Source: Naasia sp. (GTDB lineage: Bacteria > Actinomycetota > Actinomycetes > Actinomycetales > Microbacteriaceae). Taken from it: a DNA stretch of 58,676 nt. The translations under genes and the position numbers were made by a program. Below the pieces are notes generated by a model. That model did no database searches. It saw only the letters and a program-made list of their open reading frames with translations, and had not been told where the DNA came from. Shown piece by piece: positions 1 to 58,676 of this stretch (position 1 is the first letter of the stretch; each line of letters starts with the position of its first letter). The stretch lies in the NCBI GenBank assembly GCA_025463675.1, contig JAODAX010000092.1:1-58676 (forward strand), read 5' to 3'.

Positions 1-453
1 CGGCTCTGCGACTGCGGGCTCTGCGGCCGGCTCCGCGGTCACGGTGGCGGTCGTCGCCCGGCGCGAGCTACGACGGCGCGGCGCGGGCGCCGCCACGGGC
101 GCTGCCTGCTCCTGCTCGTCGACCGGCGCTGCGGTCGCCTCAGCCTCGGTTGCGGGCGCCTCAGCGGCGGGCGCCTCGGCGGCGGGCACCTCAGCCGCGG
201 GCGCTTCGGCTGCCGGAGCGGCCTCGGCGGCGGGCGCCTGGTTGTCGGTGGCGGGGGTACCGCCCTGGTCGCCGTTGTCGGTCTCGAGCACCTCGGTGCC
301 GGACTGAGCGTCGGAGATTGCTTCCACGAGTTCTCCCTTTCGGAGTCGGGTCGCGCCTCGGATGCCGAGAGCTCCGGCGATCGCCTGTAGTTCGGCGAGG
401 CGGAGAGTGGTCAACCGGTCCGCGGGCGCGGCACCGGCGTCGACATCAGTCAC
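1..453 (-). CDS. rho: Transcription termination factor Rho, N-terminal part (cut by window edge)
   Basis: Hexameric RNA helicase of factor-dependent transcription termination; only the first ~151 codons are here. Reading starts at GTG 453 (MTDVDAGAAP...) with AAGGA about 10 nt upstream. Residues ~14-47 form a Rho_N motif (LRLAELQAIAGALGI, then RKGELVEAI). From ~70 to ~105 the protein becomes an Ala/Pro/Glu tract of tandem PAAEA-type units, a 15-bp DNA repeat, followed by a basic RRRSSRR patch. Such N-terminal inserts are typical of actinobacterial Rho. It is the last gene of the argS-lysA-hom-thrC-thrB-rho order. The 153 bp between thrB and this start show no clear terminator. Confidence 0.93.
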   Translation of the reverse strand, partial: MTDVDAGAAPADRLTTLRLAELQAIAGALGIRGATRLRKGELVEAISDAQSGTEVLETDNGDQGGTPATDNQAPAAEAAPAAEAPAAEVPAAEAPAAEAPATEAEATAAPVDEQEQAAPVAAPAPRRRSSRRATTATVTAEPAAEPAVAEP

Positions 454-606
454 GAAGTAGGTTTCCTTGTCCCCAAGATCTGGGACCCCGGCCCGCGGCG
501 ATCAGCGGCCGTTCCGGCTGGCGGAGTGCGGGCCTGCGATGCGGAATCGGGGTTATGAGCATCATCCGGAGCGGCGGTCCCGCACGCACAGGGGCGGGGC
601 GGGGTG

Positions 607-1572
607 CTACGAAGAGGTCGTCGAACGCACCGGATCGGGCATCACTGTAGCACCTTTGAAGTCCACGGCAAGGAGGAGCGGCTCCCACGGGGTGCTGGCG
701 TGTCGGGCCACGAGCTCGGCTGCGGGGAGGCGCTGGCTGGGGTCGCTGCCGAGCACGAGGATCGACGGTCCGGCACCGGAGACGACCGCCGCGTAGCCGT
801 TCTCGCGGAGCAGCGACACCAGTTCGCTGGTCTCCGGCATGGCGGCCGCACGGTAGTTCTGGTGCAGCTTGTCCTCGGTCGCGGCGAGCAGCAGCTCGGG
901 GCTCTGCACGAGCGCGGCCACGAGCAGCGCGGAGCGGGACACGTTGAAGATGGCGTCCTCGTGCGGCACCGAGGTGGGCTGCAGGCTGCGCGCGAGCGCG
1001 GTCGACATGGTGTGCTCCGGCACCAGCACGAGCGGCGAGACGCCGCGGTGTGCGATGAGCTTCTTGTGCTGCGGGCCCTCCGGCGTGGTCCAGGCGATGG
1101 TGAGGCCGCCGAACAGGGCGGGCGCCACGTTGTCGGGGTGGCCCTCGAGGTCGGTGGCGAGGGCCAGGAGGCGGTCGGCGTCGAGCTCGACCAGCCCGGC
1201 GAGCAGGCCCTTCGCGGCCATGATGCCGGAGGCGACGGCGGCGCCGGACGAGCCGAGGCCCCGGCCGTGCGGGATGGCGTTGCGGGCGACCAGGTGCAGT
1301 CCGGGCAGGTCGACGCCCGCCCAGGCGAAGGTGTACGCGATCGAGCGGACGACGAGATTCGACGCGTCGGTCGGCACCTCGCCCTCCCCAACGCCGTGCA
1401 CTTCGACGGTCGCGCCGGTGCCCTCGAGGGCGGTCACGGTGAGCTCGTCGTAGAGCGACAGCGCGAGGCCGAGCGTGTCGAAGCCGGGCCCGAGGTTCGC
1501 GCTGGTGGCGGGGACGCGGACGGTGACGCTGCGGCCGACCGGCACAGCCGCGCGGGCGGGAGCGGCGCTCAC
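607..1572 (-). CDS. thrB: Homoserine kinase
   Basis: Phosphorylates L-homoserine with ATP, the step before threonine synthase. 321 aa, normal for the GHMP kinase family. The N-terminus carries VRVPATSANLGPGFD, and the ATP-binding Gly/Ser-rich loop is visible as PHGRGLGSSGAAVASG. A C-terminal GHMP motif (VSGAGPSIL) follows. The start is GTG 1572, whose GTGA overlaps the TGA of thrC, with GGAG 6-7 nt upstream inside thrC. A longer reading frame extends into thrC but lacks family homology. It belongs to a translationally coupled lysA-hom-thrC-thrB run. Confidence 0.97.
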   Translation of the reverse strand: MSAAPARAAVPVGRSVTVRVPATSANLGPGFDTLGLALSLYDELTVTALEGTGATVEVHGVGEGEVPTDASNLVVRSIAYTFAWAGVDLPGLHLVARNAIPHGRGLGSSGAAVASGIMAAKGLLAGLVELDADRLLALATDLEGHPDNVAPALFGGLTIAWTTPEGPQHKKLIAHRGVSPLVLVPEHTMSTALARSLQPTSVPHEDAIFNVSRSALLVAALVQSPELLLAATEDKLHQNYRAAAMPETSELVSLLRENGYAAVVSGAGPSILVLGSDPSQRLPAAELVARHASTPWEPLLLAVDFKGATVMPDPVRSTTSS

Positions 1573-2654
1573 GCGCCACTCCCGAGGCCGAGCAGCTCGG
1601 CGATCGCGGCCGGGTCGACGGGGACGACCGTCGGCGTCACGTCGGAACCGTCGGCCGCCTTCAGCGCCCACTGCGGGTCCTTGAGGCCGTGGCCGGTGAC
1701 GGTGAGGACGACCTTCGCGCCGGCGGGCACGGCGCCCGCCGCACTGCGCTCGAGCAGGCCGGCGACGCTGATCGCGGAAGCCGGCTCGACGAAGATGCCG
1801 ACCTCTGCGGAAAGGATGCGGTGCGCCTCGAGGATCATCGCGTCGTCGATGGCGCCGAAGTAGCCGTCGCTGTCGTCGCGCGCGGCGAGCGCCAGCTCCC
1901 ACGACGCGGGGTTGCCGATGCGGATCGCGGAGGCGATCGTTTCGGGGTTCCGCACCGGCTCGCCAAGGACGATCGGGGCGCTGCCCGCAGCCTGGAAGCC
2001 GAACATGCGCGGCAGGGTGGTCGCCGCCCCGCGGGCGAGTTCCTCGCGGTACCCGCGGTGGTATGCGGTGTAGTTGCCGGCGTTGCCGACGGGGATGAAG
2101 TGCAGGTCCGGAGCGTCGCCGAGCACCTCGACCACCTCGTAGGCGGCCGTCTTCTGGCCCTCGATCCGGTCCGGGTTCACCGAGTTGACGAGGTGCACCG
2201 GGTAGTTCGCCGCGAGTTCGCGGGCCAGGTCGAGGCAGTCGTCGAAGTTGCCCTGCACCTGCAGCAGCTGCGCGTTGTGGGCGATGGCCTGACTCAGCTT
2301 GCCGAGCGCGATCTTGCCTTCAGGCACCAGCACAGCGGCGGTGATGCCGGCGTGGGTCGCGTAGGCGGCGGCGGAGGCGGAGGTGTTGCCGGTGGAGGCG
2401 CAGATCACCGCTTTCGCACCGTGCTCGACAGCCTTCGAGATCGCCATCGTCATGCCGCGGTCCTTGAACGACCCGGTGGGGTTCATGCCCTCGTACTTGA
2501 CCCAGACGTCGGCGCCGGTGCGCGCGGAGAGCGCGGGCGCCGGGATCAGCGGCGTGCCGCCCTCGCCGAGCGTGACGACCGGGGTCGCCTCGCTCACATC
2601 CAGCCGGTCGGCGTATTCACGGATTACACCGCGCCACTGATGAGCCACGCTCAC
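1569..2654 (-). CDS. thrC: Threonine synthase
   Basis: PLP enzyme converting O-phosphohomoserine to threonine. 361 aa, fold type II. The PLP lysine lies in NPTGSFKDRGMT, and the phosphate-binding region includes ASTGNTSASAAAYA. Starts at GTG 2654 overlapping the hom stop by 4 nt (GTGA) and overlaps thrB by 4 nt at its own end, so the three threonine genes are coupled. Compact length matches the actinobacterial/Bacillus class rather than the ~500-aa enterobacterial/yeast type. Confidence 0.97.
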   Translation of the reverse strand: MSVAHQWRGVIREYADRLDVSEATPVVTLGEGGTPLIPAPALSARTGADVWVKYEGMNPTGSFKDRGMTMAISKAVEHGAKAVICASTGNTSASAAAYATHAGITAAVLVPEGKIALGKLSQAIAHNAQLLQVQGNFDDCLDLARELAANYPVHLVNSVNPDRIEGQKTAAYEVVEVLGDAPDLHFIPVGNAGNYTAYHRGYREELARGAATTLPRMFGFQAAGSAPIVLGEPVRNPETIASAIRIGNPASWELALAARDDSDGYFGAIDDAMILEAHRILSAEVGIFVEPASAISVAGLLERSAAGAVPAGAKVVLTVTGHGLKDPQWALKAADGSDVTPTVVPVDPAAIAELLGLGSGA

Positions 2655-3970
2655 TCCCCTTCGACTCGGAGCACGCTGCGGACGGCGACGACCGCCTCCA
2701 GACGGGAGAGTGCGTCGACGACACCGGAAAGCGCGGACTCCTTCGCCGCGTGCGTGCCGATGAACAGGCTAGCGGTGCCCTCCTCCCCCGGCGGCGCGGC
2801 CGGCGGCACGGTCTGCTCGACAGCCTCGACGCTCACGCCGTGCTCGCTGAACACACCGGCGATCTCGGCGAGCACGCCGGGCCGGTCGAGCACGGAGAGC
2901 GTGACGCGGTAGCGCGTGGTGACGCGAGAGATGTCGAGCACCGGAAGCTCGGCTGCGACCGACTCGGCGACACCGGGCCCGCCGACCACGTGCCGGCGTG
3001 CGGCGGAGACGAGGTCACCGAGGACGGCGGATGCGGTCTCGATGCCGCCGGCGCCCGCGCCGTAGAACATCAGGCTTCCGGCCGCCTCGGATTCAACGAA
3101 GACGGCGTTGTTGGCGCCGTGCACCGCGGCCAGCGGGTGGCTGCGGGGCACGAGCGCCGGGTAGACGCGGGCGCTGACGCCCTCGCCGCCCTCGTCCAGC
3201 GGAACGCGCTCGCAGATGGCGAGCAGCTTGACGACGTAGCCCGCCTTCTTGGCGCTCGCGACATCCTCCGCGGTGACGCCGGTGATGCCTTCGCGGTACA
3301 CCGCCGAAACGGGCACGCGGGTGTGGAACGCGAGGCGCGCGAGGATCGCCGCCTTCTGTGCGGCGTCGTAGCCGTCGACGTCGCCCGATGGGTCCGCCTC
3401 GGCGTAGCCGAGCTCGGTGGCGGTGGCGAGGGCGGCACCGAACTCTTCGCCGTCGGTGTCCATCCGGTCGAGGACGAAGTTGGTGGTGCCGTTGACGATG
3501 CCCAGGATGCGGTGCACGCGGTCGCCCGCGAGGCTGTCGCGCAGGGGCCGGATGATAGGGATCGCACCGCCGACGGCCGCCTCGTAGTAGAGCTGTGCGC
3601 CCACCTGTTCGGCGAGGTCGAACAGCTCGTCGCCGTGGGTGGCGAGCAGCGCCTTGTTCCCGGTGATCACGTCGGCGCCCGAGCTGAGGGCCAGCATCAG
3701 GTATTCGCGGGCGGGCTCGAGGCCGCCGATCAGCTCGATGACGATGTCCGCGCCGAGGATCAGCTTGCGCGCGTCGGTGGTCAGCAGCTCGCGCGGGATG
3801 GCTGCGCTCCGGGGCGCGTCAAGGTCGCGCACGGCGATCCCCGTGAGGGTGAGGCGGGCGCCCACTCGGGCGGCGAGTTCGTCGCCGTGCTCGAGCAGCA
3901 GCGACGCCACCTGCGCGCCCACCGACCCGGCGCCGAGCAGGGCGATGCGGAGCGTGCGGTATTCGATCAT
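2651..3970 (-). CDS. hom: Homoserine dehydrogenase
   Basis: Reduces aspartate semialdehyde to homoserine, the branch point to threonine and methionine. 439 aa. The NAD(P) site is LLGAGSVGAQVA at the N-terminus, the substrate domain includes GIVNGTTNFVLDRM and the conserved AEADPSGDVDGYDAA. The last ~90 residues form an ACT domain (TLSVLDRPGVLAEIAGVF), the expected site of threonine feedback. ATG 3970 is chosen because it forms ATGA with the lysA stop. The homoserine made here also feeds metX/metY at 34-37 kb. Confidence 0.97.
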   Translation of the reverse strand: MIEYRTLRIALLGAGSVGAQVASLLLEHGDELAARVGARLTLTGIAVRDLDAPRSAAIPRELLTTDARKLILGADIVIELIGGLEPAREYLMLALSSGADVITGNKALLATHGDELFDLAEQVGAQLYYEAAVGGAIPIIRPLRDSLAGDRVHRILGIVNGTTNFVLDRMDTDGEEFGAALATATELGYAEADPSGDVDGYDAAQKAAILARLAFHTRVPVSAVYREGITGVTAEDVASAKKAGYVVKLLAICERVPLDEGGEGVSARVYPALVPRSHPLAAVHGANNAVFVESEAAGSLMFYGAGAGGIETASAVLGDLVSAARRHVVGGPGVAESVAAELPVLDISRVTTRYRVTLSVLDRPGVLAEIAGVFSEHGVSVEAVEQTVPPAAPPGEEGTASLFIGTHAAKESALSGVVDALSRLEAVVAVRSVLRVEGE

Positions 3971-5376
3971 GTGTCCTCCGGGAGGGCGTCCGCGTCGCGG
4001 CGGAGCAGGTCGTCGATGGTCTCGCCGCGGACGAGGATCCGGGAGTCGCCGTCGCGGACGACCACCACGGGCGGGCGTCCGATGTGGTTGTAGTTGCTGG
4101 CGAGGCTCCAGCAGTAGGCGCCGGTGGCCGGCACGGCGAGCAGGTCGCCGGGGGCGACATCGCCGGGCAGGTAGTCCGCATTCACGACGATGTCGCCGCT
4201 CTCGCAGTGCTTGCCGGCGACCCGAACGAGTTCCGGCGGCGCGTCGGAGGCGCGGGAGGCGAGCCGCACCGAGTACTCGGCGCCGTACAGCTCGGGGCGG
4301 GCGTTGTCGCTCATCCCGCCGTCGATGCTCACGTAGCGGCGGACCGCCGAGACGCCGTCCGCTTCGACGCGCACGTCCTTGAGGGTGCCGACCTCGTACA
4401 GGGTGACGCCTGCGGGGCCGATGATGCTGCGGCCCGGCTCGATGGCGATGACGGGGACGGGGATGCCGAGCCGCGCGCACTCCTCTTCGACCACCTGCGC
4501 CATCCCGCGGGCGATGTCGGCGATCGGAGCGGGGTCGTCCGCCGTCGTGTAGGAGATGCCGAAGCCGCCGCCGAGGTTCAGCTCGGGCACCGGCCCGCCC
4601 TCGAGCAGCTCGCGCTGAACGGTGAGCAGGCGGCGGGCGGCCTCGCCGAACCCGCCCGTGTCGAAGATCTGGGAGCCGATGTGCGAGTGCAGGCCGAGGA
4701 AGCGCAGCGACGGCTCGGCGCGGATCGCGGCGACGACGTCGGGGATGTCGGCGATCGGCAGCCCGAACTTCTGGTCCTCGCGGGCGGTGGCGAGGAACTC
4801 GTGGGTGGAGGCGTGCACGCCGCTGTTGACCCGGATGCGGAGACCCTGCTGCGCTCCGCGGTCACGAGCGGCGCGGGCGACGCGTTCCAGCTCCATGCGG
4901 CTGTCGAGGACGATGCTGCCGACACCCGCGTCGACGGCCGCCTCGATCTCCGCCACGGACTTGTTGTTGCCGTGGTAGCCGACGCGCGCCGGGTCGAAGC
5001 CGGCAGCCTGGGCGACCGCGAACTCGCCGCCGCTCGCGACGTCGAGGTGCAGGCCGAGCTCCTGCATCCAGCGGGCGACGCCCACGGAGAGGAATGCCTT
5101 GCCCGCGTAGTAGACCTTCACGGTGGTGCCGATGGCGGCGAAGGCGTCGCGGAAGGCGGCGAGCAGTTCGGTGGCACGGGCGCGGGCGTCCGCCTCGTCG
5201 ACCACGTAGAGCGGCGTGCCGTAGCGCTCGGCGAGGGTCGACGCGGGGACCCCGGCGAAGGTCAGCTCACCGCCTCGGCGTTCGGCGCCGGACGGCCAGA
5301 TGCCCGGGGGCAGCGCGTTCGCGTCATCGGGCCTCGCCAGCCAGGCGGGCGCCAGAGGATTCGCGGCAGGGGTCAC
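3967..5376 (-). CDS. lysA: Diaminopimelate decarboxylase
   Basis: Final step of lysine synthesis, meso-DAP to lysine. 469 aa, fold type III PLP enzyme. The PLP lysine is in VKVYYAGKAFLSV, followed by LDVASGGE; the phosphate loop is LNLGGGFGI, and near the C-terminus SIDGGMSDNARP and the active-site CESGD (HCESGDIVV) are present. GTG 5376 has GGAG 5 nt upstream. It starts the coupled lysA-hom-thrC-thrB unit. In many actinobacteria argS lies immediately upstream; here two unrelated genes intervene. Confidence 0.97.
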   Translation of the reverse strand: MTPAANPLAPAWLARPDDANALPPGIWPSGAERRGGELTFAGVPASTLAERYGTPLYVVDEADARARATELLAAFRDAFAAIGTTVKVYYAGKAFLSVGVARWMQELGLHLDVASGGEFAVAQAAGFDPARVGYHGNNKSVAEIEAAVDAGVGSIVLDSRMELERVARAARDRGAQQGLRIRVNSGVHASTHEFLATAREDQKFGLPIADIPDVVAAIRAEPSLRFLGLHSHIGSQIFDTGGFGEAARRLLTVQRELLEGGPVPELNLGGGFGISYTTADDPAPIADIARGMAQVVEEECARLGIPVPVIAIEPGRSIIGPAGVTLYEVGTLKDVRVEADGVSAVRRYVSIDGGMSDNARPELYGAEYSVRLASRASDAPPELVRVAGKHCESGDIVVNADYLPGDVAPGDLLAVPATGAYCWSLASNYNHIGRPPVVVVRDGDSRILVRGETIDDLLRRDADALPEDT

Positions 5377-5471
5377 GGGAACTCCGAAGAGAGGGCGGGG
5401 GCGAGCGAACCCGGATTGGTTCCTGAAGCCTGTCGATGCGGAATCCTACCGGGCCGCCCGGTTCCGCCCGG

Positions 5472-6230
5472 TCAGGAGCAGCCGCGGAAGCGGGACAGCG
5501 CGTCGGCGCTGAGGACGATGCCGTCGCCCCGCAGCACGGCGGACGCCTGGCCGTCGCCGACGTCGATGCGCTCGATGGCGATGCCCTCCGGCAGGTAGTC
5601 GCCGAGGCAGTAGTCGATGCCGTCCGGGGCGACGAGGCCGATGAGCACGCTGGCGTCGAGGTCGATCGGCCCGGCGGTCACCCGGGCGGAGTCGGGGGCG
5701 AGGTGCAGGGTGTCCTCGTCGGTGGTCGCGGTTCCCGTCACTTCGTAGCCGAGTTCGGCGGCGAAGATCCGCACCGTGCCGGCGTAGCTGATGCGGCCGC
5801 CTGCGATGGTGGTCGTGCCTTCGTCGCCCTGGGCGGCGAGGAGTGCGTCGAGCGCCTCGTCGGTGAGGACGACTCGCCCTGTCGCCCGCTCCACGGGGAG
5901 GGCCGTGTCGACGGGCACTCCGCCGAGCTGCACGGTGACCGCCACGGGGACGCCCTCGACGGTGAGGGGCGCGGCGGCGAGCTGGACGTCGTCGAAGCGA
6001 CCGGCGAGCAGCTGGAGGAGCATGGAGCGGCCCCCGATGGCGACGTCGACATCTGCCGTGGCACCCGCGGGGAGGCTCTCCTCCACGCGCTGGGCGACCT
6101 GCTCCTCGGCGTACGCCCGCGCGGCGATGTCGGCGGCGATCACGAGGGCTGCCAGGACGAGCAGGATGATCGCGGCGACGATGAGTCGACGGATGCCCCG
6201 CCTGCGTCGGGTGCCTGCGACCGTGACCAT
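5472..6230 (-). CDS. LmeA-like (DUF2993) secreted/membrane-anchored protein
   Basis: 252 aa. After a basic stretch (RRRRGIRR) there is one N-terminal membrane segment at residues ~14-35, then an extracytoplasmic domain beginning EEQVAQRVEESLPAGATADVDV, which fits the DUF2993/LmeA family. LmeA of mycobacteria is a phospholipid-binding periplasmic protein linked to lipomannan elongation; that role is only inferred here. ATG 6230 has GGAG 7-8 nt upstream. It lies between lysA and the DUF222-HNH gene, same strand, with 95 bp to lysA. Confidence 0.75.
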   Translation of the reverse strand: MVTVAGTRRRRGIRRLIVAAIILLVLAALVIAADIAARAYAEEQVAQRVEESLPAGATADVDVAIGGRSMLLQLLAGRFDDVQLAAAPLTVEGVPVAVTVQLGGVPVDTALPVERATGRVVLTDEALDALLAAQGDEGTTTIAGGRISYAGTVRIFAAELGYEVTGTATTDEDTLHLAPDSARVTAGPIDLDASVLIGLVAPDGIDYCLGDYLPEGIAIERIDVGDGQASAVLRGDGIVLSADALSRFRGCS

Positions 6231-6272
6231 CGGTCCACTCCATCACGGCCTGGGGCTGGTCCCGATCGGACA

Positions 6273-6288
6273 GGCCGCGTCAGCGGCC
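6273..6288 (-). terminator. GC hairpin after the DUF222-HNH gene
   Basis: GGCCGC-GTCA-GCGGCC, a perfect 6-bp stem with a tetraloop between the DUF222 stop and the LmeA-like start. No T tract follows, so it is only a weak terminator candidate. Confidence 0.35.
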
Positions 6289-6308
6289 GTCTCGCGATCA
6301 GGCCCTGT

Positions 6309-7622
6309 CTAGAACGGTGGGACCTCGGTGTCCGGTTCCGCCCACTTCCCCGCGGTGTTGGGTGGCGGGTCGGCGCCGGGTGGCGCTATCGCCGGCTCTG
6401 TTGTGGTGACCCGCCCTGACGGCGACGTCCAGGTCAGGACCGCGGTTTTCGGTTCCTGGGCCACTTTCCAGTCGCTGCCGTGCTTCAACCGGTGATGGTG
6501 CCGGCAGAGATGTGCCAGGTTCATCGACTCGGTGGCCCCCAGGTGCTCCCATGCCTTCGTGTGGTCGAGGTCACAGCGGACCGCTCGCCGGTTGCAGCCG
6601 GGGAACCGGCAGGTCCCGTCCCGGACCTGGAGGAACCGGCGCAGCTCCTTGGGCACCTCGTACCGTTCGCGGCCGAACTGCACCGCAACCCCGGTGCCGG
6701 GGGCGGTGAGGATCCGATACATCCCCGGGGCGCAGCCGAGCAGCTGCCGGGCGGTCTCCGGATCGATGGGACCGAACCCGTCCAAGATTGCCGGCTCGTC
6801 ACCGACGCCGGTGGCGGTCAACGCCGGCACCAGCACGTGCGCCGTCGGCACGATGCCGCGTGGACGCTTGGTCGGTTCCCGCAGCCCGGCGCCCTTGGGC
6901 AGGAGAACCCCGCCGTCCAACAGGATGTCGGCGAAGACATCGGCGCGGCGTTGGATGTGGGTGCGGTCATCCCCGTCGATGTTCAGGGACCGGGCGATCT
7001 GGTCGAGGTAGTCATCAATCCCAGCGATCGACGCCGAAGGCAGGTACGCGTGCAGCCACGCCATCCCGTCGCGCTCAGCGGCGACGTACACCTCCCGCTC
7101 CTTGATCGCCTCCCGGTGCCGGGTGGTCGCCTCCGATGGCCGCACCAGCTCTTTGAGCACGGCGAGCTTCCGCTCGAACTTCCGCGCCGTGAGCGTCTCG
7201 GCGTAGGGCAGTGCCCGCTGCTCCAGGTCCGCGGTGTCGTCGGGGCCGAGGTCCGCGACCGCATCGGCCAGCAGCTGCGCGTGCCGCTCGGTGAACTTGC
7301 CCGCCTCGAACCGCAGATACGTCGACGGGATGTGCTCGAGCAGGATCCGCGCGCGCCCGATGACGTTCTGTGCAGTCACCTCGGGGATGGAGAGGATGGT
7401 CGCGATCTCCGCACGGAACGACCGCGACGGCATGCTCGACGTGTCCAACGCCACGGCCGGGCCGACCTTGCCGGCGAACAGCCGCCACGCCTCCGCGACG
7501 TACCGGTAGCGCTGCGCGACCGCGTACCGGGCCTCCTCCTCCATGATCTCCAACTCAGCCAACGAGTGAGCCCACACGGGCAAGGCGGAGCGGCCGGTGA
7601 ACGGGTCGAAATCGGTCGTCAA
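6309..7622 (-). CDS. DUF222 / HNH endonuclease-domain protein
   Basis: 437 aa: an N-terminal helical DUF222 region (~residues 60-300) followed by a C-terminal HNH nuclease motif at 338-381 with CRFPGC, DLDHTKAW and NLAHLCRHHHRLKH. These 13E12/REP-family-like proteins are multicopy in actinobacteria and their function is unknown; DNA cleavage is inferred from the HNH motif. Start chosen at TTG 7622 because AGGGGGTGA lies 6-8 nt upstream; a GTG three codons earlier would overlap that Shine-Dalgarno. The tail of ~56 residues is Pro/Thr-rich. It is inserted between argS and lysA, which are usually adjacent, suggesting local gain. Confidence 0.85.
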   Translation of the reverse strand: MTTDFDPFTGRSALPVWAHSLAELEIMEEEARYAVAQRYRYVAEAWRLFAGKVGPAVALDTSSMPSRSFRAEIATILSIPEVTAQNVIGRARILLEHIPSTYLRFEAGKFTERHAQLLADAVADLGPDDTADLEQRALPYAETLTARKFERKLAVLKELVRPSEATTRHREAIKEREVYVAAERDGMAWLHAYLPSASIAGIDDYLDQIARSLNIDGDDRTHIQRRADVFADILLDGGVLLPKGAGLREPTKRPRGIVPTAHVLVPALTATGVGDEPAILDGFGPIDPETARQLLGCAPGMYRILTAPGTGVAVQFGRERYEVPKELRRFLQVRDGTCRFPGCNRRAVRCDLDHTKAWEHLGATESMNLAHLCRHHHRLKHGSDWKVAQEPKTAVLTWTSPSGRVTTTEPAIAPPGADPPPNTAGKWAEPDTEVPPF

Positions 7623-7645
7623 CGCGGTCACCCCCTGCCTGATTC

Positions 7646-7662
7646 GGTACTGCAAAAGTACC
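7646..7662 (-). promoter_or_regulatory. Inverted repeat upstream of the DUF222-HNH gene
   Basis: GGTACT-gcaaa-AGTACC, perfect 6-bp arms with a 5-bp spacer, 24 bp before the TTG start. A related AAGTAC/GTACTT core recurs ~45 bp further upstream (about 7710). It is the only A/T-rich patch nearby, so it could be an operator or promoter element; no regulator is identified. Confidence 0.4.
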
Positions 7663-7897
7663 GTGGACCACCGACATCGCGTCGGAGTAATCCACAGGCG
7701 GATCAGGGAAACCGTACTTCTAAAGCGCTGGGTTTCGACGCGCCCGCGGCGCTCCTCAACGAGCGGAGGGAGGGGATCCTCCAACGTGACGCGCCCTCTT
7801 ACCGGAACGTCCCTCCCCATCATCCCTGCACCGCCGAAGGCGGCCGTACCCGGAGAAGCAGCCGACCGAGCGAAGCCATCAAACCCGGCGGGCGCCC

Positions 7898-9574
7898 CTA
7901 CATCCGGTCCGGCGCCGACACCCCGAGCAGGCCGAGACCCGAGCGCAGCACCTGGCCGACCGCGTCGTTGAGCCACAGGCGGGTGCGGTGCACCGGCTCG
8001 ATCGCCGCCTCCCCCTGGGGGATCACCCGGCAGCTGTCGTACCAGCGGTGGTAGGCACCGGCCAGCTCCTCGACGTAGCGGGCGACTCGGTGCGGCTCCC
8101 GCAGCTCGGCCGCCTGAGTCAGGATGCGCGGGAACTCCTGCAGCACACCGAGCAGCACCGACTCCGTCTCGTGCTCGAGCAGCTCGGGCGAGAACGCGGG
8201 CTCGCCGGCTTCGACCCGGCGGACGCCGGACGCCTCGGCGTTCCGGTCGACCGCCCGCGTGCGGGCGTGGGCGTACTGGACGTAGTAGACGGGGTTGTCG
8301 TTGGTGTGCTTGGTCAGCAGGTCGAGGTCCACGTCGAGCTGCGAGTCGGTCGAGGAACGGACGAGGGCGTACCGGGCGGCGTCCACGCCGACCGCCTCGA
8401 CGAGGTCCTCGAGCGTCACGACGGTGCCCGCGCGCTTGCTCATCCGGACCGGCTGGCCGTCCTTCACCAGGTTCACCATCTGGCCGATGAGGATCTCGAG
8501 GTTCACGCCGGGGGTGTCGCCGAAGGCGGCGACCGCGGCGTACAGCCGGCCGATGTAGCCGTGGTGGTCGGCGCCGAGCATGATGATGTTCCGCTCGAAG
8601 CCGCGCTCGCGCTTGTCGAGGTAGTAGGCGAGGTCGGCGGCGATGTAGGCGGGCTCGCCATCGCTCTTGATGACCACCCGGTCCCGGTCGTCCCCGAAGT
8701 CGGTGGTGCGCAGCCACACCGCGCCGTCGGCGTCGAAGATGCGGCCGAGCTCGCGCAGGCGAGCGACGGCGCGGTCCACGGCGCGGGACTCGTGCAGCGA
8801 GTTCTCGTGGAAGTAGACGTCGAAGTCCACCCCGAAGTCGTGCAGAGAGGTGCGGATGTCGCCGAACATCAGCTCGACGCCGGCGGCGCGGAACACCTCC
8901 TGCGCATCCTCCCGGGCGAGCGCATCGATGTCGCCGTCGTAGCCGGCGACGACCCGCGCGGCAATGTCGGCGATGTAGGCGCCCGCGTAGCCGTCTTCTG
9001 GCGTCGGCTCGCCGAGGTGGCTGGCGAGCAGGCTGCGGCTGAAGCGGTCGATCTGCGCGCCGTGGTCGTTGAAGTAGTACTCGCGGGCCACTTCGGCGCC
9101 CTGCGCGGCGAGGATCCGGGCGAGGCTGTCGCCCACGGCCGCCCAGCGGGTGCCGCCCAGGTGGATGGGGCCGGTCGGATTGGCGGAGACGAACTCGAGG
9201 TTCATCTTGACGCCGGCGAGCGCGTCGCCCCGGCCGTAGTCGCCCGCCGCGTCGACGATGCTGCGGGCCAGCGCGCCGGCAGCCGCAGTGTCGAGGGTGA
9301 TGTTGATGAAGCCGGGGCCGGCGACGTCGACCGCCCGGACACCGTCGATGGCGGCGATGCCGTCGGCCAGCTCGTTCGCCAGCTCGCGCGGGGCGGTGCT
9401 GAAGCGCTTGCCGAAGCGCATGGCGACGTTGCTCGCCCAGTCGCCGTGCTCCCGGTTGCGGGGGCGTTCGAGGGCGACGTCGGCCGCGGAGGGGCGGACG
9501 TCGTCGATGCCGCGGCGGACGGCTGCCTCCGCGACGAGGCGGGCGACGGTGTCGGCGAGATCGGCGGGTGTCAC
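7898..9574 (-). CDS. argS: Arginyl-tRNA synthetase
   Basis: Charges tRNA-Arg; cytoplasmic class I synthetase, 558 aa. An N-terminal Arg-specific domain begins at ~5; the HIGH-like motif is [10 protein letters not shown] at ~125-135, and KMSKS is represented by VRMSKRAGT. The C-terminal DALR anticodon domain ends [10 protein letters not shown]. Start GTG 9574 gives the expected N-terminus ([10 protein letters not shown]); a TAGGCT -10-like box lies 8 nt upstream, so the message may be leaderless. Long reading frames running through and beyond it in other phases are not supported. Confidence 0.96.
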
Positions 9575-9695
9575 GGCGGTCAAGCCTAATCGGGCGCGCC
9601 TCCCGCCCTCGCACCGGGCGGCCCGCGCCGGCCGCCGCCGGGGTAACCTGCCTGCTCGACTGCCGCATCGGCGGCACGCGGCGGAAGGGGACACA

Positions 9696-10268
9696 ATGCG
9701 CACACACCATCGCCCCGCCTGTGCCGCCTCCGTGCTCCTCGCCGCCGCGCTCGTCACCCTGGCCGGCTGCACGTCGAATCCGGTGCGCCCCGTCCCCGAC
9801 CCGGCCGGGCCGACCGGCCCGGCGAGCGCCGCGCCGCCGTCGCCTGCCGCGCCGGAGTCGTTCCCGGTCGACATCCCCTGCGACCAGCTGATCCCCGCCG
9901 ACGTCCTGGCCGCCTTCGATCCGGAGGCCGTGGCGGACCCGGCGTACGCGCCGGCCGGCCCCGCGGCGGCGATGGTCGGCTGGCAGGGCGTCGCCTGCGG
10001 CTGGGTGGACACCGCGAACGGCTCGACGATCGAGATCGCGGTCGCCCGGCTCGGCGCCGAGAACCTGGAGGCGGTGCAGAACGAGCTGGTGCTGACCACT
10101 CCGACGGTGCCCACCTACGGCGGGGTCGACTACTTCCGGTTCGACGGCGAGTCGGGCGAGGTGAACGCGTTCACCGGCGACGCGTGGATCTTCAGCCGCG
10201 GCTCGGAGTTCTTCGAGCCGGGCGATGCCACCGAGCTGATCCGGGCCGCGAAGGCGGGCCTGGGCTAG
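9696..10268 (+). CDS. Secreted lipoprotein, unknown function
   Basis: 190 aa. Signal peptide with basic N-terminus and lipobox LAGC (residues ~23-26), followed by a Pro/Ala-rich linker and a domain with two cysteines (IPCDQL, VACGW). The layout (C..C, then a DUF3558-like profile of small actinobacterial lipoproteins) suggests an extracytoplasmic domain, but no function is recognised. ATG 9696 has GGAAGGGG 6-7 nt upstream. It diverges from argS and converges on the transglutaminase gene, with both stops inside one palindrome. Confidence 0.8.
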
Positions 10269-10283
10269 CTGCAGCTAGCCCAG
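10260..10283. terminator. Perfect 24-bp palindrome containing both convergent stop codons
   Basis: Arms CTGGGCTAGCTG and CAGCTAGCCCAG are exact reverse complements with no spacer. The TAG of the lipoprotein (10266-10268) and, on the other strand, the TAG of the transglutaminase gene (10275-10277) both lie inside it, so both proteins end Leu-Gly-stop. Probably a bidirectional transcription stop or a protein-binding palindrome. Confidence 0.6.
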
Positions 10284-11072
10284 CCGAACGAGCGTCGCGC
10301 CGTCGTCGTCGGGCGTCTCGTCGACGCTCGCCCGCACATCGATCGTGTGCAGGACGATGCCGCCCGTGTTGCTGAGGAACGCGGTGTCGGCCGCGTCCCG
10401 CCCGGTGGCGATCCGCAGCATGGCCGGTCGCGGGGCGAGACCGGTCGCGTCGAGCACATGCCAGGCGCCGTCGAAGAACGCCTCGCACACGGCATGGAAA
10501 TCCATCGGCACCAGGCCGGGCGCGTACACCGACACCACGCGGGCCGGCACGTCGAGCGCGCGGAGCAGGGCGGTGCAGAGGTGGGCGAAGTCGCGGCAGA
10601 CCCCCCGGCGGTCGAGCAGGGTCTGGGCCGCCCCGTCGGTCGAGACGCTCCACCCGGGCACGTAGTCGAGGGCGCCGGCCACCCAGTCGCGGACCGCGGC
10701 GGCGAGCGCGACGCCCGTCAGACCGGGGAACTCGCGCTCCGCCGTCCGGCGCAGAGTGTCCGACTCGACGTACCTGCTCGGTCGCAGGTAGGCGATCAGC
10801 TCGACCGGGTCGATCGGCGCCGGCTCGGAGCGGCCCGACACGTCGGCCCGATAGGAGATGCGCAGCGGCCCGGGGCCGGCCGAGAAGCGGTGCAGCCGGG
10901 TGGTGTGCCCGTCCGCCAGCTCCTCGGCGGCCACCTGCTCCCCGTCACGGTCGATGCGCAGCGTCTCGGTCAGCAGGGCGCCGGGTCCGGGCAGCGCGAC
11001 GGCGATCGCCAGCACCAGCTCGCCCGCCGTCTCGACGGTCAGCTCGAGCTCCACCGACACGCTGCGCTCCAT
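10275..11072 (-). CDS. Transglutaminase-like cysteine peptidase fold protein
   Basis: 265 aa. An N-terminal beta-rich domain (~1-110) precedes a transglutaminase core with the catalytic triad visible: Cys in RRGVCRDFAHL, His in MDFHAVCEAFF and Asp in WHVLDATG. Such cytoplasmic proteins of the YebA/transglutaminase-like superfamily may be peptidases or amidases; substrate unknown. ATG 11072 has AGGA 9-10 nt upstream; a longer open frame upstream overlaps the oppositely oriented oxidoreductase gene and is not family-like. Confidence 0.88.
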   Translation of the reverse strand: MERSVSVELELTVETAGELVLAIAVALPGPGALLTETLRIDRDGEQVAAEELADGHTTRLHRFSAGPGPLRISYRADVSGRSEPAPIDPVELIAYLRPSRYVESDTLRRTAEREFPGLTGVALAAAVRDWVAGALDYVPGWSVSTDGAAQTLLDRRGVCRDFAHLCTALLRALDVPARVVSVYAPGLVPMDFHAVCEAFFDGAWHVLDATGLAPRPAMLRIATGRDAADTAFLSNTGGIVLHTIDVRASVDETPDDDGATLVRLG

Positions 11073-11126
11073 AAGCGGGAATCCTGTCACGGGAATAGCG
11101 CCGCACGGGGCCTGGTTGGCGGCACC

Positions 11127-11777
11127 ATGACAGTTGCAGGAGTTTCCACCATCGGTTTCATCGGCGCGGGCAACATCGGCGGCCAGCTCGCCCGGCTCGC
11201 AGTCGCCCAGGGGTACTCGGTGGTGCTCAGCAATTCGCGGGGCCCGGAGAGCCTGACCGGACTCGTCGCCGAGCTGGGCGGCTCCGCCCGGGCGGGCAGC
11301 GTCGAGGACGCCGCGGAGGCCGGCGATCTGGTGGTCGTGACCATCCCGCTGCACGCGATCGACGCGGTCCCCGCCGAGCCGCTGGCCGGGAAGACGGTCA
11401 TCGACACGAACAACTACTACCCGCAACGCGACGGCGTGATCGACGAGCTCGAGGAGAAGACGACGACGACCGCCGAGCTCCTCCAGTCCCGTCTGCCGGG
11501 CGCCTCCGTCGTGAAGGCGTTCAACCACATCGGCGCGGCCGACCTCACCACCGACGGCTCCCCCGCGGGCACCGCGGGCCGGCGTGCCCTCGTGCTAGCA
11601 GGCGACGACGACTCCGCCAAGGCCACCGTCGCGGCGCTCACCGACGAGTTCGGCTTCGACGTCGTGGACGCCGGACCGCTCGCCGAGGGCTGGCGGATCG
11701 AGCGCGACACCCCCGGCTACGGCGTGCCGCTCGACGCCGTCGGCTTCCGCTCCGCGCTCGCTGCCGCGCAGCGCTAG
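11127..11777 (+). CDS. NADPH/F420-type oxidoreductase (NAD-binding, F420 reductase-like)
   Basis: 216 aa. A Rossmann motif IGFIGAGNIGGQLA at residues ~9-22 and the fold typical of NADPH-dependent F420 reductase/6-phosphogluconate-like proteins (VIDTNNYYPQRDG, KAFNHIGAADL). Family members transfer hydride between NADP and F420 or reduce unknown substrates; the true substrate is not evident. ATG 11127 is only 54 bp from the divergent transglutaminase start, so they share a promoter region. Confidence 0.85.
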   Translation: MTVAGVSTIGFIGAGNIGGQLARLAVAQGYSVVLSNSRGPESLTGLVAELGGSARAGSVEDAAEAGDLVVVTIPLHAIDAVPAEPLAGKTVIDTNNYYPQRDGVIDELEEKTTTTAELLQSRLPGASVVKAFNHIGAADLTTDGSPAGTAGRRALVLAGDDDSAKATVAALTDEFGFDVVDAGPLAEGWRIERDTPGYGVPLDAVGFRSALAAAQR

Positions 11778-11824
11778 CGCGACGGGACGTGCGAACCGGT
11801 CCTGCTAGTCTGGATCGGTCCTGA

Positions 11825-11896
11825 GCCCCCATAGCTCAGGGGATAGAGCACTGCCCTCCGGAGGCAGGGGCGCAAGTTCGAATCTTGCTGGGGGCA
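11825..11896 (+). tRNA. tRNA-Arg (anticodon CCG)
   Basis: Full cloverleaf: acceptor GCCCCCA pairing with TGGGGGC, D-arm GCTC..GAGC, anticodon stem CTGCC/GGCAG around loop CTCCGGA (anticodon CCG, reads CGG), T-arm CAAG-TTCGAAT-CTTG, discriminator A. CCA is not encoded. A -10-like TAGTCT lies at 11806-11811, 13 bp upstream of the mature 5' end. Confidence 0.97.
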
Positions 11897-11900
11897 CATC

Positions 11901-11944
11901 GGAAGGAGGCCCGGCCGGCGCGGAATCGCGCTGCCGGGCCTTCC
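11901..11944 (+). terminator. Stem-loop following tRNA-Arg
   Basis: GGAAGG-agg-CCCGGC pairs with GCCGGG-CCTTCC (12 bp with a 3-nt bulge, 17-nt loop). It starts 4 nt after the tRNA and lacks a T tract, as is common for GC-rich actinobacterial terminators. Confidence 0.65.
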
Positions 11945-12043
11945 GCATTCCGTCTCGAGGCGCCCGTTCCCGCCCGCGCTTCACTACGCGGGATGACGCC
12001 TCAACTCGGCGCGCCCGACGGCGTCGGCATAGATTCTCGTCAC

Positions 12044-13147
12044 GTGAGCATCGATCCTCCCTTCCGCGCCGATGTCGTCGGCAGCTTCCTCCGACCCGCC
12101 GCACTCAAGCGCGCGCGAGCCCTCGCCGAGTCCGGCGAGCTCGACGCCGACGGGCTGCGCGCCGTCGAGGATGCCGAGATCACCCGCCTCGTCGCCGAGC
12201 AGGCGAACGCCGGACTCCGGCTCGCGACCGACGGCGAGTTCCGGCGCTCCTGGTGGCACTTCGACTTCCTCGGCGGGCTCGACGGAGTGAACCTCACGCA
12301 TCCGGATCGCGGCATCCAATTCGAGGGCGTCGAGTCGCGGCGGCAGGGCCTGAGCATCGACGGTCGCGTCGGCTTCCCGGCGGATCACCCGATGCTCGCG
12401 CATTACCGCTTCCTCGCCGCACACACCGCGGCGACCCCGAAGATGACGATCCCCTCGCCGACGGTGCTGCACTTCCGGCTCGACCCCGACGCCGTCGACG
12501 CGGAGGCGTACGACGACGCGGAGGACGCGTTCGACGACCTCGCCCGCACCTACCGCGACGCCATCGCCGCGTTCTACGCGGCGGGCTGTCGGTACCTGCA
12601 GTTCGACGACACGGTATGGGCCTACCTCTGTTCGGACGCCGAGCTGGAGAAGGCCGCGGCGCGCGGCATCCGGACCGAGGGTCTCGCCGACCGGTATGCG
12701 CGGCTGCTCAACGAGTGCCTGGCCGGCAAGCCGGACGACCTGACCGTGACCACCCACGTCTGTCGCGGCAACTTCCGCTCCACCTGGATCTCGTCGGGCG
12801 GCTACGAGCCGGTCGCCGAGCAGCTGCTGGCGCAGGTCGGCTACGACGGCTACTTCCTCGAATACGACAGCGAGCGGGCGGGCACCTTCGAGCCGCTCCG
12901 TCACCTGCCGGAGGGCGACAAGGTGGTCGTGCTCGGCCTGATCACCACGAAGAGCGGCGAGCTGGAGCCCCGCGAGGACGTTCTCCGCCGCATCGAGGAG
13001 GCGGCGACCATCGTCCCCCTCGACCAGCTCGCGCTCAGCCCCCAGTGCGGCTTCGCGTCCACCGAGGAGGGCAACGCGCTCACCGAGGACCAGCAGTGGG
13101 CGAAGATCCGCGAGGTCGTCGACATCGCCGACGAGGTGTGGGCCTGA
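12044..13147 (+). CDS. Cobalamin-independent methionine synthase C-terminal-like protein (UROD/MetE-like)
   Basis: 367 aa, the (beta/alpha)8 MetE C-terminal domain without the N-terminal half. Zinc-ligand positions of the family are present: HVCRGN (His, Cys), LEYD (Glu) and QCGFAS (Cys). Stand-alone MetE-C proteins transfer methyl groups to or from homocysteine-like thiols. The direct neighbourhood of metQNI and luxS supports a role in methyl/homocysteine metabolism; the methyl donor is not known. GTG 12044 is chosen from family N-termini (DPPFRADVVGSFLRP); TAGATT ends 8 nt upstream and there is no Shine-Dalgarno, fitting leaderless expression. Confidence 0.85.
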   Translation: MSIDPPFRADVVGSFLRPAALKRARALAESGELDADGLRAVEDAEITRLVAEQANAGLRLATDGEFRRSWWHFDFLGGLDGVNLTHPDRGIQFEGVESRRQGLSIDGRVGFPADHPMLAHYRFLAAHTAATPKMTIPSPTVLHFRLDPDAVDAEAYDDAEDAFDDLARTYRDAIAAFYAAGCRYLQFDDTVWAYLCSDAELEKAAARGIRTEGLADRYARLLNECLAGKPDDLTVTTHVCRGNFRSTWISSGGYEPVAEQLLAQVGYDGYFLEYDSERAGTFEPLRHLPEGDKVVVLGLITTKSGELEPREDVLRRIEEAATIVPLDQLALSPQCGFASTEEGNALTEDQQWAKIREVVDIADEVWA

Positions 13148-13175
13148 GGCCAGCCGCAACCCGTCCGTGCCCTTC

Positions 13176-13210
13176 GGGCCGGGGTCCGCTCCTGGAGCGC
13201 ACCCCGGCCC
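13176..13210. terminator. Strong hairpin between convergent MetE-C-like and 2OG-oxygenase genes
   Basis: GGGCCGGGGT and ACCCCGGCCC form a perfect 10-bp stem, with a further GCTC/GAGC pairing inside the loop. It lies between the two converging stops and probably works in both directions. Confidence 0.75.
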
Positions 13211-13232
13211 GTTCCGGTTGATCGGGGCGCGT

Positions 13233-14261
13233 TCAGCGGGCGCCGGGCGCGGCGGCGAGCAGATCGGGGTGGTGGATCGCCGCGACGTCCGGGTGCGCCC
13301 GCAGTCGAGACTTCAGCAGGTTCTCGCCGTACACGCCGGAGATGACGTTGTCGGGATCGTTCTCGACGCCCCGCGCCTCTGCTCGGTACTCGGGCGCGAT
13401 GTCGAGCCGGGGAACCGACGCGTCGAGGCGCGGGTTGAAGAAGAACGGCACGGAGATCCGCGCGCTGCCTTCGGCGGGCGCGATGACCCGATGCACGGTG
13501 GCCCGGAGGTAGCCGTCGGTCGCCCACTCGAGGAGCTCACCGATGTTGACGATGAGGGCGCCCGGCTGGGGCGGCACGTCGTGCCACTCGCCCTGGTACT
13601 CCACCTGCAGGCCTCCCGCGCCCGGCTCCACCCACAGCAGGGTGAGCACGCCGCCGTCCTTGTGGCTGCCGACCCCCTGTCGCGACTCGGCGGTCTCGGG
13701 CTTGCCCGGGTAGCGCGCCACCTTGATGTGCACGGACGGCCGGTCGGCGAACAGCTCGAGCAGTTCGGCCGGGTCGGCCCCGAGCGCCTCTGCCCACGCG
13801 GCGAGCAGGCGGCGGCTGATGTCGCCGAGCCGCGCCTGCCACTCCTCGATCACTGTGCGCAGTTCCGGCAGGGCGGTCGGCCACTGGTTCGGGCCCTCGA
13901 GCCGCAGGTAGGCGGGGTCGTCGGGACGGAGCTCCGCGCCCGCCCGACCGGGGCCGATGTCGATCTGCTCGCGCCAGTCGACTTGGCCCTTCGTCAGCTC
14001 CCCGCCGACCCGCGCATAGCCGCGGAAGTAGGGGGACTTGAGGTTCTCGATCTCGAGCTTGTCCTCCTCGGGCAGCGCGAAGAAGGCGCGGGCCGTCGCG
14101 AGCAGCCGCTCCTGGAGGCGCTCGGGGATGCCGTGCCCGACGAGCGTGAAGAAGCCCACCTGGTGGGTGGCGCGCCGGAGCTCATCATGGAAGCGCGCGG
14201 CTGCTTCGGGTCCTGCGTCGAGCAGGGCGAGATCGAGGACGGGGATCGGTGTGGCGGTCAT
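13233..14261 (-). CDS. 2-oxoglutarate/Fe(II)-dependent oxygenase, isopenicillin N synthase family
   Basis: 342 aa. A DIOX_N-type N-terminus (IPVLDLALLD, GFFTLVGHGIP) and a catalytic jelly roll with the facial triad HKD in GVGSHKDGG, the distal His in ATVHRV, and the 2OG-binding Arg in RISVPFFFNP. Members hydroxylate or desaturate small molecules; the substrate cannot be read from sequence. ATG 14261 has GGAAGGG about 8 nt upstream. It follows luxS by 61 nt on the same strand and is likely the last gene of the metQNI-aminotransferase-luxS operon, so a methionine-related substrate is possible. Confidence 0.88.
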   Translation of the reverse strand: MTATPIPVLDLALLDAGPEAAARFHDELRRATHQVGFFTLVGHGIPERLQERLLATARAFFALPEEDKLEIENLKSPYFRGYARVGGELTKGQVDWREQIDIGPGRAGAELRPDDPAYLRLEGPNQWPTALPELRTVIEEWQARLGDISRRLLAAWAEALGADPAELLELFADRPSVHIKVARYPGKPETAESRQGVGSHKDGGVLTLLWVEPGAGGLQVEYQGEWHDVPPQPGALIVNIGELLEWATDGYLRATVHRVIAPAEGSARISVPFFFNPRLDASVPRLDIAPEYRAEARGVENDPDNVISGVYGENLLKSRLRAHPDVAAIHHPDLLAAAPGAR

Positions 14262-14322
14262 GTCTTCGACCCTTCCAGAATCGCTCCCGGCGCCCCGGAA
14301 TGTTGCCGATCGTGACGGTGCG

Positions 14323-14796
14323 TCAGACGCCGACCCGCGCGAAGGCGTCCAGGCTGATGCCCGCGTCGAGCACCGTCCGAGCCCACTCGCGGGCCGAGTG
14401 CAGGGAGTGGTCGCGGTAGTTCCCGCACTGCAGTGCGGAGACCCCGGGGATGTCCGCCTCGCGCGCCTCCTCCGCGATGAACCGGAGCCCTCCCGTCAGG
14501 GCCGCGACGACGTCCGCCACCGCCGGCTCCCCCCACATCAGCAGGTGGAAGCCGGTCCGGCAGCCGAACGGCGAGATGTCGATGACGCCCGCGATGCGGT
14601 CGCGCAGGAGCCCGGCGAGCATGTGCTCGAGGGTGTGCAGGCCCGCGGTGGGGATCTCCCCCGCATTGGGCTGCACGAGCCGCACGTCGAAGTTCGTGAT
14701 CGTGCCGCCGCCCGGCCCGTGCTCGACGCCGATGCGGCGCACGTAGGGCGCGAGGACCCGCGTGTGGTCCAGGGTGAAGCTCTCGATCTCAGCCAT
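14323..14796 (-). CDS. luxS: S-ribosylhomocysteine lyase
   Basis: Splits S-ribosylhomocysteine into homocysteine and DPD, the autoinducer-2 precursor. 157 aa, normal length. Zinc ligands HTLEH (HxxEH) and the Cys of [10 protein letters not shown] are present, with the active-site [10 protein letters not shown]. Its ATG overlaps the end of the aminotransferase gene by 8 nt (ATGGCTGA), so the two are coupled. Regenerated homocysteine could be methylated by the MetE-C-like protein next door. No separate nucleosidase (Pfs) gene is seen in the window. Confidence 0.97.
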
Positions 14797-15967
14797 CAGT
14801 TCCTCCGTGGGTGAATGCGCCGAGGCGCTCCATCATGACCTGCAGCTGCGCCTCGTCGGCGACCAGCCCGATGCGCAGCCAGCCCCGTCCCCGGGGCCCG
14901 AAACCGTCGCCGGGTGCGACGGCGACCCGCTGCTCCTCACGGAGCCGGCGGGCGAACTCGATCGCATCGCCGCCACCCGGGACCCGGACCCAGACGAAGA
15001 AGGTCCCCGCCGGCGCGGCCACGCTCCAGCCGAGCGCGCGGAGGCCGGTGACGACGGTGTCGCGACGGCGCTGATAGACGGTCACCAGCTCGCGAGCGCT
15101 CCCCTGGTCGCCGTTCAGGGCGGCGGCGGCCGCCTCCTGCGAGGCACCGAACATGGTGCTGAAGGCCTCCGCCTGGTAGCGCCGCATCGCCGCGATGACC
15201 GAGGCGTTGCCGGCGGCGAAGCCGACCCGCCAGCCGGCCATGCTGTAGGTCTTCGAGAGGGTCTGCGCCTCGACGGTCCTCGTGAGACCCGCGTCGACCG
15301 CCAGCGCGGACAGCGGCGCGCGCCCGTCGAAACCGAGGGAGGAGTACGCGAAGTCGTGCACGAAGGCGGCGCCGACGCGTTCCGTCCACGTGAGGGCCGT
15401 CTCGAACGTGCCGACGCCGGCGAGCGCCCCCGTCGGGTTGTTCGGATAGTTGAGCAGCAGCACGCTGGCCCGGTCGAGGCCATCGAGCGCCGCGAAGTCG
15501 GGCTGGTAGGCGGGCGCCTCGAGCGGGAGCGGAACGATCCGCGCTCCGGCGAGGGATGCCGCCGCTGCGTACATGGGATACCCGGGGTCGGGCAGGACCA
15601 CGGCGGTTCCGGGGTCCGCCAGCGCGAGGACGGCGGCCATGATCGCCTCGTGCGAGCCGTGGTACACCGCCACCTGCTCGTCCGGGTCGACGTCGACACG
15701 ATGATCCTCGCGGTAGCGCCGGGCGATCGCCTCCCGGAGCGCGGGCCGCGCCAGGTGCGACGGATAGCGATGGTTCCGCGGATCCGAGACGGCCCGCTGC
15801 ATGGCCGCGACGATGTGCTCGGGTGTCGGCAGGTCCGGGTTGCCCTTCGACACGTCGATCAGGGGCGGGCCGGGCTCGGCGGCCAGGCGCCGGGTCTCCG
15901 CGTCCATACCGGCCCAGAAGTTGGGCGGCAGCGCCTCGACCCGTGCGGCGGGACGGAACCGTGCCAC
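14789..15967 (-). CDS. PLP-dependent aminotransferase, class I/II
   Basis: 392 aa, fold type [11 protein letters not shown] near the N-terminus, YPNNPTGAL for the carboxylate/PLP region, and the PLP lysine in [14 protein letters not shown]; the C-terminal Arg lies in GRGWLRIGL. Members include LL-DAP, aspartate and methionine aminotransferases. Sandwiched between metI and luxS, so a methionine/4-methylthio-2-oxobutyrate or analogue-directed transamination is plausible but inferred. GTG 15967 begins 2 nt after the metI stop; an apparent longer frame upstream is metI in another phase. Confidence 0.88.
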
Positions 15968-15969
15968 GG

Positions 15970-16638
15970 CTACCGCCGCCGGAATCGGCGGGCCGCGCTC
16001 GTGCCCACCCATTGGATGCCCTGCACGAGCACGATGAGGGTCACGACGGTCGCCGCCATCGCGAAGCCGTCGTAACGCTGGTACCCGTAGGACAGGGCGA
16101 GGTCGCCGATGCCGCCGGCCCCCACCGTGCCGGCCATCGCGGTCGCGTCGATCAGCCCGACGGCCGCGATCGTCACCGCGAGGATCAGCGAGCCGCGCGC
16201 CTCCGGGAGCAGGAAGCGCCACAGGATCTGGCCGGGCGAGGCGCCCATGGATCGGGCGGCCTCCACGACACCGCCCGGAACCTCGAGCAGTGAGTTCTCG
16301 ACCAGGCGGCCGATGTAGGCGGCGATCATCACGGTGAGCGGGACGATCGCGGCCCACACCCCGATGCTCGTGCCGACGAGCAGCCGCGTGAACGGCAGGA
16401 TCGCCACCAGCAGGATGATGAAAGGCAGCGACCGGATCAGGTTGACGAGCCCGCCGAGCAGCACGCTCGCGGCCCGGTTCTCGAGCACGCCGCCCTGCCT
16501 GGTGAGCGCCAGGACGGCCCCGATTCCGACGCCGAGGACCGAGCCCAGCACGAGCGCCACGCCCAGCATCTGCAGCGTCTCGCCGAGCGCGGAGAAGAAC
16601 AGGTCGGGGGTGAGCAGGGTCCACCGGTCCTCGCTCAT
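15970..16638 (-). CDS. metI: Methionine ABC transporter permease
   Basis: Inner-membrane permease of the MUT (methionine uptake) ABC family. 222 aa with about five membrane segments and the cytoplasmic EAA loop EAARSMGASPGQILWRFLLPEA, which contacts MetN. VGLIDATAMAGTVGAGGIGDLA is the family-typical stretch before the last helices. ATG 16638 overlaps the metN stop by 4 nt. Confidence 0.95.
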   Translation of the reverse strand: MSEDRWTLLTPDLFFSALGETLQMLGVALVLGSVLGVGIGAVLALTRQGGVLENRAASVLLGGLVNLIRSLPFIILLVAILPFTRLLVGTSIGVWAAIVPLTVMIAAYIGRLVENSLLEVPGGVVEAARSMGASPGQILWRFLLPEARGSLILAVTIAAVGLIDATAMAGTVGAGGIGDLALSYGYQRYDGFAMAATVVTLIVLVQGIQWVGTSAARRFRRR

Positions 16639-17666
16639 CGGACCACGTCCTCGAGGTGCTCCACGCGCTCGGCCAGGAAGGCACGGGCAGCCGCGACCCG
16701 GTCGGCCTCTCCGGTGACCTTGATGATCATCTGCCCCACCGTGTGCTCCTGGATTTCCGTCATGTCGGCGTGCAGCATGTTGACCGACACGCCGATGCCG
16801 GTGATCAGGTCGGAGACGAGCGGCTGGGTGACCTCATCATCCACGAGCAGCAGACGCCAGAGCCCCTCGCCGCCGACGTGCGCGAGCACCCGGTCAGGCA
16901 GGCCCTGCGGCACGACGGTCGTCACGAAGTCGCGGGCGATGGCTGTCCGCGGCCGCACGAAGGTGTCGAGCACGGTTCCCTGCTCCACGACCCGGCCGTC
17001 CGCCATGACCGCGACCTCGTCCGCCAGGTCCTTGATGACGTCCATCTCGTGAGTCACGACGAGGATCGTGGTCCCGTACTCCCTGTTGATGCTGCGCAGC
17101 AGCTCGATGATCTGGGCGGTCGTTGTCGGGTCCAGCGCGCTCGTCGCCTCGTCGGCGAGCAGGACGCGGGGGTTCCGCGCGAGCGAGCGGGCGATGCCCA
17201 CCCGCTGCTTCTGGCCGCCGGAGAGCTCTGCGGCGTGCCTGTCGCCCTTGTCGCTCAGCCCGACGAACTCGAGGACCTCGTCGGCACGCGCGCGAGCGGC
17301 CGCCCTGCTGACGCCGTCCAGTCGGAGCGGCATCGCGACGTTGTCCCGCACGGAGACCGTCTCCAACAGGTTGAACTGCTGGAAGATCATCCCGGTGCGC
17401 TTCTGGGCGTCGCGGAGCGGGCGTCCCCGGAGTCCGCCGATGTCGATGCCGTCGACGAGGACCCTGCCGCTGGTCGGCCGCTCGATCCCGTTGACCATCC
17501 GGATGAGCGTCGACTTGCCGGCACCGCTGTAGCCGATGACGCCGAAGACGCGGCCGGGCTCGACCCGCAGGCGCACGCCGCGGAGGGCCACCGTCTCGGC
17601 TGCCCCCCGCGGGTACGTCTTTGCGACGTCGTCGAACTCGATCAGGCCGGCGCTGTCAGCGCTCAT
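16635..17666 (-). CDS. metN: Methionine ABC transporter ATP-binding protein with NIL domain
   Basis: 343 aa. Walker A GYSGAGKST, Q-loop GMIFQQFNLL, signature LSGGQKQRVGIA, Walker B VLLADEAT and the switch His in VVTHEMDV. The last ~80 residues form a NIL (ACT-like) regulatory domain, which in MetN binds methionine and gives transinhibition. Overlaps metQ and metI by 4 nt each. Confidence 0.96.
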   Translation of the reverse strand: MSADSAGLIEFDDVAKTYPRGAAETVALRGVRLRVEPGRVFGVIGYSGAGKSTLIRMVNGIERPTSGRVLVDGIDIGGLRGRPLRDAQKRTGMIFQQFNLLETVSVRDNVAMPLRLDGVSRAAARARADEVLEFVGLSDKGDRHAAELSGGQKQRVGIARSLARNPRVLLADEATSALDPTTTAQIIELLRSINREYGTTILVVTHEMDVIKDLADEVAVMADGRVVEQGTVLDTFVRPRTAIARDFVTTVVPQGLPDRVLAHVGGEGLWRLLLVDDEVTQPLVSDLITGIGVSVNMLHADMTEIQEHTVGQMIIKVTGEADRVAAARAFLAERVEHLEDVVR

Positions 17667-18514
17667 TCGAACCAGGCGGGCAGGTTGTAACCGTCGTACT
17701 GCGGGTCGGACTCGACGTAGTCGATGAACTCGTCGGACTCGTAGGCGGCCTTGATCGCCTGCGCCCAGTCCGATTCCACGTCCTCCTCCCGCACCGCGAC
17801 CACGTTGGAGAACTGGAGCGGCTGGTCCTCGACGGCGAGTGCGTCGTCGTGGTCCAGCCCGCCGGCGACGATGAAGTTGCCCTGGATGGTTGCGTAGTCG
17901 ACGTCCTGGAGCGCGGGAACCTGCTGCGCGTTCTCGATCGCGACGATGTCCAGGTTGTGCGGGTTGTCGGTGATGATCGAGATGTCGGCGGTGTTCGGGT
18001 CATCCACGTCCTCGAAGTCGATCCAGCCGAGGTCGCGCAGGATGAGCAGGCCGCGGTAGAGGTTCGACGGCGAGTTCGGCACCGATACCGTCGCCCCGTC
18101 CTTCACGTCGTCCACCGACGACGACTTGCCGCCGAAGAGCGCCATCCGCGGCGTCGGCACCTGGACGAGCGCCGCGTTCGAGATGCCCTCCTGGGCGTTG
18201 ATGAAGTCCAGGTAGACGGGGTGCTGCATGATGTTCGCGTCGATCTCCCCCGTCGACACGGCCACGTTCACGACGATGCCGTCGGTGAACTCCTGGCTCT
18301 CGACGGAGTATCCCTCCGCCTCGAGCAGGGGGACGATCCCGTCCTGGAACATCTCGCTGTACGGCCCGGGGTTGAAGCCGACCGTGATGTCGGTCTTCGC
18401 GGCGGCCGGTCCGCTCTCGGTGGATTGCGCCGCGCCTCCGCCGCCGCAGGCGGTGACGGCGAGCAGCAGGGCGGCGGTCGTCGTACCGAGGATGGCTGCG
18501 CGGACGTGCTTCAT
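17663..18514 (-). CDS. metQ: Methionine-binding lipoprotein (NLPA family)
   Basis: 283 aa. Signal peptide with lipobox VTAC at ~20-23, followed by a Gly-rich linker and a NlpA/MetQ domain (ITVGFNPGPYSEMF, NIMQHPVYLDF, VPNSPSNLYRGLLIL). It captures L/D-methionine or an analogue for MetNI. ATG 18514 has AAGAGG 6 nt upstream. First gene of the operon; a 7+7 palindrome lies 28-47 nt before the start. Confidence 0.95.
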   Translation of the reverse strand: MKHVRAAILGTTTAALLLAVTACGGGGAAQSTESGPAAAKTDITVGFNPGPYSEMFQDGIVPLLEAEGYSVESQEFTDGIVVNVAVSTGEIDANIMQHPVYLDFINAQEGISNAALVQVPTPRMALFGGKSSSVDDVKDGATVSVPNSPSNLYRGLLILRDLGWIDFEDVDDPNTADISIITDNPHNLDIVAIENAQQVPALQDVDYATIQGNFIVAGGLDHDDALAVEDQPLQFSNVVAVREEDVESDWAQAIKAAYESDEFIDYVESDPQYDGYNLPAWFE

Positions 18515-18541
18515 GGGTGCCTCTTCGCTGTGGGAGTCGGT

Positions 18542-18561
18542 GTCCCGATCACGGTCGGGAC
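18542..18561 (-). promoter_or_regulatory. Palindromic putative operator/5' UTR hairpin before metQ
   Basis: GTCCCGA and TCGGGAC, perfect 7-bp arms around a 6-bp spacer, 28-47 nt before the metQ ATG. A -10-like TAGCTT (minus strand, 18572-18577) lies just upstream, so the palindrome would sit at or just after the transcription start, a typical repressor position. No recognisable SAM riboswitch core is present. Confidence 0.5.
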
Positions 18562-18651
18562 GTTCCTTCCGAAGCTATGCGGCGCCCCCCGGATCACCCG
18601 ATTCGTCGTGTCACGAAGCGCAACACTCCCGGGCGCAGCAGCGGCGCGAGT

Positions 18652-18762
18652 TCAGGGCGTCGCGGAGATCTCCGTCGCGGGGGCGGGAGCCGCCCCGTAG
18701 GCGGGCGGGGCGAAAGCGACGCAGGCGGCGACGATCAACAGGCAGGTGGACAGCTTCTTCAT
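18652..18762 (-). CDS. Possible small secreted peptide (36 aa)
   Basis: ATG 18762 preceded by GGAG at an 8-nt spacing. The product begins MKKLSTCLLIVAACVAF, a clear signal-peptide profile (two Lys, hydrophobic core, AYGA cleavage-like site at ~21-24), leaving a mature Ala/Pro/Thr-rich peptide of about a dozen residues. It sits 138 bp upstream of metQ on the same strand. No homologue is recognised; it may be a real small secreted peptide or the remnant of a longer gene. Confidence 0.5.
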   Translation of the reverse strand: MKKLSTCLLIVAACVAFAPPAYGAAPAPATEISATP

Positions 18763-19023
18763 CGGGCGTCTCCGGGGTAGGGAACGCACGCGGCACGACG
18801 ATCGGTCGGAGAGTCGCTGGGTGGCGGGCCGATCGGAGCACCCCGTGGGTTCGGGGATCTCCCTCACCGTATCGGCGGAGGGCCCCTCGGCGTCCTCCCT
18901 CGTTCGAGGGGTTGCGGGCGCTTCGGGCTCGTCGGGATCGGGCGGTCCACCAATCCGGATGCGGTGCCGGAACCGAAGAAGGGGAACTGGCTAGGCTCGA
19001 CCCGACCGCCGGGAGGACGAGAC

Positions 19024-19632
19024 GTGAGCACGACGACCCGCACTGTGCGCGTCGTGCGCGGCACCCTCGCCGCGGCGGTCGCTGTGCACACCGCGGCGTT
19101 CTTCCACGTCGCCGGCGGCGGCGTTCCTCCGGCGCCGGTCGCGGTCGCCCTCACGCTCGCCTTCGCGGTTCCGCTGAGCATCGCGCTCGCCGGACCGTCG
19201 CGGCCGGGGTCGACCCCGCGGGTCGCAGCGAGCGCCCCGCGCACGGCACTGTCGGTGGCCACGAGCCAGGCGCTCCTGCACGTGCTGTTCACCCTCGGCG
19301 CGAGCGGTACGCCCCCCGGCGGCCACGTCCACGCGGGCGGCTCCCTGGCACTGCCCGTGCTCGCCGGCGTCGTGCCCCCGATGTGGCAGGCGCACGCGTT
19401 GGCCGCCGGAGTCACCGTCGCCGCGCTGCTGCTCGGCTCGCGCGCGCTCGACGGCCTCGCTCGGTGCATCCGGCTCGCCGTCCGGCGGATCCTCGCCCGG
19501 GCGCTCGCACCCGCGCCGCTTCCGGCCGCGCGCGTCCGTGCCTCGTCGCGCCCGGCGCTGACCGACCGTCTCGCCGCCGTGTGCGACCTCCGGCGCCGCG
19601 GCCCGCCGGCCGCCTCCGCGCTGCTCGCGTAG
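19024..19632 (+). CDS. Multi-pass membrane protein next to YcnI, unknown function
   Basis: 202 aa. Four to five hydrophobic segments (~10-30, 37-58, 80-98, 108-125, 128-148), a His-containing loop (GGHVHAGG) and QAH before the last segment, then an Arg-rich cytoplasmic tail. GTG 19024 has GGGAGGACG upstream, and TAGGCT at ~18991 may be its -10. It is 89 bp upstream of ycnI, same strand, an arrangement suggesting a copper-handling pair; the function is inferred from context only. Confidence 0.7.
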   Translation: MSTTTRTVRVVRGTLAAAVAVHTAAFFHVAGGGVPPAPVAVALTLAFAVPLSIALAGPSRPGSTPRVAASAPRTALSVATSQALLHVLFTLGASGTPPGGHVHAGGSLALPVLAGVVPPMWQAHALAAGVTVAALLLGSRALDGLARCIRLAVRRILARALAPAPLPAARVRASSRPALTDRLAAVCDLRRRGPPAASALLA

Positions 19633-19721
19633 CGCCTTCCGCTTCCGCGCCGCTCGGCGCCTCCCCGCCGCGATTCGCGGCTCCCCCGCGCGCACCGCGC
19701 GCCCTCGACGAAGGATTCCCC

Positions 19722-20441
19722 ATGCATCTGTCCCTGCCCTCCCGCATCGCCGCCGCCGGTAGCGCCGCCCTCCTGCTCGCCCTGGCCGGCCCACTCGCCG
19801 CGAGCGCCCACGTCAGCGTCGATCCCGCCCAGGCGGAGGCGGGCGGCTACAGCCAACTCACCTTCCGCGTGCCCAACGAGCGTGACGACGCCGGAACGGT
19901 GCGGCTCGCCGTGAGCCTGCCCGCCGACACCCCTTTCGCATCCGTCTCCTACGAGCCCGTGCCCGGCTGGACCACCAGCGTCGTCACGACCGAGCTGCCG
20001 GAGCCGGTGGAGGTAAACGGCAACCAGCTGACCGAGGCAGTGACGAGCATCGTCTGGGAGGCGGACGCCGGCGGGAGAATCGAGCCGGGCCAGTTCCTCA
20101 CCTTCCCGATCAGCGTCGGGCCCGTCCCGGAGGTCGGCAGCGTCGCGCTGCCGGCGACCCAGACGTACTCCAACGGCGAGGTGGTCGAGTGGGCCGGTGA
20201 TGAGGACGCCGACCTCCCGGCCCCGGTCCTCTACGTCGGGGACGAGCCGGCCGGCCACGGCCACAGCGGCGGCGAGGGCGACGACCCCGCGGACACCGCC
20301 GACACCGCGTCCGTCTCGTCGACCGGCGGGACCACCCCCGACGACGGTCTCGCCCGCGGCCTCGGCATCATCGGGCTCGCGCTCGGGGCTCTCGCCCTGG
20401 TGCTCGCGGCGTTCTCGCTCATGCGGAACCGACGCACCTGA
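19722..20441 (+). CDS. ycnI: YcnI-family (DUF1775) copper-associated membrane-anchored protein
   Basis: 239 aa. Signal peptide to ~29 (ASA-HVSV), so the mature protein starts with His, the position that binds Cu(II) in Bacillus YcnI by an N-terminal histidine brace. The cupredoxin-like DUF1775 domain spans ~30-165; a His/Gly/Asp linker (GHGHSGGEGDD) and one C-terminal TM (~209-232) followed by RNRR anchor it outside the cytoplasm. CopC/CopD-type partners are not visible; only the upstream membrane protein is. Confidence 0.88.
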   Translation: MHLSLPSRIAAAGSAALLLALAGPLAASAHVSVDPAQAEAGGYSQLTFRVPNERDDAGTVRLAVSLPADTPFASVSYEPVPGWTTSVVTTELPEPVEVNGNQLTEAVTSIVWEADAGGRIEPGQFLTFPISVGPVPEVGSVALPATQTYSNGEVVEWAGDEDADLPAPVLYVGDEPAGHGHSGGEGDDPADTADTASVSSTGGTTPDDGLARGLGIIGLALGALALVLAAFSLMRNRRT

Positions 20442-20446
20442 CCGGA

Positions 20447-20543
20447 CCGTCGAGCGCGGTACGTGCACCGCTCCGCGCGGTGCGAGGCGCCGAGCGCGGT
20501 GGGTGCACAGCCCGCGCTCGGTGCCTCGCACCGCGCTCGACGG
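20447..20543. repeat. 97-bp nested inverted repeat with internal direct repeats
   Basis: Outer arms CCGTCGAGCGCGGT (20447-20460) and ACCGCGCTCGACGG (20530-20543) are exact 14-bp complements. Inner arms 20477-20499 and 20512-20534 are 23-bp complements with one G-T wobble and a 12-bp loop. The right outer and inner arms share five bases, so two alternative pairings compete. CGAGCGCGGT-nn-GTGCAC also occurs twice directly, 40 bp apart (20451, 20491). It follows the ycnI stop by 5 bp and could act as a terminator, but it is far larger than a simple one. Confidence 0.8.
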
Positions 20544-20558
20544 GGGCGGCGGCGGGAG

Positions 20559-20564
20559 TAGCCT
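20559..20564 (+). promoter_or_regulatory. -10 box of a leaderless promoter (arginase-fold gene)
   Basis: TAGCCT lies exactly 6 nt before GTG 20571, and there is no Shine-Dalgarno. Transcription would start at or next to the start codon. Confidence 0.55.
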
Positions 20565-20570
20565 GACCGG

Positions 20571-21404
20571 GTGAGATTCGTCGTCGTACCGCAGTGGCAG
20601 GGCTCCGGATCGAGCAGGGCGATGCGCCTCGCGGACGGGGCGAACGTCATCTCCGGTGATCTGCCCAGCTCGCGCACCACGGTCGTCGAGGTGCCGCTCG
20701 GCGCCGGCGAGTCGCTCGGCTCGGGCGTCGCACGCTACAGCTCGCTGCGCGAGGTCCGCGACCGCATCGCGGTGGCGCTCGACGGCAGCGACGAGCCCGC
20801 CATCGTCATCGGCGGCGACTGCGGCGTCGAGCTGGCCGCCGTCGAGCATGTGCTGCGCACGCGCGACGACCCGCCCGCCGTCGTGTGGCTCGACGCGCAC
20901 CCCGATCTCGGCGCGCTGACCGACCGGCCGCGCGCGTTCTGCGGCACGGTGGCGCGCGCGATCGTCGGCGACGGCGCCGACGGGCTCAGCGCCGACCCGG
21001 CCCTGCCGCCGTCCCGGTTCGTCGCCGCCGGCACGCGCTCGATCGACGACGACGAGCAGGAGTACGTGGACGCGCACGGCATCCCGGTGATCCTCTGCGA
21101 CGCGCTCGGCGCCGGGGCGATCGCCGACGCGGTCGCCGCGACCGGCGCGACACGCGTGTACGTGCACATCGACCTCGATGTGCTCGACCCGGCGGAGATC
21201 GGCGGCCTCGCCGACCCGCAGCCGTTCGGGGTGGCGCTTCCCGCGCTCGTCGCCGAGCTGCGGGAACTCGTGGCCCGCTTCCCGCTCGCCGGCGCCGGCA
21301 TCACGATGTTCGCGCCCGACAGCCTGGACGGCGCGGGCGGCGACCTGCCGACCATCCTGCGGCTGCTGTCCGCGCTGACCGCCCCCGAGCCGGCCGCAGC
21401 GTGA
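20571..21404 (+). CDS. Arginase/agmatinase-family (ureohydrolase fold) protein
   Basis: 277 aa. Metal-binding motifs of the family are present in variant form: GGDCGVELA (GGDHS), WLDAHPDL (DAHxD) and HIDLDVLDP (SxDxDxxDP). The DAHPD and DLDVLDP aspartates/histidine predict a di-manganese site, but the GGDHS His is replaced by Cys. Substrate could be arginine, agmatine, formimidoglutamate or another guanidino/amide compound. Stop overlaps the next gene by 4 nt (GTGA). Confidence 0.85.
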   Translation: MRFVVVPQWQGSGSSRAMRLADGANVISGDLPSSRTTVVEVPLGAGESLGSGVARYSSLREVRDRIAVALDGSDEPAIVIGGDCGVELAAVEHVLRTRDDPPAVVWLDAHPDLGALTDRPRAFCGTVARAIVGDGADGLSADPALPPSRFVAAGTRSIDDDEQEYVDAHGIPVILCDALGAGAIADAVAATGATRVYVHIDLDVLDPAEIGGLADPQPFGVALPALVAELRELVARFPLAGAGITMFAPDSLDGAGGDLPTILRLLSALTAPEPAAA

Positions 21405-22222
21405 GCACCGACGGCGCCCCCAGCGCCCCGACCGGGGACGACGAGCCGCGCATCCTCGTCGAGCGACGCGGGCACGTGCTGCTGATCGGGCTCAACCGGC
21501 CCGGCAAGCGCAACGCCGCCGATCTGCGGATGCTCCGCGAGCTGGCGGCCGCGTACGGGGAGTTCGCGGGCGACGAGGAGGCCCGGGTCGCGGTTGTGCA
21601 CGCGGTCGGCGACCATTTCACCGGCGGCCTGGACCTCGCCGACGTCGGCACGCGGATCGCCTCCGGCGACCTGGACCTCGTCCCCGAAGGCGGCGTCGAC
21701 CCGTGGCAGCTGAGCGGCCCGCCGCTCGACAAGCCGGTGATCGTCGCCGTGCAGGGCACCTGCCTCACCCTCGGCATCGAGCTGATCCTCGCTGCGGACA
21801 TCGCGATCGCCGCCGACTCCACCCGCTTCGGCCAGATCGAAGTGGCCCGCGCGATCCTGCCGTTCGGCGGCGCCACGATGCGCTTCCCGCGGGTCGCCGG
21901 CTGGGGCGACGCGATGCGCTGGATGCTCACCGGCGACCTCTTCGACGCGGCCGAGGCCCTGCGCATGCGGCTCGTGCAGGAGGTCGTGCCGCATGGCAGC
22001 CAGCTGGACCGCGCACTCGAGCTCGCCGAGCGGATCGCCGCCCAGGCGCCGCTCGCCGTCCGCGCCACGATCGCCAACGCGGAGCTCGCGCGCACGGTCG
22101 GCCCGGCCGCCGCGGCCGCCCGGCTGATGCCCGAGCTGCGGCGACTCGCCGCCACCGAGGACGCACGAATCGGAATGGAGGCGTTCCTCACCCGGACGGC
22201 TCCGCACTACCTCGGACGCTGA
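21401..22222 (+). CDS. Enoyl-CoA hydratase/isomerase family protein
   Basis: 273 aa crotonase fold. The CoA-binding/oxyanion elements HFTGGLDLADV and GTCLTLGIELILAADIAIA are present; catalysis by the usual Glu pair would rest on EVARAILPFGG. Members hydrate or isomerise acyl-CoA esters. GTG 21401 is coupled to the arginase-fold gene, so the two may act in one degradative route; the pathway is not identified. Confidence 0.87.
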   Translation: MSTDGAPSAPTGDDEPRILVERRGHVLLIGLNRPGKRNAADLRMLRELAAAYGEFAGDEEARVAVVHAVGDHFTGGLDLADVGTRIASGDLDLVPEGGVDPWQLSGPPLDKPVIVAVQGTCLTLGIELILAADIAIAADSTRFGQIEVARAILPFGGATMRFPRVAGWGDAMRWMLTGDLFDAAEALRMRLVQEVVPHGSQLDRALELAERIAAQAPLAVRATIANAELARTVGPAAAAARLMPELRRLAATEDARIGMEAFLTRTAPHYLGR

Positions 22223-22267
22223 CGCGAGGCCGACACCCGGCAGGCGCGTCGACCGGAAGGAGACCCC

Positions 22268-23701
22268 ATGCCCCGCAGCTACGACCTGGTGGTGATCGGC
22301 GCCGGCCCCGTCGGCGAGAACGTCGCCGACTACGCCGTGAAGCGCGGCCTCACCGCGGTGATCGTCGAGAGCGAGCTCGTCGGCGGCGAATGCTCGTACT
22401 GGGCGTGCATGCCCTCGAAGGCGCTGCTGCGCTCCGGCCTCGCGCTGGACGCGGCCCGCCGGATCGGCGGCGCACGCGAGGCGGTGACCGGACAGCTCGA
22501 CATGGGCGCGGTGCTCCGGCGCCGGGACTCGTTCGTGTCCGACTGGGACGACACCTCCCAGGTGGAGTGGCTCGCGAGCGCCGGCATTGACCTGGTGCGG
22601 GGCCACGGACGGATCACCGGCACGCGCGCCGTGACGGTCACCGGCCCGGACGGGTCGACCACCGAGCTGGTGGCCCGGCACGCCGTCGCCGTCAGCACCG
22701 GAACGGCGGCCCTCCTGCCCGGCATCGACGGACTCGTCGACGTGAAGCCGTGGACGAGCCGCGAGGCGACCGGAGCGGAGCGCGTACCCGCGTCGCTCGC
22801 GATCGTCGGCGGCGGCGTGGTGGCGGCCGAGATGGCGACCGCATACCTCTCGCTCGGCAGCACGGTCACCCTCGTCGCCCGCAGCGGGCTGCTCGGCGGC
22901 ATGGAGCCGTTCGCCGGCGAGCTGGTCGCGGACCAGCTGCGGAAGTCGGGCGCGGCGGTCCGCCTCGGCGTGTCGCCCGTGCGTGCCGATCGCCGTCCGG
23001 GCGGCGTCCGCCTGACGCTCGACGACGGCTCGACCGTCGAGGCGGAGGAGCTGCTCGTCGCGACCGGCCGAGTGCCGCGCACCGAGGACCTCGGGCTCGC
23101 ATCGGTGGGCCTCGAGGACGGCGGTTGGCTCGACGTGGACGAGACCCTGCTGGTGCGGGGCGAGACCAACGCCGACCAGCCGTGGTTGTACGCGGTCGGC
23201 GACGTCAACCATCGCGCGCTGCTGACCCACCAGGGCAAGTACCAGGCGCGGGCCGCCGGCGAGGTCATCGCCGCCCGCGCGCAGGGCCGCCCGGTCGACG
23301 ACGCGCCGTGGGGCCTGCACGCCGCGACGGCCGACCGGGAGGCCGTCCCGCAGGTGACCTTCACCGATCCGGAGGTCGCGTCCGTCGGGCTGACCGAGGC
23401 GGCGGCACGGAGGGCGGGGTACGACCTGCGCATGGTGGAGTACGACCTCGGTGCGGTCTCGGGCGCCGCCCTGCAGGCCGACGACTACATCGGCCGCGCT
23501 GCTCTGGTCGTCGACGAGGCCCGCGGCGTTTTGCTCGGTGCCACGTTCGTCGGCCAGGACGTCGCCGAGCTGCTGCACTCCGCGACCATCGCCGTGGTCG
23601 GCGAGGTGCCGCTGCGGCGGCTGTGGCACGCCGTCCCGTCCTATCCGACCATCAGCGAGATTTGGCTCCGCCTGCTCGAGACCTACGGGAGACCCGGATG
23701 A
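22268..23701 (+). CDS. Pyridine nucleotide-disulfide oxidoreductase (class I flavoprotein)
   Basis: 477 aa. FAD site VVIGAGPVGENVA, redox-active disulfide GGECSYWACMPSKALL (CxxxxC), second Rossmann IVGGGVVAAEMA, FAD motif LYAVGDVNHRALLTHQGKYQA, and a C-terminal His-Glu pair in HAVPSYPTISE. The dimerisation tail is typical of dihydrolipoyl dehydrogenase, mercuric or mycothione reductase; which one cannot be decided. A very good ribosome site, GGAAGGAGA, lies 6 nt before ATG 22268. Its stop overlaps the next start by 4 nt. Confidence 0.88.
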   Translation: MPRSYDLVVIGAGPVGENVADYAVKRGLTAVIVESELVGGECSYWACMPSKALLRSGLALDAARRIGGAREAVTGQLDMGAVLRRRDSFVSDWDDTSQVEWLASAGIDLVRGHGRITGTRAVTVTGPDGSTTELVARHAVAVSTGTAALLPGIDGLVDVKPWTSREATGAERVPASLAIVGGGVVAAEMATAYLSLGSTVTLVARSGLLGGMEPFAGELVADQLRKSGAAVRLGVSPVRADRRPGGVRLTLDDGSTVEAEELLVATGRVPRTEDLGLASVGLEDGGWLDVDETLLVRGETNADQPWLYAVGDVNHRALLTHQGKYQARAAGEVIAARAQGRPVDDAPWGLHAATADREAVPQVTFTDPEVASVGLTEAAARRAGYDLRMVEYDLGAVSGAALQADDYIGRAALVVDEARGVLLGATFVGQDVAELLHSATIAVVGEVPLRRLWHAVPSYPTISEIWLRLLETYGRPG

Positions 23702-24081
23702 ACGCACTGCCCGGACCGAAGAGCCGGAGGATCCTGCGGGAGCTCGGCTTCCAGTACGCGACCCTGGTAGCCCTGATCTGGGGCCTGCCGCTGTCCACCG
23801 GGCGGGTGGGCAGCGAGGACGGCCTCATCGTCCTGTCCGGACTGCCGCGCTGGGCCTACCGGCGCGGCGGCACCACCGTCGGCCGGGTCTACCTGACCGG
23901 CGACAACACCGGGCCCGCCGTGCTGCGCCACGAGCGGGTGCACGTGCAGCAGTGGCGGCGGCTCGGCCTCTGGTTGCCGGTCGTCTACGCGCTCGGCGGC
24001 CCCGATCCGCTGAAGAACCGGTACGAGATCGAGGCGGGCCTCGAGGACGGCGGCTACCTGCCGCGCCGGAGGACCCGATGA
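23698..24081 (+). CDS. Small protein with an HExxH-like motif, unknown function
   Basis: 127 aa. One hydrophobic patch near the N-terminus (~25-38) and the motif RHERVHVQQW at ~80-89, resembling HExxH zinc-peptidase helices although the second position pattern is HERVH. A conserved-looking tail KNRYEIEAGLEDGGYLP supplies further acidic residues. Coupled by ATGA overlaps to the flavoprotein before and the SDR after it. No confident family name. Confidence 0.75.
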   Translation: MNALPGPKSRRILRELGFQYATLVALIWGLPLSTGRVGSEDGLIVLSGLPRWAYRRGGTTVGRVYLTGDNTGPAVLRHERVHVQQWRRLGLWLPVVYALGGPDPLKNRYEIEAGLEDGGYLPRRRTR

Positions 24082-24947
24082 CGGCACTGCCGCTGCCCGC
24101 GTCGATGGCTGGCCGGACGGTCGTCATCACGGGCGGCAGCTCGGGAATCGGCGCCGCGGCGGCGGGCACGCTGGCCGCGCTCGGCGCCGAGGTCGCGGTC
24201 GTCGGGCGCACGCCCGTCCGGACCCGGCAGGTGGCGGAAGAGGTCGGCGGCGAGGCGTTCCTCGCCGACTTCACCCGGCTCGACGACGTCCGCACGCTCG
24301 CCGCGCGGCTGCTCGAGCGCTATCCGCGCATCTCGGTGCTCGCCAACAACGCGGGCGCCATGCACCGGCCGCGCGAACGCACCGGCGACGGCTACGAGCG
24401 CACCCTGCAGGAGAGTGTGCTCGGCGGCGTCCTGCTGACGAGCCTGCTGCTGCCCCGCCTGGCCGAGACGGCCGCCGCCGAACCGCCGGGAAGCGTCCGG
24501 GTGCTGTTCACCGCCTCGAGCGCGAACGTCGGCGGCCGGCTGCGCCTCGGCGACCTCGACCTGGAGCGCGGGCCGTGGTTCGGCGGCTGGCGCGCCTACT
24601 GCAACGCCAAGCTCGCGAACGTGCTGAACGCCCGCGAAGTGGCCCGCCGTGCGGCGGCCGACGGGGTCACCGCCTACGCCTTCCACCCGGGCGTGGTGTC
24701 GACCCGGTTCGGCGGCGAGAGCCCGTCCTGGAACCTGGCGCGCGCGCTCACCGGCAACCGGTTCGGCCTCAGCCCGGAGCAGGGCGCGGAGCCGCTCGTC
24801 CGCCTGGCGGCCGGCGCCCGGATCGACGCCCCGAGCGGCAGCTACTTCGCCCGCCTGCGCTCCCCCGGCCCGGTCGCCCGGCAGGGCACCGACGATGCGC
24901 TGGCCCGCGCCCTCTGGGCGGAATGCGAGCGCCGCGTCGGCCTCTGA
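24078..24947 (+). CDS. Short-chain dehydrogenase/reductase
   Basis: 289 aa classical SDR. Cofactor motif VITGGSSGIGAAAAG, NNAG motif LANNAGAMHR, catalytic Ser in FTASSAN and YxxxK as YCNAK. Resembles the retinol dehydrogenase/WWOX-like group of SDRs. Last gene of the chain starting at 20571; ATG 24078 overlaps the previous stop by 4 nt. Confidence 0.87.
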   Translation: MTALPLPASMAGRTVVITGGSSGIGAAAAGTLAALGAEVAVVGRTPVRTRQVAEEVGGEAFLADFTRLDDVRTLAARLLERYPRISVLANNAGAMHRPRERTGDGYERTLQESVLGGVLLTSLLLPRLAETAAAEPPGSVRVLFTASSANVGGRLRLGDLDLERGPWFGGWRAYCNAKLANVLNAREVARRAAADGVTAYAFHPGVVSTRFGGESPSWNLARALTGNRFGLSPEQGAEPLVRLAAGARIDAPSGSYFARLRSPGPVARQGTDDALARALWAECERRVGL

Positions 24948-24961
24948 GGCACCGCGAACCC

Positions 24962-24992
24962 GCGACTTGCCACTCAGTGCTGGTTAAGTCGC
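24962..24992. terminator. Stem-loop between convergent SDR and SIP genes
   Basis: GCGACTT and AAGTCGC form a perfect 7-bp stem with a 17-nt loop midway between the two converging stops. Moderate stability, no clear T tract. Confidence 0.4.
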
Positions 24993-25051
24993 CGCTACCG
25001 GCACGAACAAGCCGCTCGCCGGTCCACGGGACGGGCACCGCGGCCGGGGCG

Positions 25052-25990
25052 CTAGTTCGCTTCGGACTTGCCGTCCCGCCAGTAGCCCATGAAGGCGACC
25101 TGGCGGCGGTCGAGGCCGCACTCGCGGACGAGGAAGCGACGCAGGCCCTTGATGACCGCGGCCTCGCCGGCGAGCCAGGCGTAGAGCTCACCGGTCGGCG
25201 ACTCGGCGGGGGTCTCCCAGAGCAGGGTGGCGTCAACGTCGATGTCGGCGAACTCCTCGGCGACGCGGGCCACCGCATCGAGGTGCTCGGCGAGCCAGCC
25301 GCGGACGGCGGGGTCGAGTCGCGTGCCGTGCGCGGCGGTGCCGCGGGGCAGCCAATCGACGGTGACGCCGGCCGGCAGCTCCAGCTCGAGGCGGTCGTCG
25401 GCGGTCGGGATCTCGAGGATCGCGTGCGCGGCGGTGCCGGCTGGCAGCGCCCCGAGGATGGCGGAGACCGCGGGGACCGCCGTCTCGTCGCCGGCCAGCA
25501 GCAGGGTGCGCGCAGTGCCCGGGTTCCATTCGATGCCGACGGAGGAGTCGGGGCTCTGGCCGTCGGGGCCGACAAGGACGATCTCGTCGCCGGCGCGCGC
25601 GGAGCACGCCCACGCGGATGCGGGGCCGGTCTCGCCGTGGCAGACGAAGTCGACGTCGACCTCACGCTCGGCGGGGCGGACGGCGCGGATCGTGTAGGTG
25701 CGGATGGGGTTCCGCTCGCTCTCGGGCAGCGCCCGCCAGCGTGCGTACCAGTCGCCGGAGGCGAGGACCTCGGGGTCATCGACGCCGAAGTCGCCGTAGC
25801 CCAGGCCGTGCAGCGGCAGCAGCACCTTCACCCGCTGGTCGAAGCCGTCGGTGCCGAAGTCGACCAGGTCCGGGCCGGCGAACGTGACGCGCACGAACGA
25901 CGGCGAGAGGCGGTGCACCCGGCTCACCGTGACTCGGTACGGCCGGTAGGAGGGGCGGTTCCGGACCGGAGCGGCGAGCGAACTAAGCAT
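25052..25990 (-). CDS. Siderophore-interacting protein (FAD/NAD(P)H ferric-siderophore reductase)
   Basis: 312 aa. FAD-binding RTYTIR, the SIP-family GDETAVPAVSAIL near the start of the NAD(P)H domain, and the C-terminal FMGYWRDGKSE. ViuB/YqjH-type proteins reduce ferric siderophores in the cytoplasm to release iron. ATG 25990 lies at the end of an iron box, implying DtxR/IdeR control. No siderophore synthesis or uptake genes are adjacent. Confidence 0.93.
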   Translation of the reverse strand: MLSSLAAPVRNRPSYRPYRVTVSRVHRLSPSFVRVTFAGPDLVDFGTDGFDQRVKVLLPLHGLGYGDFGVDDPEVLASGDWYARWRALPESERNPIRTYTIRAVRPAEREVDVDFVCHGETGPASAWACSARAGDEIVLVGPDGQSPDSSVGIEWNPGTARTLLLAGDETAVPAVSAILGALPAGTAAHAILEIPTADDRLELELPAGVTVDWLPRGTAAHGTRLDPAVRGWLAEHLDAVARVAEEFADIDVDATLLWETPAESPTGELYAWLAGEAAVIKGLRRFLVRECGLDRRQVAFMGYWRDGKSEAN

Positions 25991-26007
25991 TGCCTTACCT
26001 TACCTAA
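25990..26007 (-). promoter_or_regulatory. DtxR/IdeR-like iron box overlapping the SIP start
   Basis: Minus-strand TTAGGTAAGGTAAGGCAA directly abuts the ATG. The left half TTAGGTAAG matches the iron-box half-site almost perfectly; the right half is degenerate. TAAGGT inside it could be the -10, with TTGCGG as -35 at a 16-bp spacing, so a bound repressor would cover the promoter. Confidence 0.7.
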
Positions 26008-26067
26008 CGGCGTCTCCGCCGCAACTGCGGAAGTGCCGATCAGCACTGCGCCCAGCCCCACTGTGCG

Positions 26068-27510
26068 TCACCACTGGGGCGGGTGACGGCGCTCCCAGCC
26101 GAACCGGCGCTCCAGCTGACGACCGAGGGCGACCAGCGCCTCCTCCCCGCCCGGCCGGCCGATCAGCTGCACTCCCATCGGCAGGCCGGCGTCGCCCTCC
26201 CCAATTGGCAGCGTGGCGATCGGCAGCGTGATCGCGGGCAGGCCGGTCGCGTTCACGAACGACGTGAACGGCGTGTACTGCACCTGCTGCGCGAAGTTCC
26301 GCTCGCCGTCCTCGGCGTCGTACCAGCCGAGCGGCCGAGGCGGCAGGGCGAGCGCAGGGGTGAGCAGCGCGTCGAGGCGAGCGCCGTCCCGGGAGAACAG
26401 CGTGCGGATCACCTCCCGCTCGAACGCGGCGAGGGTGCTGAGGGCCGCCACCAGCCGGGATGCGGGCAGCTCCCGGCCGCGGCGCACGAGCCACGCGGTC
26501 AGCGGCTCGACGAGGGCGAGCTGCGCGTCGTCGAGCGGGATCGCCGACGCACCCGCCTGCCACAGCACGCGGAACGCGTCGGGGTAGGCGCTCGTGTCGG
26601 GCAGCGCCGCCTCCTCCACCCCGTGACCGAGCCCCGCGAGCGCGTCGCGGGCGAGGTCGAGCGCGGCGCGCGCCTCCGGCGACACCCGGATGTCGTAGGC
26701 GCCGTCCCAGGGACTCTCGGTGGTCACCCCGATCGTGTACCGGCCTTCGCCGCGCACGGCGGCGCCGAGCAGCCGGCCGGGGTCGGGCGGGCGCAGCGTC
26801 TCGCGGGCGTCGAGCGCGTCGCCGGTCCGGGCGACCATGGCGTCGAGGAGCATCGCGGCGTCCGCCACGGAGCGGGCGAGCGGCCCCGGCACGACAAGCC
26901 CGCCGATCGAGTCGGGCTGGTCGGCGACGAGGCGTCGGGTCGGCTTGATCCCCACCAGGCCGGTGGCCGCGGCGGGGATGCGCACCGAGCCACCGCCGTC
27001 GGTGCCGGGCGCGAACGGCAGCAGCCCGGCGGCCACGGCGACGGCCGCTCCCCCGCTCGATCCGCCGGCGCCGTGCGTGGGGTTGTACGGGTTCCGCGCG
27101 GCCGGCCGGCCGGCCGGCTCGGTGTAGGAGGGCAGGCCGAACTCGGGCGCGCTGGTGGCGCCGAGCGAGACGGCGCCGGCGGCGTCCAGGCGGGCGACGA
27201 GCGGATCGGTCTCCTCGGCGAGGCGGCCGGCGAGCGCGCGCGAGCCGCCTGTGAACGGCAGTCCCGCCCTGCCCTCGAGCTCCTTCTCCGCGTACGGCAG
27301 CCCCCACAGCTCGGCGGAGCGGGGCACCTGGTCGAGCGCGCGCAGCCGGTCGAGCACCGCATCGGAGTCGACCCGCGAGAGGGCGCCGAGCTCACCGTTC
27401 AGCCTCTCGATGCGGCGCAGGTAGTGCTCGGCCAGCTCGACGGGCGTCACCTCGCCGCGCTGGAGCCAGTCCCACTGGTCCTGGGCACTGAGATGATGCA
27501 GCTCGAACAC
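26068..27510 (-). CDS. Amidase (amidase signature family)
   Basis: 480 aa. Catalytic Ser-cisSer-Lys triad visible: Lys in YAEKELEG, Ser in AGGSSGGAAVAVA and Ser in GTDGGGSVRIPAA. Members hydrolyse amides, including GatA-type and aryl-acyl amidases; a free-standing gene without gatB/C suggests a catabolic amidase. GTG 27510 follows the GNAT stop by 21 bp, with a TAGGCT box 7 nt before the start. Confidence 0.9.
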   Translation of the reverse strand: MFELHHLSAQDQWDWLQRGEVTPVELAEHYLRRIERLNGELGALSRVDSDAVLDRLRALDQVPRSAELWGLPYAEKELEGRAGLPFTGGSRALAGRLAEETDPLVARLDAAGAVSLGATSAPEFGLPSYTEPAGRPAARNPYNPTHGAGGSSGGAAVAVAAGLLPFAPGTDGGGSVRIPAAATGLVGIKPTRRLVADQPDSIGGLVVPGPLARSVADAAMLLDAMVARTGDALDARETLRPPDPGRLLGAAVRGEGRYTIGVTTESPWDGAYDIRVSPEARAALDLARDALAGLGHGVEEAALPDTSAYPDAFRVLWQAGASAIPLDDAQLALVEPLTAWLVRRGRELPASRLVAALSTLAAFEREVIRTLFSRDGARLDALLTPALALPPRPLGWYDAEDGERNFAQQVQYTPFTSFVNATGLPAITLPIATLPIGEGDAGLPMGVQLIGRPGGEEALVALGRQLERRFGWERRHPPQW

Positions 27511-27517
27511 AGCGCCG

Positions 27518-27523
27518 AGCCTA
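27518..27523 (-). promoter_or_regulatory. -10 box of a leaderless promoter (amidase)
   Basis: TAGGCT on the minus strand, 7 nt before GTG 27510, lies in the short gap after the GNAT gene. No Shine-Dalgarno is seen, so the amidase probably has its own leaderless transcript. Confidence 0.55.
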
Positions 27524-27531
27524 CGGGTGCG

Positions 27532-28110
27532 CTACTTCAGGCTCTTCTGCAGCATCACGGTGCCGAGCCACCGGTCGAACTTGTAGCCGACCCGCCCCAT
27601 CCGGCCGATCTCGGTGAAGCCGAACTTCTCATGCAGGCGCAGCGACCCCTCCGCACCCTTGTCCGCGATGACCGCGAGGATCTCCTTCAGGCCGGCCTGC
27701 TTGGAGCGGTCGATGAGGTCCGCGAGCAGGGCGTTGCCGAGCCCCTTCCCGGTCGCCGCTGGCCGGATGTAGATGGAGTTCTCCACCGTGTACCGGTAGG
27801 CCCGCTTCTGCTTCCACGGCGACACGAGGGCGTAGCCGAGGACCTGATCGGACGGCGACACGGCGACGAGGAACGGCATCCCGAGCTTGCCGAGGTAGGC
27901 GAACTTGGCGCGCCATTCGCGCAGCGTCATCGCGTCCTCGTCGAAGGTGACGACGCTGTTGATGACGTAGTAGTTGTAGATCTCGCGGATGTCCGGCAGA
28001 TCCCGGGGGGCGGCGTCGCGGATGGTGAAGGAGAACTCGGCGGGCGGTGGCGGCGGCTTGCGCAGGTGTCGTGGCAGCACACGCCGCTTCTGGTACTCCT
28101 CCTCCAGCAT
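27532..28110 (-). CDS. GNAT-family N-acetyltransferase
   Basis: 192 aa. A Pro-rich N-terminal tail (RKPPPPPAE) precedes a GNAT domain: IRDAAPRDLPDIREIYNYYV, acetyl-CoA loop with ATGKGLGNALL (R/QxxGxG/A variant) and GFTEIGRMGRVGYKFDRW, as in phosphinothricin acetyltransferase-like enzymes. Substrate unknown. ATG 28110 is preceded by GGAGGGAG at 6 nt. Confidence 0.87.
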   Translation of the reverse strand: MLEEEYQKRRVLPRHLRKPPPPPAEFSFTIRDAAPRDLPDIREIYNYYVINSVVTFDEDAMTLREWRAKFAYLGKLGMPFLVAVSPSDQVLGYALVSPWKQKRAYRYTVENSIYIRPAATGKGLGNALLADLIDRSKQAGLKEILAVIADKGAEGSLRLHEKFGFTEIGRMGRVGYKFDRWLGTVMLQKSLK

Positions 28111-28130
28111 CCCGGCTCCCTCCGAAGCAC

Positions 28131-28862
28131 TTAGCCTATTGGCGGGCGATCCTCGGCCCGGGGATCCATCGCCGGGCGATCGAGACGCCAGTCGACGCGC
28201 GGCGCCCCCTGGTCGGCGAGCGCCGCGTTCGCCCGACTGAACGGGCGGGAGCCGAAGAAGCCGGTGCGCGCGGACAGCGGGCTCGGATGAGCGGAGGCGA
28301 TGACCGGCACGTCGGCGAGCAGCGGCCGGAGCGTCTGCGCGTCCCGACCCCAGAGCATCGCGACGAGCGGTCCGCCGCGCGCGACGAGGCGCTCGATCGC
28401 GAGTGCGGTCACCGCCTCCCAGCCGGCGCGCCGGTGCGAGCCGGGTGCGCCCGGCCGGACGGTGAGCACGCGGTTGAGCAGCAGCACCCCGGACGCCGTC
28501 CACGCGCTCAGGTCCCCGTGCTCGGGCGGGTCGATCCCGAGGTCGTCGCGCAGTTCGCGGTGGATGTTGGCGAGGCTCCGCGGCAGCGGGCGCACCGCGC
28601 GGTCGACGGCGAAGGCGAGGCCGATCGGGTGGCCGGGAGTCGGGTACGGGTCCTGGCCGACGAGGATCACCCGGACGTCGGCGAACGGCGTGCGGAACGC
28701 GCGCAGCACGTCGGGCGCTGCGGGCAGGCAGCGGTGCCCTTCGGCCTCCTCGGCGCGCAGGAACGCCTCGATCGCGGCGAGGACGGGCCGCGCCTCGGCG
28801 AGCGCCTCCGCCCAGCCCGGGTCGATGCCGGCGAGGTCGAGTTCGGCGCGGAAGCCGGCCAC
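28131..28862 (-). CDS. ung: Uracil-DNA glycosylase, family 1
   Basis: Removes uracil from DNA. 243 aa. Water-activating loop [17 protein letters not shown] with the catalytic Asp, Ser/Pro loop, [10 protein letters not shown], and the Leu-intercalation loop [16 protein letters not shown] with its His. The C-terminal tail (RAEDRPPIG) is slightly extended. GTG 28862 starts 2 nt after the peptidase E-like gene stop, so the two are co-transcribed. Confidence 0.96.
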
Positions 28863-28864
28863 AA

Positions 28865-29590
28865 TCAGCCGGCGGCGAGCACGTCGACGGTTACGCCGCG
28901 CTCCCCCGGGGCGACCCGCCAGATGTTCCCGGCGCCGGCGACTCGGATGCCGCCGGCGCCGACGATGAGGCTCGTGCCCTCGTCGATCGCGATGCCGCCG
29001 TCGCTGAGGCCGGCAGCCGTCGCGGCCACCAGCCGGGACAGTGTGCCCCACTGCGCGGTGTGCACCTCGATCGTGACGTCGAGCAGGCCGATCCCGTTCA
29101 CGACGGTGACCTCGTCGAGTTCCTCGGCTGCCTCCTCGGGACTCACCGGCACGCCGCCGATCCGCCAGCCGCCGAGGATCGCCCGCTCCGGCGCGATCAT
29201 CGCGCCGGCGGAGAAGCCGAGGTAGGGCACCCCGTCGGCGACGCGGCGCCGGATCTCGTCGAACAGCGGCGTGAGGCTTTCCAGGTAGGCGGGCGTGAGG
29301 CCACCGCCCACGAGGATGCCGTCCGAGTCGCCCAGCGAGTCCGGGTCGGCAGCGGCCCCCTCCGGCAGGGACAGCACCCGCTCGTCGATCGGGCCCGCGG
29401 AGCCGGCCTCCGCGACCAGCTTCGCGGCGTGCTCGAGCCCGTCGCCGTCGCGGACGACGACCACCGCGATGCGCGGCGGGCCGACCACGCCGCGGTTCCG
29501 CGCCAGCTGGGCGGCCTCCTCCACGAATGCGCGGAACGCCGCGCCGTCTCCGGCCTCCGGCCAGCCGCCGCCGACGAGATGGATGCTCAC
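28865..29590 (-). CDS. Peptidase E/cyanophycinase-like (S51) serine hydrolase
   Basis: 241 aa class I glutaminase-like fold. Nucleophile Ser in [10 protein letters not shown] and the preceding substrate loop [14 protein letters not shown] are typical of family S51. These enzymes cleave aspartyl dipeptides or cyanophycin; substrate is not determined here. GTG 29590 has TAGGTT 7 nt upstream. Confidence 0.82.
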
Positions 29591-29597
29591 CGTTGCA

Positions 29598-29603
29598 AAC
29601 CTA
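29598..29603 (-). promoter_or_regulatory. -10 box of a leaderless promoter (S51 hydrolase)
   Basis: TAGGTT on the minus strand, 7 nt before GTG 29590; its TAG is also the stop of the phosphoribosyltransferase gene. Confidence 0.5.
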
Positions 29604-30110
29604 GGCGGGGACGACGTGATCCGCCGTGACGGGCGGCAGCGCAGACCACGGGAAGACGATCCACCGATCGGTGGCCCGCCAGCAGTAGTCCGGCTCGAAG
29701 ACGGTGCGCGGCTTGGCGTAGAGCGTGACGCTGCGCACCTCGGCGCCCATCCTGCCGAGCAGTTCGACGGCGAGGGCCAGCGTGCGCCCGGAGTCGGAGA
29801 CGTCGTCGACGAGCAGCACCCGGCGCCCGCGGAGGGCGGCGCCGTCGAGGAGGGGCGGCAGGATCTCCGGCGCGTCCAGCCGCTCGTCGACGCCGGTGTA
29901 GAACTCGACGTTCAGGCTGCCGCAGCTCTTCACGCCCAGCGCGTAGGAGATGCTGCCGGCGAGCAGCAGGCCGCCGCGGGCGATGGCCACCACGATCTCG
30001 GGCGCGAAGCCGGATTCGGCGATCGAGTGGGCGAGCTGCCGCGAGGCGTCCCCGAACTCGAGCCAGCCGAGGATCTCGCGTTCCGGGGCGGGGGCACCGT
30101 CGAGAGGCAT
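29601..30110 (-). CDS. Phosphoribosyltransferase-domain protein
   Basis: 169 aa. The PRPP-binding motif is VLLVDDVSDSGRTL at ~98-111; an upstream loop VAIARGGLLLAG forms the pyrophosphate-binding PPi loop. Resembles xanthine/guanine-type and 'predicted phosphoribosyltransferase' proteins (CobT-independent). Base substrate unknown. ATG 30110 has TATCGT 6 nt upstream and diverges from the MFS gene with 43 bp between start codons. Confidence 0.87.
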   Translation of the reverse strand: MPLDGAPAPEREILGWLEFGDASRQLAHSIAESGFAPEIVVAIARGGLLLAGSISYALGVKSCGSLNVEFYTGVDERLDAPEILPPLLDGAALRGRRVLLVDDVSDSGRTLALAVELLGRMGAEVRSVTLYAKPRTVFEPDYCWRATDRWIVFPWSALPPVTADHVVPA

Positions 30111-30116
30111 TCGGCC

Positions 30117-30122
30117 ACGATA
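30117..30122 (-). promoter_or_regulatory. -10 box of a leaderless promoter (phosphoribosyltransferase)
   Basis: TATCGT on the minus strand, 6 nt before ATG 30110; no Shine-Dalgarno. Confidence 0.5.
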
Positions 30123-30141
30123 GCGGGCGGCGGAACCCCGT

Positions 30142-30147
30142 TAGCAT
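30142..30147 (+). promoter_or_regulatory. -10 box of a leaderless promoter (MFS gene)
   Basis: TAGCAT lies 6 nt before ATG 30154, facing the oppositely oriented TATCGT 20 bp away; the two promoters are overlapping and divergent. Confidence 0.5.
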
Positions 30148-30153
30148 TCGGCA

Positions 30154-31638
30154 ATGCCTTCCCTCCTCCGGGGCCGTGCGGGTGCGGTCACGCTCGGCCT
30201 CGTCGGCTGGCTCGGGTTCGTGGAGATCGTCAGCGGGATGCTGCAGGGCTACTACATCCCGATCATCTCCGACATCGGCCGGCACCTCGGGGTCGACGAC
30301 GCTCAGCTGAACTGGCTGGAGGCCGCCCAGCTGCTGCTGTCCTCCATCGTGCTGCCGGTGCTCGCGAAGCTCGGCGACATGTTCGGCCACAAGCGCATCC
30401 TGCTGATCTCGACCACGGTCACCGCCGCGGCGTCGTGGGCCCTCGTCTTCTCCGACGACTTCGCCACCTACCTGGTCGCCTGGGCGCTGCAGGGCTGCTA
30501 CGTCGTGTGGCTGCCCCTCGAGGTGGCGATCATCTTCTCCCGCGCCCGCTCGAGCGGCGTCGCGAACGCGACCACCCGGCGCGCGGCGGGCCTGCTCATC
30601 GTCGCGCTGCAGGCGGGCGCGATCCTCGGCGCGCTGCTCGCCGGCCGGCTGCTCACCGCGTTCGACGGCGACCTCGCGCCGACCCTCGCCGTGCCGGCCG
30701 TCGCGGCGACCCTCGCCTTCGCGGTGATCCTGTTCGGTGTGCCGAGGATGGCTCCGGAGGTCGGCGGGCGGCGGCTCGACGCGACCGGCTTCGCCCTGCT
30801 CGGCATCGGCCTGCTGTTGATCACCTCGTCGCTGACGTTCCTGCGCGTCAACGGGCCGGGCGCCTGGTGGGTGTGGGCGCTCCTCGCCGCCGGAATCCTC
30901 TGGTTTCTCCCGTTCGCCCGCTTCGAGCTGCGCCGCCCCGACCCGGCGATCGACCTGCGAGTGCTCCGCGACCCGCGGATGTGGCCGGTGCAGCTGACCG
31001 CGGGTCTCTTCGGCGTCTCGATCCTCGGCGCGCAGGTGCCGCTGTCCACGTTCGCGGCCACCGACCCGGCCGTCGGCTACGGACTCGGCATTGACCCCGA
31101 ATCGGTCTCCAACTTGATCGGCGTGTACCTCGTCGCGGTGATCCTCGGCGCCATCGTGTTCCCGTTCGTCGTGCGGGCGACCACCCCCCGCATCACCCTG
31201 ATCGCCGCCGCTGTCCTCGTCGGCGTCGGGTACCTGCTGTTCGTGCCGTTCCACGACACGGTCGTGCAGGTGCTCACCAACATGGCGGTCGCCGGCCTCG
31301 GCTCGGGCGCGTTGCTCGCCGCCCTGCCCGCGGCCGCCGCTGCCGCTGCGCCGGTCGGCCAGACCGGCATCGCCGCGGGCCTCACCAACACCACGAAGAC
31401 GGTCGGCGGCACCTTCGCGTCCGGGATCTTCGGCGTCGCGCTCGCCTCCGGCGCGGGCTCCGCCGCGGTCGCCGGCGCGGGGTCGCTGTCCGGCTACTAC
31501 ACGGTGTGGATGCTCTGCGGCGGCACCGCCCTCGTCGCGGCGGCGCTGCTCGTGTTCGTGCCGAAGCTCGCGTTCTCCGACCCGCCCCTTATCGAGACGG
31601 CGGAGCCGGGCTCGAATCTGAAGGACATCAAGCTGTGA
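30154..31638 (+). CDS. MFS transporter, DHA2-like (14-TM type)
   Basis: 494 aa with about 14 hydrophobic segments. The MFS loop 2-3 motif is LGDMFGHKRILL, and LQGCYVVWLPLEVAIIFSRAR follows in TM4/5. Such exporters move drugs or metabolites with proton antiport; substrate unknown. The C-terminus (PGSNLKDIKL) overlaps the start of the next gene by 4 nt (GTGA). Confidence 0.9.
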   Translation: MPSLLRGRAGAVTLGLVGWLGFVEIVSGMLQGYYIPIISDIGRHLGVDDAQLNWLEAAQLLLSSIVLPVLAKLGDMFGHKRILLISTTVTAAASWALVFSDDFATYLVAWALQGCYVVWLPLEVAIIFSRARSSGVANATTRRAAGLLIVALQAGAILGALLAGRLLTAFDGDLAPTLAVPAVAATLAFAVILFGVPRMAPEVGGRRLDATGFALLGIGLLLITSSLTFLRVNGPGAWWVWALLAAGILWFLPFARFELRRPDPAIDLRVLRDPRMWPVQLTAGLFGVSILGAQVPLSTFAATDPAVGYGLGIDPESVSNLIGVYLVAVILGAIVFPFVVRATTPRITLIAAAVLVGVGYLLFVPFHDTVVQVLTNMAVAGLGSGALLAALPAAAAAAAPVGQTGIAAGLTNTTKTVGGTFASGIFGVALASGAGSAAVAGAGSLSGYYTVWMLCGGTALVAAALLVFVPKLAFSDPPLIETAEPGSNLKDIKL

Positions 31639-32324
31639 CCAGCGCCGCCTCCCCCGCCGCCCTCGCCGGCCGCGTGCGCCTCGGCGCGCTCGCCCTGCTG
31701 CCCGCGCCGATCCTCGCCGGCGTGGTGCTGGTGCTGGTGCTCGGTGCGCCGGCCTGGGGGCTGGTCGGCCTCGGGGCGGCGGGCTGGCTCGTCGCGCTTC
31801 TGCTGCGCCAGCCGGTGGCGCTGCTCGCGGCCCGCCGGCTGACGCGGGAGAAGGCGGCGGACCTGGTCGGCTGGTTCTCGGGGCCTGCGGAGGAGCTGGT
31901 CCGCGTGCTCGCGGTGCTGCTCGTCGTCCGGGGCGTCGAGGACGCCCTGTGGCTGAGCTTCGGCTGGGCGGCCGCTGAGGCCATCCTCCTCGCCGTCAAC
32001 ACGTTCGCCGTCGCGGGCCTGCTCGGCCGCGACGACCCCAGGTCGCGGGAGGCGCGCGAGCTCCTCGCCGCCCAGGGCTCGCTGGCACCGCGGAACCCGG
32101 TGTGGGGTTTCCTCGAGCGGCTCAGCGCGACGGCGCTGCACCTCGGCTTCAGCGTCGCGCTGGTCGGGGCGCCGTGGCTCGCGGTCGTCACCGCTCCGCT
32201 GCACTCGGCGATCAACATGCTCGCGGTCCGCTTCGCGCCGACCCGCATCGCCCTGACCGAGGCCGCACTGGCGGCGGCCGGGGCGGCCGTCCTCCTCGCG
32301 GCGCTGGCTCTCGCGACCCGCTGA
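31635..32324 (+). CDS. Integral membrane protein, possibly intramembrane-protease-like
   Basis: 229 aa, about six to seven hydrophobic segments. Polar residues sit inside membrane segments: GPAEELVR at ~75, VRGVEDALW, and APLHSAINMLAVRF near the C-terminus. The Glu-Glu plus His pattern recalls CPBP/YhfC-like membrane metalloproteases, but the match is weak and the function unknown. Coupled to the MFS gene by a GTGA overlap. Confidence 0.75.
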   Translation: MTSAASPAALAGRVRLGALALLPAPILAGVVLVLVLGAPAWGLVGLGAAGWLVALLLRQPVALLAARRLTREKAADLVGWFSGPAEELVRVLAVLLVVRGVEDALWLSFGWAAAEAILLAVNTFAVAGLLGRDDPRSREARELLAAQGSLAPRNPVWGFLERLSATALHLGFSVALVGAPWLAVVTAPLHSAINMLAVRFAPTRIALTEAALAAAGAAVLLAALALATR

Positions 32325-32336
32325 CCGGGACTCGCC

Positions 32337-33107
32337 CTACTCCCTCACGCGGAGGGTGTCGCGGATCACCTTGTGCGCGGCCGCCTGCGCGACCGGGCGG
32401 ACGGTGATGGTGTCGAGGTTGACGTGACCGGGCAGGCCGATGGCGTAGGCGATCACGTCGGCGATGTCGCTCGGCGACAGCGGATCCGCCACCCCCGAGT
32501 ACACGGCGTCGGCCCGCTGCTGGTCCCCGCCGAAGCGATTGGCCGAGAACTCCTCACTCTTCACCATGCCGGGCGCGATCTCGATGACCCGGAGCGGCTC
32601 TCCCGCCAGCTCCAGCCGGAGCGCGCGCATCAGCATCAGCTCGCCTGCCTTCGCCGCGTGATAGCCGGCACCGCCCTCGTACACCTCGGTGGCGGCGACG
32701 CTCGTGATCGCCACAATGTCGGCGTGCCCGTGCTCGGCGGCGGTGCGGCGCAGCAGCGGCAGCAGCACGGCGGTGAGGCGCTGCACGGCCACCACGTTCG
32801 CCTCGAACATCCACCGCCAGTCGTCCGCGTCGCCGTCCTCGACCCGGTCCATGCCACGCGCGCCGCCCGCATTGTGCACGAGCGCGTCCACCCGGCCCAG
32901 CCCGCCGAGGTGGTCGCGGAGGGCAGCGACGTCGTCCGGCGCGGTCAGATCGGCGGCGAAGACGTCGGCGCCGGTCTCCGCGGCGAGCGCCGCCAGCCGC
33001 TCCTCGCGGCGGGCGACCCCGGTGACCTCCCAGCCCCGCTCGCGGAGCAGGGCGACCGTCGCCCAGCCGATCCCCGTGCTCGCACCCGTGACGATCGCGC
33101 GCCTCAT
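32337..33107 (-). CDS. Short-chain dehydrogenase/reductase
   Basis: 256 aa. Cofactor loop VTGASTGIGWAT, acidic-base residue ARREER that favours NADP, NNAG variant VHNAGGARG, catalytic Ser in ITSVAA and YHAAK. Belongs to the YdfG/serine-dehydrogenase-like SDRs; substrate unknown. ATG 33107 has AGGAG 5-6 nt upstream. Converges on the membrane protein gene with 12 bp between stops. Confidence 0.88.
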   Translation of the reverse strand: MRRAIVTGASTGIGWATVALLRERGWEVTGVARREERLAALAAETGADVFAADLTAPDDVAALRDHLGGLGRVDALVHNAGGARGMDRVEDGDADDWRWMFEANVVAVQRLTAVLLPLLRRTAAEHGHADIVAITSVAATEVYEGGAGYHAAKAGELMLMRALRLELAGEPLRVIEIAPGMVKSEEFSANRFGGDQQRADAVYSGVADPLSPSDIADVIAYAIGLPGHVNLDTITVRPVAQAAAHKVIRDTLRVRE

Positions 33108-33169
33108 GTGGCTCCTCCCATGGCGGCGCCCCGCGGCGCCACCCCCTGACCGACGATAGCGGCGCCGCA

Positions 33170-33175
33170 TACGCT
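33170..33175 (+). promoter_or_regulatory. -10 box of a leaderless promoter (acyltransferase gene)
   Basis: TACGCT lies 6 nt before GTG 33182, without a Shine-Dalgarno. Confidence 0.5.
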
Positions 33176-33181
33176 GACCGG

Positions 33182-34234
33182 GTGACGAGCGCCGGCACGC
33201 CAGCGGGCACGCGCACCCGCACACGGGTGCCGCTCTGGGACAACGCGCGATCCGTCGCGATCTTCCTCGTCGTCGCCGGGCACGCCGTGCAGCGGATGGC
33301 GCTCGACTACGACCCGGCGCTCGCGGTCTACCTGTTCATCTACGCGTTCCACGTGCCGCTGTTCGTCCTCGTCAGCGGGCACTTCTCGAAGGACCGGCTC
33401 GAACTGAGGGATCTGCGGCGCCTCGTCACCGACCTGGTCGTGCCCTACCTGATCTTCGAGACGATCTGGACGACCCTCCAGTGGCTCGTCGAGGGCAACA
33501 CCACCGTCAACTACGCCAACGCCTCCTGGACCCTGTGGTTCCTCATCGCTCTCCTGGTGTGGCGCCTCCTGCTGCCGCTCATCGCCGTGCTGCGCTTCCC
33601 GCTGGTCTGGGCCGCGGCGGCGGCGATGGTGTCCGGCTACACCGAGGACATCGACAGCACGCTGGCCCTGTCGCGCACCTTCGCCCTGCTGCCGTTCTTC
33701 GTCCTCGGCTGGCAGCTGCGCACGTGGCGGGCCGGCGAGCGCTGGCAGGAGGCGACGAGGCGCACGGTGCTGCTGGTCCGGATCGCCGCCGGCGTCCTCG
33801 TCACGGCGACCGCCGCCGCCATCGTGGTCGGTCTGCCGTTCTGGCGGGAGGCGACCATCAAGTACTTCTTCTTCGCCGACGACCCGTACGTCCAGTTCGG
33901 CTACACCGAGTGGTGGGCGGGCCTGCTACGGCTGGCGGTCGTCGTCTACTCGGCGCTGCTCTGCCTCGCGGTGCTGGGCCTGCTCCCCCGGCACGAGACG
34001 TGGTACTCGCCGCTCGGGGCGGCCACGCTCTACGTCTACCTCCTGCACACCTTCGCCCTCTACCCGCTGCGCGAGACCGGCGTGCTCCGGGAGGCGGCGA
34101 GCGTGCCGGGCCTCCTCGCGGCGCTCGCGCTCGCCGGCGCCCTCACCCTCGCCCTGTCCTCCCCGCTCGTGCGGCGCGTGTTTCGGCCGATCGTGGAGCC
34201 GAGAGCCGGCTTCCTGCTGCGCCGCTACCCCTGA
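33182..34234 (+). CDS. Acyltransferase-3 / fucose 4-O-acetylase-like membrane protein
   Basis: 350 aa with about ten hydrophobic segments. N-terminal WDNARSVAIFLVVAGHAVQRM carries the conserved His of the acyltransferase-3 family, and AFHVPLFVLVSGHFSK the second conserved region. Members O-acylate exported polysaccharides or lipids across the membrane. Target unknown. Encoded alone between the SDR and metY. Confidence 0.87.
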   Translation: MTSAGTPAGTRTRTRVPLWDNARSVAIFLVVAGHAVQRMALDYDPALAVYLFIYAFHVPLFVLVSGHFSKDRLELRDLRRLVTDLVVPYLIFETIWTTLQWLVEGNTTVNYANASWTLWFLIALLVWRLLLPLIAVLRFPLVWAAAAAMVSGYTEDIDSTLALSRTFALLPFFVLGWQLRTWRAGERWQEATRRTVLLVRIAAGVLVTATAAAIVVGLPFWREATIKYFFFADDPYVQFGYTEWWAGLLRLAVVVYSALLCLAVLGLLPRHETWYSPLGAATLYVYLLHTFALYPLRETGVLREAASVPGLLAALALAGALTLALSSPLVRRVFRPIVEPRAGFLLRRYP

Positions 34235-34274
34235 GGGCGCCCGGCACATCGGTTACGTCCCGTGTCGGCTCCCA

Positions 34275-34303
34275 TTGGCGCGCACAGTCGGGGTGCTTAG
34301 GCT
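34275..34303 (+). promoter_or_regulatory. metY promoter, leaderless
   Basis: TTGGCG (34275-34280), 17-bp spacer, TAGGCT (34298-34303), then 6 nt to ATG 34310. No Shine-Dalgarno precedes the ATG, so transcription should begin at the start codon. The best -35/-10 pair in the window. Confidence 0.7.
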
Positions 34304-34309
34304 CGCAGC

Positions 34310-35626
34310 ATGAGCGACAACCAGTGGAAGTTCGAGACGCAGCAGGTCCACGCCGGCGCCTCCCCGGACCCGGTGACCAACGCCCGGGCCACCCCGATCT
34401 ACAAGACGACGTCCTACGTCTTCAACAGCGCCGACCACGCGCGAAACCTGTTCGCGCTTGCCGAGTTCGGCAACATCTACAGCCGCATCCAGAACCCGAC
34501 GCAGGCGGTCGTCGAGGACCGCATCGCGGCTCTCGAGGGCGGCACGGCGGCGCTCCTGGTCGCCTCCGGCCAGGCGGCGGAGACGTACGCGGTGCTGAAC
34601 ATCGCCCAGGCGGGTGACCACATCGTCTCGTCCAGCTCCATCTACGGGGGCACCTACAACCTCTTCAAGTACACGCTCGCGAAGCTCGGCATCGAGACCA
34701 CGTTCGTGGAGAACCAGGACGACGCCGACGAGTGGCGCCGCGCGGTCCGCCCGAACACCAAGCTGTTCTTCGCGGAGACGATCGGCAACCCGCAGATCAA
34801 CATCCTCGACATCTCGCTGGTGGCCGACGCCGCGCACGAGGCGGGGGTGCCGCTCATCGTCGACAACACGATCGCGACGCCGTACCTGATCCGCCCGTTC
34901 GAGCACGGCGCCGACATCGTGGTGCACTCGGCCACCAAGTTCCTCGGCGGCCACGGCATCGTCATCGGCGGCGCAATCGTCGACGGCGGCACGTTCGAGT
35001 GGTCGAAGAACGTCGAGAAGTTCCCGGGCCTGACCGAGCCGGACCCGTCATACCACGGCGCCAGCTACACGGCCGCTGTCGGCGACCCGCTCGCCTACAT
35101 CATCAAGGCCCGCGTGCAGCTGCTGCGCGACCTGGGTGCCGCCATCTCGGCGGACAGCGCGTTCTCGCTGCTGCAGGGCATCGAGACCCTGTCGCTGCGC
35201 ATCGAGCGGCACGTGCAAAACGCGCAGGATGTCGCGGAGTGGCTGGAGAACCACCCGGACGTCGCCACCGTGCACTACTCGGGTCTGCCTTCCAGCCCCT
35301 GGTACGCGGCCGCGAACAAGTACGCCCCGAGGGGCGTCGGCGCGGTGGTGTCCTTCGAGCTGAAAGGCGGCGTTGACGCCGGCCGCCGGTTCGTGGAAAG
35401 TCTGACGCTGTTCAGCCACCTCGCCAACATCGGCGACGTCCGCTCGCTCGTCATCCACCCGGCGTCGACCACGCACTCGCAGCTCACTCCCGAGCAGCAA
35501 CTCACGGCCGGCGTCACGCCGGGCCTCGTGCGCCTGTCGGTCGGCATCGAGAACGTCGACGACCTGAAGGCCGACCTCGAGTCCGGCCTGAAGGCCGCGC
35601 GCGCCCTCTCCTCCGTCGAGCTGTAG
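34310..35626 (+). CDS. metY: O-acetylhomoserine sulfhydrylase (O-acetylhomoserine aminocarboxypropyltransferase)
   Basis: Makes homocysteine from O-acetylhomoserine and sulfide. 438 aa Cys/Met-metabolism PLP family. QQVHAG.. and YKTTSYVFN at the N-terminus, YSRIQNPTQ, and the PLP lysine in VVHSATKFLGGHG. C-terminal RLSVGIENVDDL is diagnostic of the family. It precedes metX by 141 bp with a strong terminator between them, so metX has its own promoter. Confidence 0.96.
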   Translation: MSDNQWKFETQQVHAGASPDPVTNARATPIYKTTSYVFNSADHARNLFALAEFGNIYSRIQNPTQAVVEDRIAALEGGTAALLVASGQAAETYAVLNIAQAGDHIVSSSSIYGGTYNLFKYTLAKLGIETTFVENQDDADEWRRAVRPNTKLFFAETIGNPQINILDISLVADAAHEAGVPLIVDNTIATPYLIRPFEHGADIVVHSATKFLGGHGIVIGGAIVDGGTFEWSKNVEKFPGLTEPDPSYHGASYTAAVGDPLAYIIKARVQLLRDLGAAISADSAFSLLQGIETLSLRIERHVQNAQDVAEWLENHPDVATVHYSGLPSSPWYAAANKYAPRGVGAVVSFELKGGVDAGRRFVESLTLFSHLANIGDVRSLVIHPASTTHSQLTPEQQLTAGVTPGLVRLSVGIENVDDLKADLESGLKAARALSSVEL

Positions 35627-35648
35627 AGCACCCGTCTCAGCGGATCCG

Positions 35649-35697
35649 GGCCGGTCGGCCGTCCCCCCACGGGAGGCGGCCGGCCGGCCTTCCTGTT
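35649..35697 (+). terminator. Terminator after metY
   Basis: GGCCGGTCGGCCG (35649-35661) pairs with CGGCCGGCCGGCC (35677-35689), 13 bp with one G-T wobble, followed by the T-rich TTCCTGTT. Confidence 0.85.
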
Positions 35698-35767
35698 CCC
35701 GGGAATGCCGGCGCGTCCGCGTAACATCCGGTTCCGCCCAGGCGCGGTCCGGGATACTGGGCGAGGC

Positions 35768-36985
35768 ATGGACTGGCAGACTCCCGAGGACGCGGTCCCC
35801 TCCGCGATCGTGACGGAGGCGGATCAGCGCGCCGTGCTGGGCAAACCGCCCGCGACGGGCGCCTGGCGGGAAGGCGATCCGCCGGCCGGCCGCCGCTTCG
35901 CCGCCGTCGGCGAAGTCCCCCTCGAGCGCGGCGGCAGCATCGCCGGCGTGCGCATCGCCTACGAGACGTTCGGCACGCTCGCGCCGGACCGCTCCAACGC
36001 GGTCCTCGTGCTGCACGCCCTCACCGGCGACGCTCACCTCACGGGTCCCGCCGGGCCGGGACAGCCGACCGGCGGCTGGTGGCCGGGCATCGTCGGCCCC
36101 GGCCTGGCCCTCGACACCGACCGCTGGTTCGTGGTCGCCCCCAACATGCTCGGCGGCTGCCAGGGCAGCACCGGACCGGCCTCACTCGCCCCTGACAGGG
36201 GCGAGTGGGCGGCGCGCTTCCCCTACCTCACCATCCGCGACCAGGTCGAGGCGCAGCGCCTCTTCTCCGACGTGCTCGGCATCGACCGCTGGGCTGCGGT
36301 CATCGGCGGGTCGATGGGCGGCATGCAGGCCCTGGAGTGGGGCATCACCTTCCCCGAACGCGTGGCCCGGCTCGGTCTCCTCGCCGCGCCGCCGGTGGCG
36401 ACCGCCGACCAGATCGCGCTCAACTCTGTGCAGCTCGAGGCGATCCGGATGGACCCGAAGTTCCGGGGCGGCGCCTACTACGGCGCCGCCATCGGGGGCG
36501 GCCCGCACCGCGGCCTGGCACTCGCGCGGCGGATGGCCCTGCTCAACTACCGCAGCCCGGACGAACTGAACGCCCGCTTCGAGCGGGGCTGGCAGTCTCC
36601 GCTCGACCCGCTCGGCGAGGGCGGCCGGTTCGCGGTCGAGTCGTATCTCGACTTCCACGGCAACAAGTTCACCCGCCGCTTCGACGCGAACAGCTACATC
36701 CGCCTTGTCGAGGCGATGAGCTCGCACGATGTGGGGCGCGGCCGGGGCGGCGTCGAGGCGGCGCTCGCCCGCGTCACCTGCCCGACCCTGGTGCTCGGCA
36801 TCGACAGCGACCGACTGTTCCCCCTCGACGGGCAGGAGCGGATCGCGCGGGGCGCCCCCGGCGCGCTCGACGGCCCGCAGCCGGTCGTCCTGGCGTCCGC
36901 GTACGGCCACGACGGCTTCCTCATCGAGAACGAGAGGGTCGGCGCCGAGCTCGCCCGGCTGCTCGCCGTCGACGTCAGAAGTTGA
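35768..36985 (+). CDS. metX: Homoserine O-acetyltransferase
   Basis: Acetylates homoserine with acetyl-CoA, supplying MetY. 405 aa alpha/beta-hydrolase. Nucleophile Ser in IGGSMGGMQALEW, Asp in GIDSDRLFP and His in SAYGHDGFLIE; LVLHALTGDAH and NMLGGCQGSTGP are family motifs. ATG 35768 with GATACT 9 nt upstream and GGCGAGG as a possible ribosome site; an in-frame ATG 63 nt earlier is less likely. Its end overlaps a convergent small membrane protein gene by 11 bp. Confidence 0.95.
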   Translation: MDWQTPEDAVPSAIVTEADQRAVLGKPPATGAWREGDPPAGRRFAAVGEVPLERGGSIAGVRIAYETFGTLAPDRSNAVLVLHALTGDAHLTGPAGPGQPTGGWWPGIVGPGLALDTDRWFVVAPNMLGGCQGSTGPASLAPDRGEWAARFPYLTIRDQVEAQRLFSDVLGIDRWAAVIGGSMGGMQALEWGITFPERVARLGLLAAPPVATADQIALNSVQLEAIRMDPKFRGGAYYGAAIGGGPHRGLALARRMALLNYRSPDELNARFERGWQSPLDPLGEGGRFAVESYLDFHGNKFTRRFDANSYIRLVEAMSSHDVGRGRGGVEAALARVTCPTLVLGIDSDRLFPLDGQERIARGAPGALDGPQPVVLASAYGHDGFLIENERVGAELARLLAVDVRS

Positions 36986-37172
36986 GGTAGTGCCGGTCGT
37001 TCAGCGGGTCGCGACGCTCGTCGCGGATCAGCCGGGCGGTGCCGATCAGCGCGCCCGCACCCAGCAGGCCGACCAGCGAGAGGCCGATCAGCACGGCGTT
37101 CCCGATGGGGGTCTCGGCGAGGATCGTGCCCCCGAGATTGCGCGCGAGCAGCGCCGTCGTCGCCATATCCAT
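36975..37172 (-). CDS. Small single-pass membrane protein
   Basis: 65 aa (MDMATTALLARNLGG...). One hydrophobic segment at ~27-47 (GNAVLIGLSLVGLLGAGALIG) followed by a basic, polar tail ending RDPLNDRHYLNF. ATG 37172 has GGAGGG directly upstream; an in-frame GTG four codons earlier is the alternative. Convergent with metX, overlapping its last 11 bp. Function unknown. Confidence 0.7.
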   Translation of the reverse strand: MDMATTALLARNLGGTILAETPIGNAVLIGLSLVGLLGAGALIGTARLIRDERRDPLNDRHYLNF

Positions 37173-37309
37173 CGGTCCCTCCACTGCCCATCCGTGGGCG
37201 TCCGTTCAGGCTAGGGGCGCGAGGTTGAGCCCATCGCACGCACCCCGTCCCCAATCCGGGGGGACAAGCGGGGGCGTTTCTCCCTAGAGTGGGTTCCCGA
37301 GGTGTTCTC

Positions 37310-37981
37310 ATGCCTGCAGTGACCGCGAACAACCGACGGCTCCAGCGCGTCCGGGTCGCCATCGTCGACGACCATCGGCTCGTCCTCGACGGCCTGGAAG
37401 CGCGGCTCGGTGCGCCCCGCACGGGGTTGCAGGTGGCCGCCGCAGTCGAGAGCTGGGGGCAGCTGCTCTCCCACCCGTCCTTCCCGGTGGACGTCGTGAT
37501 CCTCGATCTCAACCTCGAGGACAACATCCCCGTCTCCACCAAGCTGCGTGCGCTGACGGCCGCCGGCAGCACGACCGTCGTCATCTCCCGGCACGCCGAC
37601 TCCGGATCCATCTACGGCGCCATCCAGGCCGGCGCCGCCGCGTTCGTCGGCAAGACCGAGTCCGCGGATGCCCTCATCGCCACCGTGCATGCCGCGGCCG
37701 AGGGTCGCGCCGAGTACAGCGATGCGGTCCGCCGCGCCCTCGACGACTTCGAGAGCTCGGGCGAGCCGAACCTGGGCAAGCAGGAGCATCGGGCACTGGT
37801 GCTCTACGCGTCCGGGCGCAGCATCAAGGAGGTCGCCAGCGAGATGACGACCACCGAGGAGACGATCAAGTCGTACATCAAGCGGGCCCGCCGGAAGTAC
37901 CGGATCATCGGCGTCGACCTGGGTACGAAGGTGCTGCTGCGCCGGCACGCGATCCGCGAAGGGTGGATCACCCCGGAGTAG
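37310..37981 (+). CDS. Response regulator, NarL/LuxR-like (first of a paralogous pair)
   Basis: 223 aa. Receiver domain with the acidic pair VDDH at ~20-22 and phospho-acceptor Asp66 (VILDLNLEDN); the Lys is in FVGKTES. C-terminal HTH (EVASEMTTTEETIKSYIKRARRKY) binds DNA. ATG 37310 has GAGGTG 7 nt upstream. It closely resembles the second regulator at 40772 (shared ASWxxLL.HPxFPVDVV and GTKVxLRRxAI segments). A histidine kinase and a membrane protein lie between them. Confidence 0.92.
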   Translation: MPAVTANNRRLQRVRVAIVDDHRLVLDGLEARLGAPRTGLQVAAAVESWGQLLSHPSFPVDVVILDLNLEDNIPVSTKLRALTAAGSTTVVISRHADSGSIYGAIQAGAAAFVGKTESADALIATVHAAAEGRAEYSDAVRRALDDFESSGEPNLGKQEHRALVLYASGRSIKEVASEMTTTEETIKSYIKRARRKYRIIGVDLGTKVLLRRHAIREGWITPE

Positions 37982-38292
37982 CGGGGCTCCCGTTGTCGAC
38001 GCCGCGGGGTCCGCGGTCGAACCCGCTGCGCCGGCGACGGGGCGCCGCCGAGAGACGGCGCCCCGCGATTCCCCATTCGGCGTGTGTCAGTCGCTCCCCC
38101 CGGGCCGCGACCGCCCTTCGAGCTTATGCGCTCCCGATCCGGAGTGGCTCCGCGGATCCGGTGTCGGCGGGTGCGAGCATGCTGTCCGCCGGACACCCGA
38201 AGCGTCCGGCACCCCGGCCCCGGCCGGTGCACGGAGTCCCCGGTATCAGGCTCCCCGAGACCCCCTCCCTCACCCCGCCGAAGCAGGAGCCC
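37982..38292 (+). other. 311-bp intergenic region between regulator 1 and the kinase
   Basis: No gene is supported. A 9-bp hairpin GGGGCGCCG/CGGCGCCCC (38039-38064) is a terminator candidate after the regulator. A second imperfect hairpin GTGTCGGCGG/CCGCCGGACAC spans 38161-38196 and would lie in the kinase leader. AGGAGC precedes the kinase ATG. Confidence 0.6.
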
Positions 38293-39495
38293 ATGGAACG
38301 CATCGTCCGAGAACGAGACCGGCTGGTGCAGCGCAGCGCGCGCCTCATCGGCCTCTCCGGCGCCGCCGTCGCCCTCCTCTGCCTCGCGGCCCCCGGCAGC
38401 GTCGCCCCGGCGACCCTCGTCCTCCTGGTGCCGCTGTTCGCGGGCTTCGGCTTGTTCCTGGACCGGATGGGCCGATCGCGCAGCCTGCTCTGGCCCGCCG
38501 CCGCGGCGGCGGCGGGCGCGCTGGTGCTGCTCGTCGTCCAGCTCGCCAACACCGGCGCTCTGCTGGCCCTCACCGGGGTCGCCGCCTCGCCGACCGGACT
38601 GTCGCCGGGGGCGGAGAGCGCGACGCGCGTGCTGGTCGGCTGGGCCATCCCGAGCGTCGCCGTCGTCCTCACCATCTCGCTCGGCCGGATGATCGTCCTG
38701 GGCGCCGCTTTCGTCGTGAGTCTCGTGTCGCTGCTGATCGTGATGGCGGGCCGCCCCGGGCTGCCGCTCGCGGTCGTCGTCCTGCTCGCCGGCTGGGCGA
38801 TCGCGGTCGTCATCGGCACCTGGCTGAACGCGGGCGTCGTCCGCGCCGCCCGGCGGATCTCGAACATCGGCCGCGCACACCGCGCGGAACGGCAGGCGAG
38901 CGAGACGGAGGCGCAGCGCCGGCAGGGCGCCCGCCTGCTGCACGACACCGTGCTCGCCACCCTCACCCTGCTCGCCCATTCCGGCGTCGGGGTCAGCGCG
39001 AGCGCGCTCGCCCAGCAGGCCGGCGACGACGCCCGCCTGCTCCGCCAGCTGCGCCTCGGCTCCACCCCCGCGCCCGCGTTCAGCGGCGAGTACGCCCTGC
39101 AGCCCACGAACGAGAGCGTGCTGGGCAACACCCTCGAGAACGTGAAGCAGCGCTTCGGCCGGATGGGCCTGACCGTCAGCTGGCACGGCACCGGCCAGGT
39201 GCTGCTGCCGAGCGACGTGCTCGACGCGTTCCTCGGCTCGCTCGCGGAATGCCTCGAGAACGTGCGCCGGCACTCCGGCGTGGACGAGGCGCACGTGACG
39301 ATCACCGACGACGACACGACGATCCGTGCGATGGTGACGGACAACGGCGTCGGCTTCGACGTGGGCTCCATCGAGGAGGGCCGCCTCGGCTTCAAGGAAT
39401 CGGTGCTCGCCCGGCTGCGGGAGGTTGGCGGCAACGCCCGCGTCTTCTCGGCGCAGGGCTCGGGAACCACGGTGGTGCTGGAGGTGCCGCGATGA
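38293..39495 (+). CDS. Sensor histidine kinase (NarL/DesK type)
   Basis: 400 aa. About six membrane segments between residues 17 and 178, so sensing is probably in or at the membrane. HisKA_3-type phospho-acceptor His217 in LLHDTVLATL; HATPase N-box ECLENVRRHSG (319-329), G1 box DNGVGFD (350-356) and G2 QGSGTTV. It should phosphorylate one or both flanking regulators. Stop overlaps the next gene by 4 nt. Confidence 0.9.
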   Translation: MERIVRERDRLVQRSARLIGLSGAAVALLCLAAPGSVAPATLVLLVPLFAGFGLFLDRMGRSRSLLWPAAAAAAGALVLLVVQLANTGALLALTGVAASPTGLSPGAESATRVLVGWAIPSVAVVLTISLGRMIVLGAAFVVSLVSLLIVMAGRPGLPLAVVVLLAGWAIAVVIGTWLNAGVVRAARRISNIGRAHRAERQASETEAQRRQGARLLHDTVLATLTLLAHSGVGVSASALAQQAGDDARLLRQLRLGSTPAPAFSGEYALQPTNESVLGNTLENVKQRFGRMGLTVSWHGTGQVLLPSDVLDAFLGSLAECLENVRRHSGVDEAHVTITDDDTTIRAMVTDNGVGFDVGSIEEGRLGFKESVLARLREVGGNARVFSAQGSGTTVVLEVPR

Positions 39496-40775
39496 CCTCG
39501 ATCTCCGATCTGCCGGTCTCGACCGTCGAGGAGAACACCCTCGGCGCCGTCCCGGGCACCCACCGCAAGCGCAACCTGCCGTCGCTGCGGCTGCCGTCGT
39601 TCGCGAGCTCCCGGATCATCGACGAGAACGCGGGCAGCCTCGGCGCCGGCTTCCTCGGCATCGGCGCGATGATCGTCTGCGTCATCGTCTCCGTGTACGA
39701 GCTGACCCGGTTCACCTTCCAGTGGTCGGAGTACCCGGTCCCGGTGGCCGCCGCCGTCGCCTGGCTGCTCTACGCCGCGCTGCTCGTCGGCGTCGGCGTC
39801 GTCATCCGCCGCAACGACGACCGCCTGCCGGACCGCATGTTCCTCACCTTCGTGTCCGGGCTCGGGGTGGTGATCCTGCTCGACCTGGTCGCCGTCTGGG
39901 GCGCCGGCGACGTCGCGGGTGACGTCACCGCCGGCATCGCCGCGGGCGTCGGGCTGCTCGCCGTGGTCGGCGTGCGCCCTACGCGGCAGATCTTCCTCGC
40001 CGCCGCCGGTGTCGGCGGCCTGCTGCTGCTCGCCGACATCTTCGACGGCAACGTGGACATCGAGCGCCTGGTGCCGTCGATCCTGATGCTCGCCCGCGCC
40101 ACCGCTCCCGCGCTGCTCGGTGCGCTCATCCTCCGCGCCTTCCGCCGGATGGTGAAGCTGGAACTCGACCGTGTGCTGGTGCAGAGCACCGTGTCCGCGC
40201 CGCGCTACGCGGTCGGCATGCTGGCCTCCGAGGAGCTCGCCCGGCTCGACCTTGCGGCCGAGCAGCTGCTTGAGGGCGTCGCGGGCGGACGCACCCCGCT
40301 GCCACTGTCACCGAAGGGCGCGCAGACCGCAGCGTCGCTGGCCACCGAGCTGCGTCTGCACCTCATCGAGGGTCGGCGGGAGACCTGGCTGTACCACGCG
40401 ATCAGCGAGTCCGAGCTGCTCGGCCCCACCGTCTCCCTGCGCGACCCCGGCAGCCTGGCGGGTCTCCTGGACCCGCGTCAACGAGACGGGCTGCTGTCGA
40501 CCATCTGGCTGCTCGTGAGCGACGACGTGCCGCGCGAGTCCGGCTCCCGGCGCACCGCCACGATCACTCTCGGCCCCGTCACCGCGCCGTCCACCGGGGT
40601 CGGGCGCAAGATCAGGATCCCGATCCTGATCGAAACCTTCGGCGTGGCGAGGGGCAAGGTCGACGCGGCCGCATGGGACGCTATCCGCAAGGTCGGCCGG
40701 CACACGGATTCGGTGAGGGACGGAAGCCTCTGCCTCGAAATCGAGTGCCTCGTCGACAGTCCCGCCGACTCATGA
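39492..40775 (+). CDS. Six-TM protein with a degenerate kinase-like cytoplasmic domain
   Basis: 427 aa. A polar N-terminus (1-50), about six membrane segments (51-70, 82-105, 116-137, 141-160, 166-182, 192-215) and a ~210-residue cytoplasmic part. The architecture mirrors the preceding kinase, and DPRQRDGLLSTIWLLVSDD aligns by position with the kinase N-box region, but there is no phospho-acceptor HD motif, no N-box Asn and no G boxes. It may be a pseudokinase or sensor partner; this is an inference from layout. Coupled to kinase and second regulator by ATGA overlaps. Confidence 0.8.
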   Translation: MTSISDLPVSTVEENTLGAVPGTHRKRNLPSLRLPSFASSRIIDENAGSLGAGFLGIGAMIVCVIVSVYELTRFTFQWSEYPVPVAAAVAWLLYAALLVGVGVVIRRNDDRLPDRMFLTFVSGLGVVILLDLVAVWGAGDVAGDVTAGIAAGVGLLAVVGVRPTRQIFLAAAGVGGLLLLADIFDGNVDIERLVPSILMLARATAPALLGALILRAFRRMVKLELDRVLVQSTVSAPRYAVGMLASEELARLDLAAEQLLEGVAGGRTPLPLSPKGAQTAASLATELRLHLIEGRRETWLYHAISESELLGPTVSLRDPGSLAGLLDPRQRDGLLSTIWLLVSDDVPRESGSRRTATITLGPVTAPSTGVGRKIRIPILIETFGVARGKVDAAAWDAIRKVGRHTDSVRDGSLCLEIECLVDSPADS

Positions 40776-41482
40776 CCAGCGTCTCACCCGAGGACGGAAC
40801 CGCCTCACAGCAGGAGAGAATCACAGTGATCGAACCCCGCCCCCCGATCCGACTTGCCCTCGTCGACGACCACAAGATGCTCCTCGGTGCCCTCACCGAG
40901 TGGATTCGCAACGCCGCGTCCGACATCGACATGGTCGCGGCCGTCGCCTCCTGGCCCGAGCTGCTCACGCATCCGCAGTTCCCGGTGGACGTGGTCCTGC
41001 TGGACCTCGACCTGAAGGACAACATCCCGATCTCGCTGAAACTGTCGACGCTGAAGACGACCGGCGTGAAGACGGTGCTCATGAGCACCTACTCGGAGCC
41101 GAACGTGGTCCGCGAGGCCCTGGCCGCGGGAGCCTTCGGCTACCTGGTGAAGAGCGAGGACGCGTCGATGATCGTCGACGCTCTCCGCGCCGCCTACCGG
41201 GGCGAGTCGTACATCTCCGCCGAGCTGGACCTCGCCCTGAACGCGGGCGACGTCGGCGGTGCGCCCAAGCTGAGCGCCCAGGAGCGCCGGGTGATGGCGC
41301 TCTACGGCGGCGGCGAGCCCGTGAAGACGGTCGCCTACGAGCTCGGGATCTCCGAGGAGACCGCCAAGAGCTATCTCAAGCGGATCCGCGAGAAGTACCG
41401 CGTCGCGGGCTTCGACGTGGGCACCAAGGTGGCCCTGCGTCGCCGCGCGATCCAGGACGGCATCCTCCTGCAGACCGACTGA
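40772..41482 (+). CDS. Response regulator, NarL/LuxR-like (second of a paralogous pair)
   Basis: 236 aa from ATG 40772, which forms ATGA with the preceding stop. An in-frame GTG at 40826 has AGGAG 9 nt upstream and gives an N-terminus more like regulator 1, so the true start is uncertain. Receiver with VDDH, Asp78 (VLLDLDLKDN) and Lys in LVKSED; HTH ELGISEETAKSYLKRIREKY. C-terminal GTKVALRRRAIQDG is shared with regulator 1. Followed by a strong terminator. Confidence 0.92.
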   Translation: MTSVSPEDGTASQQERITVIEPRPPIRLALVDDHKMLLGALTEWIRNAASDIDMVAAVASWPELLTHPQFPVDVVLLDLDLKDNIPISLKLSTLKTTGVKTVLMSTYSEPNVVREALAAGAFGYLVKSEDASMIVDALRAAYRGESYISAELDLALNAGDVGGAPKLSAQERRVMALYGGGEPVKTVAYELGISEETAKSYLKRIREKYRVAGFDVGTKVALRRRAIQDGILLQTD

Positions 41483-41497
41483 TCCCCCGAACGGTTC

Positions 41498-41538
41498 GAC
41501 GGCCCCGCGGCGCTCCGGCGTGCGGGGCCGTCGTTGTT
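41498..41538 (+). terminator. Terminator after the two-regulator signalling operon
   Basis: GACGGCCCCGC and GCGGGGCCGTC form a perfect 11-bp stem with a 13-nt loop, followed by GTTGTTG. Confidence 0.85.
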
Positions 41539-41553
41539 GCCGTTAGGCCGGAA

Positions 41554-41611
41554 CGCAACGTTCCCGCAGTTTCGCAACGGCGCGCGGTTGCGAGACTGCG
41601 GGAGGGTTGCG
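41554..41611. repeat. 58-bp palindromic element, copy A
   Basis: 25-nt arms around an 8-nt centre (GGCGCGCG). Left arm begins CGCAACGTTCCCGC; right arm ends GGGTTGCG. Arms differ at three positions. Arm position 17 is T on both sides, where copies B and C have A on both sides, a paired change. It lies between the terminator above and the MFS stop, ending 2 bp short of that stop. Confidence 0.88.
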
Positions 41612-41613
41612 AT

Positions 41614-42876
41614 TCAGGCGGGGCCGGCGAGCCCGAGCGCCGTGCGGCGGCTGCGGGCCTCGAGCCCGAAGCTGACGAGCGCGAGCAGCACGCCGGCGGC
41701 GCTCAGCACCAGGCCGACGGTGATGGGCGCGAGGTAGCCGAGGCCCGCGGCGACGACCGCTCCGCCGAGAGCGGCGCCGAGCGTGTTGCCGATGTTCAGC
41801 GCCGAGTGGTTGAGGGCCGCCGCGAGGGTCTGGCTGTTGCCCGCGACGTCGAGCAGGCGCACCTGGATGGCGATCGCTCCCCCGCCGACGGCCGCCCCGA
41901 GCAGCAGGCAGCAGGCGAAGAGCCCCAGCACGGTGGTGACGGTGCCGAGCAGCACGACGAGGGCGACGAGGATCCCGGCGAAGGCGGTCAGCAGCGCCCG
42001 CTTGGTGCCGCGGTCGGTGAACCAGCCGCCCGCGAAGTTGCCGGCCGTCATCCCGATGCCGAAGACGACGAGCAGCAGGGGGACGGCGACGAGCGGGAGC
42101 CCGGTGACGTCGGTGGCGATGGGCGAGATGTACGTGTAGACGGCGAAGAGGCCGCTGAAACCGATCGAGCCGATGCCGAACGCGAGCCACACCTGAGGCC
42201 GCCGGAACGCGCGCAGCTCGCTGCGGAGCGTGGCGCCCGGGTCACCGGGCTGGGCGGGCACCACCAGGGCGACGCACGCGAAGGTGATCGCGAAGATGGC
42301 GGCCACCGCGAGGTAGGCGACCCGCCAGCCGGCGTGCTGGCCGAGCCAGGTGATGGCCGGCACTCCGACGATGTTCGCGACGGTGAGCCCGCCGATCACG
42401 AGCGCCGCGCCCCGGCCGCGCTTGCCCGGCCCGAGCAGGGTGGCGGCGACGAGCGCGGCGACGCCGAAGTACGCGCCGTGCGGGAGGCCGGAGACGAATC
42501 GGGCGACGAGCACCGAGCCGAAGGTGGGCAGCAGCGCCGAGGAGACGGTCGCGGCGGTGATGACCGCGACGAGGACGAGCAGCAGGCGCTTCCGCGCGAA
42601 CCGAGCGGCGAACACCGCGATCGTCGGTGCGCCGACGACCACGCCCAGCGCGTAGGCGGCGATCAGCGCCCCCGCCTGGCCGTTGGCCTGCTCGGCGCTT
42701 CGCGCGTGGACGCCGGGGAGCAGATCGCGGGCGAGTTCCGGCAGGAGGCCCATGGCGACGAACTCGGTGCAGCCGATGCCGAAGCCGCCGAGGGCGAGCG
42801 CGAGCAGCGCGAGGCGGACGCGGGCGGCAGAGGACAACGGCAGGCTCCGAACGACGGGAAGGGTGATCGGCGCCAT
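41614..42876 (-). CDS. MFS transporter (AraJ/CmlA-like, DHA1)
   Basis: 420 aa with 12 predicted membrane segments. N-terminal GFGIGCTEFVAMGLLPELA matches the AraJ/PbuE-type DHA1 transporters; the loop motif is FARKRLLL. Substrate unknown (sugars, purines or drugs in relatives). ATG 42876 has GGGAGGCG upstream and TAGCCT further upstream. Converges on the signalling operon across palindromic element A. Confidence 0.9.
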   Translation of the reverse strand: MAPITLPVVRSLPLSSAARVRLALLALALGGFGIGCTEFVAMGLLPELARDLLPGVHARSAEQANGQAGALIAAYALGVVVGAPTIAVFAARFARKRLLLVLVAVITAATVSSALLPTFGSVLVARFVSGLPHGAYFGVAALVAATLLGPGKRGRGAALVIGGLTVANIVGVPAITWLGQHAGWRVAYLAVAAIFAITFACVALVVPAQPGDPGATLRSELRAFRRPQVWLAFGIGSIGFSGLFAVYTYISPIATDVTGLPLVAVPLLLVVFGIGMTAGNFAGGWFTDRGTKRALLTAFAGILVALVVLLGTVTTVLGLFACCLLLGAAVGGGAIAIQVRLLDVAGNSQTLAAALNHSALNIGNTLGAALGGAVVAAGLGYLAPITVGLVLSAAGVLLALVSFGLEARSRRTALGLAGPA

Positions 42877-42943
42877 CGCCTCCCGTCCAGGCTAGCCGCC
42901 GGGCGCTGCCACCACGCCGGCCCCGCTTCCGCCCCCGCCGGCG

Positions 42944-43258
42944 TCAGCCGGACACGGAGTCCTTCAGCGCCTGCTCGAGCCGCTGCAGCTTGCCGGTGAG
43001 TTCCCCGGTGTGTCCGGGGCGGATGTCCGCCTTCAGCACGAGCGAGACGCGGGTGCCGAACGGCGCGACGGCCTCCGTCGCGCGCCGGACGACGTCCATC
43101 ACCTCGTCCCATTCGCCCTCCAGCTCGGTGAACATCGACGAGGTTGAGTTGGGCAGGCCGGATTCGCGGACAACCCGCACGGCCGCGGCGACCGCGTCGT
43201 GCACGGAGGCGTCCGGGTTCTCGCCCCCGCTGGGGGCGACTGAGAAGGCTACGAGCAT
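42944..43258 (-). CDS. UPF0045 / MTH1187-like thiamine-binding protein
   Basis: 104 aa. MLVAFSVAP..GE, ASVHDAVAAAVRVVRESGLP, MFTELEGEWDEVMDVVRRA and RVSLVLKADIRPGH are family-typical. Relatives bind thiamine or hydroxymethylpyrimidine; role unproven. The start ATG overlaps the GT87-like stop by 1 nt (TGATG), so the two are coupled. Confidence 0.87.
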   Translation of the reverse strand: MLVAFSVAPSGGENPDASVHDAVAAAVRVVRESGLPNSTSSMFTELEGEWDEVMDVVRRATEAVAPFGTRVSLVLKADIRPGHTGELTGKLQRLEQALKDSVSG

Positions 43259-44523
43259 CAGGTCTCCTTGGTGAGGGCCGGGTCCGCCGGCACGGTTGTG
43301 GCAGGGTGGGAGTGCGCTGCCGGCAGCCGCCAGAGGGCGGTGACGGCGAGGACGAGCAGCGCGACGAGGCCCAAGTTGCGCGCGGTGAGGACGGCGGCGG
43401 GCAGCGGGTCGGCGCCGATCAGCGGGCCGTACGCCCACGGGTAGACGATCTGGGTGAGCACGGCGATGCCGAGGACCGGCACCGCCGGGGCGCCGAGCGC
43501 GCGCTGCCCGGCGACCAGGCCGAGGATCACCGGGGCGGCCAGCCACCCGACGAACTGCGGCGAGCCCACCTTGTTGACGACGATCAGCGTCGTCACGAGG
43601 GCGAGCGTGAGCGGCACGAGCAGCGCACCGGGCTCGACTCCGCGGCGCAGGCCGCGCGCCGCGACGAGGCCGACGGCCGCGACGGCGAGAACGAGCAGCG
43701 GCGTCATCACGGCAGCCGTCTCGAACGCCCCCGGCCCGAACACCTGGTAGGTGAGGATGTCGGTGTCGTAATAGATGCGGCTGCCGGCCAGCCCGAGCAC
43801 CGCCTGCCAGAGCCACAGCGCACTGACCGGCGCCTCCACCTGCAGGCCGCGCGAGCCCTGCTCGACGACGAAGCCCAGCACGTTGGCGCCGCTGCCGGCG
43901 ACTAGCGCCGCGGCGAGGATCGCCGCGCTGAGCCCCAGCGCCCCGGCCAGCAGGTGCAGCCGCCGCCGGACCCCCACGAGCGCGGCCGCGAGCACGGCGG
44001 CCGGCCACACCTTGATCCAGGCGCCGAGCGCGAGCAGCACCCCGGCCACCACCGGCCGGCGCTCGAGGGCGAGCAGGCCCAGGATCGCGAGGGGCGCGGT
44101 GACCGCGTCGAGCCGGGCGACGGCGATCGGGCCGAGCGCGGCGAGGAAGGCCACCCACCACCAGGCTGCGGCGGGACTGCGGCGCAGCAGCGCGCCGAAC
44201 GCGAGCGCGTCGAGCGCGGTGACCATCGCGAGCCAGACGACCCCGTACGCCTCGGATCCGAGGAGGTAGGCGGCGCCCATCGGCAGCAGCGCGCCGACCG
44301 GGTACACCCACGTGGTGTCGATGCCCACCAGCACGCCGGTGTCGCGGGCCCAGTCCATCCAGAACCGGTAGACGTTGACGACGTCTCCGAACGGCAGGTG
44401 CACCGCGTCGAGCAGGTTGATCGCCCCGAGCACGACGTGCACGACCGCGAAGGCCGCCCACGCCCCGACGGGGCCCGTAACAATTCGTCGCGAGTGTCCC
44501 GCGCCGCGGCCCGGTTCGGTCAT
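43258..44523 (-). CDS. GT87-like (DUF2029) polyprenol-sugar mannosyltransferase/membrane protein
   Basis: 421 aa with about 11 hydrophobic segments. A periplasmic-loop VYRFWMDWARDTG and the later VNKVGSPQFVGWLAAP fit DUF2029/GT87, which use polyprenyl-phosphate mannose for lipomannan or cell-wall glycan mannosylation. Relation to glycan synthesis is inferred from family. ATG 44523 (MTEPGRGAG) is chosen; a longer open frame upstream overlaps the divergent ABC gene leader. Confidence 0.8.
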   Translation of the reverse strand: MTEPGRGAGHSRRIVTGPVGAWAAFAVVHVVLGAINLLDAVHLPFGDVVNVYRFWMDWARDTGVLVGIDTTWVYPVGALLPMGAAYLLGSEAYGVVWLAMVTALDALAFGALLRRSPAAAWWWVAFLAALGPIAVARLDAVTAPLAILGLLALERRPVVAGVLLALGAWIKVWPAAVLAAALVGVRRRLHLLAGALGLSAAILAAALVAGSGANVLGFVVEQGSRGLQVEAPVSALWLWQAVLGLAGSRIYYDTDILTYQVFGPGAFETAAVMTPLLVLAVAAVGLVAARGLRRGVEPGALLVPLTLALVTTLIVVNKVGSPQFVGWLAAPVILGLVAGQRALGAPAVPVLGIAVLTQIVYPWAYGPLIGADPLPAAVLTARNLGLVALLVLAVTALWRLPAAHSHPATTVPADPALTKET

Positions 44524-44611
44524 GCTGAGTCCGGACGCGGCGGCACCACAGCACGCTACCGCAGCCCCCTTCCGCCCCTGCACCCTCCGCATTCTCTACG
44601 AGGAGACCCCG

Positions 44612-45457
44612 ATGAACGTTTCCCGGATCCGCGGCGGCATCGGCGCGCTCGGCGCCGCCGCCGCGCTGCTCGCCCTCACCGCCTGCGGCGGCTCCCCCAC
44701 CGCCTCCGGCGACGCGGACAGCGGCTACGTCACCGAGGGCAAGCTGACCATCGCCACCGGCGAGCCCGCCTACTACCCGTGGGTGATCGACGACGCCCCG
44801 CAAACCGGCGAAGGCTTCGAGGCCGCGGTCGCTTACGCGGTGGCGGAGCAGCTGGGCTTCGGCGAGGACGACGTCGTATGGGTCCGGACCTCGTTCGAGG
44901 AGGCGATCGCGCCGGGCCCGAAGAGCTTCGACATCAACCTGCAGCAGTTCTCGATCACCGACGAGCGCGAGCAGAACGTCGACTTCTCCTCGCCGTACTA
45001 CGAGACCACCCAGGTGGTGGTGACGACGGCCGACTCGAAGGCGGCCGACGCGGAGTCGCTCGCGGACCTGAAGGGCCTCCTGATCGGGGCCCAGACGGGC
45101 ACGACCAGCTTCACCGCAATCGAGGAGCAGATCGCCCCGAGCGCCGGCGCCCAGGCCTTCACCACGAACGAGGACGCGGTGCTGGCCCTTCAGAGCGGCA
45201 CGGTCGACGCGATCGTCGTCGACCTGCCCACCGCCTTCTACGTGTCCGGGGTCGAACTCGAGGACGGCGTGCTCGTCGGCCAGCTGCCGCAGTCGGAGAA
45301 CCTCGCCGCCGACGCGTTCGGCCTCGTGCTGGCGAAGGACAGCCCGCTCACCGACGAGGTGACCGCCGCGGTCGACGCACTGCGCGAGGACGGCACGCTC
45401 GACGCTCTCGCCGAGGAGTGGCTCGCCGACGCCGGGGACGCCCCCATCCTTGACTAG
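44612..45457 (+). CDS. Polar amino acid ABC transporter, substrate-binding lipoprotein
   Basis: 281 aa. Signal peptide with lipobox LTAC (~22-25) and a Gly-rich linker, then an SBP_bac_3 domain (GKLTIATGEPAYYPW, GFEAAVAYAVAEQLG, NLQQFSITDERE). Binds a polar amino acid or cystine outside the cell. Strong ribosome site CGAGGAG 8 nt before ATG 44612. First gene of a three-gene ABC operon, divergent from the GT87-like gene. Confidence 0.93.
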   Translation: MNVSRIRGGIGALGAAAALLALTACGGSPTASGDADSGYVTEGKLTIATGEPAYYPWVIDDAPQTGEGFEAAVAYAVAEQLGFGEDDVVWVRTSFEEAIAPGPKSFDINLQQFSITDEREQNVDFSSPYYETTQVVVTTADSKAADAESLADLKGLLIGAQTGTTSFTAIEEQIAPSAGAQAFTTNEDAVLALQSGTVDAIVVDLPTAFYVSGVELEDGVLVGQLPQSENLAADAFGLVLAKDSPLTDEVTAAVDALREDGTLDALAEEWLADAGDAPILD

Positions 45458-46358
45458 CCCCGGCAGCGCGTCCCCCGGCAGCGCGGACGCGAGCAGCGCG
45501 CGCCCCGGCGAGCCCGTCGCTCCGAGCCCGATCGAGCTGGAGCGGCGGGCCGTCCGGCGTCGGCAGACGACCCGCTCGGTGCTGGTCGCCGGAGTATCGA
45601 CGCTCGCGTTCGCCGCACTCGCCTGGTTCACCCTGCTGTCCACGCCCGGCTGGTCGCGGGTGCAGGGCACCTTCTTCGACCCGGCGGTCGCGATCGAGGC
45701 CTGGCCGCGGGTGTTCCAGGGCCTGCTGCTGAACCTCACCGTGCTGCTGTTCGCCGCCGCAGGCGTCCTGGTGCTCAGCATCGTGATCGCGACCCTGCGC
45801 ACGCTGCGCGGGCCGGTCTTCTTCCCGGTGCGGATCGTCGCCGCCGCCTACACGGACGTCTTCCGGGGGCTGCCGCTCATCATCGTCCTGTACCTGGTCG
45901 GCTTCGGTGTGCCCGGGCTCGGCTTCACCGCGGAGCGGCCGCCGGCGGCCGTCCTCGGCACGATCGCGCTCATCCTCACCTACTCGGCCTACGTCGCCGA
46001 GGTGTTCCGCGCGGGCATCGAGGCGGTGCACCCGAGCCAGCGGCTCGCCGCCCGCTCGCTCGGCCTCAGCCACGCCCAGACGCTGCGGCTGGTGGTGCTG
46101 CCGCAGGCGGTCCGGAAGGTGACGCCCGCGCTGATGAACGACTTCGTCGCCATGCAGAAGGACGTCGGCCTCATCTCGGTGCTCGGCGCGGTCGACGCGG
46201 TGCGGGCAGCACAGATCGAGACCGCGGCGAGCTTCAACTTCACCCCCTACGTGCTCGCCGGCCTGCTGTTCGTGCTCCTCGCCCTGCCGATGATCCGGCT
46301 CACCGACTGGTACTCGGCCCGGATGCGCACGCGCGAGCAGGCGGGGGCGATCGTATGA
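45450..46358 (+). CDS. Polar amino acid ABC transporter permease
   Basis: 302 aa. A hydrophilic N-terminal ~45 residues, then about five membrane segments with the EAA loop QRLAARSLGLSHAQTLRLVVLPQA. HisMQ-type. Start TTG 45450 overlaps the binding-protein stop by 8 nt; no other start codon fits the N-terminus, and a later start would remove part of the polar tail only. Confidence 0.9.
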   Translation: MTSPGSASPGSADASSARPGEPVAPSPIELERRAVRRRQTTRSVLVAGVSTLAFAALAWFTLLSTPGWSRVQGTFFDPAVAIEAWPRVFQGLLLNLTVLLFAAAGVLVLSIVIATLRTLRGPVFFPVRIVAAAYTDVFRGLPLIIVLYLVGFGVPGLGFTAERPPAAVLGTIALILTYSAYVAEVFRAGIEAVHPSQRLAARSLGLSHAQTLRLVVLPQAVRKVTPALMNDFVAMQKDVGLISVLGAVDAVRAAQIETAASFNFTPYVLAGLLFVLLALPMIRLTDWYSARMRTREQAGAIV

Positions 46359-47089
46359 GCGCGCTGCTGCGGCTCTCCAGCATCCGTAAGTCGTTCGGCG
46401 GCACCGAGGTGCTGCGCGGCATCGACCTCGAGGTCGCGGAGGGCGACGTGGTCGCGCTGATCGGGGCCAGCGGCTCCGGCAAGTCGACCCTGCTGCGCGT
46501 CATCAACCTGCTGGAGCGGGTCGACGACGGCCAGGTCTTCCTGCGGGGTGAGGACATCACCGACCCCGGCGTGCGCGCCGACCGCGTGCGTGCCCGGATC
46601 GGTGTCGTCTTCCAGCACCTCAACCTCTTCCCGCACCTCAGCGTCCTCGACAACATCACGCTCGCCGCGCGGCATGTGCACCGCACCCCGCGGCGGGCGG
46701 CCGAGGAGCGCGCCCGCGAGCTCCTCGACCGGATCGGGCTCGCCGACCGTGCCGACGCGTTCCCCGACCGACTGTCCGGCGGGCAGCAGCAGCGGGTCGC
46801 GATCGTCCGGGCGCTCGCCACCGAGCCCGACCTGCTGCTGCTCGACGAGATCACGAGCGCGCTCGACCCGATGCTCGTCGGCGAGGTCCTCGCCCTGGTG
46901 CGCGACCTCGCGGACGCCGGCACCACGATCCTGATGGCGACGCACGAGATGGCCTTCGCCCGCGACGTGGCCGACAGCGTCGTGTTCGTCGACGGCGGGA
47001 CGATCGTCGAGCAGGGGCCGCCCGCAACGCTCTTCACCGCCCCGCGCGAGGAGCGGACCCGCGCCTTCCTCGAGCGCTTCAGCGCCTAG
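46355..47089 (+). CDS. Polar amino acid ABC transporter ATP-binding protein
   Basis: 244 aa. Walker A GASGSGKST, Q-loop GVVFQHLNLF, signature LSGGQQQRVAI, Walker B LLLLDEITSALD, switch His in MATHEMAF. GlnQ/HisP type. Overlaps the permease by 4 nt (ATGA). Completes a SBP-permease-ATPase unit; substrate could be cystine given the methionine focus of the region, but this is speculative. Confidence 0.95.
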   Translation: MSALLRLSSIRKSFGGTEVLRGIDLEVAEGDVVALIGASGSGKSTLLRVINLLERVDDGQVFLRGEDITDPGVRADRVRARIGVVFQHLNLFPHLSVLDNITLAARHVHRTPRRAAEERARELLDRIGLADRADAFPDRLSGGQQQRVAIVRALATEPDLLLLDEITSALDPMLVGEVLALVRDLADAGTTILMATHEMAFARDVADSVVFVDGGTIVEQGPPATLFTAPREERTRAFLERFSA

Positions 47090-47132
47090 CGCCCGACCCC
47101 GGGCCCCCTCGGTGGGAAGTGCTGCTTCGCGC

Positions 47133-47633
47133 TCAGTAGCCGGAGAAGCGGTCGGTGCGGATGCGGCGCACCGGCCCGGCGGAGCTCCGCGCGGCACGCA
47201 CCATGAACGACGGCGAGCCCGACAGCTACGCGACGCTCCCGGTCCGGCACCTCGCCGATCGCCACCGTGAGCACGTCCTCCCACGTCGGACTCGGCCCCG
47301 GCGGGCCGTCGGGCGTGAGGCGGCGCCGTAGCCGAGCCGCTCGAGCGCTCCCCCGACGAGCGGCGAGACGGCGCCGCCGGTCGCCCGGTAGAGCCGGTCG
47401 TACAGCGCGAGCAGCGGGGCGGCGTCGGGCGGGAAGTCGGCGCTGCCGCCGTCGCGGGCCAGCCGGCTGACCAGCGAATCGGGGCGGAAGCGCGACGACG
47501 CGGCATCGAACCGGTCCACCAACTTCCGCACGGCGCCGTCATGCGCGGCCGGCAGCGGGTCAGCGGTGTCGACCCGCCACGCGGTGCCGAGCGCCTCGCA
47601 GCTGCGCTGCCCCGGGGTGTCATCCGGCGGCAT
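47133..47633 (-). pseudogene. Broken ApbE (FAD:protein FMN transferase) remnant
   Basis: Minus-strand residues from ATG 47633 match only the N-terminal third of ApbE (LGTAWRV..., RFRPDSLVSRL, YDRLYRATGGAVSPLVGG, LERLGYGA). The frame then ends at 47226, while a following ApbE-like stretch (TPDGPPGPSPTWEDVL) continues in another phase. A short tail in the first phase (RRIRTDRFSGY, stop 47133-47135) looks like the end of a different reductase. Together this suggests frameshifts or deletions and no working transferase. It overlaps the FMN-binding gene end by 14 bp. Confidence 0.75.
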
Positions 47634-47991
47634 CGGCCTTGATGGCCTCAAGCGCCGCGGTGAAGCCCTGGCTCGTCAGCGAGGAGCCCGCCACGCGCGA
47701 CACCTGCAGCTCGTCGATGTCCTTGCTCACCCCCTCGGCGGCGATGCCGGACGCGAACTGCCCCTGGTATTGCTCGGCGTTGCCGTCGGTGGCCCGCGGG
47801 GTGACCTCGACCGCGGTGACGATGTCGTCCTCGAGGGTGACGCTCACGCCGATCGGCTCCTCGCCGCCCGGCGAGCGGTACTCACCCTCCGCCTGGCAGG
47901 TGCCGTCGGCGTAGGGGCCGCCGTCGGTGCCCGCGCTGGCCGGCTGGTCGGTGGGCGCACAGCCCGCGAAGGCGCCGATCCCGCGAGGCAC
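47620..47991 (-). CDS. FMN-binding domain protein, probably with damaged leader
   Basis: 123 aa from GTG 47991. The FMN_bind domain is intact (YADGTCQAEGEYRSPGGEEPIG, VSRVAGSSLTSQGFTAAL), and ApbE would attach FMN to the Thr/Ser motif. The N-terminus is abnormally short before the lipobox-like AFAGC: no basic residues or full hydrophobic core. A plausible leader (MIRPARAAP...) lies upstream in another phase, so a small frameshift may have disabled export. Its partner ApbE downstream is clearly broken. Confidence 0.65.
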   Translation of the reverse strand: MPRGIGAFAGCAPTDQPASAGTDGGPYADGTCQAEGEYRSPGGEEPIGVSVTLEDDIVTAVEVTPRATDGNAEQYQGQFASGIAAEGVSKDIDELQVSRVAGSSLTSQGFTAALEAIKADAAG

Positions 47992-48093
47992 GGAGCGGCA
48001 CGGGCGGGACGGATCACGCGGGCCTCCCGTTCTGGCTGACGAGACAACCGTTGCATCGTCGCCCGCGCCGCGCCGCGAAAGGGCGGGAACTGC

Positions 48094-48939
48094 TCAGGAT
48101 TTCGCGCCGTCGAGCAGGCGGGCGATCACGGCGGGCACCGCCTCGGCGATGTCCAGGGCGACGAGCGGGCCGCCGCCGGACGCGACAGCGCCTGCCCGGC
48201 CGTGCACGAGTGCGGCCGCAGCGGCGACGGGGACGAGCAGCGCCGGATCGGCGACCACCTCGTCGCTGCGGGCTGCGACGAGGGCGCCGAGGATGCCGCC
48301 GAGCACGTCGCCGGAGCCGGCAGTCGCCAGCCAGGGCGGCCCGGCCGCGACCGCGAGCCCGGCGCCGGCCGGGCCGACGATCTGCGTGACGGCGCCCTTC
48401 AGCAGCACCGTCACGCCGAGCAGCTGCGCGGCGCGCGTCGCCCAGCGCGCGGGATCGGCGGACACCTGCACGCGGTCCACCCGCTCGCCGCGGGCGGTGA
48501 GCAGCCTGGCGAGCTCCCCCGCGTGCGGCGTGATCACGGTGGGTCCGGCCGCCGAGCCGGCCAGGTCGAGCGCGCCGGCATCCAGCACGGTGGGCACCCG
48601 CTGGGCGAGCGCCGCGCCGATCCTGTCCCGCAGCGCGTCCGTACGCTGCGCGGCGTCCATGCCGGAGCCCACCAGCCAGGCCTGCACGCGGCCGGGGGCG
48701 GTCACGATCTCCGGGCGGCGCTGCAGCACCAGGCGCGCGGCGTCCGGGTCGCCGAGGTAGCGCACCATCCCGGCGCCGGCCCGGGCAGCGCCCTCGACGC
48801 CGAGGACGGCGGCCCCCGGGTACTCCGCCGAGCCGGTGAGCACCCCGAGGACGCCGCGCGAATACTTGTCGTCCTCGGCTACCGGCCGGCGCAGCTGGGT
48901 GGCCGCCTCCGCGTCGGTGAACGGGTCCGTCCGGATCAT
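48094..48939 (-). CDS. nnrD: ADP-dependent NAD(P)H-hydrate dehydratase
   Basis: Repairs hydrated NAD(P)H. 281 aa ribokinase-like fold. GVLGVLTGSAEYPGAAVLG, VITPHAGELARLL and the catalytic-Asp motif LATAGSGDVLGGILGAL are diagnostic. Only the dehydratase half is present; the epimerase (NnrE) domain is not fused. ATG 48939 has TAGGGT 6 nt upstream; it diverges from the old yellow enzyme gene. Confidence 0.94.
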   Translation of the reverse strand: MIRTDPFTDAEAATQLRRPVAEDDKYSRGVLGVLTGSAEYPGAAVLGVEGAARAGAGMVRYLGDPDAARLVLQRRPEIVTAPGRVQAWLVGSGMDAAQRTDALRDRIGAALAQRVPTVLDAGALDLAGSAAGPTVITPHAGELARLLTARGERVDRVQVSADPARWATRAAQLLGVTVLLKGAVTQIVGPAGAGLAVAAGPPWLATAGSGDVLGGILGALVAARSDEVVADPALLVPVAAAAALVHGRAGAVASGGGPLVALDIAEAVPAVIARLLDGAKS

Positions 48940-48945
48940 CCGCCC

Positions 48946-48951
48946 ACCCTA
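48946..48951 (-). promoter_or_regulatory. -10 box of a leaderless promoter (nnrD)
   Basis: TAGGGT on the minus strand, 6 nt before ATG 48939. Confidence 0.5.
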
Positions 48952-48981
48952 AGGCGGCGCGGGAAACCCCCGCGCCGGGGT

Positions 48982-48987
48982 TACGGT
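48982..48987 (+). promoter_or_regulatory. -10 box of a possible leaderless promoter (old yellow enzyme)
   Basis: TACGGT lies 7 nt before ATG 48995, but the intervening GGAAGCG could also serve as a ribosome site. Confidence 0.4.
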
Positions 48988-48994
48988 GGAAGCG

Positions 48995-50074
48995 ATGACT
49001 GCCGCCCTGTTCTCCCCATTCGCCGTGCGCGGCGTGACCACCCGCAACCGGATCTGGGTGTCGCCGCTCTGCCAGTACTCGGTCGACAAGCGCGACGGCG
49101 TGCCCATCGACTGGCATCTCGTGCACCTCGGCTCGATGGCGATCGGCGGTGCGGGACTGGTGATGAGCGAGGCGACGGCGGTGCTGCCGGAGGGCCGCAT
49201 CTCCGCGCAGGACACCGGCATCTGGAACGACGAGCAGGTCGCCGGCTGGCGACGCGTCACCGACTTCCTGCACGGCCAGGGCGCCGTCGCCGGCATGCAG
49301 CTCGCGCACGCCGGGCGCAAGGCGTCCGTGCACCCCGAGCTCGGCGGGCCCCTCAGCGGCAGCCTCGGCATGGAGGAGGGCGGCTGGACGACGGTCGCGC
49401 CCTCCGCCGTCCCGTTCCCCGGCTACGCGGCCCCGCGCGCGCTGGACGCCGCCGGCATTGACGCTGTGGTCGCCGCGTTCACGGCGGGTGCGCGGCGCGC
49501 GCTCGAGGCGGGCTTCGACCTGGTCGAACTGCACGCGGCGCACGGCTACCTCCTGCACCAGTTCCTGTCCCCGCTCAGCAACGAGCGCACCGACGGATAC
49601 GGCGGCAGCCTCGAGAACCGTGCCCGCATCCTGCTGCGCATCGTGCGGGCTGTGCGCGCCGAGGTCGGCGACGACGTGCCCATCTTCGTGCGCTTCAGCG
49701 GCACCGACTGGGTCGAGGGCGGCTGGACCGTCGAGGACACCGCGACCGTCGCCGGCTGGGCGCGGGACGCGGGCGCCGACCTGGTGGACGTGTCGAGCGG
49801 CGGCCTCGTCCCTGGCGCGGACATCCCGGTCGGGCCGGGCTACCAGGTGCCGCTCGCCGAGCACGTGCGCGGCGCCGGCGTCGCCGTCAACGCTGTGGGC
49901 CTGATCACCGAGCCGCAGCAGGCGGCCGACATCATCGACTCCGGGCGCGCGGACGCGGTGATGATGGGCCGTCAGCTGATGCGCGAGCCGCACTTCCCGC
50001 TGCGTGCCGCGCACGAGCTCGGCGTCGACGTCGACTACTGGCCGCCGCAGTACCGTCGCGCCCGCTGGCGCTGA
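48995..50074 (+). CDS. NADPH-dependent old yellow enzyme (YqjM class)
   Basis: 359 aa FMN TIM barrel. RNRIWVSPLCQYS carries the class III (YqjM-like) Cys that modulates FMN, LAHAGRKAS and HAAHGYLLHQFLSP hold the substrate-binding His pair, and NERTDGYGGSLENRAR plus MMGRQLMREP are family motifs. Reduces activated C=C bonds such as quinones, maleimides or nitro compounds. ATG 48995 is used; an in-frame GTG three codons earlier is the alternative. Confidence 0.93.
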   Translation: MTAALFSPFAVRGVTTRNRIWVSPLCQYSVDKRDGVPIDWHLVHLGSMAIGGAGLVMSEATAVLPEGRISAQDTGIWNDEQVAGWRRVTDFLHGQGAVAGMQLAHAGRKASVHPELGGPLSGSLGMEEGGWTTVAPSAVPFPGYAAPRALDAAGIDAVVAAFTAGARRALEAGFDLVELHAAHGYLLHQFLSPLSNERTDGYGGSLENRARILLRIVRAVRAEVGDDVPIFVRFSGTDWVEGGWTVEDTATVAGWARDAGADLVDVSSGGLVPGADIPVGPGYQVPLAEHVRGAGVAVNAVGLITEPQQAADIIDSGRADAVMMGRQLMREPHFPLRAAHELGVDVDYWPPQYRRARWR

Positions 50075-50090
50075 CCCCGAGCGCCGCAGA

Positions 50091-51128
50091 TCACGAGCGG
50101 CGGGTGGCGTCCTGCACTTCGCCGACGAGCTCCTCGATGATGTCCTCGAGGAACAACACGCCGACCGTGGTGCCCTGCTCGTCGAACGCGCGGGCTACGT
50201 GCACGCCGGCGCGGCGCATCGTAGCGAGCGCGTCCTCCAGCTCGGTGTTCACGAAGATCGAGATCAGCTGGCGGACGAACTTCGACGGCACCGGCGCATC
50301 CACCTCGTCGTCGTCGAGCTCGAGCACGTCCTTGAGATGCAGGTACCCGGCGGGCTCCCCCGACGGGTCGACGAGCACGTAGCGCGAGAAGCCGCTCAGG
50401 CTGACGGCGCGCTCCAGCTCGCGCGGGGAGGCGTCCTCGGGCAGGCTGACCAACTGGCCGACAGGGATGACGATGTCCGCGACGCGCTTCTCGGTGAACT
50501 CGAACGCCGCGTTCAGGGCGCCCGTGGTGTCCCGGAGGACGCCCTCGCGCGTCGACTGCCCGACGATGTTCTGCACCTCTTCGAGCGTGAACGTGCTGGC
50601 CGCCTCGTCTTTCGGCTCGATGCCGGCCAGGCGCACGATCCCGTTCGCCACCCAGTTGAGGGCGAAGATGATCGGCCGGAAGACCGTCGCGAAGGCCAGC
50701 AGCGGCGACGCGAGCAGCAGCACCGCCCGGTCGGGCACGGAGAAGGAGATGTTCTTCGGAACCATCTCGCCGATCACGACGTGCAGGAACGACACGATGA
50801 TCAGCGCGATGACGAACGCGACCACGTCGCTCGCGGTGTCCGGCAGCCCGATCAGGTGCAGTGGCCCCTCGAGCAGGTGGTGGATCGCCGGCTCGGACAC
50901 GTTGAGGATCAGCAGCGAGCACACCGTGATGCCCAGCTGCGTGGTCGCCAGCATGAGGGTGGCGTGCTCCATCGCGAACAGCGCCGTCTTCGCGCTGCGC
51001 TTGCCGCGCTCGGCGAGCGGCTCGATCTGCGATCGGCGAGCGGAGATGACCGCGAACTCGGCGGCCACGAAGAACGCGTTGATGACGAGCAGCACGACGA
51101 GCCACCCGATTCCGGCCCAGTCGCTCAT
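50091..51128 (-). CDS. CNNM/DUF21-CBS membrane protein (CorC/hemolysin-like)
   Basis: 345 aa. DUF21 membrane part with about four segments ([42 protein letters not shown]), then a CBS pair (SRYVLVDPSGEPAGYLHLKDVLEL; VLFLEDIIEELVGEVQD). CNNM/CorB-type proteins bind Mg-ATP in CBS and transport or sense Mg2+/Co2+. Lacks the C-terminal CorC_HlyC transporter-associated domain that its neighbour has. ATG 51128 overlaps the larger paralogue stop by 4 nt. Confidence 0.9.
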   Translation of the reverse strand: MSDWAGIGWLVVLLVINAFFVAAEFAVISARRSQIEPLAERGKRSAKTALFAMEHATLMLATTQLGITVCSLLILNVSEPAIHHLLEGPLHLIGLPDTASDVVAFVIALIIVSFLHVVIGEMVPKNISFSVPDRAVLLLASPLLAFATVFRPIIFALNWVANGIVRLAGIEPKDEAASTFTLEEVQNIVGQSTREGVLRDTTGALNAAFEFTEKRVADIVIPVGQLVSLPEDASPRELERAVSLSGFSRYVLVDPSGEPAGYLHLKDVLELDDDEVDAPVPSKFVRQLISIFVNTELEDALATMRRAGVHVARAFDEQGTTVGVLFLEDIIEELVGEVQDATRRS

Positions 51129-52459
51129 CGGCGCTCCTCCGGCTTCGGCACTGCGACGGCGGTCTGCGTGGTCGGCGTGTAGCGGATGCGATCGACCCGG
51201 CGGCCGTCCATCCGGACGACGCGCAGCACGCCGTCGGGCAGCGTCACCTCGTCGCCGACGTCCGCCAGGCGGCCCAGCTCGCTGAGCAGGTAGCCGGCGA
51301 TGGTCTCGTACGGGCCGTCCTCCGGTACATCGATGCCGGCCTGCTCGAGCAGCTCGTCCGGGCGCAGGCTGCCGGGAAACGTCAACGACGTGCGGCCACG
51401 CACGACACCGGCCCGGGTGCGGTCGTGCTCGTCGACCAGGTCGCCGACGAGCTCCTCCACCAGGTCCTCGAGGGTGGTCACGCCGGCCGTGCCGCCGTAC
51501 TCGTCGACGACGACCGCCATCTGGTAGCCGCGGCCCCGCAGCTCCTCCAGCAGCGTGTCGAGGCGCATCGTCTCCGGCACCCGGAGGGCGTCTGTCTGCA
51601 GCGCACCGACCGGCACGGCCGCCCGCCGCTCGCGGGGAACGCCGACGGCCTGCTTCACGTGCACAAGGCCGACGATGTCGTCGAGGCCGCCGTCGGTGAC
51701 CGGGAAGCGGGAGTATCCGGTGCGGCGGGCGAGGGCGAGAACGTCAGCGGCGGTGTCGCTGCGCTCGAGGCTCGCGATCCGCGGCCGGGGCGTCATCACG
51801 TCGGAGGCGAGCCGCTCGGAGAAGTTGAGGGTGCGGGTCAGCAGCGTCGCGGTGTCGCTGTCAAGCACGCCGGCGGTCGCGGAGCGGCGGAGCAGGGAGC
51901 TGAGCTCGTCGGCGGTGCGGGCGCCGGACAGCTCCTCCTTCGGCTCGACGCCGAGGAGGCGCAGGATGGCGTTGGCCGTGCCGTTCAGGAAGCGGACGGC
52001 GGGCCGGAACACGGTGGTGAACAGCACCTGGAAGGGCACGACGATCTTGGCGGTCGCGCGCGGCACGGCCAGCGCGAAGTTCTTGGGGGCGAGCTCGCCG
52101 ATGATCATCGACAGCAGCGTGGCGAGCACGATGCCGGTGACGGTGCCGACCGGCTGGACCGCGCCGGCCGGCAGCCCGGTGGCGGTCAGCGGCCCGCGCA
52201 GAAGCGAGCTGATCGCCGGCTCCATCGTGTAGCCGGTGAGCAGCGTGGTGATCGTGATGCCGAGCTGCGCGCTCGACAGGTGGGTCGAGGTGACCTTGAG
52301 GGCGCCGATGACGGTGCCGAGACCTCGCTCGCCCTTCTCGGCGCGGGCCTCGAGGTCGCCGCGATCCAGATTGACGAGCGCGAACTCGCTCGCCACGAAG
52401 AAGCCGGTGCCGATGGTCAGCACGACGCCGACCGCGAGCATCGCCCACTCAAACAGCAC
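51125..52459 (-). CDS. CNNM/DUF21-CBS-CorC membrane protein
   Basis: 444 aa. DUF21 with four segments ([36 protein letters not shown]), CBS pair ([47 protein letters not shown]) and a C-terminal CorC_HlyC domain ([19 protein letters not shown]). GTG 52459 is chosen; upstream in-phase codons run into the palindromic element B region and are not family-like. The tandem pair is typical of actinobacteria and is likely a two-subunit Mg2+/Co2+ system. Confidence 0.92.
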
Positions 52460-52574
52460 GGGGTGCCCCCGTCCAGGATGCGGGCGGGGTGGGGGAATTC
52501 GGAGGGTCGTCCATCGGTCCTCCCATCCTACAGAACCCCGGCCGCACGCTCCCCGGCCGCCCCCGCGCCTGTTT

Positions 52575-52632
52575 CGCAACGTTCCCGCAGAATCGCAACC
52601 GCACACCGTTGCGATTCCGCGGCGACGTTGCG
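52575..52632. repeat. 58-bp palindromic element, copy B
   Basis: 25-nt arms with centre CGCACACC; left arm begins CGCAACGTTCCCGC, right arm ends GACGTTGCG. Arms differ at three positions. It lies in the ~260-bp gap between the divergent CNNM gene and the DUF559-like gene, 87 bp before the latter's GTG. Confidence 0.88.
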
Positions 52633-52719
52633 TCCTCCCCCGGCATAGTGAATCCGCCCCGCTCCCCCGAACTCGAACAGTGCCCACAGCGTCCCTCGCA
52701 ACCGGCGGATAGTCCCCGC

Positions 52720-53628
52720 GTGAGCATCCCCGAGACGACGACCAACGCTCCCCTCCTGTCGGCTCGCGACTGGGAGCGGCGAGGCGAGGACCCCCGCTGG
52801 CTGCGAGACCAGGAGCGCCGTGGCGCCCTCGTGCGCCTGCGGCGCGGCGTCTACGTGGCGTCCGAGACGTGGGCGGCTGCCGGCACAGAGGATCGAGCGC
52901 TCCTGCATCTCCGTGCGTACGCGACGACCGCCCAGACGCCGCCCACCTTCAGCCATCAATCCGCCGCTCTCCTGCACGGTCTGCCGCTGCTGAGGTTCGA
53001 GCCCACAGAGGTTCACATCGCCGACCGCACCGGGTCGGGTGGGCGCAGCGGAAGCGGTGTCCGCCGGCATTTCGGGCCTTCCCGGAGCAGTCACGAGGTC
53101 GGCGGCCTCTACGCAACCTCCCTGGAACGCACACTGATCGACCTCGCCGAGTCGACGCCGTTCCGGGACGCCGTGGTCGCCGTGGACGCCGGGTTGCAGC
53201 GTGTGGACCTCGCCGACGTGCGTGCGCTCGCCGCGCGTAAGGCGTGCCGCGGCTGGCGGCGGGTCCAACGGGTCCTCGACTTCGCGTCGCCCCTCGCCGA
53301 GTCTCCCGGAGAGTCCCTCAGCCGGGTCATCATGCATGAGCTCGGCCTCCCGACCCCGGTGCTCCAGCAGGATTTCCGCGATCGGCGGGGCCTCATCGGC
53401 CGGGCGGACTTCTGGTGGCCGGACGCCCGACTGATCGGCGAGTTCGACGGCCGCGTCAAGTACTCCGGGCACTTCACCGGCAGCCCCGAGGACGTGCTCT
53501 GGAGAGAGAAGCTGCGGGAGGACCGGCTCCGAGCGAGCGGAACCCGTCTCGTGCGCTGGGTGTGGGCCGATCTGGCGCGGCCGGAACGGCTTCTCGCGCT
53601 GTTGTCCGCAGCTGGGCTACCCCGATGA
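52720..53628 (+). CDS. AbiEi-N winged-helix plus DUF559 (PD-(D/E)XK-like) nuclease domain protein
   Basis: 302 aa. N-terminal part (~15-100) resembles the AbiEi antitoxin winged helix (DWERRGEDPRWLRDQ, LRRGVYVAS, FSHQSAALLHGLPLL). The C-terminal ~100 residues fit the Vsr/DUF559-type nuclease fold: GRADFWWPD, EFDGRVKYS as the E-x-K core, and WREKLREDRLRASG followed by RWVWADL. So it could bind and cut DNA; no toxin partner is adjacent. Bracketed by palindromic elements B and C, with C starting 2 bp after its stop. GATAGT lies 6 nt before GTG 52720 and there is no good ribosome site, fitting leaderless expression. Confidence 0.8.
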   Translation: MSIPETTTNAPLLSARDWERRGEDPRWLRDQERRGALVRLRRGVYVASETWAAAGTEDRALLHLRAYATTAQTPPTFSHQSAALLHGLPLLRFEPTEVHIADRTGSGGRSGSGVRRHFGPSRSSHEVGGLYATSLERTLIDLAESTPFRDAVVAVDAGLQRVDLADVRALAARKACRGWRRVQRVLDFASPLAESPGESLSRVIMHELGLPTPVLQQDFRDRRGLIGRADFWWPDARLIGEFDGRVKYSGHFTGSPEDVLWREKLREDRLRASGTRLVRWVWADLARPERLLALLSAAGLPR

Positions 53629-53630
53629 AG

Positions 53631-53688
53631 CGCAACGTTCCCGCGGAATCGCAACGGTGCGCGGTTGCGATTCTGCGGGAACGTTGCG
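53631..53688. repeat. 58-bp palindromic element, copy C
   Basis: The most perfect copy: 25-nt arms with a single G-T wobble (position 15) around centre GGTGCGCG. It fills the gap between two converging genes: 2 bp after the DUF559-like gene stop and 2 bp before the guaB1 stop. In an RNA from either strand it would form a very stable hairpin. Confidence 0.9.
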
Positions 53689-53690
53689 AA

Positions 53691-55127
53691 TCACCAGGAG
53701 ACAGGGACCGCCTTGCCCTCCTCGTAGCCGGCCGCGGACTGCACGCCCACCCGGGCGCGGGCCTGGAACTCCTCGACGGTGCGCGCGCCCGCATAGGTGA
53801 AGGAGGAGCGGACGCCGGCGGTGATCATGTCGAGGAGGTCCTCGACGGAGGGACGCAGCGGGTCGAGGTAGATGCGGGACGACGAGATGCCCTCCGCGAA
53901 GAGTTCGCGGCGCGCCAGCTCGTAGGGGTCGAGCCCGCCGAAGCGCTCGCGGACCGCCTTCGTCGACGCCATCCCCCAGCTGTCCTTGTAGAGCCGACCC
54001 GTCTCGTCCGTATCGAGGACGCCGGGCGCCTCGACGGTCCCGGCGAACCAGGAGCCGATCATCACGCTGGCCGCGCCCGCCGCGATGGCGAGAGCGACAT
54101 CGCGCGGGTAGCGGACGCCGCCGTCCGCCCACACGTGCACGCCGACGGCGCGGGCGGCCTCCGCCGTCTCGAGCACCGCCGAGAACTGCGGCCGGCCGAC
54201 CGCCGTCATCATCCGGGTGGTGCACATCGCGCCGGGCCCGACCCCCACCTTCACAATGTCGGCGCCCGCCGCGGCGAGATCGCGCACGCCCTCGGCGGTC
54301 ACGACGTTGCCGGCCACGAGCGGAAGGCCGAGCTCGAGCGCGCGCACCGTGGCGAGGGCGCGCAGCATCGACTCCTGGTGACCGTGCGCGGTGTCGAGGA
54401 CGAGCACGTCGACGCCGGCCGCGGCGAGCGCCTGCGCCTTCGCGGCGGGGTCGCCGTTGACCCCGAGGGCGGCGGCGACCAGCAGCCGGCCCGACGCATC
54501 GACCGCGGGCGTGTAGACGGTGGAGCGCACCGCCCCGCGCCTGCTCGCCGCGCCGACCACGCGGCCGTGCCGGAGCACGGGTGCGAAGTCGAGCCCGGCG
54601 GCCTGCATCGCGTCGAAGACGGCGCGTGGCGAGTCGAGATCCTCCTCCTCGAGAGCGGCGACGCGCCCGTGCACCAGGTCGCCGAGCCGGGCCTCCGGCA
54701 TCGCTCCGGCGAGTCGCTCGGCGGGCACCACCCCGACGAGGTCGCCGCCGTCGACGACGATCACGCCGAGCCCGGAGAGGGGCGGCACCCGGCGGAGCGC
54801 GGCGGCGACCGTGGCGCTCGGCGCCATCGTCCGCGCCGAGTCGAAGGCGGTCGGCTGCGCCTTCACCCAGCGGATCGCCGCGTCGAGCTCCCGCAGGGGC
54901 ATGTCCTGCGGCAGCACCGCGATCCCGCCGCGGCGTGCGAGGGCGGCGGCGAGGTCGGGCCCGGTCACCGAGTTCAAGTTGGCGGCGACCACCGGGAGAG
55001 TCGCACCGGTCTTGTCGGGCGGCGTGAGCGACACCCCGAAGCGACTGCCGACGTCGGAGCGACTCGGCACCAGGAAGACGTCGGAATAGGTGAGGTCGTG
55101 CCCCGGGCGGGGGCCGGTGAACTCCAT
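53691..55127 (-). CDS. guaB1: GuaB1-family IMP dehydrogenase/GMP reductase-related protein
   Basis: 478 aa. [14 protein letters not shown] at the N-terminus, an internal CBS pair (~100-200), [28 protein letters not shown], and the catalytic loop [14 protein letters not shown] with Cys; [10 protein letters not shown] follows. GuaB1 of mycobacteria acts as a GMP reductase with IMPDH-like architecture, and the same activity is expected. ATG 55127 has GGAGG just upstream. Diverges from kgd. Confidence 0.9.
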
Positions 55128-55231
55128 GCCTCCACGGTAATGCTCAGGGCGAACCTGCCCTCGCGCCTCCACCGAAGGTTTAGGCTTGACACTCGGACGG
55201 AACCCAAGACATCGAGAGTGGGCGAGGCACC

Positions 55232-58200
55232 GTGTCGAGTCAGTTGACCGGAACGGACGAAGGGGCGGGCGCCGAATTCGGCGCCAATGAATGGCTCGTC
55301 GATGAGCTGTATGAGCGCTTCCGCAAGGACCGCAACTCCGTGGACGAGTCGTGGTGGCCGGTCCTCGAGACGTACCACCCGGTTGAGACCCCCGACTTGA
55401 ACGGGGACGGGTCCATCCAGCCCCCGGGTGCGCCATCGGCCCCGCCCGCAGCCCCTTCGGGGCCGCCTGCGGCTCCCTCGGCACCGGAGACGCCGTCGAC
55501 GCCCGCGCCGACCCCCGCCGAACCGAATCCGCCCGCCCCCACCGAGCCGCTCGCGCCGACGCCGAGCGAGCCGAGCCCGGCCCCCGCACGGGAACAGTCC
55601 GCGCCCGTCCAGCAGCAGAGCGCCGTGGCGGCCCGCACCACGTCGGTCGCGCCCCGCGCCCAGCCGATCCCCGCAGAGGCACCCACCGGCGGCGGGGCGC
55701 GCTCCGACCAGGCGACCGAGGACGACGTCACCACCACCCTGCGCGGGATGGCGAAGACGCTCTCCGTCAACATGGACGCGAGCCTGACGATCCCGACGGC
55801 GACCAGCGTGCGGACCATCCCCGCGAAGCTGATGATCGACAACCGGATCGTCGTCAACAACCACCTCAAGCGCACGCGCGGCGGGAAGATCTCCTTCACC
55901 CACCTCATCGGCTGGGCGATCGTGCAGGTGCTCAAGGACTTCCCGAGCCAGAACGTGCACTACGCGGAGCTCGACGGCAAGCCGAGCGTCGTCCAGCCGG
56001 CGCACGTCGGCCTCGGCATCGCGATCGACATCCCGAAGCCGGACGGCACCCGCGCGCTCCTGGTGCCGAGCATCAAGCGTGCCGACACGATGGACTTCAG
56101 CGAGTTCGTCGCCGCCTACGAGGCGCTCGTGCGCAAGGCCCGCGCCAACAAGCTGGAGGCGGGCGACTTCGCCGGCACCACGATCTCCCTCACCAACCCG
56201 GGCGGCATCGGCACCGTGCACAGCGTGCCCCGCCTGATGAAGGGCCAGGGCGCCATCATCGGTGCCGGCGCGCTGGAGTACCCGGCCGAGTTCCAGGGCT
56301 CGAGCGAGACCACCCTGGTCGACCTCGGCATCGGCAAGACGATCACCTTGACCTCCACCTACGACCACCGCGTCATCCAGGGCGCCGGGTCGGGCGAGTT
56401 CCTGAAGCTCGTGCACGAGCGCCTGATCGGCAAGCAGGACTTCTACGACCAGATTTTCGCGGCCCTGCGGATCCCGTACTCGCCGATCCGCTGGAACCCC
56501 GACATCCACGTCGACCTGTCCGACATGGTCAGCAAGACGGCTCGGGTGCAGGAGCTGATCAACGTCTACCGGGTCCGCGGCCACCTGATGGCCGATGTCG
56601 ACCCGCTCGAGTACCGCCAGCGCACCCACCCGGATCTCGAGATCGAGAGTCACGGACTCACGTTCTGGGACCTCGACCGCGAGTTCGTGATCGGCGGCTT
56701 CGGCGGCAAGCGCACGGCGAAGCTGCGCGACGTGCTCGGCATCCTGCGCGACTCGTACTGCCGCACGGTCGGCCTCGAGTACATGCACATCCAGGTGCCC
56801 GAGCAGCGCAAGTGGATCCAGGACAAGGTCGAGCGCCCGTACGTCAAGCCGACGCACGACGAGCAGATGCGCATCCTCAGCAAGCTCAACGAGGCCGAGG
56901 CCTTCGAGACCTTCCTGCAGACGAAGTACGTCGGCCAGAAGCGGTTCAGCCTGGAGGGCAGCGAGTCACTGATCTCGCTGCTCGACCGGGTGATCGAGAG
57001 CGCAGCGGAGGACGGCCTCAGCGAGGTCGGCATCGGCATGGCGCACCGCGGCCGCCTCAACGTGCTGACGAACATCGCGGGGAAGACCTACGGGCAGATC
57101 TTCCGCGAGTTCGAGGGCACGCAGGATCCGCGCACGGTCCAGGGCTCCGGCGACGTGAAGTACCACCTCGGCACCGAGGGCACCTACCAGGGCTCCGACG
57201 GCTCGACCATCCCGGTGTACCTGGCGGCGAACCCGTCGCACCTGGAAGCCGTCAACCCGGTGCTCGAAGGCATCATCCGCGCGAAGCAGGACCGCCACCC
57301 GGTAGGCAGCTTCACCGTGCTCCCCGTGCTCATCCACGGCGACGCCGCGATGGCCGGCCAGGGCGTGGTGCTGGAGACCCTGCAGCTTTCCCAGCTGCGC
57401 GGCTATCGCACCGGCGGCACCATCCACATCGTGGTGAACAACCAGGTGGGCTTCACCACCCCGCCGGCGGAAAGCCGCACGTCGGTGTACTCCACCGACG
57501 TCGCGAAGACCATCCAGTCGCCGATCCTGCATGTGAACGGCGACGACCCGGAGGCCGTTGCGCGCGTCGCGGAGCTGGCGTACGAGTTCCGCCAGACGTT
57601 CCACAAGGACGTCGTCATCGACCTCGTCTGCTACCGCCGTCGCGGCCACAACGAGGGCGACGACCCGTCGATGACGCAGCCGCTGATGTACAACCTCATC
57701 GAGGCCAAGCGCAGCGTGCGCAAGCTCTACACCGAGGCGCTCGTCGGCCGCGGCGACATCACGCAGGAGGAGTACGACCGGGCGCACCGCGACTTCCAGG
57801 ACCGCCTGGAGCGGGCGTTCGCGGAGACGCACGCCGCGCAGACCTCATCGACGCCGGTTGCGCCGGACGCCGCGAGCGACCTCGAGCAGCCCGAATCGCA
57901 GCGCGGGGACCGCCCCGACGGGGAGCCGGAGTCGACCGCGGTGAGCGAGTCGGTGATCAGCACGATCGGCTCGGCGCACGAGAACCGCCCCCAGGGCTTC
58001 ACCGTGCACCCGAAGCTGGAGGCGCTGCTGAAGAAGCGCGCCGACATGAGCCGCAACGGCGGCGTCGACTGGGCGTACGGCGAGTTGCTCGCGCTCGGTT
58101 CTCTCTTGATGGAGGGCACCCCGGTGCGGATGGCCGGCCAGGATTCGCGCCGCGGCACGTTTGTGCAGCGGCACGCGGTGCTGCACGACCGGGAGAACGG

Positions 58201-58676
58201 CCAGGAGTGGCTGCCGCTGCTCAACCTGAGCGAGAACCAGGCGAAATTCTGGATCTACGACTCCCTGCTCAGCGAGTACGCCGCGATGGGCTTCGAGTAC
58301 GGCTACTCGGTGGAGCGCCCCGACGCGCTCGTGCTGTGGGAGGCGCAGTTCGGCGACTTCGCGAACGGCGCCCAGACGATCATCGACGAGTTCGTGTCGT
58401 CCGCCGAGCAGAAGTGGGGCCAGCGCTCCAGCGTCGTCATGCTGCTGCCGCACGGCTACGAGGGCCAGGGCCCCGACCACTCCTCCGCACGCATCGAGCG
58501 CTTCCTGCAGATGTGCGCCGAGGAGAACAGGGTGGTCGCGAACCCGAGCAGTGCCGCGTCGCACTTCCCCCTGCTGCGTCAGCACGCCTACCGCCGCCCG
58601 CGGAAGCCGCTCGTGATCTTCACCCCCAAGCAGTTGCTGCGCCTCAAGGCAGCGGCGAGCCCGGTGGAGGACTTCA
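55232..58676 (+). CDS. kgd: Multifunctional 2-oxoglutarate decarboxylase/dehydrogenase E1-E2 fusion (Kgd), 5' part
   Basis: 1148 codons are present and the gene runs off the right edge. After ~60 residues comes a Pro/Ala-rich linker (~60-150), then an acyltransferase (E2-like) domain with a [14 protein letters not shown] catalytic His, and the 2-oxoglutarate dehydrogenase E1 domain ([26 protein letters not shown], ThDP-region [12 protein letters not shown]...NNQVGFTT). Actinobacterial TCA-cycle enzyme working with Lpd, inhibited by GarA-type proteins in relatives. GTG 55232 is chosen by the family N-terminus; TTGACA at 55186 is a possible -35. Confidence 0.95.

Follow-up and report, generated by a model that had tools for sequence, protein, structure and literature searches.

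What is a nuclease gene doing between two copies of a long palindrome whose other copies are scattered between the genes of the same genome? Dispersed bacterial palindromes have, to our knowledge, one well-known enzyme partner, the HUH transposase RAYT, and we know of no source for the other families. A REPtron consists of a RAYT gene (TnpA-REP, an HUH Y1 transposase) bracketed by REP palindromes; RAYT/REP families are lineage-specific, and the RAYT gene mostly stays in place. The locus considered here lies in a window of 58,676 nucleotides, which is the whole stretch of Naasia DNA that was analyzed, and the original prediction for it was a REPtron-like unit with a nuclease in place of the transposase. 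The gene, its palindromes and related copies in the same genome are as follows:

52575..52632, minus strand: palindrome copy B, which precedes the nuclease gene and lies in the gap separating it from a divergent CNNM/CorC gene
52720..53628, plus strand: nuclease gene, encoding a 302-aa protein with a predicted AbiEi-like two-domain part (about residues 8-190) and a predicted Vsr/I-Bth0305I-like domain (about 193-302)
53631..53688, plus strand: palindrome copy C, with 2 bp between it and the nuclease stop codon and likewise 2 bp between it and the end of a convergent IMPDH-family gene
41554..41611, plus strand: palindrome copy A, a dispersed copy flanked by two convergent genes, one for a LuxR-type response regulator and one for an MFS protein
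20475..20539, minus strand: dispersed copy of the C78-family palindrome, a different family, which brackets a paralogue of the nuclease gene on this genome's contig C78
L007:1-62: further dispersed copy of the C78-family palindrome, same genome
13175-13211 of the window: hairpin with 17-bp arms and a 3-nt loop, perhaps an ordinary terminator

The nuclease reading frame runs from a GTG start at 52720 to 53628, which puts copy C just 2 bp downstream of its stop codon; the bracketing that had been claimed for B and C is confirmed by the coordinates. Both palindromes (58 bp) have 25-bp arms and an 8-nt loop, with three arm mismatches in B and one in C by hairpin score; stretched to 63 bp they are inverted copies with 94% complementarity, and a dispersed copy on contig C11 matches C at all 63 positions. 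The 58-mer of this family has the layout CGCAAC-N13-CGCAAC-N8-GTTGCG-N13-GTTGCG, and its consensus is predicted to form a strong hairpin (-50.2 kcal/mol). Neighbors of the nuclease gene belong to the CNNM/CorC and IMPDH families, and the large downstream gene at 55232 is presumably OGDH-like. Genes for the window map, the intergenic hairpin densities, the neighbor-gene control and the dispersed-copy positions were taken from a codon-usage caller.

An AlphaFold2 model of the protein, built on a 26-sequence alignment (mean pLDDT 90.5), resembles two separate kinds of protein. Residues 8-190 match the AbiEi antitoxin 6y8q (Z 9.5, rmsd 5.7 over 169 residues) and residues 195-302 the catalytic domain of the homing endonuclease I-Bth0305I (3r3p; Z 8.9, rmsd 2.6 over 94 residues), and the C-terminal domain also matches 3hrl (Z 8.3). 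Further matches, to Rv2827c (1zel; residues 9-209, Z 7.3) and to the mismatch nuclease Vsr (1cw0; residues 193-301, Z 7.6), have Z below 8 and may reflect a common arrangement, as may a weak likeness of the middle domain (residues 58-193) to the nucleotidyltransferase toxin MenT1 (8an5; Z 6.9, rmsd 3.3 over 133). Among the VIA-align structure matches listed, coverage falls mainly on the C-terminal part, and families beyond those listed may match as well; a sequence search of solved structures with the window protein returned chance hits only. Five residues of the C-terminal domain, E198, D230, E241, D243 and K247, are invariant in 26/26 aligned homologues and are kept in 48, 49, 49, 49 and 48, respectively, of 49 full-length homologues from a mostly Cryobacterium set. 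We take these to be putative catalytic residues, the role that such positions presumably have in the PD-(D/E)XK superfamily. Mean pairwise identity is lowest in the winged-helix part (29%, with 33% in the middle and 45% in the nuclease), as would be expected if the site that the winged helix reads changes.

Profile searches bear out half of the label "AbiEi-N/DUF559" that the gene had been given. PADLOC AbiEi models match the window protein at 1.8e-10, in agreement with the fold, and Pfam AbiEi_4 matches it weakly (E 0.0032, below the model cut-off) and is found in 16/26 homologues. The DUF559 part does not stand: PF04480 has no match to the window protein at E up to 1, none in the window's own genome, and one among the 26 homologues. 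No NCBIfam family was found for any of the 26. The nuclease assignment rests on the predicted structure, which fits an AbiEi-type DNA-binding part fused to a Vsr/I-Bth0305I-like (PD-(D/E)XK) nuclease, as had been proposed. Vsr and I-Bth0305I share the C-terminal fold of the model; the protein differs from them in its fusion to an AbiEi-like part and in the setting of its gene, which is palindrome-bracketed and lies between two other genes, not inside an intron or intein of a host gene.

The palindrome-bracketed nuclease gene of the window is one case of a recurrent arrangement across several actinobacterial groups. A wider named set, consisting of the best 80 of 570 loci found with protein alignment, was searched for hairpins (score at least 14), using ORF ends that were assigned mechanically and are sometimes too long (e.g. 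L163). Hairpin density is 1.64 per kb up to 200 bp from these genes (52 in 31.7 kb) and 0.055 per kb at more than 500 bp (28 in 513 kb); with only intergenic DNA counted, it is 1.79 vs 0.35 per kb. A hairpin lies within 350 bp of 49/80 target genes (upstream in 29, downstream in 33, on both sides in 13), as opposed to 17/165 control genes (Fisher p 1.6e-16).

A second test made no use of hairpins and scored ungapped repeats common to the upstream and downstream flanks of a gene (score at least 16), with the same mechanical ORF ends. Such a repeat is present at 50 of 77 loci, these being the best 80 of 570 less three with short flanks, and is seen in 0/231 cross-genus pairings and at 1/136 neighboring genes in the same loci. 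Among Naasia homologues it was found at 32/34 (from 43 Naasia matches), some of them paralogues with an identity of about 30%; two of the 34, G001:C3a and C4, agree in scores and flank repeat and look like a duplication of a single locus. A set from 13 Cryobacterium and 3 other genomes gave 36/53, the 53 loci deriving from 57 rows, of which two pairs are halves of one locus and two rows, a broken homologue, were left out. At the threshold used, no shared repeat was seen at 27/77 and 17/53 loci of the wider and the mostly Cryobacterium sets. When the upstream flank of one gene is paired with the downstream flank of a paralogue in the same genome, repeats are shared in 3/124 Naasia pairings, two of the three coming from what looks like one duplicated locus, and in 2/152 mostly Cryobacterium pairings; the repeat of a gene is therefore matched by its own other side, not by its paralogues. 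The window's genome illustrates this, since all three homologues found in it are bracketed, each by a different palindrome family. Random scatter of palindromes with no enrichment near nuclease genes, the outcome that would have spoken against the original prediction, is rejected by the hairpin enrichment, the flank sharing and the mismatch controls.

The window family is also widely dispersed. Its genome (2.08 Mb, 68.8% complete) holds 31 places with about 29 full or nearly full copies and a half copy on contig C73, the ends of contigs C91 and C49 being counted once because they look like one copy; given the completeness, this number is a minimum. The layout itself occurs 28 times, vs 0 for the pattern read backwards, and the palindrome count is far above chance. 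Positions were analyzed for 28 of the 29 copies, the other being truncated at a contig end. No copy overlaps a called gene; 23 are no more than 50 bp from a gene 3' end, against an expected fraction of 0.23, and for 7 the distance is at most 3 bp (expected 0.025). Of 25 gaps that could be classified, 10 are convergent. Several copies in this genome are found at contig ends, but an assembly or MAG artefact is set aside by the presence of the arrangement on contigs of 3.39 Mb and 3.20 Mb.

BLAST finds the exact 58-mer in 2/60 relatives, and 48/60 have the protein; palindromes diverge fast, and a search with the window 58-mer alone would have missed the pattern. With free spacers, the layout is present in 8/398 genomes of the taxonomic family, with 28, 23, 42 and 20 copies in four of nine genomes of the window genus, 27, 21 and 5 in three genomes of one other genus, and a single match in one further genome; the reversed pattern has a single match in each of two of the 398. 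The motif is thus retained as the spacers vary from species to species.

Four more close pairs of the window family, about 550-1130 bp apart, bracket genes that have no relation to the nuclease; rough arithmetic gives about half a pair expected at random:

L007:480-1083
L010:5008-5913
L011:5029-5850
L006:5255-6438

Local hopping or carried genes are possible explanations. The four pairs were searched for nuclease remnants, as might be left by degraded master genes, and none was found at a meaningful score.

Dispersed copies beyond the gene's own pair were found for 8 of 9 families tested, and together with the gene-specific bracketing of homologues this strongly supports the functional linkage of gene and palindrome that had been proposed. 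Within 260 kb of the window's genome, the C78 family has two copies beyond its own pair, one of them at 20475-20539 of the window, and the C47 family, which brackets another paralogue, has none. Three families of Naasia G005 (a, b and d), each derived from one of its own homologues, have 4, 3 and 3 copies in 400 kb that were sampled at roughly even steps and not picked for palindromes, and three foreign families have no match in the same DNA. Cryobacterium family 1 is present in 12/13 Cryobacterium genomes and in 0/3 others, and family 2 in 6/16 of the same genomes; exact copy numbers are not stated for these two families because match counts take in both strands. Family 2 occurs in 4/4 genomes with the gene at 73% identity or more and in 0/7 Cryobacterium genomes having only more distant homologues. 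The remaining two carriers are G424, where no gene was found, and G421, which has a 56-residue match (L304, G421:C38:18227-18394; 75% identity) to the family-2 nuclease; perhaps the gene was lost in G421 and its palindromes were left behind. For family 3, 220 kb of G432 hold six copies, the G424 and G423 stretches a single copy each, and those of G421 and G422 none.

The spacer of an abundant palindrome family in G006 is carried by none of the homologues examined, and no long stretch is common to this family and the flanks of six G006 homologues; its X motif (defined below) resembles that beside one of them. The motif TGCCACTT is present in the palindromes of the distant Naasia paralogues L310, L315 and L317 (about 30% identity); hairpins of this kind turn up again in the G005 sample, and the type may represent another old branch of the system.

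Although hairpin sequences differ, the palindromes share an internal design. Across 55 hairpins with arms of at least 22 bp, bases 19 positions apart within one arm match at 0.645, whereas other offsets tested give 0.22-0.36, highest at offset 20; the score is an average over the 55 hairpins, not per family, and a 19-bp direct repeat inside the arm is thus a shared design on average. A short motif, X, stands twice in each arm, 19 bp apart, which gives four copies of X per palindrome. Within the window family most X columns are invariant, and conservation is found mainly in these columns. Covariation in this family is modest by overall score (0.102 vs 0.081; 6/500 shuffles), and neither pairs changed on both sides (93/500 shuffles) nor pair types (147/500) stand out.

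Movement was examined by aligning 7-140 kb stretches of Cryobacterium genomes, most of which are 80-93% identical. G432 has four filled family-3 sites, of which one is filled in G424 as well and one in G423 as well. Three of the four are empty in both G421 and G422, and the fourth is empty in G422, the sole genome compared there. To explain the site that is filled in G432 and G423 but empty in both G421 and G422, loss or repeated gain must be assumed. At one family-1 site, three species share the copy and a fourth has unrelated sequence; at another, two species share it and a third is unclear. For one family-3 site the other genome carries unrelated sequence, and for four dispersed copies there is no syntenic match. 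Of the empty sites, the clearest is flanked by two convergent genes. At the cleanest filled/empty site, where the flanks have diverged, inspection by eye showed no target-site duplication, and no excision product was recognized in the aligned stretches. These comparisons support movement of the dispersed palindromes, which are present in some species and absent from others, with gain and loss not fully separated.

The nuclease gene behaves differently. The family-1 gene and its flanking pair occupy one syntenic place in 5/5 Cryobacterium genomes. At the window locus, the CorC, nuclease and IMPDH-family genes are adjacent in G000, G004, G005, G001 and the more distant G029, and in G006 and G007 the CorC gene and the large downstream gene, OGDH-like by our assumption, are kept beside the nuclease gene. 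The gene is thus old at its locus, unlike a composite transposon, and looks vertically inherited, not mobile. Of the mobility originally envisaged, the part concerning palindromes is supported, within the limits just given, and the part concerning a unit of gene plus palindromes is not supported.

A comparison with REPtrons shows both likeness and difference. Shared features are a gene between palindromes that are also dispersed between other genes, lineage-specific families and a gene that mostly stays in place. The enzyme differs, being a predicted PD-(D/E)XK nuclease on an AbiEi-like part, with a predicted fold unrelated to that of Y1 transposases. In line with the original prediction, no RAYT partner was found: Y1_Tnp (PF01797) was found in 0/25 genomes, with the control positive in 5/14. 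REPs are defined, in passages of PMC3733652, as palindromes of 20-40 bp with a GTAG (or CGTC) tag at one end; the window palindrome is longer, has no such tag at the ends of its 58-bp family consensus, and carries a 19-bp direct repeat in each arm. The lack of Y1 in the 25 genomes, the untagged window family and the unrelated predicted fold together place the system outside REPtrons by membership. Among described classes that have no known enzyme, the CGTC-tagged REPs come nearest, being likewise dispersed palindromes without a RAYT partner; in the same passages they appear to be without a dedicated transposase and are reported from five phyla, Actinobacteria not among these (PMC3733652), and they differ from the present palindromes in tag, shape and phyla. 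No published account of a nuclease gene with dispersed palindromes was found among the matches listed in the open-access literature, and an earlier description is possible.

We conclude that the locus is probably part of a REPtron-like palindrome-spreading system that uses an unrelated, restriction-type nuclease, with the nuclease gene as the resident source of a dispersed family. In such a system the AbiEi-type winged helix would read motif X, and several protomers may assemble on one palindrome, the 19-bp spacing predicting two for each arm. The Vsr-like domain would then nick the palindrome, probably in its extruded hairpin or cruciform form, and copying into a new intergenic site could follow by repair or strand transfer. 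The nuclease gene itself would rarely move, like RAYT genes, and X would change as the DNA-binding domain diverges, giving rise to lineage-specific families.

The alternative that survives best arises from the AbiE type IV toxin-antitoxin systems, which share the N-terminal two-domain fold of the model (AbiEi 6y8q, Rv2827c 1zel). Known members bind inverted repeats: as described in passages of PMC7319586, AbiEi binds two 23-bp inverted repeats upstream of its own gene and Rv2827c four repeats upstream of its own. The window protein could accordingly be an autoregulatory AbiEi-type regulator with the palindromes as operators, the dispersed copies being the regulatory sites of a regulon, or else passive duplicates that owe their spread to unrelated processes; the nuclease domain would then have some other role. 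The location of palindrome B in the promoter gap of the nuclease gene and the mostly invariant X columns of its family agree with this; operators, however, would not lead one to expect a copy on each side of shared-repeat loci, hairpins as frequent downstream as upstream among the best 80 of 570 loci, the concentration of own-genome copies just behind gene 3' ends, sites that differ between species or putative active-site residues invariant in all 26 aligned homologues. We regard a regulator with its regulon as unlikely.

Still less probable is a role in defence, in which an AbiE-like or restriction-like nuclease would be directed by palindromes, for example as self-marking sites or through sensing of cruciforms in invading DNA. 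The PADLOC AbiEi matches and the Vsr-like fold of the model invite this reading, but no AbiEii nucleotidyltransferase toxin gene stands beside the nuclease gene among the window neighbors inspected, which are the CNNM/CorC and IMPDH genes, and the gene keeps a conserved locus. The protein departs from AbiE systems further in its extra nuclease domain and in having palindromes on both sides and dispersed, and a defence role by itself would leave gene-specific dispersed copies, as well as filled and empty sites, unaccounted for.

Terminators or 3'-end RNA hairpins shared by chance would account for the many own-genome copies close behind stop codons, the convergent gaps and the strong predicted hairpin; they leave unexplained the gene-specific pairing, the upstream copies and the 19-bp internal repeat across unrelated sequences, and are very doubtful as a general explanation. 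That the palindromes are REP or MITE elements mobilized in trans by RAYT or another transposase is hardly credible, despite a REP-like intergenic position and copy number, given their pairing with AbiEi-nuclease genes, the untagged ends of the window-family consensus and the lack of PF01797, the one transposase family searched, from the 25 genomes.

Taken as a palindrome-spreading system, the arrangement of a gene between dispersed palindromes suggests an unrecognized way for short DNA repeats to spread. We lean towards an undescribed and enzymatically independent counterpart of REP/RAYT, common in Actinomycetes, in which each AbiEi-PD-(D/E)XK nuclease maintains and spreads its own family of four-motif palindromes with a 19-bp spacing within the arm, and in which one genome may hold several gene-palindrome pairs. 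If this is true, a second, unrelated enzyme class would have its own dispersed palindromes, and this lifestyle would have arisen more than once. Many natural pairs of enzyme and site would become available for studying joint change of a DNA-binding domain and its site. A large group of uncharacterized actinobacterial genes would also gain a function, and the lineage-specific intergenic palindromes of these bacteria would be explained.
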